Shown here: positions 1 to 64,000 of the stretch, in pieces
Numbering within the stretch: position 1 is the stretch's first letter
Layout: every line of letters starts with the position of its first letter
NCBI RefSeq assembly: GCF_032854445.1
Contig: NC_088295.1
Location: 86,348,644 to 86,412,643, forward strand
Reading direction: 5' to 3'
Length of the DNA: 64,000 nucleotides
Source of the DNA: Liolophura sinensis
Taxonomy: Eukaryota > Mollusca > Polyplacophora > Chitonida > Chitonidae
Program-made: the position numbers and the translations under genes
Notes under the pieces: generated by a model
What the model was told of the DNA's origin: nothing
The model's input: the letters and a program-made list of their open reading frames with translations, nothing else
The model's database searches: none

Positions 1-105
1 GGTCGTGGGTTTCCCCCGGACTCTGCCCGGTTTTCTCCCACTATAATGCTGGCCGCCGTCGTATAAGTGAAATATTCTTGAGTACGGCGTAAAACATCGA
101 TCAAA

Positions 106-148
<43 letters not shown>

Positions 149-178
149 ACAAACAAATAAACAAATAAATAATTATAA
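1..178 (+). mobile_element. SINE 3' end with (AAAT)n tail
   Basis: Contains the conserved block GGTCGTGGGTTTCCCCCGGA, CATAATGCTGGCCGCCGTCG (one base differs here), and ATTCTTGAGTACGGCGTAAA, then AATAAATAAATA repeats. The 5' part is cut off by the window edge. It probably lies in an intron of the lectin gene. Confidence 0.75.
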
Positions 179-327
179 TGATTCTGAAACCTTTGCTGTA
201 TGTTACATAATGATCTCGCAATCTTTCTCAAACTGTGATTGTATATTGCACTAGTCCAACAAAACTAATTTAGTTTACAGGTTGGTCTCAAAATCATCCG
301 GGGGTGGGGGGGGGGGGGAAGCCTGTC

Positions 328-485
328 TTCGGCTGTACGTGGGAAGGTCTGTAACCAACCTGCGGATGGTCGTGGGTCTCCCCCGGGCTCTGCCCGGTTT
401 TCTCCCATCATAATATTGACCATCGTCGTATAAATTAAATATTCTTGAGTACGGTGTAAAATACCAGTCAAATAAATAAAGAAAT
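328..485 (+). mobile_element. SINE 3' half, second copy
   Basis: Same family and orientation as the copy at 1-178, starting further upstream (TACGTGGGAAGGTCTG, CAACCTGCGGATGGTCGTGG) and ending in AAATAAATAAAG. A G-homopolymer at about 306-318 lies just before it. Confidence 0.75.
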
Positions 486-558
486 GACCATTCTTAAGAA
501 TCTTGATTGTAATACTCTTTCATGAATCTTACACATCTCTTGTTTATATATTCTGCAG

Positions 559-3500
559 AATGTCCCCGTAACGCGCCCGGCATATGTCGATGTGATAAGA
601 TCAATCGGTGTTACCTGTTCCTACCCCAACACACCCAGTGGCCATGGGCCCAGGCCTCGTGTGAGCGATATGGTGGTAGCCTGGCCGCTGTCAGAGATGA
701 CACCACCCGCTCTCTCATCACCGCTACGCTCATGGCCGACCCATCCAACTGGTTCGAGCTCTGGCTTGGTGGATTCCTGGAAACTCACAATTGGAAATGG
801 TCCAAGGGTAAACATTTCTTTTAGTTTAAAGCATTTTAGAATACTTCCCCCATGGAATTGCTTTTGCCGTATTTCCAGCAAAATTTCTTTCTAATTGACC
901 GATCGTAATATCACTAAACTCATTGTCAATCAAAATAATATATCAGCCTAGCAGAAGATTTTGTATGTCCAACTTGCCACCGATTTATGTACAAGATTCA
1001 GTTCAGAAATGTGTTAGACAATATCCATTTTATTCCCCCGGTCAGTTATTCCATGTTCATTGAGATATTTGACGCAGATATGGTTGCCTCTGCGAATAGT
1101 CACTTACGCCCCATATAGATCTTGTCCAAGAACACATTTTCCTGTCTTACTTTTCCGACAGCGATATATGCTTAAACGTAAATACCTCGTTTCAGATCAA
1201 ACCTACATCAGTTTGGATTATTTGGGATGTTTTTCGACCAACTCGCCGGTGTCTGGGGGACGTTTGTGGTGGAATGATGGTTACAACTCCGCAGATATCT
1301 GCATTTCGCAGTGTCAGTCTGTCAACATGAGATATGCTCTTTTACGGGTAAGACAATGTGTCTGTAACTCAACACTGCACCCATTTTTTATCTAAAACAT
1401 CGTTTGTTAGGACATTTGTCATCAAGTAAATGAGCCGTTAAGTGTTTCTTCCGGTCGTAATTCACAAGGTTGACATATTTAATACTGTCTGTGAATAGTT
1501 TGCCATCGTTCGCCCCATACGGAGCAAAGGTCAAACATATATACATACATAAAGGATTCCAGAGCTAGTCCTATGTCTTGCAGGTTTCATATAGGAGATT
1601 ATGCTTATACCTTAAACTGAACGTCTTTCTTTTCTTACCTGCATTCACAGGGTAATCGTTGTTACTGTCAACCGGCGTTTGACTTTAGTGTGTGGGTGAG
1701 AGTGGCTGAAGCTTTCTGTAACCCTCAGCCAGGCTTTATGACTGAAGATTACAGGGTGTATGACGTGGCTGGTGAGAAGCTTTTCCACCTTCTTACTTCA
1801 TTACATATTATGAAAGCTATATGAAGCCTCTGTTTCCAGTTACACTAATATGTATTAAACAGCAGCATAAAAATTATGTATAGATAAAAGAACTAGTCCC
1901 AGATATTTTTAACTCTATATCTCTTGCTCCTGCACGTAGACGGTTTCGTTAAAGCGTGACGTCACACTGAAGAACAAATAACTGCTATATACTGGCTTGC
2001 AACTGAATCTTTGACAACCTGAAGGTGTTAAATCCAAATTATAGCGTTTGAATTGGCAAACTGTTTTGTCTTTAGCTTCATCATTTGTCCGGTGGCATCA
2101 CGGGCAGCCTGCCATCACCCTGGGCTCCACTCCGGATCTGGACTGCGCCACCATCGAGAAGTCCGGACGGCCGGAGAACCACACGGCCTGGTACCTGGAC
2201 TACTGCGAGAGACTGCTCAGTTATATCTGTGAACACAGTACGTATACAAGTACACCATCTCTCATGTACGATGTCACATCATGAATTATTTTACAACATT
2301 TCAGTGTACCGATTGGTACATGTACCTTAGTTCATTCCGATGAATGTACAGCTATTCCGTCGGGTTCATTTTGTAAGCGTATAATGAATGTGACATTAAT
2401 GATCGTTGGTGATCTCGGAACCCATTTCGGTTAATGGCTCGTGTACAAATGTGTCTTCTGACGCCTAATTTCATTGCATATCCCCTTACACAGTAATAGG
2501 TACATATATGTCATCTTTACGATTCTACAATATGGTATCTTAATAACTGTCTAAATGTAGTTTTCATAATATAAAACCAGTAATAACCGAATTGTTCCAT
2601 GTTTCTCATTTCTCGAATGTGATCGTTTGTTTCCCAACAGGAACAGCCATCCAAGGCAGCAGTGGTGGGGCCTCTTCATATGTTACGTTATACACTCTTT
2701 CCACGAAAAAGAGGTCTTGGTTTGATGCGGACACTGCCTGTAGGAATACTGGAGGTGTCTTGGCTCAACTCTCCGATAGAGGAACATTCGCTTCCGTCAG
2801 TAATATAATACCGAACATGAGCAGATACTGGATTGGCTTATCGCGAAGGACGAGATACTGGGCGTCAGGTAAGTAGAGAGCGGAAAAGGCAATCGGTAAA
2901 ATGATGGTACTTCTCACTTCTTTTGGAATAAATGGAACCTTGGTTTCGAAAACAAGCTTATGAGGTTTAACATTATGAATTAGGGTATTCTACCATTGTC
3001 TCTGAAATATAATGGACATCCAACACCGGTGTGTAGAGCTTGTGGTGTTAACTGTCACTGACGAAAGACAATGTTGAATCGGTAGTGACCATGAGTGATT
3101 TTACGAATAACTGAATACAGGCGACAATTCAAAAGAAGTAGACTACATTATTATTTTGTTGCCGTATTTTTAGTCTAATAGACCGAATTTATGACTGATA
3201 TGATAATGCTGTATCATTATTCTTTTCAACAGATACAACCTTTCGACCATCGCCAAATGGGATTTGTTTAGCTTTGCAGACAAAGTCGACCTACAATTGG
3301 CAGAGCTGCAGTAGGTGGATGCAGTACTTATGTCAAGTCAGTAAGTATACCACGGCTCTTGATTTCCTCTATAACCATTTGAAGCGTGTTTCTTCCTTGG
3401 GAGTTTCAATGTGGCTTTTAATACTACATCTTTGGATCATTCCACGAAGCTGTGTCTCCATGTAGCAGGCCAGACCATCTTATTTCATACTGATGTCTCA

Positions 3501-5899
3501 ATGGCAAGCCAGCTCGAACACACCAAATTGTGTCTCAGTAAGTCACATTATACAAACTGTAAACCAACCATTACTTGACCTGTTTGCTCATCCTTAGGGC
3601 TGAAATCATGAGCGTCTTGAAAGGAACACATATGGCAATATCATTATTTTGTATACATATAATGTATCTAGGTCTGCAATGAATATTTGCTAATATGGCT
3701 CCCTAGTTACTTTGTAAAGGCTGCAATATGATTTATTCACAGGTTTCGCCAACGCCACTCTAAGTGACACAACAACGACAAGAGCAGTAACAACAACACC
3801 AATTCCTACTACAACCTCGACAACCACTACAACAACACCAACACCAACGACGACAACAACAACGACGACGACGACAACAACCCCACCACCAACTACTACT
3901 AGGTCTACTACAACTACGACAACCACAACACCGCCACCAACAACCACAACAACAACAATTCCACCTACCACCACAACAACAACTACCACGACAACAACTA
4001 CCACTACAACAAGTCTCGCTCCGACTACTACCACAACAACAACTACAACAACACTGCCCCCAACCACTACACCAACAACTACAACTACAACAACACTGCC
4101 AACAACCACTACAACAACTCCTGTTGCGATAGCGACAGCGCCAACTACCGTGCTGACGACTTCACCAGTGCAAAAGACAATTCTGGTGTCAACTCAAGGT
4201 TTTCCCGCCAAGACGACCCCGCGCAAGCCATATTTCCCAGAAACACCTAGACCCTCTGACACTATAACAACTGCTTCACTCTTCCCCGGAGAGAATATCG
4301 ATCCAACGGCAACAAATAACCAAGGTGGATTTATTCCCGACACAACGTTTTCTGCGGTAGGCAACGACAGTGTCGTTCCGAACGAGGCGGAAATTGGTAA
4401 GAAAATATCGTAACTATGTCAAACCAAACTGACGTACATGTAGTCCCCAATTTTAGGATTAGAAAATAAAACACCAATTGCATAATAACCCCATGCCATG
4501 CTGATGGAATTGACCACACTGAACGTGTGAACATATACTACAGTATATTCATCTTGTGCAATTAGATTAAATTTGAATTTTCCTTCGTGCATAGGCAATC
4601 GATACCGATTGCTTGACCAAAATGCAATTACTTGCTGGGTATACTCTAACTGGGTGATATTTGTTTGTTTGCAGACGTGTTGCCGCTTTTCTTGGGCGCG
4701 GGGATAGGAATTCCTGTTTTTCTCGTGCTCCTCCTAATCTGCATTGTCTGCCTCTTTCTGTAAGACATCATTTTTATAATTCACCTTTAAGCTAGATGAT
4801 TCCATTTTAAGCCTGAAGTAAGATGCGTCACAAGATGTCCGTCTTTCACTAGCACTCGTCTAATCTGTTATTCTGGAACCTTGCCAGAAAGAGAAAACGA
4901 CGAAGATCACACATAGCTTTTTTACGTCAGATTCTTTAACATGGGATTTAAAACAAGTTATTTTCAACTTTAAACTTAACTCATCCTAATCCACGTGACA
5001 CCTGCACAAATATCTTCACGGCTATCCCTCAGACATTTCCGGATTTATTCGCTTTGATCTCTTTATCAGGAAAGGTTACAGTGACGTGCTGTAAAAGTCA
5101 GTCACTGATATACTCACGCGTTCTTCTCCTCTGACCTTGGCTGACTTCATGGTGAAAGACCCCACTTGCAGTGCGACAGTCATTTCGAAAGCTCCCACAC
5201 GATCGACTGAGTCTTTAAGTCTGGAATTTTGTCTGATGAGGTGTTATGGTTTCCTCTGCTCCTGTAAACCTTAGAAACCGTCATATATAAGTACAATTGT
5301 AAGTGAATATATACTCTCACAAAGGTAACTATAATATTCTTCATTATAGGGCCCGACGAAACCGGAGGAGAAAGGTGGAGAGAGAAAAGACTCTATGGGC
5401 GGTGATTGATGACGACCCTAAGCTGGAACCTTTACCCCGAAATCCCCGGATGCTGGGTACGGGACAGGTCGCTTCCTCTGTCTACAGCCTGCCACGGGAC
5501 TCCAAATATCGCTACGTCCGGAGGGTTCCGTCCACGTACGCCACGAACGACAAAGGCTGGCCAAAGTCCGCCCTCAAGAAGAGCGCAGATCTCAACGTGC
5601 CGTTTAAGAAAGACGGAGCTATGGAGGAAGGCATGTCTGATGACACGGCCTCAACAATCCTCCCAGAAGAATATAACAACCCGATATATCTAAATTATTC
5701 CGGCTCGGACGCCCGCCAAAGTCTGAATGATTCTGGAGTGTCCAGCAGCACTAGTCATTCTGAGGGTCAACCTCGGAGGACGAATTCCAAACCAGTCGTC
5801 ACAATAAAGTCTCCGCAAGCTCCCCTTACAAATATGCAGCCGTATGGTCCAGCCTTTGGCATAGAGAGACTTTATGATGATGCTTATACAGCCTTCTGA
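559..5899 (+). CDS. C-type lectin / WSC domain transmembrane receptor with mucin-like stalk (5' end missing)
   Basis: Nine exons join in frame: 559-807, 1196-1347, 1651-1771, 2076-2237, 2641-2868, 3233-3340, 3743-4396, 4675-4759 and 5350-5899 (TGA 5897-5899), giving about 769 residues. Order of parts: first half of a CTLD (Cys-rich start, CERYGGSLA, LGG, WKW); a WSC domain in two exons; second half of that CTLD (WHHGQP, DC, YLDYCERL, YICE); a second, more diverged CTLD in two exons; a Thr/Pro stalk; one membrane helix; a basic stop-transfer stretch; and a tail of about 180 residues. Exon 559 begins in phase 1, so an earlier exon with the signal peptide should exist upstream. The in-frame ATG at 522 lies across the acceptor and is a weaker alternative start. 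WSC and CTLD modules usually bind glycans, so surface glycan recognition is inferred. Neither CTLD shows an EPN or QPD calcium motif. Exon structure is well supported; the ligand is unknown. Confidence 0.87.
1196..1771 (+). other. Two-exon WSC domain cassette inside the first CTLD
   Basis: Exons 1196-1347 and 1651-1771 encode a cysteine-rich module starting LDYLGCFS, with later C-x3-C spacing and NRCYCQP, which fits a WSC carbohydrate-binding domain. The cassette starts and ends in phase 1, so it is symmetrical. It lies between the exon ending at 807 and the exon starting at 2076, which together make one ordinary CTLD. Skipping both exons keeps the reading frame. Confidence 0.75.
3743..4396 (+). 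repeat. Threonine-rich mucin-like stalk coded by an ACN repeat
   Basis: This single exon is mostly ACN codons (Thr) with scattered Pro, Ser and Ala from about 3760 to 4140, then a less repetitive Pro/Thr/Ser stretch. On the minus strand the same DNA reads as a poly-valine frame, which is an artefact. Such stalks are usually heavily O-glycosylated and hold binding domains away from the membrane. The run of near-identical codons should make its length variable between alleles. Confidence 0.8.
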
Positions 5900-6880
5900 T
5901 CACAAGGAAAATGGTCGAGGACGAAACTGGGAACTGTAATATTAGGTGACAGATGTATTCCATCATGGACTTTCGCATTATATAAACCAGAGGCGTTTCA
6001 CCAACGTATCGCTTTACATGTGGAGTCCAAGTTATATTGTATAGACTGTGTGTTATACTCACTTACCATTGTCTGGGGCTTGTTTACTTCACGTACATGA
6101 CCATTCCATTGTGCAATTCGTCCATTTGTATCTTCATATCGACAAAAATATACTTTTTTCTGGTCATGGAAAAATCGGAGGATGCAAAGTTTAAAAAAAA
6201 ACATATTGTTGTAAATACTGAAGTATTCTCCTCTGGCACCTGCAACGACTAGGTTTGAAGGTACATAGAAGAAAAAAAATGGTACCGCACAACGACTTAG
6301 CGGTGATCTACATTTATTATGTGAAGATTTTTTATTGCCCAAAACATTTACATGCCTGTTATTGCGCAAACCATTTACATGTCTGGATTTCCATGCGCTT
6401 CAAGTGAATGGCTGAATATTGTGCCATAAGTGTCATCCTGTACGACCGTGGCATGAACCGTTCGCTGCACACAGAGAAAGAACAGATCGTGGTAGTGTCG
6501 TTAAAGGGCAAGATAACAGAAATTTTTACTCCTGTACGAATATAAAAAAACGCACTCATGTCCGTAGCCGCCACCAACGTATACTTATTTGTGGCTAACT
6601 AGATCTGAAGGAACGCCTATACTCCTATCACGTTCCATGTTCATCCAATCGAAATCTTTCTTTCGTAAGTGTGTTTCGTTCGTGAATAGAAACGATTATT
6701 CATGCTGCCCAAAATACCTAACTCGAAGAGAGTCATCTGGCTGGTTGGGAGTAGGTCTTGTTTAGAATCTAGTCAGCAACAAGTCAGGGTACCAATATGC
6801 AGATATGGCTTCAGTGGGCTTCCAGTAAAAACGTTCCTGAAAATGATGGTCACGAAGAGGCATGAAGCGTCTCTTGACAC
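5900..6880. other. 3' flank of the lectin receptor gene, no further gene seen
   Basis: AT-rich sequence after the stop codon that probably includes the 3' UTR. No clear AATAAA signal follows the stop within a few hundred bases, so the transcript end cannot be placed. The short open frames here resemble no family and lack splice support. Confidence 0.4.
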
Positions 6881-6889
6881 CCAGTGATG

Positions 6890-8205
6890 GAGAAAAGAGC
6901 CAGCTAAACTACTCTGGTTTTTAGCAAAAATGTCGTAGTGAACAGGACCAGTTTAACTACTCTCATTTGGTACCACCAGTGTTATTGGCAACAAAGCCAA
7001 ATAAACTACTCGTAGCAAGAATAGAGCCAGAATAGTACGGCTTCAACTTCTGTGCAGGAATGTCATAGAGAAAAGAACCAGCTGAATTCTTATGGCTTGG
7101 TATTAGAAGTCATTTGACCTGCTCTTGATACAGAAGGAATGCCAGAGGGAACAACGCAAGTTGAACTCCTGGGGGTTGGTAGCAAGAGTGCCACAGGGAA
7201 CAGAGCCCGTTGAACTACTCTGCTTTGGTAGAAGGAATGTCACAGGGAACAGAGCCAATCAACTACTCTGCTTCACTAGCAGGGATGTCAGAGAACAAAG
7301 CCGATTGAGCTGCTTCCGTTTGGTAGGAGGAAACCGGCAGGGCCCCGGGGAAACCTACATCCATTTACAGGATGCTGACACACCTTCTCACGTATCACTG
7401 AAGAGGAAGCTACAGATTTACTTCAACACAACCACATATGCATGTCGCTGACAGCAACTGAAATTTTAGGACGCCTTTTGCCAGGTACCTGTCAAACCGC
7501 TTAAAACTTCTTTAAAACAACAAGCACACAAGCAAAACTTAAGTTCCAGTCTGTAATCTCCTTGTTGAGGAACCAATCGGCTGCAGCGAGAACAACAACA
7601 TGCATTGACAATGTGCCGAAAAGGTTTATGGATAGGATAATGAAAACATCAACACATGTTCAAATTCCAGATCTACCAGCTTGATTAACGACTTTGAGAT
7701 ATAAATCTCTTCAAAGTCCAACGTCAGATTTTTCAGTGGGTGAAACCAGAGTTCCTGGGGTAAACCACCGACCTTTGGCAAGTTAATGACAAACTTTCCT
7801 CATATGAACAGATGTGCACTTCTTGGTGGTAGAAGACAAGAGAGAGCCAGGCAATCTACAAATCCCCTGATGAAGTCTGGGAATAAATCCATACCTGGTG
7901 TTTCCTATAGACCGAAAGACAACCATCCTTACAAAAAAAGAAACCTCACAATAAAGCTGTTCTTCATTCATATTTAATGAATGGTAGCAGAGATGTCACC
8001 GGGAACATTGCCAGTTGAACCACTCTGGTTTGGTAGCAGGAATGCCATAGAAACTAAAGCTAGTTGAACTCCTTTCGTTTGGTGGCAGGGTGAATATTAT
8101 GCGGAATATAGCCAACTCAGCTACTCTGGTAGCAGGAATATCAAACGGAATAGAGTCAGCTGAGCTAATCTGGTAGCAGGGATGTCAAGGAAAGCCCCCT
8201 AGAGA
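6890..8205. repeat. Degenerate minisatellite interrupted by an inserted repeat
   Basis: A loosely conserved unit of about 50-60 bp recurs at 6890-7330 and again at 7978-8205. Its core reads GGTAGCAGGAATGTCAC, then GGGAACAGAGCC and TTGAACTACTCTGG. The two blocks are separated by unrelated sequence (about 7330-7977) that is also found near 11.75-12.59 kb, so an older array seems to have been split by an insertion. Open frames here are not genes. Confidence 0.65.
7330..7977. repeat. Dispersed repeat, copy 1 (partner at about 11749-12590)
   Basis: Long stretches match the second copy: the GATTTACTTCAACACAACCA block, the GTTGCAGCGAGG-like block, the GGTAAACCACCGACC block and the TCTGGGAATAAATCCATACC block, all in the same order and orientation. 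Its first part resembles a SINE core (GGAGGAAACCGGCAGGGC). Confidence 0.75.
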
Positions 8206-8209
8206 CAAA

Positions 8210-9040
8210 GAGCAAACTCTGATCACACCCATGCATGCTAAGGTTTCATTATCTCGAATTAAAATTCTTTCCTTTCAGAGAGCGCTTAAGTGTTGACAAT
8301 AAATCCGTGTGGATATTTACATTTTCAGAGCGCTTTCAGTTTTTTACTTTAAAAAAAGATGTTAAAATATTTTTATATAAATCTACATGTATGTTTATAT
8401 CAAGCAATGCACATGCCATGTTTTTCAGTCAATGCATTTAAATGAAATCACATATGTATTAGAAATTCTATGCCTCCTGTTTTGGAAATAAATTAAAATT
8501 GATTAAATCATACAAAAAATGATATGCTATAATCATTCTTTCAGCCTTTATTACTTCTACATGCATTTATTTCATGTGGTACCTTTTCCAGCGCAATGGC
8601 AATATTCTAGTATCCGAAATTACGTTGAAAGTAAAAACAAAATGTACTGCTTCATAATAAACGTTAAACTGCACACATGAACAAAATGGACTGAATCATA
8701 TTCGGTTATCTACAATCCAGTGGTTAGCTATACAAGAGAACGAACCCTGTAAATTGAATAGGAAAGCATTCTGCATGCCTGAAAAGCTTTCCTATCCCTC
8801 GGCAAATCCAGTAAGACTACATCGAATAAGCGTTTTGGATGGCAAATCCGTAGGACCGTCTGGGATTGTCGGGCTAGTAAGGAAATGACAGATAGGCGTA
8901 TTACATTAATGAACGAACTGCTCTCCAGCAGTCCTGACCTCCGACATGGGTGTTCCAGTCATACCAATGGCAGTCTTATAGTTCCACCATTCGCCCTAGG
9001 CGAACTGGTGGCATTCTGGGACCATAAAGTTGTACCACAG
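8210..9040. other. AT-rich spacer, nothing recognisable
   Basis: No domain-bearing frame, tandem array or RNA gene was recognised. The open frame 8885-9190 runs into repeat sequence and looks accidental. Confidence 0.4.
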
Positions 9041-9120
9041 AGGACTTCATTTGACCAGACGGGGATCGCTGTAACTGTCACACCCTTGAACAATAAGGTC
9101 ACGAGTTGGAATCCAGGGCC

Positions 9121-9258
9121 TGGTTGTTCAAAAGTGTGTAAGCAGTTAAGCTTGATATTAACTTCAGCCTGGAATAAAGTGCCATTATAGTTTGTATTGG
9201 GCCAAGACTGTATTAAGATTTAAGCCTGGCTAAAGTTTTAATACACTCTGAACAACCA
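9121..9258 (+). mobile_element. Short MITE with GGTTGTTC terminal inverted repeats, copy 1
   Basis: The left end GGTTGTTCAAAAGTGT and the right end ACACTCTGAACAACC form an imperfect inverted repeat about 138 bp apart. It sits just after a tRNA-like B-box (GAGTTGGAATCC), apparently inside a SINE. A copy in opposite orientation is at about 13530-13657. Confidence 0.6.
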
Positions 9259-9370
9259 ACACCAGCTGTCGTTGTTTTGGGCGCGGCTTTAAGTCAGACA
9301 CCAGACGAAGCTGGGCGGTTTTCCCCGTCGACTGCGTTTCCTCGCCCATAAACCTGACTGCAGTCATACA

Positions 9371-10008
9371 ACTGACAAACTCTTGACCACAGCGTTGAAC
9401 ACCAATTACAAACTCAAGAGCACGGCGTTGATCACCAAGGACAAACTCTTGAGCACAGCGTTGAACACCAATGACAAACTCTTGAGCACAGCGTTGAACA
9501 CTAATAACAAACTCTTGAGTACAGCATTGAACACCAATGACAAACTCATGAGCACAGCGTTGAACACCAATAACAAACTCTTGAGTACAGCATTGGACAC
9601 CAATGACAAACTCTTGAGTACAGCGTTGAACACCAATTACAAACTCTTGAGTACAGCGTTGAACACCAATGACAAACTCTTGAGCACAGCGTTGAACACC
9701 AATAACAAACTCTTGAGTACAGCGTTAAACACCAATGACAAACTCTTGAGCACAGCGTTGAACACCAATAACAAACTCTTGAGTACAGTAATGAACACCA
9801 ATGACAAACTCTTGAGCACAGCGTTGAACACCAATAACAAACTCTTGAGTACAGCGTTGAACCCCAATGACAAACTCTTGAGTACAACGTTGAACACCAA
9901 TGACAAACTCTTGAGCACAGCGTTGAACACCAATAACAAACTCTTGAGTACAGCGTTAAACACCAATGACAAACTCTTGAGCACAGCGTTGAACACCAAT
10001 AACAAATG
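9371..10008 (+). repeat. 33-bp minisatellite, about 19 copies
   Basis: Unit: GACAAACTCTTGAGCACAGC followed by GTTGAACACCAAT, with A/G variants alternating between neighbouring copies. The 33-bp period equals 11 codons with no stop in several frames, which explains the long open frames on both strands (for example 9383-10009). The unit resembles the 3' end of the SINE family of this window. No signal peptide, splice sites or non-repeat coding sequence support a protein. Confidence 0.9.
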
Positions 10009-10014
10009 AAGGGG

Positions 10015-10145
10015 ATAATGCAACGACTGGTTGACCCGTATCAGAAAAATGGCTCGGGCGGGGCCGCTTACTTGCCTTCAGTAAGCCATCTCAGTGAAGC
10101 AGCACTAGATAAAAGAGCGGTGGAAATCCGTCTTGCGACAAATTT
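10015..10145 (+). mobile_element. Fragment of a second SINE family
   Basis: Matches the interior of the element at 13115-13450 in opposite orientation (ACTGGTTGACC, ATGGCTCGGG and AGCAGCACTAGATAAAAGAG blocks). It directly abuts the 33-bp array. Confidence 0.6.
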
Positions 10146-10149
10146 AAAA

Positions 10150-11290
10150 ACCAAATTTAAAACAAAACCTACATAATTATAATCTTGTTGAAAATAGATG
10201 TCTGTACTTTGTCTTGGCGAAGCAATGCAATTTAAGTTTCAATTCAATTCATTATTCAACCATTTAGAAAAGAAGTCTGGAAAAACAGGACAAAAAAGGT
10301 AATAACTTCGCTGAAAACACACAAAACCACTCGAAACTCGAAGCTTGTAAAGGTTCACCTATTAAACAAGTTTCAATTCATTATGAAGAAGCTTTCTGAA
10401 AAAAGTCAGGAAAATTGTTGAAAAACAAATACTGGACAAACAGACAAAAAGGACCATAATTTTGTTGAAACTTGATTAAACGTCTCGAAACTGGAACCTA
10501 ATCTACAAGCCGTCACAGTGAAGACATGGTCTGAGTTTGCATTCAATACGATCAACTATATGAAAAAAAAATTCTTTAAGGACGGGCAGAATGGCGTACT
10601 GACGGGAGGGACCGGTGGGGGATTAATGAGCTGTCTTCTAGCTCCGTTAGTAGCGACCAAGTATTAAAAGCATCATAGAATTTATACATTGTTTGCGGTC
10701 TAGGATGCTTGAATGATCTGAATGGAAAATAGAAGATAACTGATGTCGCCACCGGTCAACATGCCATCAGTAGCAAAATCACGACCCCTGACCACCACTG
10801 GTACACATAAAGATCAGTTCTTTCTTCCTGGAGATATACCAAGCGGACACGCTTACTGAGGACGACCGATACATCTATCATGGCCTCACGTGTTGGTTAG
10901 GAAACAGTAATTCATACCGAATACAACTGCTATTTTACCTGGTCACATGAAGACCCTTTCTCAAGAAACAATGTCACTTTAAAAAAAAAAAAAGGGCCAG
11001 GAGAAATAGTCACCTGAAATTTAATCCAAAATGATAGGGCTTACTCTAAACTCAAGTCTATCCGAAACCCTGTAAATCTCGCTCTAAATCATGGTTTTAC
11101 ATTACATGACGGATAAGTTCGATTTAGTGAATAGAAGCGGGACCAAAAGGACTGCAGATTGATGCGGTTTCTGTAAAGTACTGTCAAGTGCTGTTCTGTA
11201 AAGTATACAGCCCAGTTTTCACAACTAGTGGAATACAAATATAGCCCCTCCAATGTTCAAACACAACCATTAAGAACAGATTTACTATCT
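10150..11290. other. Spacer, nothing recognisable
   Basis: No conserved open frame, array or structured RNA was seen, only a short poly-A run near 10981. Confidence 0.4.
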
Positions 11291-11304
11291 CCATACATTT
11301 ATGT

Positions 11305-11490
11305 ATTTGATATGTGTTTATTCAAGAATATTTAACTTATACGACGGCAAGCATTATGGTGGGGGGAAAACACGAACATCCCACAGGTTGCTGCTCGAGC
11401 TCACAGCGACCGCATTGGTCAGAGGCTCCTGGGTCATTGTGGCGAGCTTAAATACTAACCATCTCAGTCACGGAGGCCCCTTATCCACTT
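11305..11490 (-). mobile_element. tRNA-derived SINE (Meta-type), near-complete
   Basis: On the minus strand it runs from a tRNA-like head (GGGGCCTCCGTGACTGAG, then GAGCTCGAGC near the B-box position) through the GCGGTCGCTGTGAGCTC block to CCATAATGCTTGCCGTCG and the ATTCTTGAATAAACAC 3' end. It matches the SINE fragments at 1-170 and 335-485. Confidence 0.7.
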
Positions 11491-11675
11491 CAAAGCTTCT
11501 TTTTTCACTCACCCTTTCCCCAACCCCCCCCCCCCCCCCCTTCCTTTTTGTTCCGACCTCTTACCCTTTTATGAATGCCATGTCCAACTTTCGCCGAGCA
11601 ACCTTTCGCTTCAGTCACTGAATCACTGCATCTTTCAGTTTAACAACTTTTAGATTTACTTCATTTATTCACTTA

Positions 11676-12590
11676 CTTGACTGGTGTTTACACCGTAGTC
11701 AAGAATATTTAACTTATAGGACTACGGCCAGAATTATGGTAACAGGAAACCGGGAAGGGCGCGGGGAAGAAACCCACATCCATCTTGCAGGATGCTGCCA
11801 CACCTTCTCATGCATGACCGAAGAGGAAACCACAGATTTACTTCAACACAACCACATATATGTATGTCACTGATAGTAACTGAAATTTTAGGACATACAT
11901 GTACATCTGCTTGTCAGTGTACTAAAACTGAGTCGGGCATCGTTCAGATTTTGGGCAAATAACACGTGTCTGATTGGCGTTAATGCTACAAATTTATAGG
12001 TAAAGACGGCAGAGTGCCCGTCATAACCCATCGCCTTTTGCCAGGTACCGGTCAAACCCCTTGGTTTAAAACAACATTAACACAAGCAAACCTTGAGTTC
12101 CAACCTGTAATCTTCTTGGTGAGGAATCAATCGGTTGCAGCGAGGACAACAACATGCATTGACAATGTGCCGGATTTTATGCCATGGTTAGTGAATCCAT
12201 CAACACGTGTACAAATTCCAGGTCTACCCCTTTGTTGAACGACTTTGACAAATAGATCTCTTCAAAACCCAACAGTTTTGTTCATTTCTTTACTTGATTC
12301 TTGTTAAGAGTCGGAATTTTCCACTTAGTATACAACGGCGGCCAGATTTATCAGTGGAGGAAACCAGAGTGCCTGGGGTAAACCACCGACCTTTGGCAAG
12401 TTAATGACAAACTTTCCTCATATGAACAGATATGTACTTCTTGGTGGTGGAAGACAAGAGAGAGCCAGGTAATCTACAAACCCCTGATGAAGTCTGGGAA
12501 TAAATCCATACCTGGTATTTGGTACAGACTGAAAGACAACCATCCTTACAAACAAAGGAACCTCACAATAAAGCTGTTCCCATTCATTTT
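11676..12590. repeat. SINE fragment plus dispersed repeat, copy 2
   Basis: A minus-strand SINE 3' end lies at 11676-11790 (CAAGAATATTTAACTTATAG). The second copy of the element at 7330-7977 follows, with a further SINE-like piece at 12285-12370. The copies share about 500 bp in order but differ by indels, for example extra sequence at 11900-12030 here. Confidence 0.7.
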
Positions 12591-12594
12591 TATT
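12589..12594 (-). terminator. Possible polyadenylation signal of NOG1
   Basis: TTTATT on the plus strand reads AATAAA on the minus strand, about 270 bases after the NOG1 stop. It lies at the edge of the dispersed repeat, so it may be coincidental. Confidence 0.35.
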
Positions 12595-12862
12595 GCAGAT
12601 GTTGATTAACAGCACTGGTCAATGCATTGGGAGCGAGAACACATTTATGTGACTTTTTAACATATACATACAGTTTACATATGTACAAATACTTACAGTC
12701 AGTAAGAATAACTCATAACAGGAAATAACCTTGTTACATACATTGTTGCATCTGCTTTTCCATACCTGGCCTGGTATTAATGTGTGTGGCAGAGAGGTAA
12801 TTTAACGCCAAATCATGATGCGAGTAAGAGTTTGAAAATCAAAGTATTAACACAGAGGGATA

Positions 12863-15800
12863 TTATCGACGACCAGTTTTACCCATCTTTCTCTTTCCAG
12901 CAAACAAGTGTTTGGGTTTCATGTTGAGTATGACTCGATCACCTTCTCCCTTCTTGGCATCTCTGTTTCTGGGAGCCTGAGCTTTCTTCGCGATCTTCCT
13001 TGCCTTCTTGGCCATCTGTTAAACAGACCACGCACATAATACAAAAGTTGTCATTGATACAGTGACATGATATCATGAGGAATCTTTCACACAAATGACT
13101 TTGGAATGATTAAGAGTGAGTGAGTGAGTGCTTGGGGTTTAATGTTTTTTCAGTCATATGACGACGAAGGAATCCTTAGAGTGCACGTAATGTGTCTCCT
13201 TGTTGCAGGACAGATTTTTACCGCTCTTTTATCTAGTGCTGCTTCAATGAGATGCCTTACCGCCCCTCCCGAGCCATTGTACTGATACAGGTCAACCAGT
13301 TGTTGCAACTATCCCCTTCATGCTGAACGCCAAGCGAGGAAGTTACAACTTCCTCTTTTAATGTCTTAGGTGTGACTTGGTCCAGGATTGACCCTGGATC
13401 TACCACTCTCGTAGCAGACTCTCTACCAACTGTGCTATCAGGGCGGTAGGAATGATTAAGAAAATTCTTCCTTCCACCATCAGTCTTTTTTAAACTTTAA
13501 GAAGGTAGATGACCATTAATCTGAGGCCACTTGTTCGAAAGCGTATTAAGAGTTAAGCCAGGCTTAAATCTTAATACCAGTCTTGGCCTAATACAAAACT
13601 AATGGGATTAAGGTAATATTGTGCTTACATGCTAATACACTTTCCAACAACTCAGCACTGAAACACAACCACAGCGGCTTTTAACACACTGATGACAGCC
13701 CAAACCCTCTGAGAACGAACACAATAGAAGATTTGTTCTCCAAAACTTCTGATGCCTGATACATTCATTTTCATTCATATTTTCTGAAAATGACACCTTG
13801 GTCCTCATACTCTTAGAGGATGCGATTTAAGAGAAAACAAATGCAAATTTGAGAGTAATTAAAAATGATTTTCAAAACAGTTGAGTCACTGGGCCTGTAA
13901 GATAAAGTTTTATGAGAATGAATGAGTACTGATTGTCTCACCACTTCATCCCTGACTCCAGACTTGTCTCTAGGGGTTCTAGAACTGCTGCGGGCACGAG
14001 AAGTATCCATGGATTCCTCACGTTTCCTCTTCAGTGGTTTCCTACTGGCGCTCCTTGATCGAAGCCTGGCATAGTGAGCCTGTGCAACAACAACAGCAAC
14101 ACGAGGTGACTGCAACATGATGACAAGTGTTTAGGACATTATTTGATTAATTAATGGTCAAATGGCATACTCAAGATTTTCTTACTTGTACGATGCCTGT
14201 CACTGCTCCGGGTAAATAACTACCCTTTGATAAGTTACTGACAGAAACTGTTACTAGCGACATTTCTTCGAAGTGAGGTGCCTCAATAGAAGAAACCCAT
14301 GTCAGCTGTTATGGTTTCATTGTTAGACACATAACAAAATTATTTCAAAACTCCTTTGAGACATTCAAGTAGCTGCACTAAGGTATCTGGAAAATTGGAC
14401 AATGGAGCAATGGTTAAAAGTGAGTGAGTGAGTGAGAGAGAGATCACTTTGATGTGTGCTTACATCACCCTTGGTGTCTATCTGCACTCCAAGGTCACGC
14501 ATTTCATCAGCCATTCTTTGGCGATCCAAACTCTTTCCTGTTCGCGGCATCCTTGACTTCTCTACACGCCTTTTCTCGCGAGACTCCAGAATTATTATCT
14601 TTTTCTTGTTGCGAATCCTGAAATACAAACCACATGTTTCAGACATCGGACTCTTAGCTTATTACAAAAATAAAAAAAAAAGAGAGAGACATAAATCTGA
14701 CTGGGACATCCCCATATACCAGACACACAGCTCTACTGGACCACGTTAAAAAAATAAACCTCAAAACTACTTTCCCTGCAATTCCATTCTATTTTATAAT
14801 TATACCTGCACATTTTGCCCATATTTATTCATTAAATTTTTTTTTTTTTTTGAGTTTATCACCGCACTACGAATATTCTATTTAAACAACGGCGGCCAGC
14901 ATAACGGAGACAAAACTGAACCCACAACCTTCTGCACGCTGTAGGCAGGCCTATGTATGACCATACATTTTACACCTGCATAAGCACACATTACTTCAAA
15001 CCAACATTCACTGGCCAGCCCTGTTTACAGGTTACTTACTGCCTGGCTGTAGCTCTCAGTTCCTTCATGTCCTCATCCTCCATGCTGTCATCAGAGTCAT
15101 AATACCCAGCTTGTTCTCTCATCTCCTCCTCCTTCTCCAGTTCCTCCAGTTTCTACACTCACAACACATGGCTTTTATCAGATACTGTTACAATTAATCT
15201 ACCCTTAATGTATTTGACTTCAACTGTTTTTCAGAGACAAATAAAGGTAATAAAATATTACTTCAGGTGCTGAAACATACATTTTCTTAGTAAGATATCA
15301 CCCTGCCTTCCAGACAAACTGTAGAACACCGGTCTAAGATCAATCAAACTCACAGAAAAAGGCAAAATGAGTAACTTGCCATTGACAAATTCAGTTTATT
15401 TAACATGTTTCAAGTGTGCTTATTGCACCTGGAACCTGAAGGCTCTCAGCCAGCACCTACATGTTCCTGAATACAAACAAGAGTCAAACCATTTGGCCAT
15501 TTACTTGTTTTTAAGAGCTCAAAATAAAAATCCTGGTCTTAATTCAGCTCGGGCCATCACAAAGATGTCACAAAATGACTGTTGTCATTAATCCAATTTC
15601 ATGTTGTTTTACAATTATTCTATGTAATAAGACACATTTAATAACTTATTCAACTTTGGTTGAGGTCAGCACTCTGAAGAGTTTGAAATATCAAACAATG
15701 TCGCTGAACGGGTATGTGCTTAAACCAAAAATTGTCCTCCAAAAAATAGAAGGTGACAAACGTTTAAAAAAGATTGAAAGTCATGAATTCCATGCTTACT

Positions 15801-18800
15801 AAAGCAGCTTATGCTTACAAGGAAATGATCAAACTGTAATACTTTAGTATGATCGTTTTCATTGTGTTTATGCATACTTTTGGTGTCCCCAGTTATTGGT
15901 CTTTATTACAATTTCTTCAATAAAATGGTTCTAAACAAATGTAATTTAACAGAAAATTTCCATAGATTTAGTCTGGTTTAAATAAATAATAGTGTGCAAC
16001 AATATTTTAATCGCTGGTCAAGATTTACAGAAATTACAGTTTCAACTTTCTTCCAATAGACTTTACATTACCTGCATGATATCTGGATCAATGAAGTCAG
16101 CCACATTATGCCCTTGCCAGATCTCCGGCATTGTGTCGTAGGCCTCTTCAGGATTGCTCAAGTCCCAGGTTTCTGAAGGTACAAGTGACAGGTCTCAGCA
16201 ATTGGTACACAATTACCATATTACAGAACACTTTTTTCATCCCACAGCAATAATGTGCAGTATATTCCATCTTTTATCTGATTCAGATCAATCATGCCAT
16301 ACTCTCCATTTTTCACTTTAACAAAACCTTCCCTTCAGACCATCCTATGGAAGTGTCAGCTTGCAGCAGTTTACTATTCTTCCCTCAAAATACTCTTCCT
16401 TTTATGTCACCTTTTCAAGTATTCTTTATAGTTCAAAATCTGTGAACTCACTGGTCAGCTCAGCAGATCACTAGATGTTCCCATAAATGTTAAGTCACTA
16501 TTCAGTGACCTATACAAGATCACCTGCTATAATCAGTATACATCAGAGGAAATCTTACTTCTCAAATCCAAAATGTATTCTTCTCCCATCTCCAGTTCAA
16601 TATCACGCTCCTGTCAACACACATAAAAAATCAACAATTTCATTTTACTGTAATTCTTCAACCTTTTTGAGGTTTGCAAGATTATACTTTTCGTTAAAGC
16701 TCTGAAATTGGCCAACCCAATTAATGTAGTATTGTCTCCAAAATCTAATTAAAAAGGCTAATAAATCACACTCAAGGTATCTTTTTTCGTCTTGTTTTTT
16801 CTAGTTATAACAACCATGGACAAGAATTGTAATCGTCAGATATATGAAACTTAAATAAGCACAGGTGAAACTTGAGAGGTATGTATACCACAATAAAATC
16901 CCTTACCAGTTTTTTCTTGGTGTCCGTTTCCATAGCTTGTCTTTTCTGCTTAATGTTTTCTGGAATACAAGGTGGTCTTTCCTGAAACACATTTTGGGGA
17001 GTTTTTAAGTAAATATTCCACTTCATGATTATTTTATTCAAGTACCACCAGGAAACTACAAAGATCATTCCAGTGATGATTTACTTATTTGACTGTTATG
17101 GATGGAGTGCCCAGCGTAAACCAACAACCTTTAGGGAGTTACTTGCAAACTCTTCCACATGTGATGTATGTCAAACTGGAGGATTTATAAGGTGGTCTCC
17201 AGCAAACTGGTCCACACGAAAAGTCAAACACTGACTGCTTGTCTCCAAGGATGTAAGACAGGGAATGTTGTTCCAGTAATAAATTGGGCAATCCATGTTC
17301 TGATAACACTGCTAAAAACATAATACTTTCAACTTGGTCAAATGTTTTACCTGACTGAGGTTTCCAATCCTTCATAACAGGATTGTACACTTTTAATACA
17401 TTGTTATCAATATACGTGCAAGTTCTTGATTAATGAACACTGTTAAAGATAAAACTCACTGAATGAATTAGTGCTTCACTAAATTTCTTTCATACCTTTA
17501 CATCCCGCTTTGATGGCACAGCCACGTGAAGTCTGTCGATAATTTCAGCACTTTTTTTCCCCTTCATTTTAGTTTCAATTCTATGAGCCAGTAATCGATC
17601 ACAGGCCTTAAAGGAAAAAACAAGGCATTCAGAGATCACAAAAAGCTTGCCTGGCTGACCAGTTGAAAAATCTGCATAATGTTCAAGTCATGTGATACAT
17701 TCAAATATTGACCTCTAAACCTCAATGTCATGCAGATATTATCCTCTAATTATATCGTGCTAAGATGTTAACATTAAATCAAAAAGAAAAACCAAAATTA
17801 TTACCGTATACATCACAACTATGGAGTTGTAAATCATTGTGGGGGTAAAAAGACACCGTGGGGAGTTAGTGTACAACTTTACCACAGAGGTCTTTGATAT
17901 GCAAATCGCGAACTGCATTTGGCAATCCATGTAATCTGGGAGGCAATTGCAACCCACGGAATAGCTAAGCAAAATGTTGATCTATGAGATAAAAGAGTTC
18001 CTTGGCCTTTGACATGCAAATCGCCAATGGATATCTGTGTACTATATAGGGATGAGACAACACTGGGATAAAAGAGAGTTGTAACTTGCTGCAGTGGTAA
18101 AAGGCGTTATTGTGGGCAATGTTCTTTGATATGTAAATCGTGAACTGCATCTGCCAATCCGTGACACTGCGGTGGCAATTGCAACCATGTGACTAGCTGA
18201 GCAAATGTTGAGCTATGGTAGTAAAAACTTCCCTTTGGGAGTTTGAGCACCAACTCGCTAGAGTGGTCTTTGATCACAAATCGCTACTCACGCCTGGCTA
18301 TCCGTGTACTATGTATGGCTAATGCAATCCTGTGATTGGCAGAGCAAATACTCAGCTGACAACAGTCAATGTGGATGGTTTAATGATTCCGTTGCAGTCT
18401 ATGAAGGCACATGCATCGGCCAGTGTCATAGGCTCCTAGTACTAATATAGATATGGGAAGCTTTCTACAGATAATGATTTATTTATTCGTTTGATTGGAA
18501 AACGGGCAGAGCTAGTGTGCTAACCAACTGAGCCACGGAGGCCCCACAGGTAATGTGTATACCAGACAAAATGAAGTCCAAAAAGTAGGCAAACTTTGAC
18601 ACTCCATATATCTAGTAAAATAGCTACAACTAGAGGTATGATAGCTGTTTGCAAAAGAAACTGCATTTCTACATGAAATGCTTGTAGAAATCTGTGATTC
18701 AAGGAGAACATTGAAAGTTCAAAAACAGAAAAAAGAAAAAAACTTAACCTTCCATCTGAGTATGTACACTAACACACCATACCTTAAACAAGGGAGCTAA

Positions 18801-21800
18801 CTTGGCAATTGAAAAGAAAAGGCTTAACCTTCAATCTGAGTATGTAGTACACACCATACCTTAGATTAAGGAGCTAAAAAAAGCTTATCCTTTAATCCAT
18901 GTATAAGTGCTCAACATACAAGAACCAAAAAAAAAGAAGCTTAACCTTCCATCTGAGTATGTACACTAGCACACCATACCTTAACCTAGTGAGCTTGTTG
19001 GCAGTTGAAAAAAAAAAGCTTAGCCTTCCATCTGAGTATGTACACTAGCACACCATACCTTAACCTAGTGAGCTTGTTGGCAGTTGAAAAAAAAAAGCTT
19101 AGCCTTCCATCTGAGTATGTACGCTAGCACACCATACCTTTGAAAAGGGAGCTAAATAGGCAGTTTAAAAACAAAAGCTTAACCTTCCATCTGGTATGTA
19201 CATTTACACACCATACCTTAGACTAGGGAGATGAAAAAAATGCTTAACCGACAATGCCATTTTCCCTCCCTCTTACAACATCTTGCAAGCTAACATTGAT
19301 TAAAACTTTAAAATAATAAATCGATTCTTGGAAAAATCTTTCAAAAATCCAAGCCAAATGCCTACATGAACCAAAGAAAGATAATGTCTTAAAATTCAAA
19401 AGTACTTATGTTCACAGTAACAATAATTTTGGTTAAATATGTATTTTTATGGCTTCTTACCACTAACTGCTACAATGAGCATCTGTTCAGGAATACCACT
19501 TGTAGGAAAATGAATTTAATCATGTGCCATTTTGAAACTAAACCTACATTATCCAGGAATGCAACCATGAATCAATGGCACAGCTTTCCTTGAAATCTAT
19601 AGGTAGTTTATCAATTCTGGTCTGTTGCCTGCGGTGCATGTAAGAGGGGAGACAACTCTATTTCACTAGTCACCAAGACGTGGAATTATACAGTACTCAT
19701 AGCTTCACATATTTCATGTACCTCTGTGCGAACATCCATAACTCCTTCCTCTGTGAGTGTGCTCATATACAGTACCGGGATGCCATCCGACTCAAAGCCG
19801 CAAAAATATTGCTGAAAAAAAAACAACAAAAGCAGACAATCACAGGGGTGACAAAGATATTTAGCTGGGACAAAAAGAGAACAAAAGACAAAACCAAAGT
19901 TTAATTCATAGAAGAACAAACCATTCCTTATCCTATAACCTGTACCGGAAGGTTAAATACACCAAGGCACATTCCTAACTTGTGACTCATGTTTAGAAGG
20001 TGTTTATCAACATCATAATACAGCCAGAATTATTGCTAAAATATACAAGCATACATTTCACCATGATTTTACTAATTTTATACAGACCTTTTTCTCATCA
20101 TCCAATTCCTCTAACCTTTTCACATCAATTTTATTCACAACCACAATCAGTGGTTTATTGGCAAACAGCGGCTTTATGTTCTGAAACAACTCAACCTACA
20201 AAAACAACAGCAATAAAAGAAGAAATTAGAACTCTGATTTATTATATAAAAAAAAAAGACATCAAGCAACGGTCAAAACAAAGGCTTTATGAAATAATGA
20301 GTATAAATACTAACTTGGCAAGGGAGATAATCCGTACCTGTTCTGTAATCGAGTGTCCACACTGCTCAGAGATGTCCATAACATAGAGCACTGCAGCCCT
20401 CAGGTGAGCCAGGGCTGTGATGGCCTGCATCTCTATTGTGTTACGATCCTCCAGGGAGTGGTCCAGAATTCCAGGTGTGTCAATTACCTGTGAGAATTAC
20501 ATCAGCAAAGATGTACCCTTCACTGCGATATGTCCGAGCAACAACCTGACATGCAGTAGACTTTCACATACAATTATTAAATACTTGCATGAAAAGACTG
20601 TATATCACCTATAACTGATTGGCCTATAACCTGAAATGCACACAGTTTGAAACAACTCTCTTATTCTGTTCATACATACACACAATTTTCTAAATACTAT
20701 ATTCTAAAGAAAAAATAACAGTCTTACAGTTCAGCTCAGGCTAAAAGTTAATTATTTACTGCTTGCATCATGCTCCAAGATACTGAATAACACTCCACTG
20801 GCCCGTGACAAACCCTCTCCTGGCCTGTGTCGGAGGCCTGCTAAGGCACGTAGGATTATCGCTGGAAGACGTGAATATAGTTCTGTCTACAGACATATCC
20901 TTGTTTGCAAGCAAGGTGCCGACCCCGTGTTTCAGCTATTTGAACACATCCTAGACGTGAAAAGTGGAAAGTTTATCTTACAATATGTAACCTACCTCTG
21001 CACCACAAAATCAACTTAAGGGAGTAAATATGCGATCAAAGTCATCATCAACGGTCGGTACATTATTTTGATATACATTTACACTATCCCATATAGAACC
21101 AGGCAACAGATATTTTATAGTAAACTGGCCAAATCTTTCATAACATTTCACAAACCAAGGGAACATTTCTGTGAATAAAGTACATGCAATAGCGTGCGCT
21201 TCTTGCCTAGGACATCGTCCTAACACCGGCAGAGAGCAGTCTTGTGTGGCCGTGCCTCTGCGTGCAATAGCGCGCGCTTCTCGCCTGGGACATCGTGCTA
21301 ACACCGGCAGAGAGCTGTCTCGTGTGGCCGTGCCTCTGCGTGCAACAGCGCGCGCTTCTCGCCAGGGACATCGTGCTAACACCGGCAGAGAGCAGTCTTG
21401 TGTGGCCGTGCCTCTGTGTGCAATAGCGCGCGCTTCTCGCCTGGGACATCGTGCTGACACCGGCAGAGAGCAGTCTCGTGTGGCCGTGCCTCTGTGTGCA
21501 ATAGCGCGCGCTTCTCGCCTGGGACATCGTGCTAACACCAGCAGAGAGCGGTCTCGTGTGGCCGTGCCTCTGCGTGCAATAGCGCGCGCTTCTCGCTTGG
21601 GACATACCCCTAACACAAACAGAAAGCAATCTTAAGTGGCTGGGTGCCTCTGCATGATCTTTCATGCTCATCTCTTATAAATTGTTGTGTTTGAATAACG
21701 GTGACCTCTTAATAACATCATGTTTTCACATTACTGCAAGGATAGTGTGAGCCTCATGAAAAGAAAAAAAACAACAAAAAGACAACCCAAAATATGTATG

Positions 21801-24800
21801 TTCATGTTATGTCACCAGGCTGCAGATCTTTCATGGTATGATGGGCATGTAGACCTAGCCACAGGTTTTTTTTTTTTTGATCTGACTGGTGTGTTTAAGA
21901 AATTTTCAAGACTAGCCAACATCACTGTCTGTACAGACATGCTCAGTCGCTGACCGAATAGCTGCCTAGAGAGTTATACACAGGAGTGATTTACACAGAA
22001 ACTTGCATCAGCCCAAGCAGTATTTGGAGAAATCAACCTTTTCCTATTGTTTATGATTTTCAAAACCATACAGGCTGTGTTAGATAATAAAGTTTGACAC
22101 TTTTGAGTATCATTTACGTACTCCAATACAACATGTCTATTGTTTTACAATTTTGGCAAAGTGTCACTGCCGGACAACAAACCTGCATTAGTTCTTCTTC
22201 CAGGTCTCTGCATGACACTTCTGAATATTTTAATTAAGCCTGGGATTAAGACAGATGTCTATCTTAATCTCAGATTAGGATTTTTCAACGGCAAATGACT
22301 CTTAAGAGGAAAACCTTCTACAGAAGAAGCTAAAGATATTTGTCCATCCTTTAGCATGTTTTGGGAGATGAAGAATGAGCTAGTTTTAGCAGTTGTAATG
22401 ATACATTACAAATCTAACTTGAACTAACTCATAAATCACAACTTCATATATTGTCACCTTGTGATCACAAATACACACATCAGACATTTTACTTCAGTTT
22501 CATGCTTTGTGTTAGTCCTTCAAAAATCTTTTAAATTATTTTAACAAAGAACTATATTTTCCATTGTCAACTTCCCAGAACCATCGTGTAAGCCTACCAA
22601 TGCTCAGCCATGTGTTTGATCAGTCACAGTGGACGCAGTAGACTGTCTACAAGCCCTCTACAAAGTCACTACAAGGTCCCTTGGATCGCATTAATCTCCC
22701 GTCTGGTTTTGACTTTTAGCCTGAGCTGTACTGTATTTTGAAGTTATCAAGGGTTAAAATGAACACTTTAATGTAACCATGGTCTAAACTCCATTTACAT
22801 GGAGACATTCCGTGACTTATCTTGAATCATTCTGCTGGTTGGTCACACACATAGCTCACTGTACCTTTCTCAACTTTATTTTAGCTTTAAATTATGAACA
22901 ATGTATAACGAAATAGGTAAGATGTTGACTACATAATTAACTGTGTGTAAAATGACTGACTGACCTGCCACCTGAGGTATTTGTAGTCTGTATGACCAAC
23001 AAACAGAGACTTTGTGGTAAATGCATACGGCTGCACTTCTACATCTGCCCTTGTTATCTGAAAAGGTAAACATATCTCCTGTTATCAGTGGAAGTGCCAT
23101 AGTCAAACTGGTTGAAAACTTCTTTCGAACTCACTAATAACTACCAATGCTACTAACTTGAACATTATCCTAAATGTCATATAAGTGATTTTCGAAAACT
23201 TCTAATAACTAACAATGCTTTTACACAACTAATAACTACCTGTGCTACTAACTTAGACATTGCCCTAAATGTCAACTACGGTAAATGGCCTAAAGTTTCG
23301 CACGTGATACATATCACGCGAGATACTTTCACATCTGAGTTTGCGGCAAGATGACAGAAGAGAGTGATTAGCGAGTCCAGCATATTGGGAGACCAGAATT
23401 GTTCGAGTTGTTATCACATTAGGAGTTTGCACAACACCGTCACCAGATTTATAAACAAAATACATATACAGTTTTGCCCACATGTGATTTATGTGTTGAA
23501 TGCAACAGATAAAATTATTGTTTTGCCTTCCGTCAGAAAAATCACGTGATCGATGGGTAGACGTGGAAATTTTGAATCCTGTGATTGTTACTGGCTTGTA
23601 GCTACATACATGTATAGATAAAAACCAATCTGTATGACTAAAATTTTATCTGAAGGGGACTCGATTAAATATTAAGTAAATTAAGCATTCATGTTTACGA
23701 AATATGGACCAAAGATGACAGTCTTTCAAATTACTCCAGAATGAACAAGTACTATTTCGCTGCATCAGTGCAAACGCATGTGTGCAGGTCTCGCGTTGAT
23801 CGCAATTTGACATCTTCACCTCTTCTGCTAGTAGGCCTAGTTTACAGGTATAGATTGGTGAGGTATTAAATTCTGATATAGCTTGTATACGGAGAGCCAT
23901 GACCTCTGATATAGCTTGTATACGGAGAGCCATGACCTCTGATATAGCTTGTATACGGAGAGCCATGACCTCTGATATAGCTTGTATACGGAGAGCCATG
24001 ACCTCTGATATAGCTTGTATACGGAGAGCCATGACCTCTGATATAGCTTGTATACGGAGAGCCATGACCTCTGATATAGCTTGTATACGGAGAGCCATGA
24101 CCTCTGATATAGCTTGTATACGGAGCGCCATGACCTCTGATATAGCTTGTATACGGAGCGCCATGACCTCTGATATAGCTTGTATACGGAGAGCCATGAC
24201 CTCTGATATAGCTTGTATACGGAGAGCCATGACCTCTGATATAGCTTGTATACGGAGAGCCATGACCTCTGATATAGCTTGTATACGGAGAGCCATGACC
24301 TCTGATATAGCTTGTATACGGAGAGCCATGACCTCCACATGCGTAAAGGTACTGGGTAGTCACGCTGAATTTCCACATGAGTTTTCTCCCAAATCCCCAT
24401 TTATCACAAAATAACGATAATAAAACCTGTTACGAAGTGCATGTACTAAAATTATTATGATTAAAATTCAGGAGAACATGAACTGTCGGTGGTAGGAGCA
24501 TAAACTAACTGCTCAGTTAGTATGCGTGAGCTTGTTTTTTACATTCTTGAATTGTCAGTATTATCCCCTGACCACCCCTGATGCTCCCCCGTGGTCCTCA
24601 GTCAGTAACAACCACAACCCACGCAATGAATGGGGTACACTTTCCGAATCCCAGGCGAAACTTTAGGTCATTTACCGTAAGTGTTCTTCTAAGACCACTG
24701 CTAACTACCAATACTACTAAATTGGACATTATCCTAAATGTCAACTAAAGTGTTCTTCTAGACAACTAATAACTACCAATGCTTCTGGACAACTAATAAC

Positions 24801-27800
24801 TATTAATGCTTCTAGACAACTAACAACTATTAATGCTTCCAGATGACTAATAACTACCAATGCTTCTAGACAACTAGTAACAGTTAATGCTTCCAGACGA
24901 CTAATAACTACCAATGCTTCTAGACAACTAATAACTATTAATGCTTCCAGACGACTAATAACTACCAATGCTACTAGTTTGGACATTATCCATTTGTGTA
25001 TTTGACTGCTGTTTCACACTGTACACAAGAATTTTTCACTTTAACAATGGTGAACTGAATTATAGGGGAAAAACACGCCCAGAGCAAACCAGTAGCCAGG
25101 TACAGGGCAAATGTTCTGACTGAAAGCTGAAAGTCTTAACAGGGATCAACTTGGAAGAATCTGATTCAAGCATATGAAGACGTTCCTCAGAAGTCAAACA
25201 GCTGCGGCAAAAACAACTTCTTAGAGGAATTAGTGTCAGCGAGGACTTCTACCTCCATTCTAAGATTTTGCAGATTATGCACAAATATCTCTCTTTTTGT
25301 AACTGACGCAACAGTGATGAAAGTCTTACTGGTAAAAGAACAAATGAATTACAACAAACAATAAAATAGCATTACACACTTAATATGAAGTGAGCGCATA
25401 CCTTGTTGATGAAGCTGGATTTGCCGACATTTGGGAAGCCACAGATAAGGAGCGTTCTGGTGTTAGGGTCAATAGAGGGTAGACGAGACAAGTGCTGTCT
25501 CACCTGCTCCAAGTACTCCAGACTCTGCTTCTGATGCTTCATGATCGTACACATTCTAATAAACAACACACACAAAATGTCGCAATCTACCTTTGCTAAC
25601 TGATATTCTACATTTTCCTGCAAAATCTTGTCACGTATATGTATTCAATCTAATCTGACTGTGTCTACTGCTGGATGTTTCACTTAAGTGATGGCAGTTA
25701 GTTTCATGGATGATGGGAGGAGAAAACCAAAGTACCTGACAATACCACAATCCTTCAGCCAAAATTGAAATTTGATGTCCTGGCGAAAGTACTGTTATCA
25801 ATATGGGTAGCTCACTTTCACCTGTACTATTCCCAACAAAAAAAAACTGTGACATGGGCGTAGACTTCATTTTTCAGTTTACTGACAGTCTGTTGCCAAG
25901 GGAGCCTACAATCCAGTTTCAGAAAAGCCATACATCTAGGATAATGCAAATAGAAGAATGGCAGACAAAACACCATCAAAACCTCTCAATTCTAATGGGC
26001 ACTTCTCTGTTTGCTTTTCAGAGGAAAATTAATTCGTTATGGACCTTTTGAAAGTTTACCGAAATTCATGGTTTCCTTTCCTAATTCATCACTCTCCACG
26101 ATTTGGCAGCTTGAGAAGAACAATTTGGAACCAAGACCGAAACTTGCTTCAATCATTGGAGAATACCTTGTCGGAAGTTTCACATTTTGTTTGGTCATGT
26201 GAGCGCTGTTTGTTACTGTGATATAGCAATGGCCTTGAATAAAGCATAATATTCCCTAGCCCATCACTATGATACTGTGCTGATGGATGAAACTTTTCCA
26301 CATGTGGTCTTATATACATTCACATTTATATACTGAGCTTCACTCCCTTGTTCACAGCCAGCGAATTCGCTGACACATATGTGATGGGTGGAATGTCACA
26401 TCACAGATTACAGTCTACTGACAACAGGCTGTACTTGACACCTCTGTGGTGTGTGAAATGTCACATCACAGACTACAGTCTACTGACAACAGGCTGTACT
26501 TGACACATCTGTGGTGAGTGGAATGTCACATCACAGACTACAGTCTACTGACAACGGACTGTACTTGACACATCTGTACTGGGTGGAATGTCACATCACA
26601 GACTACAATCTACTGACAACAGGCTGTACTTGACATATCTGTGGTGTGTGGAATGTCACATCACAGACTACAGTCTACTGACAACAGGCTGTACTTGACA
26701 CATCTGTGCTGGGTTGAATGTTACATCACAGACTACAGTCTGACAACAGGCTGTACTTGACACATCTGTGATGTGTGGAATGTCACATCACAGACTACAG
26801 TCTACTGACAACAGGCTGTACTTGACACATCTGTGATGGGTGGAATGTCACATCACAGACTACAATCTACTGACAACAGTCTGTACTTGACATATCTGTG
26901 GTGTGTGGAATGTCACATCACAGACTACAGTCTACTGACAACGGGCTGTACTTGACACCTCTGTGGTGTGTGAAATGTCACATCACAGACTACAGTCTAC
27001 TGACAACAGTCTGTACTTGACATATCTGTGGTGTGTGGAATGTCACATCACAGACTACAGTCTACTGACAACAGGCTGTACATGACACATCTGTGGTGTG
27101 TGGAATGTCACATCACAGACTACTATCTACTGACAATGGGCTGTACTTGACACATCGGTAATGTGTGGAATGTCACATCACAGACTACAGTCTACTGACA
27201 ACGGGCTGTACTTGACACATCTGTGCTGGGTGGAATGTCACATCACAGATTACAGTCTACTGACAACAGGCTGTACTTGACACATCCGTGCTGGGTGGAA
27301 TGTCACATCACAGACTACAGTCTACTGACAACGGTCTTGACACATCTATGATGTGTGGAATGTCACATCACAGACTACAGTCTACTGACAACGGGCTGTA
27401 CTTGACACATCTGTGCTGGGTGGAATGTCACATCACAGACTACAGTCTACTGACAACAGTCTGTACTTGACATATCTGTGGTGTGTGGAATGTCACATCA
27501 CAGACTACAGTCTACTGACAACAGGCTGTACTTGACACATCTGTGATGGGTGGAATGTCACATCGCAGACTACAGTCTACTGACAACGGGCTGTACTTGA
27601 CACATCTGTGCTGGGTGGAATGTCACATCACAGACTACTATCTACTGACAATGGGCTGTACTTGACACATCGGTAATGTGTGGAATGTCACATCACAGAC
27701 TACAGTCTACTGACAACGGGCTGTACTTGACACATCTGTGCTGGGTGGAATGTCACATCACAGATTACAGTCTACTGACAACAGGCTGTACTTGACACAT

Positions 27801-30800
27801 CCGTGCTGGGTGGAATGTCACATCACAGACTACAGTCTACTGACAACGGTCTTGACACATCTGTGATGTGTGGAATGTCACATCACAGACTACAGTCTAC
27901 TGACAACGGGCTGTACTTGACACATCTGTGCTGGGTGGAATGTCACATCACAGATTACAGTCTACTGACAACAGGCTGTACTTGACACATTCGTGCTGGG
28001 TGGAATGTCACATCACAGACTACAGTCTACTGACAACAGTCTGTACTTGACATATCTGTGGTGTGTGGAATGTCACATCACAGACTACAGTCTACTGACA
28101 ACAGGCTGTACTTGACACATCTGTGGTGAGTGGAATGTCACATCACAGACTACAGTCTACTGACAACGGAGTGTACTTGACACATCTGTGGTGAGTGGAA
28201 TGTCACATCACAGACTACAGTCTACTGACAACAGGCTGTACATGACACATCTGTGGTGTGTGGAATGTCACATCACAGACTACAGTCTACTGACAACGGA
28301 CTGTACTTGACACATCTGTGGTGAGTGGAATGTCACATCACAGATTACAGTCTACTGACAACAGGCTGTACTTGACACATCTGTGGTGAGTGGAATGTCA
28401 CATCACAGACTACAGTCTACTGACAACGGAGTGTACCTGACACATCTGAACTGGGTGGAATGTCACATCACAGACTACACTCTACTGACAACGGGCTGTA
28501 CTTGACACATCTGTGATGGGTGGAATGTCACATCACAGACTACAATCTACTGACAACAGTCTGTACTTGACATATTTGTGGTGTGTGGAATGTCACATCA
28601 CAGACTACAGTCTACTGACAACAGGCTGTACTGGACACATCTGTGATGTGTGGAATGTCGCATGACAGACTACAGTCTACTGACAACAGGCTGTACTTGA
28701 CACATCTGTGCTGGGTTGAATGTTACATCACAGACTACAGTCTGACAACGGGCTGTACTTGACACATCTGTGATGTGTGGAATGTCACATCACAGACTAC
28801 AGTCTACTGACAATGGGCTGTACTTGACACATCTGTGGTGGGTGGAATGTCACATCACAGACTACAGTCTACTGACAACAGGCTGTACTTGACACATCTG
28901 TGATGTGTGGAATGTCACATCACAGACTACAGTCTACTGACAACAGGCTGTACTTGACACCTCTGTGATGGGTGGAATGTCACATCACAGACTACAGTCT
29001 ACTGACAACAGGCTGTACTTGACACATCTGTGCTGGGTGGAATGTCACATCGCAGACTACAGTCTACTGACAACGGGCTGTACTTGACACATCTGTGCTG
29101 GGTGGAATGTCACATCACAGACTACTATCTACTGACAATGGGCTGTACTTGACACATCGGTAATGTGTGAAATGTCACATCACAGACTACAGTCAACTGA
29201 CAACGGGCTGTACTTGACACATCTGTGCTGGGTGGAATGTCACATCACAGATTACAGTCTACTGACAACAGGCTGTACTTGACACATCCGTGCTGGGTGG
29301 AATGTCACATCACAGACTACAGTCTACTGACAACGGTCTTGACACATCTGTGATGTGTGGAATGTCACATCACAGACTACAGTCTACTGACAACAGTCTG
29401 TACTTGACATATCTGTGGTGTGTGGAATGTCACATCACAGACTACAGTTTACTGACAACGGACTGTACTTGACACCTCTGTGGTGTGTGAAATGTCACAT
29501 CACAGACTACAGTCTACTGACAACAGGCTGTACTTGACACATCTGTGGTGGGTGGAATGTCACATCACAGACTACACTCTACTGACCACAGGCTGTACTT
29601 GACATATCTGTGGTGTGTGGAATGTCACATCACAGACTACAGTCTACTGACAACAGGCTGTACTTGACACATCTGTCGCATCAATAAAGTACCATCCTTC
29701 TTACAGGAAATTCTTATAAAGAAGTCATTCTGAGCTAATAACCTGCATTTGTCTTAAGTGAAAATACAGCAGTCCTTACCTGCCCAGAGCAGCCCTCTTC
29801 AGCTGTTTGCACCTGTACAGCGAGTCCCCATACTTCAATAGCCGTGTGTAGTCCTTGGACACACTGAAAAGGTAGACCAGGTGGACCATTTTATGAGTCA
29901 AAATGCATTTCTGTTGTCTTATTTCTACTCAAGAGCATCCTTATAGAGTGGCCACAAAAGCCAACTAAAGTATTGTACTTGCCAAATCTCAACTGAATCC
30001 ATGTAATTTAACCCCCTGTTAAGAAATTCCCCCTTACTAAAGGGATTCAAAAATCCAAAGGGAATGAATGAATGAATAAATGCTTGGGAATTAACACTGT
30101 ACATAACAACTTTCTGTCATATACTGTGTCTTCTTGTGGCAGGACCAGTCCATGCTGCCAAAGTGCCAGCATTGAAGTATCATGCCGAAGACGCCAGGTA
30201 TGACAACCCACCCAGTCAAATTATAGTGACACTGGTCCAACCACTCCTGTATTCCTGCTCTAGCCTCTCAGTGCTGAACACCAAGGACAGCAACAATTAC
30301 AAGATTTTGGTGTGCCCCGATTTGGGTTTGACCTCAAAAGGGCAATATTGTGAAGTACTAAATTTTCATGTGGAACTAATTTTCGCAGATTTCGCAGTGA
30401 TCAGTTCACCACGAAAATTAATTCCAGTATAAAAATGTTCCAATACTATAAATACAATGTATAATGGTAGAAGCATTACTGCACTAAGATAATTTGAAAC
30501 AAAGTAATGCAATCAGGTACAGTCATGGCACTTTTATTCATGAAATAAGCACAATTTTTTTTTCTCGATGACGGACATAGCAGACTGGATATTTAACATT
30601 TCTACATGTGAAAAAGCAACTGAAATCCTATAAACAGCTTACAATCCAGGTTTATCAAATCTGGACTTGATCAGCCCTCGGTTTTTGCTGATCTCCTCGT
30701 GGGCTTTCACCAACCACCTGGCGTGAATGGGCTTAATAATGAAAGTCCGGGTGTCTATTAGAGCAGATTGTCCGCTGCAGCCCACTGGGACAGAACAGCC

Positions 30801-33800
30801 TCAGCGTACAAAGCCTAGAAAGCACTCTTCAGTTCATCTTTGAAGTCTTTATTGACAGACAGGTCAAGAGGCTGCAGTTTGTCCGTGCAACAGGCAGGAA
30901 CAAAGACAACATTAACGTTGTTCCTCTTTAGTTTTGTCAATAAGTCACTCCCCTGATGCGCCTTGAAAACATCAAAAATGGCTACCGATTTCTGCAAGGC
31001 AGTAAGCTTCATGGTTTTATGGGTCTGGCGGATGTATGGAAGCAGAGCCTCGTCAACATATCTTAACACGGGTTCTTCAGTGCTCCAATGTGGCTTGGTA
31101 TGCGACACATCCCAGCCCTCAGGAAAAGTCAAATGGGGATGGCAATGATCCGACTTGCCGCCGTAGATCAGCTGAGGCGGAAGGAAATCACCTGCCCTAC
31201 TGACTGCCAGAAGAGTGGTGATCTGCCGCTTGTCATCAATGCCGTTCACTATGACTTACCGGACGTCTCCATCATCCACTCTTCCCACGGTACCATGCTG
31301 ACGCCAGCATGGTCCCAGTTAATGATTAGTTCGTCAAGGATATCTACTCTCAGACCGCGGACTCCACTCTCTCCACAAAAGCCTTCTACAGACTGTTGAA
31401 ATCTTCGGGAAGCCGCTTAACATCTTTTGTACCCTTCCACTTGACGTACCCTAATCGATGCAGGAATAACTTCACCCAGGAGTCAGTAATTGTTACATAA
31501 CAAAACTCCTTCAGCAGCAGCCATCACAATCCTACTGTTAATAACACCTACGTTCATCTGGACTTTTTCCACCCAACTTCTGACCATCCCATTGTACGTC
31601 TCACCTAAGAGAAGGTGAGGACCACATGGTTCTTTGGGGAGTGCTGGAATTGCCGTCTGTGGGCTGGACTTCACTCATTGAAGATACGATTTCTTCACTG
31701 CACTCACAGTACTCTCGTTGACAGATCTGCCAAGCTTTGTACAAAATTTGCAAGCAGTGCGGGCTACTCCAATTTCTACAGCAGTTCTTGCAATTTTGGC
31801 TCTGGTTTCCTCATCAAAGCTGTCGTATTCCCCTCGTTTTCTCTTTCGAGAATTCATGGCCGTTCGCACAACTTCATTTATGGCTTCCGTCGTTTCAGCT
31901 TCCTCTAGGGTCTCGCAGGGTTGTGGGTTTGGCAAGACAGGAGTGGTCGGAGGCTTCGTAGTGGTTATCCATTTCCAGAAAGACATTGTGTTATCTGACT
32001 GCGATAATCAGGTATGGATGGATTGCTCTCGTGACAGTGTATTTATACGTTTTAAAACAGAAGGTGTGAAAGGCTTATGATAGGTGGTGATAATCCACCA
32101 GCCATAGTTTTAATCTCTGATCCAGGTTATAAGGATTAGCATCACTCGTAAGAAACAAAAGAGGATTAATTCAATGAATTAAATATGCGAAAATTAATCC
32201 CGCGAATCAGTTTTTTTAACAAAAACCGCGAAAATTAATTCCTGCGAAAAGTAAGTACTTTACAGTATTGATCTCTGAAACAAAAACTAGAGTAGAAATA
32301 TGAGAACAGTTTACGTGAGTGTTCTTAATTTGGTATCAGATGTTTGCAAAGTATTTTTTGGCTTGTCTCTCATATCTACATGGGTTTCTCACTTGTCCAT
32401 CAGATATCTATGTAGGGTTACTTACTTGTCTATCAGATGTCTAGCAGTGTTGATCTGCCCCAGGGCAAGCTTGTAATGGTCCTTGTCATACAAGACGTTC
32501 ATCAGATCGGCATAAAACGGATGTATGTCCTACAGCAGCAAACCCAGAGATACTGATGATTATCTCACGAAAACAAGGCTGATCACACTAAACTCATGTT
32601 TATGTCTTCACTGTTGGGAAGATTTGGTTTTTTAAAACATTTAAATATTAACAATAAAGCCTCAGATGAAATACAAAGTAACACGTATATAACATTAACA
32701 CCAATATGAAATACATATGGTCAGTGGTTTACTTCAGTTTCCTTCACACGTAATCCTAACAGATATCCTAAGTCACAAGGTGTGTCACGTATCTGAAAAA
32801 GGTCAGTGGTTTATTTCAGATTCCTTTGCACATAATCCTGCCAGCTATCATAAGTCAAAAGGTTTGTCACTTATCTGACAAAGGTCAGTGGTTTACTTCA
32901 GTTTTCTTCACATGTAATCCTGACAGCTATCGTAAGTGAACAATTCTTGAGCATGGCATTAAGCAATCAAATAAAGAAAGAAATTTACTATGGTAACAAT
33001 TGAGCTGACCACCAAATACAGCTGTGTCTTGATACCAGGTTTGATAATACTTCACTTGTCTGATATGTACAGGCAGTAGTAATATATCACGTTTGATAGG
33101 AATTTAGTGATGTCAGGTTTGAACTTGCAACTCATCAGTTCAAGAAGGACTAGAAGTCTTCAGACATCTTAAGGGAAATTACATATATTCATCTGATTCA
33201 AAGGTAAGATCAAAAAGAAAAGATCACCTTTGATCACTGGTCTATTCAATTTAAACTTCTAACAACTTATAAGTAACAGCTGAATACCAAAATGAAATTT
33301 ACCTCCAGTTTGGGAAAGTCATTGAGGATAAGTGTCAACTTGTCATGGTAATTCTGCTGAGTGTACTTGACTTTTCTCATGTAAAACTGACGAATCCTGG
33401 AGATCTTGTAGTGTTTGTGAACCACAGTTGGAGTCTTCCTCTGAGTCTTTGACAATATTATGTCGACAAAGTCCTGAAATAGATAACAAAAAAAAGCAAT
33501 GTTATGCTCAGAACAACTAGGCAGTGGTGTTGGGAAGTTCAGAACCAGATGATTAGTCAGGAAAAGATATTGATGGCATCATGCTTAAGCTTGAATCATA
33601 AGTCGCTCAGTTCAAACGGGTTTGGGCAAACCACAGCAGACAGTCACGTAGATGAGAATGACCTGTCTGAATCATTAAAAAGCATATGCACACAGGTAAT
33701 TTTATTCAAAAATTACAATACTATTATCACAAATCATGATGTGTCACTTTAAACACTGAAGAAGCTTCCCTTACTGGCCACGTGTTTACGTTGGCGTGAG

Positions 33801-34373
33801 AATGACATTAATCTGACAGCCCATTCTCAAAAATTGGGACGGTGAAAAGGCTCACTGGGAGGATATCAATTTGCTGAATATTATTTAACTTCACAAACTA
33901 CTTTACAAAACAAATACAAGTGAAGAAAAATGGTTTCTGATTTATTTACATGAGTATTTGTATTCATGTACAGTGAACACTTATGTCATGATGACTTCAA
34001 AGCCCACTGTTAAATATGTTGGGAGAATTTATCTGTCACTGGGTAGGGTGGCAGACATTTGATGCCGGGAAAGGCTACAGTCAGTGTGATAAAAAGTATA
34101 AACAATGTTCACTCAGTTTGAGCAGTTCGACCTAACTGAAAAGATTAAAGGCCTGACTTCCTCACCAGAACTCCCTTAAAATGTGGAGAGGGAAAATGTG
34201 AGCATACCTGTCAGCCATCACACACCAACCAGGTACATTTCACGTGGCACCTGCATCCCTGTTAGGTGTGAGGTTCTGAAAAGTATCCTTCAATTTCCGA
34301 TACAACATGACTGCCTGTACGAAAAATGTCTGCAGTAAATTTAGAACTTCGAAGAATTGCATGATCCATATGC

Positions 34374-34437
<64 letters not shown>

Positions 34438-37400
34438 TAATTATCCTGAAAGGAGGCTCGAAGACACGAATGCTGCAGTATGACGTAGAGTAAAGCCCAT
34501 TTCCAGTAAATACCTTACCTCTCCTTCAGTAGAACGACACACTCAAACAATGTACATATGGATTACATATCAGACAGAGCGACAACTGGTACAGGTATTT
34601 ACTTTAGAAATTATTATTAGATAACAAATACATAACAAAAGGCATGATTAAAATATTATTTGAGAATTCAGATAAAAACTGAAGCTGAACCTTTCCATTA
34701 TCATCTGTAAGCCCGCTGGTAGGCCTACTTATGTTTGTGAAAACAAAGAAATATGCACATTTTGTTTCTCCGAGACTCGGTTTGAGTAGATGCTGACATC
34801 TGGTTATATGTGACAATTAAAACTTTTAATCAACTGGAAGCAGAGATTGATCAGCAGGAATCCTCAACACCTGCATGACGGCCCTGGTCACACTGCAAGG
34901 ATGGATATAATGTATAGTTCACATTAAATGATTTAAATATTCTTTATCAATATCAACCACAGATTTGGACAAACACCCATAGCAAAATATAGCTGTCACC
35001 ACTTGTCATCAGCCGGCACGAAACCTGCAGGACCTGCAATGTTCCCGCACACATGTACTTAAACTGTGTAGCCAAGGCCTGTATGAGTTTCTGGCATATA
35101 TGTCTGACCAAATATTTAGATTTTTACATTGGGTATCGACAAACTTGGGAATATCGTGAAAACATGAAAGTGCGAAATTTGAGCCTTCTTTTGGAAAGGT
35201 TTCATGAGTGGAACTACTGTTGTTGTTGTTCTTCAGATTTGTTTCTTGTGTAGACTCTTGTTGAAAGCCTCTTTACCAAAGGCCAGTTCTCGTTTGATTC
35301 CCTTAAATCATTTAAACCGCAGGGGCAAACGAAGGGTGTAGATTGAGTTCAGTGTTTCGGAGAAAAAAAACAAAAAAGAGTGTAAACGATTCATGGCGAG
35401 TCCCTTATGAATATGGTCCAGGCACTTTGCAATATACAGTCAAACCTGTTGTATGCGGCCAGTGAAGGGACACCTAAAAAGTGGCTGCATATGACAGTTG
35501 GCCACATAAGACAGGTTGTGAAGACCAAGCCAAATCACAACTGAATTAAGTTTCAGGAAATCTACACATGTAGGCCTACATAAAAATCTTATACATAATT
35601 GTTAAAGCACCAATCTGGTCAGCTACATAAATTTCATCGAAATATAACAATTGTAGTAAAATAATAACACAATGATTCAAGTTTTGTGGGTTAGACCTAT
35701 GGATTTCATACAATTAACAGCAGATTACAGAAAGAGTTTCAGGTGACAGCACGCATGACAGGAGAACTTTCTTCCAGTTATTGTCAAGCTCAAAAAAGCC
35801 ATGTGCCAGTTTGGCCTATGTAGCTATAAATGACTATTCTAACAAAGTTTTGGACTGTAAATGGCAGACTGCTGAGATGTTACCAGTGAAACAACAGCAA
35901 CAACATGTCCAAGTGAAGGAAGATCAATTTCTCCATGTGTTCGGTACAGGCTATATTTTGGCCAGGCGAAATGAAAACACAGCACCATTTGCCTGCAAAG
36001 ATAATGGCTAAGCAAGCCAGATAATTTGTCAAAGAAACCATTCATGGGAGGAACCACAGGAGGTCAGATTATATCCGATTATATCCGAGTCTGCCCGCTG
36101 TTTATGACATTCATAGCGCAGACCTCAGCATGAAGCTAATCCAATGCCACAGTGCAGGGGTGTCCAGAGACAATAACCAGATAGGCCTGATAAAAGAACA
36201 ATAGAGTTCACTGCTATTGACCAATAATGTTCACACTTCACTTCTCATCACAAAGTGGCAGGTTGTAACTTTTAATCACTACAAAAACTATTGAAGTCTG
36301 GTGGTCGCCATTTTGAGATTTTTAATGTCCGATGCAGCAATCATCATTACTGTTGAAAGTCTCGGCCGCTCAGGACAGGCTGATGTAGAATTTGGTGGCA
36401 AAATATATTGGCCGCTGGACGCGTTGGACAGGTGCCCACATATTACAGGTTGTTTAACATGGAAAATTGTTTGGTCGCGGGAGAGAGTGGCCGCTTACGG
36501 CAGATGGACGCTGATTACAGGTGGCTGTAGGTACAGGTTTGACTGTACTTCTGATATAGGCCATAATGAGAGCCAGGTTGCACCTACTCCAAGATTGTTC
36601 TGATGTTCTGATGGTTTGGCAAAATTTTATTTGGCTAAGGTTGGCCCCAAACCTATGTCAGATCGCCCACCCCCCCCCCCCCCAATTTAAAACCCTGATG
36701 CAGTTACCTGCCCATATAAAATATGTCACGACTGTCAGCACAGTGAGTTACACTGAGCATTAACAAAGAATCTCGGGCCCACACAGCTTAAGATATAACT
36801 AATCAGCATGGTGCTTGTGATAATCTGACACTGGTTTGTGAAAAGATAAAGAACTTAAGTTTCTGCACATTTAGGGCAATGGAGATGTACTTGATGGATA
36901 ATTTTTTTCTCAAAAGCTGTGACAAACTATCACGCCAACTGCATCAGATATCTAAATAGAATGCTCTCCGACATTGCTTTGGGCAATGGGAACGAAATTT
37001 TGCAAAACCTATCATCAAAGCAATCTCTGACTAGGTTAAATGAATTTGTTCTCGGACAATATTCGTGAGAGGTTTCAGCATAGGGTTCAATATGTGACAG
37101 GTTCAAGTCCAGGAACTTATGCTGTTAACCTCCTCTTGTTTACATGCGTTAACAGGGACCTCTGAAGTGATAGCCGAAAGTTACTTGCCATATTCCCAAA
37201 TTCACAACAAGGCAAACCAAAATTGACTGGTGCTTCAGTGATGGCTGTCACCCATTGGAATATAGATGGATAACCCCAGGTAGCTACTTGAACTCATCTC
37301 TTTATACTGCCCTCTTTATGCTAGGAATATATTGCGGAATATCGTAGCCACAGGGGCAACCAATGGTATACCATATACCGATTCACGCCATGTCCGATAA

Positions 37401-38195
37401 GTCCTTTCTAAAAAATGGCTGCAGTCCAAAACAGGTGTCAACTTTGGCTCTTATCTCTCAGCTCACACACATAAGCAACATCTCACGTGTATTCCACTTG
37501 GTAAGGAAAAACGAGACTTAAACTTAAATTCACCCCAGTCATCACTAAAGCAGCAGCCATTCTGCCTTCACCACAGATATGGGTCTTGAAAAAGTTATCA
37601 TCTCTAGATGGTGCATGTGTGTTAAACCTCAAAAGACGCACGTAACAGCTGCCTTATTTAGAAATGGGTTGCCGTGTCATGAATACAGGGCTGGTGCCAT
37701 TACCGAATGGAATATACCTGGAATGTTGCGTGTGCGGGTGAGCTGAGAGGTAAGAGCTGTTGACTCCAGTTTTGGACTGTAGGCATTCCTTAGGAAGGAC
37801 TTACAAGCCAGGACTTATGGGACATGGCGTGAATCATGTATGGTTTACAATCGGCTGCCCCTGTGGCTACGATACTCCGCCAGCCAAATATAAAGAGAGG
37901 AGCTGAAGTAGTCACCTGGGGCTAATACATGGAATGTTAAGCTAAGAGGTACAGTTGCCACCTGTTTTGGACTGCAAACAATAACAACTCCTGTGACCAT
38001 ACCGATTCTTTACTGGATTTAGTCCCTCTTTACTAACATTTGGAGTACTAGATGAAGTTGTTGTTGGCATAGACAAACTGGAAATCAATATTTCACGTAT
38101 TTAGATCCTGTAAAAAGAGAAACTGACTAATCATCACTAAATACTACCTTAGCCGACGGTACCACCGTTATCTTCTTGAAATTGTAGTGTGCCAT
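12863..38195 (-). CDS. GTPBP4: Nucleolar GTP-binding protein 1 (GTPBP4/NOG1), complete, 17 exons
   Basis: Minus-strand exons: 38195-38148, 33473-33303, 32529-32426, 29863-29780, 25555-25402, 23057-22965, 20487-20338, 20195-20088, 19811-19722, 17606-17496, 16981-16907, 16610-16559, 16172-16072, 15152-15040, 14617-14464, 14079-13942 and 13015-12863 (stop 12865-12863). All phases agree; total 1899 bp, 632 aa, close to the usual length of about 634. It opens [12 protein letters not shown]. The OBG-type GTPase has GFPNVGKS at 175-182 (P-loop), TT at 201-202 (switch I), DTPG at 221-224, NKID at 289-292 and STL at 321-323. A helical N-terminal NOG1 domain precedes it. The C-terminal part is charged (EEE, RKRKREE) with the conserved MKPKHLF ending. 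Known role of the family: nucleolar maturation and export of pre-60S ribosomal subunits. The introns carry most of the repeats of the window. Confidence 0.97.
13115..13450 (-). mobile_element. tRNA-derived SINE, second family
   Basis: On the minus strand it starts CTACCGCCCTGATAGCACAG, then TTGGTAGAGAG (A-box-like) and GATCCAGGGTCAATCC (B-box-like). A body of about 250 bp follows, ending near a GAGTGAGTGAGTG simple repeat. The tRNA-like head makes it a SINE rather than a tRNA gene. A partial relative is at 10015-10145. It lies in NOG1 intron 16. Confidence 0.7.
13530..13657 (-). mobile_element. Short MITE, copy 2
   Basis: Opposite-orientation relative of the element at 9121-9258. It shares the ACTTGTTCGAAAG/CACTTTCCAACAA-type ends and the GCCAGGCTTAAATCTTAATA interior, on the minus strand relative to copy 1. 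Confidence 0.55.
14862..14950 (-). mobile_element. SINE 3' fragment in NOG1 intron 14
   Basis: Carries the ACGGCGGCCAGCATAA block and a CGAATATTC relic of the Meta-type SINE, minus-strand orientation, next to a poly-T run. Confidence 0.5.
17780..18370. repeat. Degenerate tandem repeat of about 118 bp, about four copies
   Basis: Blocks such as CTTTGATATGCAAATCGCGA, GGCAATTGCAACC and TAGCTGAGCAAATGTTGA recur about every 118 bp at roughly 17885, 18005, 18120 and 18265. It lies in NOG1 intron 9. Divergence between copies suggests an old array. Confidence 0.6.
18478..18545 (-). mobile_element. SINE head fragment
   Basis: On the minus strand it reads GGGGCCTCCGTGGCTCAGTT then GGTTAGCACACTAG, the tRNA-like A-box end of the Meta-type SINE. 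The middle is deleted before a short AAATAAAT-like tail. Confidence 0.6.
18725..19250. repeat. Tandem repeat of about 78 bp in NOG1 intron 9
   Basis: The unit carries CTTAACCTTCCATCTGAGTA, TGTACACTAGCACACCATAC and CTTAACCTAGTGAGCT with an A-rich spacer. About seven copies with indels; two neighbouring copies near 19015-19100 are almost identical. Confidence 0.75.
21175..21640. repeat. GC-rich 78-bp minisatellite, about six copies
   Basis: Unit contains TGCAATAGCGCGCGCTTCTC, GGGACATCGTGCTAACACCG and GTGTGGCCGTGCCTCTG. The unit is 26 codons long and free of stops in several frames, producing overlapping open frames on both strands (21011-21671) that are not genes. It lies in NOG1 intron 6 and is far richer in CpG than its surroundings. 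Confidence 0.88.
22000..22960. other. Intronic spacer, nothing recognisable
   Basis: Part of NOG1 intron 6. No repeat array, transposon end or coding exon was recognised. Confidence 0.4.
23115..23275. repeat. Short relative of the 27-bp repeat
   Basis: CTAATAACTACCAATGCTAC and variants recur two to three times with intervening CCTAAATGTCA. The same motifs make up the array at 24695-24995 on the other side of the 33-bp array. Confidence 0.55.
23873..24335. repeat. 33-bp minisatellite, 14 near-identical copies
   Basis: Unit ATGACCTCTGATATAGCTTG then TATACGGAGAGCC, repeated head to tail with almost no change except GAGCGCC in two adjacent copies. It is a multiple of three with no stop in four frames, so the open frames over it are by-products. 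It lies in NOG1 intron 5. The low divergence indicates recent expansion. Confidence 0.93.
24695..24995. repeat. 27-bp degenerate tandem repeat
   Basis: Unit CTAATAACTACCAATGCTTC then TAGACAA, about nine copies with alternating variants (CTATTAATGCTTCCAGACGA). It gives a repetitive minus-strand frame at 24741-24986 that is not a gene. Confidence 0.8.
25000..25110 (-). mobile_element. Diverged SINE 3' fragment
   Basis: Shows the TTTCACACTGTACACAAGAA block and GGGGAAAAACACGCCCAGAG relics in the order expected for the minus-strand Meta-type SINE. Strongly decayed. Confidence 0.4.
26375..29680. repeat. 65-bp satellite array, about 50 copies, with higher-order structure
   Basis: Unit: GGAATGTCACATCACAGACT, ACAGTCTACTGACAACAGGC, TGTACTTGACACATCTGTGG plus a few bases. 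Shortened units occur in which GCTGTAC or CTACT is missing. Blocks of several units recur: the stretch around 27288-27470 is repeated around 27803-27985 and again around 29290-29472. Each unit can fold, because TGTGATG pairs with CATCACA and AGACT with AGTCT. The array fills most of NOG1 intron 4. It is not a CRISPR array, because the units abut without unique spacers. Confidence 0.93.
30062..30335 (-). mobile_element. Probable third SINE relic
   Basis: Begins with GAATGAATGAATAAATGCTT, followed by TGTGTCTTCTTGTGGCAGGA and AGTGCTGAACACCAAGGACA, resembling the body of the element at 13115-13450. It ends in GATTTGGGTTTGACC, a B-box-like stretch. Diverged. Confidence 0.45.
30346..32268 (-). mobile_element. 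pogo-like DNA transposon, degenerate
   Basis: Ends form an imperfect inverted repeat (left TTGTGAAGTACTAAATTTTC, right end read inward TACTGTAAAGTACTTACTTT) with TA-rich junctions. A broken minus-strand transposase frame lies between them. It is inserted in NOG1 intron 3 in the same orientation as the gene. Confidence 0.75.
30815..31986 (-). pseudogene. Broken pogo/Tigger-type transposase
   Basis: An N-terminal piece (31986-31675) has a helix-turn-helix-like DNA-binding segment ([18 protein letters not shown]). A C-terminal piece (31249-30815) has DDE-type features: [38 protein letters not shown] and the family-typical [17 protein letters not shown]. The two are separated by frameshifts and stops near 31250-31670. 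Such enzymes excise and reinsert TA-flanked elements. This copy cannot make a full protein. Confidence 0.78.
32719..32940. repeat. 82-bp tandem repeat, 2.7 copies
   Basis: GGTCAGTGGTTTACTTCAGT, CACGTAATCCTAACAG-like and AAGTCACAAGGTGTGTCAC blocks recur about every 82 bp in NOG1 intron 2. Confidence 0.75.
34375..34437. repeat. (AT)n microsatellite
   Basis: About 30 uninterrupted AT dinucleotides in NOG1 intron 1. Confidence 0.95.
35437..36545. mobile_element. TA-flanked non-autonomous DNA transposon (1.1 kb)
   Basis: The left end TA|CAGTCAAACCTGT and the right end ACAGGTTTGACTG|TA are perfect 13-bp inverted repeats with TA on both outer sides. Sub-terminal GGCCA/TGGCCGC motifs recur inside. 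TA duplication and the CAG start suit a pogo/Tc1-mariner-like element. No transposase frame is present. Confidence 0.75.
36669..36683. repeat. C homopolymer
   Basis: About 15 consecutive C bases just downstream of the 1.1-kb element. Confidence 0.9.
37272..37924. mobile_element. Foldback element with about 230-bp inverted arms
   Basis: The arm at 37272-37505 is the imperfect reverse complement of 37700-37924: AACCCCAGGT against ACCTGGGGCT, ATCGTAGCCACAGGGGCA against TGCCCCTGTGGCTACGAT, TTCACGCCATGTCC against GGACATGGCGTGAA. The loop is about 195 bp. A further partial arm copy lies at 37937-37985. It sits in NOG1 intron 1, about 230 bp from exon 1. Confidence 0.75.
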
Positions 38196-38430
38196 GATGA
38201 ATTTTGCAAATGCTGAAGATCACAACTGTTTCACCATGCTCTATCAAAACTCCACGCACGTGTACCAGTAACTGCGGAGGTTTTCGTCACATTTTCAGCA
38301 GGATACAAAATATTTATTTTAATTAAATTTGTACAGTAAAGCAATCATCTTGATCCAAAAAATATATTTTTAGAACTCATATATCGACAAATGATTACAC
38401 ATGTCCTATTCAGTGCTGAGCTGATCAAAG
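38196..38430. promoter_or_regulatory. Probable bidirectional promoter of NOG1 and G6PC
   Basis: The NOG1 start codon (38195, minus) and the candidate plus-strand exon at 38431 diverge from this 235-bp stretch. AAGATGGCAGC at 38428-38438 matches the YY1 consensus commonly found at the starts of housekeeping promoters. No TATA box is obvious. Placement is inferred from gene geometry. Confidence 0.5.
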
Positions 38431-38524
38431 ATGGCAGCCGCCATACCGCAGAAAGTGACACGGATCTTCTCGGTTGGTTGGACTCTCCTTACTCCTGTGG
38501 TTATATCTGTTACTTTGTGCCTTG
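38431..38524 (+). other. Candidate upstream exon with open frame (possible G6PC 5' exon)
   Basis: ATG at 38431 has A at -3 and G at +4. It opens 31 codons encoding MAAAIPQKVTRIF followed by a hydrophobic stretch (LLTPVVISVTLCL) and a consensus donor G|GTATGT after 38524. Joined to the G6PC exon at 42097, this frame is out of register with the phosphatase and continues to a stop in the next exon (97 codons in all). It may be a 5' UTR exon with an upstream frame, or an exon of another small membrane protein. No family was recognised. Confidence 0.35.
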
Positions 38525-38664
38525 GTATGTATAATGAAAGCCATCTCATTGTATCTAACTGCTGGTCCTAAATGATGTCAGGTTAAGGCGGTACCTTATG
38601 GAAAATGGTGCAACAGCAACAAAAATGGATAGTTGTAAAGACTAGGGTAACCCTAGCTCCACGA

Positions 38665-38724
38665 GTGAAGCTGACAGCAGATCTCACAATGTACTACCAT
38701 GCCGAGCTGCAGGGTCAGCTTCAC
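38665..38724. other. Perfect 11-bp inverted repeat (hairpin)
   Basis: GTGAAGCTGAC at 38665-38675 pairs with GTCAGCTTCAC at 38714-38724 across a 38-base loop, about 140 bases after the candidate donor. Confidence 0.6.
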
Positions 38725-38729
38725 ACACT

Positions 38730-41700
38730 CCTGCAATGATCCGAGATGCGCTCGCTGTTCTGCATTAACAGCGTCCTGAAATATTAAATATTAAACCCTG
38801 ACCTTGTAGATTTATGCATCGATGAATAGATATATCATGTCTGCATACAACTGTAGCTTCAGTTTTATATTCTGATCAACGGATTAGTACAGTAAATCTT
38901 GTGACGAAACGTCTTCACTTCATTATACTTCCGCCGTCTTTGGACTAAATTGTACACAATCAATTTCCCATCACATGACATTGTGAAATCCCGGTGGTTT
39001 TATAGTTTGACACATTATGACGTTTCCAACCAGAATCCCAAGTCACATGGTGGCGAAGGTGGCAACCAAAAATGACGACCAACACATTGAAGTGGGGCAA
39101 CTTGTGCGCCAAAATCGTTTTATATTCTCATACACATTGGAGTAGAGAATGTGTGTGTTTGTTTTGAAGCGGCCCTTTAGGTGTTGTGTCATCACAGAAC
39201 CCAGTTTTACGCAGGGTCAGGACAAAATAACATTGTTTAAAACCTATTGTTCTGCTGCCGATACTCAAAGATCTGTTAGACATCCTATGTGATACCAGAG
39301 GTTATTGTTGCTCTGTCTGCTTGGCACGCCAGTGCATCGTTAGATCAGTTGAGCCACATTCGTGCGCCTAAGGGTGACTGTATTGTTAGTTAATGAGCCC
39401 CTTCTCAGATGTTAATTGTGAAAAGCTGCTTCTTCAATGAATTGACGTCACTTTACCGGGTGACGACACCCGCAAGTTAAAACTCCCCAAAAATGATTCT
39501 GTCAAAAGTGGCTCATATCATAGTGGCAACAGATCTTAGGTACGTACCATTGTTGAAAATGCTGCCTGGTTCAAAGCTGGAATTTCATCCCCCGTTGAAA
39601 CAGTTACACTGGGAAAGTCTGCTCCCTAATCATCACTGCTCTACCTCACTAGAAATGAAATATCTTCCACTTGCTCACCTAAATAAGCCGAGTCGGCATT
39701 TAAGGAGTCTTGCATGTTCACAGAGTTTTAGGGGAGACAGGGTGGGGACTCTCACGAACTAACGCGGAGATAACAACTATGGCAATCATTATAGTAACAT
39801 TAGGCAAGTCTGTCGTCCATTTGGCTGGTTCACTCTCCCTGTCATCAGATGGCGCTTCAGTCTCGTTCGTTCTTGCAAGTGATCAAACTGGATACAGATG
39901 GTTTACGGCCACAGTGCATGTAGTGTCTGAAAATGTATTTATTTTGTAAATTTGTGTGGTTGTCATGGATCGCTTTTTGTTCAGCGAAACTCAGAACAGG
40001 TTAATTTATTGTGGGGACTTTGTTGACATCGATTTACGCTAGGGATTGAAAGATTTAATAAGCGTGTGAAGGTGCGGTGAATGTGGCCTACTGTCGATCC
40101 GACACATTAGAAGCATTTATTCCCAGTAACTTTCCAACACTTTGCCTTGATCGAAGCAGAGTTACATTCCACAAATAAATTCCATGTGATAGCAGATGTG
40201 TACCTTGTTGTTTTTGCAGAACCGTGAACAGAATTTGACTTGTGTAAGCGACAATATGGTGGCCTCTGACCCATTCAGGTGAGCAAGTGGGAGGTGTTTC
40301 GTTTCTGATAAAGTAGAGGAGCGATGTGGGGAAAATATGATTAGGGATCCGGCTTCAACTGTGTTTCTGCTTCAGGTGGAGCGCAGTTGTAGTGACGCCC
40401 GGGCCTAAATTGAACAGTTCAGTGATGAATTTTCAGGTTTTGAACCGGGTAGCATATGTGAAGCTTGTTTGTACGTCAGTTCAGTAACCATGAGAGCAAT
40501 TATGGCTAGCTTGTTTCACAAACTTTCTGTTGCTCTGTGTGGAAATAGGAATACATCAAAATGCTTCTTATTTAGTCTAGTGATAGAAGTGTGGACTCCA
40601 AACCCAGAGATAGTTGGCTCAAATCCTCAGCTGGTAAGCCCCTTCACATTATGTCTGATATAACATATATCTGCCATCGTGATATATTATAAGAAACTTA
40701 TTGGGAGAAGTAAGGTTTAGCAGCCCGTGGGAAATTTACTGGTGTCTAGCCTGAGTATCAGTCTGTTGCATCAACTGAATTCCAAACGTAGAATCTGTGA
40801 TCGAAAGTTAAATGTATTTCTGAAGTATTCAGAGTGATGTCCTGTCTCAAATGTTGAAGCTGAATTCTTAGAAAATAAGTTGAATGGAGCAGCCCAACTC
40901 ACATTCCTTCTGAGCTTGTTCAAAAAGAGTTGATCTGTCAACATTGGATGTGGAGAGTTGTGACCATATTTCCATGTAAGGAAGCAAAGAGGTCCAGATC
41001 AGCTAACTATGATACACACGATGGAGTTTCCACCCTTATAAACGTTTGAATTCTAGTCTGTGACACACTAACCAGGACCAGGTACATAAAATAAGTGTCA
41101 TAGCTTTTCGATTTTTTCTTTAGTTTTGATGTCATTTCAAACAGTCACAGTCAGAATTGCATTGGATGACAATTGGGGAAATCTTTTCATTTTTGTGTTC
41201 AAGACAAAAGACAGTTTCTTGACCCATTCTTGGCAGACCGTAGACATGAAGTCTCTCATTGTCCTGTTGTCCACATACAGTTCATCTTATGTCAGACTGC
41301 TTATCTTAATTATGTAAATGAGAAAGACAATAGTTGGTCACTAAAACTCAAATACAGTGGTACTAGAACTATCACTGCAACCAACATGTACAAATTTGTA
41401 ACAAATGTACTAATGTAGCCCCAAATGATTCCAGCTCCCTTTCTTATACTCGCCTAACATTATTGGAGCCTTGATGTTTATAATCTTAAATTCAAGCTTA
41501 ACAAATGTTTAGGCAGATTGTCTTTGTTATTAAGTGCTCTACACTAGTATAGGCTCAGCCCTGGTTAGGTCGTTAAAGAATGTGCTTCTAAGATTCTGAT
41601 ATAAGCATTCTCTGTAAATACGATAGAAGCTTCCTCCATGCAAGACGGGACAGTAGATGTATTTAATGTAACATTTAGGACAATTTCCTGCAAAGTAAAC

Positions 41701-42090
41701 CTCAGCAAAACTATTTTCACATAGATGTACTTTATTACCATTTTCCTGCCTTTTAAGTTTCTGTCCACTGACCAACTTGTATTGTTATGAATGGTTTTGG
41801 ACTACTTCTTCCCATCGGTCACCTTGAAACATAAACTCTTGCCAACATGCGGAAGTGTTGTTGTGAGGGAGGCAAAAGTGCATTTTTAGAGGGAAATCTG
41901 TCATAAAATATTTTGGTTGTGAAACTTAAATTTTTCATCTCACTTTCCCACCAAACCCCAAAACACCATTCTAAGATCAGTAGAATTCTTAGAATCAGGC
42001 AAGTTGTGCAATGTATTGATTTACAAAATTTTATGTCATTTACTGCAACCTAAACTGAATAAATAAAATTCAGACAAATCCTTCAGTACA
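38730..42090. other. Long upstream intron region, no coding exon recognised
   Basis: Short open frames (39493-39762, 39710-39949, 41126-41418) have no domain similarity that I can recognise and no paired splice sites. It probably forms the first intron of G6PC if the 38431 exon belongs to it. Confidence 0.4.
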
Positions 42091-42102
42091 TTACAGGTGA
42101 GT

Positions 42103-45100
42103 ATGGGTTTGGAACTGACTGGAGTATTCACAATGGATCAGATTCACCACCATGGACTGCTGATGATTCAGTACCTACAGGTCTCTCTACAGGTAAGTAG
42201 AAGTTTGTATTTTAACTAAATGAATTTAAGTCCAAATCAAAATTTAATATATATTGTTTTCCTGCAGCCAAGAGCAGTGTATCATGGTTAAAACTCTACA
42301 GCTGAACTGATTAGAATCAGTCAGGAGGTCTCAACCATACAGCAGCTGCCATTGTTAAAATGAAACATTCTTTAATATGACATTAAACACCAGTCAGATG
42401 GTCAAGTATTTTTTAGATGGATTTCCACTGGACTTTATCCGATGCCTTTCATTCATAAACCTTATCTTCTTTTATTAATAAACTATTCTTCAATGTAATA
42501 CACCAGGCAAGGAAATAAATACTGTAGCCTAGATATTAAAAACAGTGTACCTCATTGTAGTTGAACAACATCTGTTTTTGTCCTATATCTCTCCTTGTGT
42601 TCTTGACATTTAGTAGAACATGTAGATGCAGCATAAGATGATACTGTGTGATTGGTGATGTATTGTTTTCATTTTTGTTGTTCTCCTTTCAGCCACACAG
42701 CAAGTTTCTGATCTGGATCTCTCACCTGAGCAGTCCAGCCTGGTCCTATACCGTTTACTTCCCTCTCTCCTATTACCTGCACAAGTCTGTGGGACGTAGA
42801 GTGCTGCTGGTAGCATCTGTGGCTGAGTGGCTCAATGCCGTGCTCAAATGGTAAACTACACTAGTGACAGGATGTACACCTATACATCACCACAGTTACA
42901 TGTAATCAGAAGTACACACATAGAGAGAAGTGTGCCACACTGTCTTTATGATTAGTACACACATAGAGAGAAGTGTGCCACACTGTCTTTATGATTAGTG
43001 CACACATAGAGAGAAGTGTGCCACACTGTCTTTATTATTAGTACACACATAGAGAGAAGTGTGCCACACTGTCTTTATGATTAGTACACACATAGAGAGA
43101 AGTGTGCCACACTGTCTTTATGATTCCTGATCTAGGTACTCCCACTCGACGTTAATTGGTGTGTACCCTCACAGTAGTAGCTGATCTGACATTTCTAGAT
43201 GAATGCCTCACAGTGCATTCTGTCAAAACTTACAGTACTTGCTGATTGTCAGCAGATTAGCAGTTATTTTTCCATATTTCCTCCTCTGTGTTGCTTTGTG
43301 TGTTTTGAGTAACATCAGCCCAGTGACCTATAAGACCAGCTGGAACGTGAAAAAACAAAGGCAAGCTTTTCCCTCTTGTACTTCTGATCTAATACCGTGC
43401 ATTTTAGAGGAGAAGACCAATAGTGTTAAATGTTTAACTGTTAATTAGCAGTGATCCATAAGGAGGTTGAAAAAGTGTGAAAACCCACACTACATGTATT
43501 TCCCACATCCAGCAAGGCTGAGCTTGTTGTGGTATCTTGTTTTCAGTAATTGGACATATGGACGTTTCATTTTGCATATGTTATAACTTTTGTGAAAAAG
43601 GTCTCTGATCATAATGAACCCTTGACCTGTGAGTTTGCATACTCAGATCCAACTTGTGGTGTGGCCGTAATGTATTAAGGTCTCGAGGGTTGGCATGTAC
43701 CTACATCGTATCAGGGAAATAGTGTTAAATTTGATGTCTTAACACCAATCATATCGACAAACGAAAGAAACTCTTAGTAAAGTATGTATGTTATGGACAT
43801 GCATTAATTTTGAGGTTTGCACATGGTGATGTCTATATAATTAATAGGTAGGGTAAAGCCAGGGAACTACAAATGTGGGGTATCTTTTTACCAGATATAC
43901 AGAGGTTAGAAATTAGTTCATTTTAAAAGTATTTAATATGTAAAGCTGAAGTTTCCTGCTGTAGTCCTGAACAAAACATGTTCATGTTCTCCATTATTAG
44001 GTAGATTTCAGCTAATACTTATTTGTAGAGAGAATATTTAGTATTTTCAGCATTTGGCCAAAAGTGTTGGAAGTTACACAACTTCACCCTCACTGTGCAA
44101 GGTTTTTTTTGGTATCAATGTGTGTGTGTGTGTGTGTTACAGGATCCTTCATGGGGAGAGACCTTACTGGTGGGGTCATGAGGCTGGTATGTGTCAGGGC
44201 AATGACAAACCCTGTAATCAGTTCTACATCACTTGTGAAACAGGACCAGGTGAGAGGCTTCCCCACCATCCTTAATAACACTTCAGACGGGTTAGGTACT
44301 TGTAAGTTATCAAGTTACATCTGTCAGTAAATGGTGTTAACTTGAAATCTGTGTTGAATCCGCGTGGATGTTCTGTATTGCCCACCTGATCATACATGTA
44401 CAGACGATATATTCTCTTCCCTAGCTCTAAGATCAGTTGGCCATGTTCCCAGCTTAGCTTCCATACTAATCGCTCTGGATCGATATGCAACAACTCGCTG
44501 TCTTGCCTTTTGGCAATTCAGAATAATAAATTTAAAAATCCATTGATACTAGAGATCATAGCCAAACATAAAAAACTAATTAAAAGAGGTAAAGATATTA
44601 TATTCTGTTGGATACCAAGTCACACTGGTATCCATGGAAACACAGTTGTGGACAGGGAAACGAAAGCTGCCCTATATAAACCTGTATCTCGGGTTAAAAT
44701 CCCGTATACTGACATAAAGTGTAATATTCTTAAATATATTCATCGACTTTGGCAGGGTGAATGGGACTTGCAGATCCATAATAAACTGCATGCTATTCAT
44801 CCTGTCGTTGGCTACAATGCCTATACTTACCAAATGCCTCGTAGAGACCAAGTCGTTTTAACAAGGTGTCGTATTGGGCATTCTCATCTGACACACAATT
44901 TCATCTTAGATGGGAGCAGTGCTCCCGTGTGTGTTGGATGTGATGCACCATATGGCATCAACATATCCTAGTTGACTGTGTAGACTTTGCTCATGTTCGG
45001 CAAAGATTCTACACGGTCAACTCTATATATGATTTATTTGACAGCATCACTGGCGATGTTGTCATAAAATATTTGAAGACCATTGGGCTTTATCAGAAAA

Positions 45101-48100
45101 TATGAATTTTAATTGTCTGAAATATTTATAGATACAGTTTAATACATATAGCTTTCCAGATATACTATTTTTTAAAACTTGCTGGTTTTCGACTTTTAAA
45201 GGTTTTGGTTTTTTCTTATCTGTTTTTAAACATGTCTGTATTTTTTGTTTTATTTTTGATGTTCATATTATCATATCGAAAACCTTAACCGTCTCGTGTT
45301 TTCACCTTGTTCTCGCCACGATATGGCTGAAATATTGCTGATGTGGCGTTAAGCCATAATCATTCATTCATTCATTTGTTAAATTCACTAACCTGGAGCT
45401 TGGTCCTGTTGTCTGCTCTGTCCCCACGATGTACTCTATAAAAAGAGGTGTACTGTTTTCGTAAAGTAATTTCTCAATTCACCTCATTATTGAGTGAAAA
45501 TAAAGACCATAACATCGCAAATAACGCAACCGTAACCAACGCACCGAGTAGGGCAGCATCCAAACTTAGCCAACAACCATTTTAGAATCACTTAGCTCCA
45601 TTGCTATGTTGGACACGGCTGCTCTTCCCAACATTAAGATCATATCCTTTTTCACAGTTGTTGATTTTGGTTCCTTTCTCAATATTATTAACACAAAAAA
45701 TAAAGATTTTTGATCAATTTGTCAATCGCTCTTTCAATGGTGTACATGGTTGAAAATGGCATTTAGTAAAGTTTTACTTGCTGCTGATGTAACAGGTACG
45801 TTTGTGTTAATTGTGACGTGACTGTCTATGATATGAAATAAGTACTACTGAAGGATTACAGCAAGCGCGTTTTTGACATGTTGAGGACAACATATGCAAA
45901 AGGGCTGTTCCAGGTTAGTATGTGGAAGAGTACAGATCTGTATTTCTGAAAGCTCTGCTGGGAAGAAGGAAACAGATCTCAGATCTATCTCTTCCCTGGC
46001 ACTACAAAATACCATACATATAGGCCATAAGTAGTTAATGAGCTTCTTGGTTAGATAACAGAAAACATTTGTATCACTGCTAGATGTGTAGCTGGTCATG
46101 TTTTCAAAGCCTCACGGATGGTAAATTTAGATATCTTTTGAATAGATTGGCATGTACAATGTACTGATATTGCTCAAAATGAAGTAATTGCTCAAAATGG
46201 GTTGAATCTTTTGTCAACAAATTATTGTTATCATCATTTTGACTGTTATTTCTGAAGAAGTTGCAATGCCATTATGCCATGACACTGAGGCTGTGTCGTG
46301 GCTTAGCTTTAGCCATTTAGCAACACTGTTATGATGTATTCCATCACAATGAAGTAGCAATTGTGCTACTGTAGCATAGCTTTAGTCAGGTACCAGTGCT
46401 ACCATGGTATATTTAAATGCAGTGGGGCTATGATATAGCATAACGTTAGCCAAGTAGCAATGCCATCATGATACATTTGTATGCCATCACAATGTAACTC
46501 TGCTCTGACATAGCCAGTTGGGGGTCATCACCACTGGTGTGTGTGTGTGTGTGAATTGATTTTTTGTGTGTCCCAAGTGAACCCAGTATAGATAATTTGG
46601 TAATTACAGGTGGCAACGAGGCAGCTGTGTTGACAGAGTTATGTCCCCTTATGTACTCATGCCCATTGTCTAGTAGCACGGTAGCAGCATGCAGATGGTG
46701 TCAAGTTTATTTCCATGAACTACTGCATGTCTTCGTAAACTGTTTTTACTAATCTTGCAATAATAATTCCAGTCAAAAAGTGTTTTATCTCTGTTTTTTG
46801 TTTACAGGTAGTCCATCTGGCCATTGTATGGTTACTATTTCTGTCTTTTGTGTCATGGTGTCAGCATTGCTGTTTCATATTTTTAAAAATAAATCACACA
46901 GGTAAGTCAAGTTTATCTTCATTGGTGTATTTTTTATCAGTACATATAAATTGAAAGATGATTTACAAAAAAAACTGAACAGATTATAGATCAAGACTTT
47001 TTTGTATTGTAACTATTTATTTCAGAAACATTAGAATGTAATTTTTTTACAATGGCAGAGTTTTTTAAAGTTCAGATTTTAACAAATGTTATATGAGCTT
47101 AAATGAACTTATACATTGATGAAGTGGGTTGATTTTGCTCCTTGTGTTGCAGGACTATTGCTGGGATCACATTGTGGACTGCATTTGGCATTCTCACCTC
47201 TGCCATCAACATTTCCAGGTGTTTTATCTTTGCTCATTTCCCACACCAGGTTCTTCTAGGTACTGTTGTAGGTAAGAAATGTACCTTAAGATATGCTTAT
47301 ACTTTGCATAGAAAACTACCAGAAGGTTGAATAATTTCACAATGCATCACTGCGACTAAATGATTGGAGTTTTATTCAGTGAGCTTTGATGGGCATGAAT
47401 ACTATGACCATTTGAGGGGATTTGGCCGGTTCAGAGCTCAGAAGTATTAAACCTTTCCCTTAGACAAGTTAACATGTTGTGTAGTGAGGATTTAAAAGAA
47501 AATTTGGAAAAAAAAAAAACAAAAAAAAAACAAACAAGGTTATTGCCTAAGGATGAAGATGCATACTTAATTCCTGACTGTTTGTTTTCCTGGCATTTCA
47601 GGTATTCTGACTGCCATGTGTTTTGATCACATATCCATGTCGTCCCTCTCCCTCAGACATTACCTGACCATCGCAGTGGGGATGTTACTGGTGGCAGCCA
47701 TGACCTACATGCTCTTAATACAGATGGGACTGGATCCTCATTGGTCAATCAGTAAGGCAAAGAAATGGTGTGCCCATGAGGAATGGGTTCACCTCACTAC
47801 AACACTCTTCTTCTCAGTGGCCAAGGCTTCCTCTAGTCTGGTTGGTAAGTGCTCTCTGACAAGGTGAAGGCTAGGGTGTGTGTTAGGGTGGTGTGAAAAT
47901 AACAAGTAGAGGTTTAGGCCTCACCGCACGTGCTTATTGATCCTAAAGTAAGTAAGAAAATGATTATACAGCCCAACAGTCGCCGTGAGGACTGCCTATG
48001 AACCCTGCGATTTATCATGATATTTAGATCATTGTCAATCTTGGTATTGTCACATGATTGTGTGATGTCAGAGACACTCGGTGACAAAAATGTGGATGTG

Positions 48101-49316
48101 AATTATGAAGATCGTTTGCAATGCCATTATGTAGTTTGTACAACAAAGCCTGATTGATTCAGATTAGACAGAATTTATGCAGATTGCAGCTGAGCTGGGT
48201 TTTGTGCATCTACATAAAGTACATGTGACCACTCCGACAGTCTTGCGATTACAGATTCTTTTACATTCAGCAAGATCCCCCATCACTCACAACTTACCGT
48301 TTACTCAACCCACGATCTGCAAAGATTACATGTGACGCTCGCAGCTTGCCATAACTAGTTGTAAGTGTATGTGTCACTGGAGCTTTAGTACATTTGATGT
48401 ATTGGTGTGTCGGTTCATCTGTCTGTCATACGGAGACAGTGTTGACTTAACGATCATTACTAGAGAAAATGTTGAACAAAAAACATTATCACCCATTTGG
48501 GAATCTCCATTTGATGTGTTCTTTGAATTCTTGGTAAAGTGCAACTTTTTTGAAGTTGTATTGATTGTTGTTTGATGCCATACTCAAGCAGTTCTCACAT
48601 GTATGAAGATGGTAAGTTTCATGGATAAAGGAGGCCAGAATGGATGGAAAACTGGAATGCCTGGGGTAAACCACAGACCTGTGGCAAGTTGCAGGCAAGC
48701 TTTCATGACATACACCTGCCCCTCATATTAGTTGTTGACAAAGGATCTGAAATGAACCTTAGACTCTACTGACTGCGAACCAATAGCAGTTGTCTCACTT
48801 ATCAGCAAGGCCTGACAAACAGAGAGCGCTCTGATGTTTAATTCACATATCGTACTGTGTTTACTGCACATGGAAGATTAATTGCTACTGACTGTAGAGT
48901 TTGGTTTTGATCAGCTTTCTATGAGAATGTTTGTTGTAATTTTTCTTCTACCAGGGCATTCGTTATTGCATTATAATAAGAGTACATTCACACTGACTGG
49001 CAAGTTTTGTTACTAGTACTGAATTGTTGCTTGTCTTTATGTTGTAGGATTGGGTTTGGCAGAGACGATTAATAATCAAGGACAGAACGCCGTGGAACAG
49101 AAAGTCTCCAAATTAATCTCCATGATATTTGCTCTTGTGTTCACTTGTTTATTAGAAAGAGTAAATGTCGCCCAAGACTCGGAGTTTCTATTTTATCTCT
49201 TTTGCTACATCAAGTATATAATTATGATATTTGTAATAGCTGCTGTTGTACCTTGGATTGTCACATTTTTCACAGTACAAGGAAATAGAAAAACCAGTAA
49301 GGATAAATTAACTTAA
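42103..49316 (+). CDS. G6PC: Glucose-6-phosphatase catalytic subunit (G6PC/G6PC3 family), complete
   Basis: Exons 42103-42192 (the exon itself probably starts at 42097), 42693-42850, 44143-44249, 46808-46901, 47153-47271, 47602-47844 and 49048-49316 join in frame to 359 aa, against about 346-357 in vertebrate paralogues. It hydrolyses glucose 6-phosphate on the lumenal side of the ER. Phosphatase signature: K82-x6-R89-P90, P121-S-G-H124 within CETGPGSPSGH, and S171-R172-x5-H178. H178 corresponds to the phosphate-accepting histidine of the family, and R89 and H124 to the other catalytic residues. Several hydrophobic segments fit the nine-helix topology. The start is supported by HGLLMIQYLQ, which resembles the N-terminus of G6PC1/2. 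The C-terminus KDKLT matches a KxKxx ER-retrieval motif. Similarity to G6PC3 (AHFPHQVL, SWSIS-like, KWC..EWVH) and to G6PC1/2 is mixed, so the paralogue is not assigned. Confidence 0.95.
42912..43126. repeat. 43-bp tandem repeat, five copies
   Basis: Unit GTACACACATAGAGAGAAGT then GTGCCACACTGTCTTTATGA plus TTA, nearly identical between copies. It starts about 60 bases after the G6PC exon ending at 42850, in the second coding intron. Confidence 0.92.
44390..45380 (+). mobile_element. 5'-truncated non-LTR retrotransposon, RNase H and 3' end
   Basis: The frame 44396-44971 gives SLSCLLAIQN, then IIFCWIPSHTGIHGNTVVDR (RNase H-like core), the downstream LWQGEWD and RCRIGHSHLTHNF motifs, and a Cys-rich CVGCDAPYG. 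A frameshift near 44955 is followed by ILVDCVDFAHVRQRF up to a stop at 45105. A 3' UTR with ATATGGCTGAAATATTGCTG, GTGGCGTTAAGCC and an (ATTC)n tail ends it at about 45380. These are features of RNase H-bearing non-LTR elements (I/Nimbus-like). Dead copy in the third coding intron of G6PC, same orientation. Confidence 0.82.
46260..46500. repeat. Degenerate repeat in G6PC intron
   Basis: Phrases such as AGCTTTAGCCATTTAGCAAC, CTTTAGTCAGGTACCAGTGC and GTTAGCCAAGTAGCAATGCC recur with ATTCCATCACAATG-like neighbours about every 60-65 bp. Strongly diverged. Confidence 0.45.
46541..46552. repeat. (TG)n run
   Basis: A short TG dinucleotide run. A similar one at 44120-44136 forms the pyrimidine-poor tract just before the G6PC acceptor at 44142. 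Confidence 0.7.
48590..48720 (-). mobile_element. SINE-related fragment in the last G6PC intron
   Basis: Carries GGAATGCCTGGGGTAAACCA and CCTGTGGCAAGTTGCAGGCA, matching the block at 7755-7800 and 12370-12415 (CCTGGGGTAAACCACCGACC). Confidence 0.55.
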
Positions 49317-50490
49317 AAAATAACTATTGTGACTTTTGTGATTGTATTTTAGATGGAGGGATCAATGGCGTGTAATTTTCTTAGGTATAACAATGTCTCA
49401 GAAGATCTGTAAACTTAATGATAAATGTCAATCTTGTCTCAAACCATCATCTCTTCTGTATGATATGTATTGGATTTTAGTCATAATTTTTGTTCACATG
49501 TTAATTTTTTGTGCAGAAGTGGACATGTTTTTAAGTCATATTTACAATATCTTAAAATGTAAAGTGTCATGATAAATGTACAACTATGATTTTCTGTTAC
49601 ATAAAAAGTCTTGTGATTGCTCACGTTTTGTCCTATGTTAATTTTTTTCTGTAATTGTAGTTTCAGAAACTTTGTGTTTATATACAAAATTTGGCCTGTG
49701 TGATTATTTTTTTTTATCTTAATTTTATATATATTTATAAATTATAAGTTTATAATTTAAGCTCTTTATATTTGTCATTTCTAAAGATCAAGGCTGTATA
49801 CTCCTTGTAAGGTTACCCGCTGTGAAAACCCCATCAACTGAGGATTGTCTGTCCTCTCTTACTCTTTTTCATATAACATACAAGTCTGGCGGGTGGAAGA
49901 GGGGTTGGCTGGGGTAGGAGAGGTTGGGTGGGGGTGTGCGTGGTTGAGGGTAGGTTGTTATTGGATATCAGTCCGAGCAACAATATAAATCACATCACAA
50001 CGGGTGATAGTGACTGAGTGGCATTTCTTCCATAACGTTCAGTTGAAAACCTGAGTTTCAGCTTCTGAGTAACTGTAAGTTTGCACAAAACACTTCTAAG
50101 TTATTGCTTGTAAACTGATGTATTTTGAGTTCACCTTTCATGTAAATGTAAAATCATTACTTAATATTGTGTTTGTTTTGATTTAATCTATCATTGTACA
50201 TTTATAATTATTCCAGCATTATCATAAGATCTGTTAGAGGGGAAATCGATATATCAGGTATATATCATCAGGTGAAATGATCAGTTGTAATCATGTTGGT
50301 CATTTCTAGTTAGTTGTAATTAAGTTAATAGTGATCTCTAGTCAGTTTCAGTTTACAGGCAGAAAAGATAGCCTTTTTTATGCATCTTTTCATTGATGTA
50401 TCAAAATATTGTTTCAGTGAATTTTGGGTGAATTTCTGAAATGTACTTACATTATTTCTGATCTGTGGTATTACATATATCTGAGATATG
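49317..50490. other. 3' flank of G6PC, AT-rich
   Basis: Probably begins with the G6PC 3' UTR. No unambiguous AATAAA was seen close to the stop. Short frames here show no family features. Confidence 0.4.
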
Positions 50491-51055
50491 TTACATTTTT
50501 CCCACATGACTATGTCAGATTGGTGAGGGAATGAGAACATATTATGGACTAAGCACATTTTTCCCAGATGACTATGTCAGATTGGTGGGGGAATGAGAAA
50601 TATTATGGACTAAGCACATTTTTCCCACATGACTATGTCAGATTGGTGAGGGAATGAGAACATATTATGGACTAAGCACATTTTTCCCACATGACTATGT
50701 CAGATTGGTGAGGGAATGAGAACATATTATGGACTAAGCACATTTTTCCCACATGACTATGTCAGATTGGTGAGGGAATGAGAACATATTATGGACTAAG
50801 CACATTTTTCCCACATGACTATGTCAGATTGGTGAGGGAATGAGAACATATTATGGACTAAGCACATTTTTCCCACATGACTATGTCAGATTGGTGAGGG
50901 AATGAGAACATATTATGGACTAAGCACATTTTTCCCACATGACTAAGTCAGAATGGTGAGGGAATGAGAACATATTATGGACTAAGCACATTTTTCCCAG
51001 ATGACTTTGTCAGATTGGTGAGGGAATGAGAACATATTATGGACTAAGCACACTG
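50490..51055. repeat. 62-bp tandem repeat, about nine copies
   Basis: Unit CACATTTTTCCCACATGACT, ATGTCAGATTGGTGAGGGAA, TGAGAACATATTATGGACTA plus AG. Copies differ by single bases, mostly at the array ends. It lies about 1.2 kb after the G6PC stop. Confidence 0.92.
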
Positions 51056-51059
51056 TGAG

Positions 51060-52790
51060 GTTATTTACGAATGCTTAGCTCTTGTTGGATAGGAACATTC
51101 ATGTCACTTCATGTACGAAATTTAAACATACTATTTGCCACATGCATATTGAGATCAGTGATATCCAGATCATTTTGATAGAACTGAACAGAACTTATTT
51201 TGTGAGAGATACAGTTACACACCTGTACCTTTTCGCTGATGGACATTGTGCTACAACCAGGGTCCTGGTTATATTGCATTTTTATTTTGTACAACTTGTA
51301 ATGTCTTATATTGTTTCCAGTGGAAACACAAAGTGACAGACATATTTTCATTTCTTCAGGATGTTAATTATAGAATACCACTCACACACAAGTGAACAGG
51401 TTATTTCACATTAATATACCTTGTTATGTGGTACATAAGTCATGTAGAATCTCGTTTGTCTCACGTTACCCGTCATCTTCATGACTGCAGGAGGTTTTCA
51501 AAGACTTCACAGTAAACAACATCATGCATTTGTACTTTCAGACCATCACTTGTGGTAATTTAAGAGCAGAATTGCATTGCAGTTACTTGGTAAAAATCAC
51601 CGTTTAATATAAGTTTGCTCTTCTGCAATATGCTCGTGCTTGTAGCCTGTTCTAAGAAGCAGTGGCAAAGTGTGTCTGGCACAATTTCTATGACAACATA
51701 CTTTCAAGAGATATGTCGCCATGGTAAATGTGATTGACACAACATTGCCACAGCGTTGTAAAACGGGCATCAAAAGTTCTTGTTGAAAAATATTTCAGGA
51801 AGTATTTGTGGAACAAAAAGTGGGAAAAAAATGACCAATTCCAGTGAATTTTTTTACAGGTTTCACTGCTTTTGCGTTTTAAGTGTACATACACAGCTGT
51901 AAATAAACTGAGGTATTGATAATTCTATTGAAATGTGATTTGTTACACAGAATTATTAATTTTGATGAAACTTTGTAAGTATCAAGAAAAAAGGGACAAT
52001 AACATGTATTTAAAAGAAAAATGTAAACAAAGATTTTTGAAATGTTTTCTTCTTGGGATGAGGCTACCCTCTTGGGGTTTGAACCAGCGACCTGTGATGT
52101 TTGAACAAGGGACCTGTGAGTTTCGAGTATCTAGCACGCATCTTCCACTAAAATGAAATTTTCACTAGCCTGGAGGTAAAACGTACTTATACACCACCCT
52201 GTTACATTCCCATGGTGTATTCTTCCATCAACTGAATATTGTGATTATGGTCATTTGTGATTGATTTGATTCCTAAATTTAAATGAGTGCCTTTTAAATA
52301 AAATATTTACTACATTGTGGCAAAAATCATTTTTGTGGTGCAATTCAGTGTTGAGTTTTGGCAAATGAAATAAAATTATATTTATGAAAACCTTTCTGTC
52401 TTTTTTCGACATTAATACATTTTCACATACCAGTGTTTGTTTATTCGTGTGGGGGCCTTCATCGCCAAACTTTTTACTTTCACAAACCTTTGGCACATTA
52501 TGAACAAACTCCCCATTTGTGACTTCCAGTATACTGGTAGAAGGCGAGAGATCCAGTGAAAGTCATGTAAGACAACACAAGGTGCTATCATACGTTTCTT
52601 ACCATCAAGTCACCAAGTAAGAGTGGAGTGAACTAGTGGGCCTATAGTAAACCATGGCCTTTGACAGTTACCTGACAAAACTTGATAAAGAGGCTATACC
52701 ACAGATATTTGGCAAAAATCCACATTCGCCAACAAATTAAAATTTTCTGCATTTACTCCAATTATTGTCTTTCAGTAAATATCAGACTGG
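51060..52790. other. AT-rich spacer without recognised genes
   Basis: Contains an AATAAA at 51902-51907 that could serve a long G6PC 3' UTR, but nothing links it. The open frames are short and lack family features. Confidence 0.4.
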
Positions 52791-52799
52791 TACCTGTAC

Positions 52800-53035
52800 T
52801 ATTTGTAATTATTTATTTGTTGGGTGTTTTACGCCATGTTCAAGAATATTTCATGTATACGACAGCGGCCAGCATTACAGTGGGAGGAAATGGAGCAGAG
52901 GTGGCAGATCTTCCCACTTATAACTGGAGAGGAAGCCAGCATGAGCTGGACTTGAACTCATAGCCACTGATTGGTGAGAAGCTCCTAGGTCATTGGGCTA
53001 AGCTAGCATGTTAACCACAAGGTGACAGAGTCCTC
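52800..53035 (-). mobile_element. Full-length Meta-type SINE
   Basis: Minus strand: tRNA-like head (the GTTAACATGCTAGC region, B-box-like GAGTTCAAGTCC), middle (AGCTCATGCTGGCTTCCTCT), TTTCCTCCCACTGTAATGCT, then ATTCTTGAACATGGCGTAAA and the tail. It is the most complete copy in the window and defines the family together with 59370-59605. Confidence 0.8.
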
Positions 53036-54239
53036 CATACTATTTATAGTGTTAAAATGGTTCTAAATTTTTTAAAGTTATAAATGCAAAATAATTTAAA
53101 AATTTCAAGAATTTTATTATTAATTTAATGAGGCTGCTATTTGTGAAAGACTATGGACTATTCTAAAATAGCAGCAGATATTCCACTGGATTTACACTGA
53201 TTTGTTGTTACCAAAAGCAGGAAGAGTTGGATTTCAACACATACCATACTGTTTTTTTTATTGATGTTGACCATTTACCTTTCTAACATTCATTATGAAT
53301 ATGTTAGACATATGCCGATATACTAGAAGAGGAACCCAAACAATATAATTGCCTGCTAATTTCCTGGATGAATCTCCTGATAAACTTGAAGTTGCAACAC
53401 CAGCAGTGGGAGCTGCTGGGCTTTGAAAGTGTGCACACAGGCTCTAGTTCGTCTTGGGCTATAGTTGTGAGAAACAAGAACACATTAACTGCATGGCCAG
53501 CGAGAACCTCTCTTAGGTTGTACGCCTACTATGTATTTATAATGTGCTGTACAATGTAATATATTTATTTGATACTAAATACACCTAGTTTCCTTCATCC
53601 ATAAATGTAATGAAAAAAGTAATGGAAAGTTCTTTATCAAGGTGTTAAACAGCACTCATATAAATAAATATTAACTACATATACGTACACTGCTCACAAA
53701 TTTTACTATGTTAATGGGCAAATAGCTGTAATCTCATCTTCAAAAGAAAGTCTTAAAAACAATATTTTAGTTCAATATGACTAACTTAAGACCCCCACCT
53801 TCATCATGGCTATTAACACCTGTCAGTTCCATTTTTTTCCCCTGCATCAGGCACGAAGCTTCCAATTTCCAACAACCAGCAACGGCAAAAAGGCTACACA
53901 AAAAGTGAAGTCCAATTGAATTCAAATTAAAAGGTGCACGCGCCTACTTTTGCTAACACAAAGAGCACATTTCTTAAGGTCATATTTAAATCGGAAATGA
54001 TTGATAGTTTAAGCATAAAGGTAGGAGGAGCTATCTTACTCGCAAGTTCATCGGACCACAGGACAACGATTTATTTAACCATGTCCGATACGTGTCTTAA
54101 AAGTTAACGGTGCTTGGTTGTACATACTACTATTCCAAAACAGCGTGTACAACTACTGACCAGCCCAAAACGATGCAAAACTGAAGAAATCTTACAATTT
54201 ACGTCTCTGCGACAGTGTGTAGTAAAGCTCAGCAGTCGT

Positions 54240-54950
54240 CTTGTATTGTTTGCTCTCGGACTCGTGACGTCACGCGTTTGCAGCCACATGCGCTCAACCT
54301 TAAAACCTGTCTCAATCAACTCCATTTTCCTAGCAAAGAGCGATGCCTTTCTAATATCTACAATTTCATGATCACTGTAAGATAATTTTTAACAAATTTT
54401 CTGAGGGATGTTCGGAGGGAGATGGTAAGTACCGAGGAACACCAAGCTGACAGTGTTTCAGTGATGGTTTCAAGAGTATTTCATTCATGAAAACCCGGTT
54501 TGTTGTGGTCATGAAATCTATACAGAGGTTTACTTTGTTCGAAATCTTGTAGTTACTCGCCCTTTTCACCCCTCTTCTTTGTCACAAATTACGGCCTAAA
54601 ACTGGTTACAAATGCCAAAACAGTGTTAGTTATGATGAGATAAGACACCAAGCTTGCTGATCGTGTGGTTTATTGTTGATATGTGCCGGTGTAGTGATGG
54701 AATTCAGCGCGTCAAATCGTAAGTAAAAATTGTGTCGTCTGCGTTCTGACGCTGCGCTCTCCGTGTTCTAATATTATTGACCATTATTCCTCTTCGCTCA
54801 ACAGCCATTTATCTCCCGACATATTTATTCGTACCTTGCTCATATTTTGTTACAAGACGTTTTATTTCCGTGAACTGGCCTAATCTAGAGGGGTGAATTA
54901 AGGGCTAAGAAGGCAGAGTTTGTGGTTTGTTTTGGTCGGACACAGGTGAG
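54240..54950 (+). promoter_or_regulatory. Candidate promoter and first exon of a gene running right
   Basis: A more CpG-rich patch in AT-rich DNA. It has a perfect CRE palindrome TGACGTCA at 54265-54272, an ATG at 54697 followed by eight codons and a donor C|GTAAGT at 54718/54719, and another strong donor CACAG|GTGAGT at 54945/54946. No recognised coding sequence follows in the window. Inference only. Confidence 0.3.
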
Positions 54951-55979
54951 TAAAGGCTGGATGTTGGTGAGATGTCGTTTATGCATAAACTCCCGCTTTC
55001 CGACTCGCTAAGTCACGGATTCCTTTTTATATGATAGCCTCAGCTAACACTAACAATTATGGTGGCCAACTATGACCCGCTGCTTGAGTCGGTTTTTCTC
55101 AGTTGCGTTGGCATTTCACTGTATTTTGAACTGATGTCGGTGGTCAGAGGAAACGACAACAGCTGATCGTAGGCATTTCGTGTCAAAGGTGATATTACAC
55201 GCGCGAAATTTGTCCAAATTGCTCGAATGTTTTAGTATCTCTTGATTCTTTCTTTTATTTCTGCCTGTAGCCATTATCCTGGAAATCTAGCATTGATCGG
55301 CCATATTTTCTGCTCGGCCCAGGATAAGTTGTGTGTCGAGTCTAAACCAGTCGTTTATGCCACTGTGTTCATTTCTGATTTTTAAAATGCCTCACTTGAG
55401 GCGGAGGGCTTTTTTTTTAAGACTCGCCTTGTGTATTTCGTTGTCAGAGTCAGCCTTCACTTTGTAGTCTTTAAACTAACATACATTTTAAAATATCAGT
55501 CTAGTGGTATAGATTTGCTTCAGGTTAACCAAATTTGTATTTCTGAAATTCAGTTAGAATTTATTTTCTTGGATTTCTTTTAAGAGGAGAAATGATTACA
55601 AATGGTACATGTAGGCCTACCTGTATTTGTATAAAATAGTATTTCATAATAAAGCATTAATGTACATCTAGTATAGATCAAGCTTGTCGACGAACATGCA
55701 GATTTGTACTACATGCAGCAGTCACAATTGAAGACTACTAGATGAAACATATGTTTTTCATTGTATGTGTGTACATAGTACTGTGTGTACCTGATGTGAC
55801 TGAAAATCCTGTGGTTGTTGTTGCAGGATTTAGTAGGGATCAGCTTTATGTCTCGGGTGATAGTTAGCCTTTCCTCTGCATCATAAAAATAATTTTTGTT
55901 TATATGTAGTTCATGTAAGTGTATATTTATATTTTTTCTTGTATGTTCGAATTGATAACTCGATAATGATTGATTACAG

Positions 55980-56068
55980 GTCAGAGAGATGAAGATTGAA
56001 AAGATACTCATTTCCGATGTTGATGCGTAAGAAGAAGCATAGCTAAACATCGAACAGGTGTGTGACAG
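55980..56068 (+). other. Candidate untranslated internal exon
   Basis: Bounded by TGATTACAG|GTCAG and GACAG|GTAAGT. It holds a short frame (ATG to TAA, 13 codons) and otherwise no coding signal, which suits a 5' UTR exon of a gene whose coding part lies beyond 64000. The polypyrimidine tract is weak. Confidence 0.25.
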
Positions 56069-57801
56069 GTAAGTTCATGTTATATCCACATTGGTCTGTA
56101 TATAAAAACATTTGGCATCACAAGTATTTTTTTCGTATCATTTCAGTTCTGATTATCTGTTTTTGTCAGTGTGGTAGGGGAAGGGGTGACTCTGTCTTTG
56201 GAAAGACTGTCCACTTAGGTAAAGTCTTTGTGGGTTAGGACACTCTGATTCAAAGCGTCGCTAAATATATGGTAGAGTTCTTTTATTGCTATCAATTACT
56301 TTGCAGGCAAACGTACCAGAAATAATTAGGATAAAATCAAAAATTTTGAATGAATTGGGGATACTGAATTTTTTACTAGTGTAGCATCTATATATTTGTG
56401 GTCTCTGAGACTTGCTCATTAATCGGTATTCAATAATTTGTAAATAGATTAGTTACACATTTGACTGGCAGTGAGTGAAAATTGGCACTTTACTTAGATG
56501 TAATTGTTTAGGGCGTGTAACATTGAATCCTCAATAATTATGAAACAACACAGAGATGGTGGGAATCCATAATCATTCAGGCCATGCCTAAAAAATTCTG
56601 ACGATGTCAGAAGAAATAGGGACAGTCGGTGTTGAGTTTTTTTTTTTTATTCTAATGAAAAAAGATACTGATTTTAAAGGAGAAGAGCACATTTTTTTCT
56701 ATCTGGTGGTGCCTGCTGCATAATTTGGCAATTTTTCCTCACCATACATGTAAAGTCTGAAAATGGCAAATCTGGCATAAATCGCCCAGTCCATTGCATC
56801 CTCCATCTTCAACACCCTGTAATTTATGCTGGGGGTGTGTTGCCTCTCAGCCAGTGGGAGTCTTTAAAACTGTCGGCTTGTTCGTGTAAACTCGGAACCT
56901 AAGTCCAACATTTCGGATTCCCGATCGTCGAGCGGAAAACGAACTGTACTGTTCACTACTTTCTAGGCTAAATAGTTCTACCAGAAATGTACGAACTGCA
57001 CTTCGGCGGTTTCCGACGGCAATTCTCCTCCTAACACAGAAGACTTCAGAAGACCCACAGTGGATTTTGCCGCTGACTTTATTTATAATTTATCAACTTG
57101 AGGTACATATTAGAATTCTGTTTAAATTGCAAATGCTATAAATCTCTTGTATCTTATTTTATGTATCTGTTTTGTTTGATTATAATTTGAGTTTAAATGC
57201 TGTTATACTCAGCAGTGATTTTGTTTCTCACACCAAGGGCTTTTTCAGTCAAATAATAAGCAATAAATGATGTCAAAATTCCACTCCTTGTGCCCTTATC
57301 TGTTGCTATGACAGGTAGCTCTAGAGGCACATAGCAAAGTAAATTGGTAATGAAATCTTATTTTATTTAGAATGTATGTTCCACTCCTTGTTTCCATACC
57401 ATTACAGGTTTTTTTTATAATGTAACCAAATTTTGGCATGTACAGGCACTTCAGCATGCCATTCAGTTGTTGAGTCGTTTCTACACGGTACTCCAATATG
57501 CTCCACTCATACTCATAAACAAATTTGCTTTCATACATGTGAAAACGTGAGTTCTTGAAACCAGTAAAATATGTTTGTGAAAATGTTTGTCTTCCAGGAA
57601 TATCATTTTACTTCTAAAGTTTGAAACCTGTACAATTTCTTCTATTTCAGTTTTTTTCTTAGTATGAAAACATATACAAATGTGTAGTCTTTTCTTTTTT
57701 TTTGAGGAAAATCATAGTCTTTTTCAGGAAATCATAGGAGATCTGTCATAATGTTACAGTTATAGACATGATTCTTAGCATAACTGTGTGTACCTGTTTA
57801 A

Positions 57802-58352
57802 AGGTGGAGAAAACATAAAAATGACAAAGTTCAGATGAAAGAATGTGAAAAGTTATTCCTAATGTGGTCTTCAATATTTTTTCCGATTTTTTATCTTAAG
57901 GAGAGAAAGGACACTTGAAAATTATTTTGTATGGTGGGTATTTGGGACCACCTTTTATAATGTCATAAATAAGAATGTAACACAGGTTTAATAAATATTT
58001 TTGCACTGGGAATTTGTTTCTTTTTAGCTAACAAATGTATTACACATCAATTTGGATCATATTTATACTTTTAAATGTTCATAAAAATTATCATAATTTA
58101 GGTTAAATGCATGTGTTTCCATATAAACAACAAATTTACAATTCAAATAAAATTATCACATCTTTATTTAGAACCTTATTATGCAGCAAAGATAAATACC
58201 AAAAGTTGGTCCGAAATACCCACCATACAAAAATATTTTCAAATACCCTTTTCTCTTGAAAAAAAAATCCCCAAAAATATTAAAAATCATATTTGCAAAT
58301 AAGATTTGACGCTCTTTCATCTGATTTCGGCATTTTTATGGTTTCTTCTCCT
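57802..58352. mobile_element. TTAA-flanked foldback MITE, 551 bp
   Basis: TTAA flanks both ends (57798-57801, 58353-58356). The outer 160 bases on each side are imperfect reverse complements: AGGTGGAGAAAACATAAAAA against the complement of TTTTTATGGTTTCTTCTCCT, and GTATGGTGGGTATTTGGGAC against its complement near 58205-58225. TTAA targets suit a piggyBac- or Kolobok-like non-autonomous element. A third end-like motif TTAAAGGAGAAGAG lies at 56674. Confidence 0.75.
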
Positions 58353-59279
58353 TTAAGCCTCTTACTGTAATAGCATAGAGAAAGTATGAAGTCGGTATTA
58401 AATGTACATGAAATTTTTGAAAATCAAGGTTATAATATTGTGACATCCCATTGTACCTTGACCTTATTGCCTTATGGCAACTAAGGGCAAGATCAGCATC
58501 ATTTAATCCTCTAAACTAAATATTTCAGGAGTTAAGTCTTTAAATATGGAAGATATTACAGGGTTTTCATTATGTTTTGGAGCTTAAGGTTACCCTAAAA
58601 AAAAAGTAGCCAGCTACTTGAAATATGAATTTTACCTGGTAAATAAATAAAATTTAAAATGGGTTTATAGGCAAAAGTAGGCAGCAACTTTCTCAACTTT
58701 TTTTTTTTTTGGCAGAAATGTAACGGGTTGCAGGTAGCTGCTAACTGCTTTCTAATAAAAACCCCTGTATTAATTACTGTATGTACTTCTGTGTGTTAAA
58801 ATGTGCACAATGATTATAGCCCTCATGTGCTGTAAAGTGATGATAAGAGAGAGTCACCGTGATGACATTGTAACGTTGAATTTTAAAACTCTGGTATTGT
58901 AACACTTTCTTTGCTGTGTATCATTTCATCAGAAATCCATAAAGCATTGCTCATGTGTTTATCTTTTGAACAGTTAGGTCATTACAATTTTAATAAGGAA
59001 CTAAATCAGCATTGTTTCACATCAACCTTCTATGCATTATTTTATTTCTGGTTCGTTTAGCCTTGTACTTTATCTTGTCTGTTAATATATCTCTAAAATG
59101 ACTAATATTGTTTTCATAATTTAGATTCATGAGTGCTATAAAATGTGCATTTGTTGACCTATCAAATATTTTTAACCAAAAACTGGAATTTCCTTATTTA
59201 AACAGAAAAGTTTCTTTGATACTTCCATAAGTGGTGCTATATGTGATCCAGCTGAGGGCACTTTATTACATTGTAGCTG

Positions 59280-59280
<1 letters not shown>

Positions 59281-59320
<40 letters not shown>
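59281..59320. repeat. (TA)n microsatellite
   Basis: About 20 uninterrupted TA dinucleotides. Confidence 0.95.
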
Positions 59321-59326
<6 letters not shown>

Positions 59327-59365
59327 CTAAAATGTACAGGGTTTAGCTTAATAAAAGGTTGTTGG

Positions 59366-59605
59366 GTGCCTCCCAGCCGAGGTGGCTAGCGTTCCAGCGC
59401 AATACAATGGCCCAGGAGTCTCTCACCAATGCGGTAGCTGTGAGTTCAAGTGGAACTGATGCCAGCTTTATCTCTTTATATTTGGGAATGTCTGTCAGCA
59501 ACCAGCAGATGGTCATGGGTTTCCTACCACCATAATGTTGGCAGCCGTTGTAGTAGTGAAGAAATATCTGCCCCTGCATCGCTTTTGTTTTCAGTATCAC
59601 ATTTT
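59366..59605 (+). mobile_element. Near full-length Meta-type SINE
   Basis: Plus strand: GGTGCCTCCCAGCCGAGGTG head, AATGGCCCAGGAGTCTCTCA, CAATGCGGTAGCTGTGAGTT with B-box GAGTTCAAGTGG, then AGCAACCAGCAGATGGTCAT, CATAATGTTGGCAGCCGTTG and a decayed 3' end. Confidence 0.78.
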
Positions 59606-59609
59606 AGTT

Positions 59610-62600
59610 AATTAAATGTCTTCAGGATTGCCAAATATATACATGTAAGTGCATCTATTTCTAAATGTATTACTGTCCTTATTTTTTTACCTTACCACTA
59701 TTTATTCTACTTGTAAAAAAATTACTGTACCTTATGTAAGAGGAAAATAAGTGCACAATGTATGGCAATTTGTGGATTGTGCTGCTAAAAGGGAAGATGT
59801 GGAGGCCATGTTTATGTGCACTAAAAATAATGGCTTTCACTAGTTTTCAGGTTTGGCATTTTGTGCAATTAAGTCATGAATTTCGGGCTGATTTGGTCAT
59901 GGAATGTCATGAAGAAATGATCGATTTTTGTTTTGAAATATCTTTAGCAACCCTTTTAATATCAAATAAACACCATACATATGTGCTTCTTTGAAATGAA
60001 GTGAACATAATCATTAAACTGGAATGATTTCAATGTTAGTGGTGCAGATTTGTTGAAATACGCGTCCATTGTAATGTTCAGCTACGTTCTCGGTGTATGA
60101 CTGCAGCAGGAGATGTAAAATGTATACGGGGGATAGAAAAATATTAGAGCACTCCATGTCTCTCTGGTTCATGTCTTGTGTCCCTAGTCTGTATGACATG
60201 TGTGGGGTTGCATTTATGTTAGAGGCGAAATTAAGCAGCCTAAAACAATGCAGCATTTGTGGAGAGCCATTTATGGATCTGTCTGTTGCCAAGCCCTCCA
60301 GAAGATGTGTCTGGCCAATGTTAGTAAACCATTAATTTTCTACTCCGTATAAATCTGAGAGCAGAGGAAGCTGGTCCAGTGGCAGGGTTTTACTGGAGTT
60401 AATAGAAGCTGTGTGATTTCTTTGAGAACTGGGCCAAGACAGGATCAGGCCATCCTCTTGAGATTTCTGTAATCAATATCTGTATTTCTAAACTGGAGAA
60501 AGGATGTAATCTCTCATGTTGTCGGCCAAAAATGAGGAAAAATAAGTGTACTGCTTTTCTGGAATTAGAGCCCCTGGACTGTAACTGTCTACAGATGTAT
60601 CTTGATTGGGGCAGTGATTGAGTCACAGGGTAATGCTGTAACCCAGAGATGCGTTATGGATATGTTTCCATAGTCCCTCAAAAGACTAAGCCTCAGTCAG
60701 CATGGATCAGCTATAAATGGTTCTGTCTGAGATGGATTCATTTTGTAAGGCTTGCTGTCCAGGTAACTTCATGTACCAAGATAGTGGTATAGTATTCAAT
60801 TACATATCCCAAGGATGTGTTCCCTTGTTTGCTCTTACATGTACAGGTATATATGTGACTGTGCGTATTGTATACGGAGACATGATTTCTTAAATGTATG
60901 ACAAGAAATGCTATTACATGAAATACCCTCTTATTGCTCTTTTGACATAATGGTACTGATTTGTTCACTAATTTGCCCAGTTAAACATACTGGATTTACT
61001 TTTAAATTAAACTTTCAAGTAATTTAATGCACGATGAATTGTCTCTGAATAAATGGCCTTTAGAAATGAAGCACTCCCATTTTGAGAACATTATGCTTGG
61101 CACTGTAAGTGTGTGTTAGAACAGCTGTACAAGGTGTCTGGTAAACAAAGAAATATGGCTTCTGATGTGACAGATAAATTTTTTTTTACTTGTTTAATGA
61201 GAACTGTGCTTGGATATTGCGGCTCATTAGAGGCTTCGGTTGCTGTGACAAAGCGTATTGCAGTGATTGGGTGTAAAATACAATTCACACATCTGCTGAA
61301 TATCTTCACCTGTGACAGCTACATGCTCGGAGCTGCATTACAGGTTGCTGGTTTTCCTCTCCTTAACCATCTTCAGGAGGCAGGGTGTGTTAGATTTACA
61401 GTAAATCTTGTAACCTGTGTTTTCTATAGGCTGGCTACAGTTAACAAGCTCTGTGTAACAAAACAGCGTACAGAGATCTCGAATAAGAGACCACAGTACT
61501 GCTGAACTTGAGTGACTTCTGAGCAGATGTTGTGCTATATTTGTCAGTATATGACTTGGAGTGTGTTCAGGTATTCAGAACTGTGGGTCTTAAGGCACAC
61601 CTACATGTACATATAGAAATGCACATAGGTTGAGGTGACACTCTTATTTGTCAACTTATTTGACCTAGATAGGTTTTATGGTGGTCTGGTTTAATGTAGG
61701 TGTAGTTTGTACAGAGCATTTTGCTTTGTCTCACCTGCAGTAGGTGATGAGCTCATCAGGTGTGTGACATTGTGGCTGTGAAGATCAGCGGGTACATGTA
61801 CTACATATACTTCTGACTGTGTATGCCTTTCTAATAATAAATCAGCAGATCTCTGCTTGTTCAGTTCACCAAAGTTTGAAAGTTACAACAGCCATTTCCT
61901 AAAAAGGTAATAAATTCTGAAGCTATTTGTACATGCATGTATTTAAACACAAGTTATAATTTGTGTGTTATAACGATATGCTACTTTTTGGCAATTAAGA
62001 TATATACTATCAAGAATTCAGTGCGATGCGTTCTGAATTGGACATTTATGAGATTTATTTTATTGTGAAAATGTTTATGAACGTTACCTTGCATTGCATT
62101 GAGCAATGTACAAATAAACTGCTGTAGAAACTGTCTCTAATATCAATACATCAGAATGCTTTGATATTTGATTTTCAAATTTTATTATGCAAGATTGCAA
62201 TAAAAAGGTGTATCGAAAATCTGGTAGTTTACATTCTCTTATTATGTACATGTTGGTTTAAATTTTACGGATGTACATGTAATAACTAATATTGCTAAAA
62301 GTAATCCTCATGCATTGAGTGTGGAACATATTTTACACAAACTGGATGTATGTCTGACATAATCTACTTTAACTATGATCTGGATTTTGATAAGGAATAA
62401 TATTTTCATAATTTAGTTGAGACCAGGAATTACTCCCCTTGATAATGATGGCAGATAACTTGGGATATTGATTCTATTTGAGCGGGTTGACTGTGTATGC
62501 AGTAAGAGCATGGATTCAGCACAACAAATTCAATTGATGAGCTTTCCCAGAAGGAAGGGCCAGTTATGGCTGTGTACCATGCTTCAGATGGATTTGATTT

Positions 62601-64000
62601 CACAGGTTTGGTAGAAGAATCCTCACCTAGAGAATTGATTCTAGTTACATGTAGCTTTAGCAGGGCCAGACATGCCAGCTAACCAGGCATTGACTGCTCT
62701 ACCAGGCTTATTCTTGATAGCAGCCATTAAGATTGTCCTGGAGTACTGTCACTATCATCAGGTTAGCTTGTAATGTTATTAATTTATCCACTGTAACATG
62801 CTGTCCAGGAAAAGGTTCTGCAGTTTAATACATGTAAGTAAAGAAAACATTTTATGCAGGTAGACGCAGTATGGAGATAAATAGAATGGTAGCATGATGA
62901 TTTATGATTTTCTTTGGTTTGCAAAGGTTGATATCTTAAAAGTTTAGCAATTTAGTGCAGTAGTATAATCTGTGGTGCCTTGAAGACTGAAGTACATGTA
63001 TTTGGCGCAAGAAGAGTGTGGTTATGTTATTACCCATGAGAGCATAGTAATGTTGTCTCAACGTTGCACTAGTTTGACCACGTAATAGTGAGAATTCTAG
63101 TCACATCACTTTGTTGTATTATGGGGATGTTAATGACACCCTGTAATTATAGACTTCTGTTCACTATATGTGAATAATTGTACATTATGATTTAAAATTC
63201 TCTGTAATAGTGTGGAGCATCGTACCCTTGGTATGAAGTTTTGGCCTCTTCATGTACTCTAGCTAGCATATGAGCTTCTGGCTTCGGCTGACTCCCTGTT
63301 AGATGTCAGTCTGTACATACTTGTCTCTCCCACACTGTCTGATAGTGTTAAATTACTGGGTTGAACAAGGAAGCCCTCATGAAACTGGTTTTAAGAACAC
63401 ATTTTGGTACACATATATAGGAGGCCTGCTTCACAGATGTTTTCTTCCCAACAAGTTTGAAGTAGCTGAGCTATAGAAGTAGTTATGGACTGGCATCCAG
63501 TTCTGCAGGACTTACTCATGTATACTTATCCTTTCTAATTGGTAAACTTCCAGGTTCTGTGTTCACGTAACACACAGGTTTCATATGAGCTCACTCATCC
63601 AGGCAGATTTAGAATATATGATGAAGATATTGTTGGAAGCTATATGTATATTGTGTATTTATATCCAGTGAGTGCTTTGAGTATTATTCATAGATACATG
63701 TATACTTACATGTAGTTGTAAAGTGTAGGATCATGTAAATGTATATATATCTATACAAGCAAGCATTACTGATGCTCCTCCTGTTGACATACTATACATA
63801 TACAGTCCTGTCTGAAATAATAATGCACAGGTTTTCAGTAGAATAAATATATTCTAATATAGTTAATTTATAATTTATGTACTATAATATGTGTACTTCT
63901 ACGAAATGTATTGTCATAATAAAATCTTAGTTTTGTTTGCATTTGTAATGATTTATCTGAAAATGCAAATTCATTCATCCAGTCACCAAAAGGAAATAAA
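59610..64000. other. AT-rich non-coding stretch to the window edge
   Basis: No exon, array or transposon end was recognised. The longest frame (61113-61505, 130 codons) matches no family that I know and has no splice or codon-use support. The region may be an intron of a gene that starts near 54-56 kb and ends beyond the window. Confidence 0.4.

Follow-up and report, generated by a model that had tools for sequence, protein, structure and literature searches.

The locus considered here raises the question of whether one extracellular module can be carried within the loop of another and, if it is, how it came to be there and what it would do for the protein. In the chiton Liolophura sinensis, whose assembly was first published as Liolophura japonica (PMC11068029) and whose species name was changed in a correction (PMC12441733), two exons coding for a WSC domain lie between the two halves of a C-type lectin domain (CTLD). 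They are found near the start of the window, i.e. the whole stretch of 64,000 nucleotides that was analysed (contig NC_088295.1, called C1 below, positions 86,348,644 to 86,412,643), and all positions given below without a contig name are those of the window. The answer to which the evidence leads, and in which we place good confidence, is that the WSC cassette is nested in the first CTLD of a type I receptor by shuffling into an ancestral intron, and that it is probably spliced in and folded as a head.

Based on a reading of splice sites and frame, the locus is a single plus-strand gene of nine exons in one continuous open frame, amounting to 770 codons with the cassette and 679 codons without it, stop included. 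The first exon of the model, CTLD1a (559-807; phase 1 in, 1 out), was assigned from its Pfam match and frame and codes the first half of the host CTLD, as far as ...WKWSK; its first codon is split, with the first base lying in an upstream exon outside the model. There follow the upstream cassette-border intron (808-1195; 388 bases, phase 1), the exon WSCa (1196-1347; phase 1 in, 0 out), the intron within the cassette (1348-1650; 303 bases, phase 0), the exon WSCb (1651-1771; phase 0 in, 1 out), the downstream cassette-border intron (1772-2075; 304 bases, phase 1) and the exon CTLD1b (2076-2237; phase 1 in, 1 out), which codes the second half of the host domain, ASSFVRWHHGQP...ICEH. A second CTLD is coded by CTLD2a (2641-2868; phase 1 in, 1 out) and CTLD2b (3233-3340; Pfam and frame). 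Beyond it lie a long Thr/Pro-rich stalk exon, mucin-like by composition (3743-4396), an exon in which one transmembrane helix, VLPLFLGAGIGIPVFLVLLLICIVCLFL, is recognized by inspection (4675-4759), and a last exon (5350-5899, stop codon at 5897-5899) for a cytoplasmic tail with a YRYV motif at tail position 53 and an NPIY motif at tail position 110. The product would be a type I membrane receptor with a pair of CTLDs on a Thr-rich stalk, followed by a single transmembrane helix and a tail that bears tyrosines. Pfam scans of the ectodomain ahead of the stalk and of the tail returned only Lectin_C and WSC in the former and zero matches in the latter. A first scan of the 10 kb upstream found no signal-peptide exon, and a rescan gave one poor candidate; with looser limits and 20 kb of upstream DNA, there were a few candidates at about -8 kb and from -16 to -19 kb, none of them convincing, and for this reason the model lacks the gene's 5' end. 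Just 5' of CTLD1a, at 1-130 and 355-480, inspection reveals two SINE-like copies that are similar to each other and have A/T-rich tails.

The initial annotation had taken exons 559-807 and 2076-2237 for the two halves of one CTLD, and the pairing has stood up. The exons carry GT/AG sites, their direct join is in frame (...WKWSK-ASSFVRWHHGQP...), and the joined product matches Lectin_C (PF00059) at 36.8 bits (E 6.9e-9), covering profile positions 3-106 of 107. CTLD1a by itself reaches 21.8 bits, under the Lectin_C cut-off of 22.6, and CTLD1b by itself has zero Pfam matches, while CTLD2a and CTLD2b joined give Lectin_C at 33.1 bits; in these separate queries, as in the CTLD1 searches of the genome and of solved structures, CTLD1 ended in EHS, where the spliced protein has EHR, and the CTLD2 queries began with G, where the spliced protein has R. 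With correct splicing, the ectodomain from which the cassette is skipped yields two Lectin_C matches, 60.2 bits in all, and the ectodomain in which it is included yields Lectin_C plus WSC, with Pfam recognizing just the first half of CTLD1. A phmmer search of joined CTLD1 against solved structures produced 26 matches at E<=0.01, headed by the PLA2 receptor (i-Evalue 4.6e-5 for the best of its single CTLDs). By inspection, the four canonical CTLD cysteines (bonded C1-C4 and C2-C3) are all present, in ASC of CTLD1a and in LDC, DYC and ICE of CTLD1b. In total, CTLD1a has five cysteines, CTLD1b three and the cassette six, and numbers that are odd in each half, even in the halves jointly and even in the cassette alone fit the expectation for a nested unit.

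Pfam scores were nevertheless rejected as proof of how the halves pair, since the swapped combination 2a+1b, at 39.0 bits, beats 1a+1b at 36.8 bits (1a+2b gives 29.6 bits), and the pairing in CTLD1 therefore rests on exon order. What is shown at the level of sequence is that CTLD1a, CTLD1b, CTLD2a and CTLD2b are CTLD halves. A mispaired model, in which the halves combine into different CTLDs or a fusion of two genes has been taken for one, could draw on that swapped score and on the fact that all half-domain borders are phase 1, with many combinations in frame. It is in our judgement highly improbable, given that the order 1a-1b-2a-2b yields two complete CTLDs in sequence and that the introns between are of 278-590 bases, without sign of a terminal exon, a promoter gap or a further gene. 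The initial annotation would have been refuted by a separate second half of a CTLD in the interval 807-1196, and none was found: Pfam has no match for the ORF at 939-1118, and tblastn with the gene's two CTLD second halves returned nothing in that interval at E<=1. In CTLD2, inspection of exon 3233-3340 reveals a very short stretch from W-A-S to the next cysteine, and this domain seems to be without the long loop where CTLD1 carries its WSC domain.

The exons at 1196-1347 and 1651-1771, between the CTLD1 halves, had been read as coding a WSC domain, and they do so by their match to PF01822, at 31.9 bits, above the cut-off of 27.8. The score is 30.0 bits when the cassette is placed inside CTLD1 and 28.9 bits in the whole ectodomain, and in every context the alignment stops at profile position 57 or 58 of 82, i.e. 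it covers the first two thirds of the model only. The cassette product, DQTYISLDYLGCF...YDVA, is of 91 codons and has six cysteines (GCF, DIC and SQC from WSCa; NRC, YC and AFC from WSCb) where the first six of the eight WSC cysteines are expected; WSC cysteines 7 and 8 are missing, as is the CGG motif to which cysteine 8 belongs, and the product thereby falls short of the eight cysteines and four disulfides of a full WSC domain. In Kremen1, the WSC disulfides are C122-C186, C147-C167, C151-C169 and C190-C198 (PMC5014086), and the pattern in the WSC domain of yeast Wsc1 is similar, its last pair being C90-C98 (PMC9024836). The two cysteines that the cassette is missing make up one disulfide pair, C190-C198 in Kremen1 and C90-C98 in Wsc1, and the loss of both partners together would be expected of a WSC domain which keeps its fold. 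Strands 1 and 5 lie next to each other in the solved structure of the WSC domain (PMC5014086, PMC9024836), and so the two ends of the cassette should sit close together, as insertion into a loop requires. The WSC domain may be pictured as folding into a disulfide unit of its own that projects from the CTLD loop. A phmmer search of the cassette against solved structures gave seven matches, short scorpion-toxin chains with a best E of 0.25, and these are read as chance.

Both introns that flank the cassette are phase 1, and its exons, of 152 and 121 bases, add up to 273 bases, so that the frame is kept if both are included or both are skipped, just as the initial annotation had it; dropping one WSC exon alone breaks it. 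With 3n bases, phase 1 at both ends, phase 0 inside and borders that match those of the domain, the cassette is a class 1-1 module, as defined in the literature on exon shuffling, and this class is said to dominate such shuffling in animals (PMC8001218). Splice sites were scored with generic weights and ranked against the 3,968 GT and 3,613 AG of the window. The WSCa donor (top 0.5%), the WSCb acceptor (top 1.5%) and the WSCb donor (top 0.8%) all rank high, and the WSCa acceptor, at 3.6 bits and in the top 18.7% of AGs, scores lowest among nine. The GC content of the cassette exons is 0.45 and 0.49, as against 0.35-0.39 across the gene's eight introns. A codon score, for which 1,573 codons served as training set, gives each cassette exon a positive value in its coding frame and in no other (0.23 and 0.39). 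Of 591 and 981 overlapping windows free of stops, 4.6% and 1.1%, respectively, reach these values, with the weakness that the same score puts a wrong frame of CTLD1a (0.35) above the right one (0.18) and comes near to ties for CTLD2a and CTLD2b. The cassette, whose two exons are separated by a phase-0 intron, would be spliced in, most likely in the majority of transcripts.

It is possible, if less probable, that the cassette is alternatively spliced, with a plain CTLD and a WSC-carrying CTLD made from the same gene and receptor binding switched between them. Skipping gives a CTLD with normal core spacing (36.8 bits), the frame is kept only if both WSC exons are in or out together, and the two donors of the cassette are strong but its WSCa acceptor ranks last of nine; symmetrical 3n modules are, moreover, said to suit frame-preserving skipping (PMC8001218). 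However, symmetry is expected for any shuffled module, and a switch of this kind demands co-regulated skipping of two adjacent exons. Far less credible is the proposal that the WSC exons are a separate small gene in the intron, or that they belong to a truncated transcript ending after 1771. The WSCb frame does stay open to a stop at 1824, which makes an unspliced end possible, but the ORF ahead of WSCa (1018-1395) is without the signal peptide that a six-cysteine extracellular domain needs, and the flanking sites are phase 1, in frame with the host exons.

Turning to where the cassette came from, a WSC-family search of the genome had four matches, namely, the cassette itself, C1:23332321, C1:25413029 and C1:17801045. 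The loci around the second and third, L012 (C1:23328500-23338400; WSC, PKD and REJ) and L014 (C1:25408500-25418400; WSC and PKD), are by their predicted domains polycystin/REJ-like genes. At C1:23332321 and C1:25413029 one exon spans the whole WSC domain, the WSC domain at C1:17801045 is split at profile position 38, and that of the cassette is split near position 57; as the exon structures differ in this way, none of these matches is a fresh source of the cassette. Two other WSC domains of the genome keep all eight cysteines and share 30% and 21% identity with the cassette. In L013 (C1:17796500-17805500), which has a WSC half-exon, one downstream ORF was scanned and had no Pfam match; the downstream ORFs of this locus have what we take to be a resemblance to peptide O-xylosyltransferase. 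A recent copy from another WSC gene was considered and ruled out, as the DNA of 808-2075 is unique in the genome, matching itself alone, and the cassette protein finds, besides itself, one stop-bearing match (E 0.134) that lies in an apparent tandem repeat. With no fresh source in the genome, either the insertion is old or its source has been lost. In a collection of genome contigs that is without eukaryotic genomes, the cassette had 25 pattern stretches and one relative, 45% identical over cassette residues 37-65, in a Caldilineaceae MAG (L016), and among viral contigs it had seven pattern stretches, none a relative.

This history bears on the idea that the WSC exons are dead, i.e. that they are a module that landed in an intron and is always skipped. 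The weak WSCa acceptor would suit such a module, as would the loss of one disulfide pair and of CGG, yet 273 bases are open in frame, the six cysteines are a pairable set and the other splice sites are strong. There is, in addition, no close donor left in the genome, given the 30% and 21% identity to the two other WSC domains, and a neutral remnant of that age should carry stops, whereas the cassette is open. We regard a dead module as very unlikely.

The place of the insertion can be compared with that of introns in related CTLDs. A search of the genome with the CTLD1 protein had 19 matches at E<=1, which include two to itself; out of the 17 non-self matches, eight CTLD copies in seven loci (L005-L011) were inspected, with splice sites called by eye. 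An intron after the W-x-W stretch, phase 1 by reading frame and followed by a second-half exon, is present in all eight, with lengths of 439-1,278 bases, and CTLD2 of the same gene has an intron at the corresponding place, again with no cassette. Genome-wide, at least 33 Lectin_C matches among the 120 listed, for which 150 of the 376 candidates were scored, start at or before profile position 5 and stop at 58-72, and they look as first-half exons would. The paralogous chiton C-type lectin receptors of L005-L011 have in common with our gene the first-half exon and the place and phase of the intron and, in some loci, there are Thr-rich, transmembrane or NPNY-type tail ORFs downstream of the CTLD; they differ in that their intron is without a WSC domain, and their first-half exon is 27-33% identical to CTLD1a. 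The cassette protein had no match in the seven loci at E<=1, and no second nested case was seen among the eight copies inspected. Six of the eight introns hold ORFs with at least four cysteines (seven ORFs, zero Pfam matches), and thus a cysteine-rich ORF at this place is not telling by itself. Outside the chiton, fish antifreeze-type CTLD genes (groups VII and XII) have an intron downstream of WIGL (PMC514892), a likeness for which homology of the site is putative; the passages of that source on the intron describe no module in it. Most likely, a class 1-1 module entered an old phase-1 CTLD intron; more exactly, exon shuffling would have brought a class 1-1 WSC module into an ancestral phase-1 intron just past W-x-W, at the start of the long loop of CTLD1. 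In the intervals C9:15447184-15512551 and C9:2657972-2661381, first-half exons of related CTLDs lie in clusters, with Thr-rich and tail ORFs downstream of some of them, and these clusters are a local family of CTLD receptors.

The gelatinases MMP-2 and MMP-9 have fibronectin II modules inside their catalytic domain, and integrin alpha-I domains lie inside a beta-propeller, and in both a shuffled module in the loop of another domain adds or takes over ligand binding. The chiton gene is like these in having a module in a loop and differs from them in its host and guest domains. According to a survey whose main text uses neither 'lectin' nor 'WSC', domain insertion occurs in 20% of multidomain proteins (PMC13114784). 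Such insertion being common, the kind of arrangement is known and the WSC-in-CTLD pair seems new; we would describe the nesting as what seems to be ordinary exon shuffling at an unusual place. The initial annotation had held that WSC and CTLD occur together elsewhere as neighbours, for example in polycystin-1, and that it knew of no nested arrangement described, and both points agree with the literature: human PKD1 has the two domains (PMC1934368), as separate neighbours, and no description of a WSC domain nested in, or interrupting, a CTLD was met in that part of the matching open-access papers that was covered. Like the chiton protein, polycystin-1 (WSC and CTLD) and the sea urchin REJ proteins SpREJ6, 7 and 10 (WSC) are membrane proteins (PMC1934368), but in that family WSC and CTLD are separate and accompanied by PKD repeats and REJ, whereas the chiton WSC domain is inside the CTLD, and Lectin_C and WSC are the sole Pfam matches in the ectodomain ahead of the stalk and the tail has none. 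Kremen1 and Kremen2 are likewise type I membrane proteins with a WSC domain, for which the fold has been solved, with four disulfides and adjacent first and last strands (PMC5014086); they differ in having Kringle, WSC and CUB in a row, no CTLD and no nesting.

What the nested domain would contribute can be approached from its host. In CTLDs that bind sugar, the long loop carries EPN or QPD, and WND precedes the third cysteine. At these calcium/sugar sites the host CTLD reads, by inspection, QPA (GQPAIT) and WYL (WYLDYC), and the absence of EPN/QPD and WND suggests that CTLD1 acts as a scaffold and does not bind sugar. The WSC domain of Kremen1 contacts Dkk1 (PMC5014086), aromatic clusters on the WSC domain of yeast Wsc1 matter for its function (PMC9024836), and WSC and PAN-like domains bind proteins also. 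The initial annotation had spoken of a carbohydrate-binding module displayed from the long loop of another; the location of the WSC domain on the long-loop side of the CTLD has held, and the sugar-binding part is weakened in view of QPA and WYL in the host and, in the cassette, no CGG and one disulfide lost. We propose that the host CTLD would act as the scaffold and the WSC domain as the ligand-contacting head of a stalked receptor, with NPIY in the tail serving uptake or signalling. The further idea that the WSC domain took over as ligand head on a non-sugar-binding CTLD by way of the old intron, and that it can be switched by splicing, is a speculative one that we put forward with considerable reserve.

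Since the CTLD long loop tolerates great variation and binds most CTLD ligands, a full domain in that loop would show receptors gaining a binding head without losing their fold. Shuffled modules usually join end to end, whereas the chiton case used an intron within a domain; the conserved phase-1 intron would explain the insertion, and it predicts other modules at that place in other genomes. If the proposal is true, the CTLD long loop, via an old phase-1 intron, can take in a whole folded module.

Elsewhere in the window, there are tandem repeats at 9230-10077, 21011-21674 and 23646-24429, with long open stretches on both strands and repetitive ORFs (e.g. ALNTNDKLLST) that are not likely to be genes. 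Additionally, the minus-strand ORF at 30815-31255 presumably resembles a DDE-type transposase, and the plus-strand ORF at 44390-44971 has a resemblance that we take to be to an RNase H-like piece of a retroelement.
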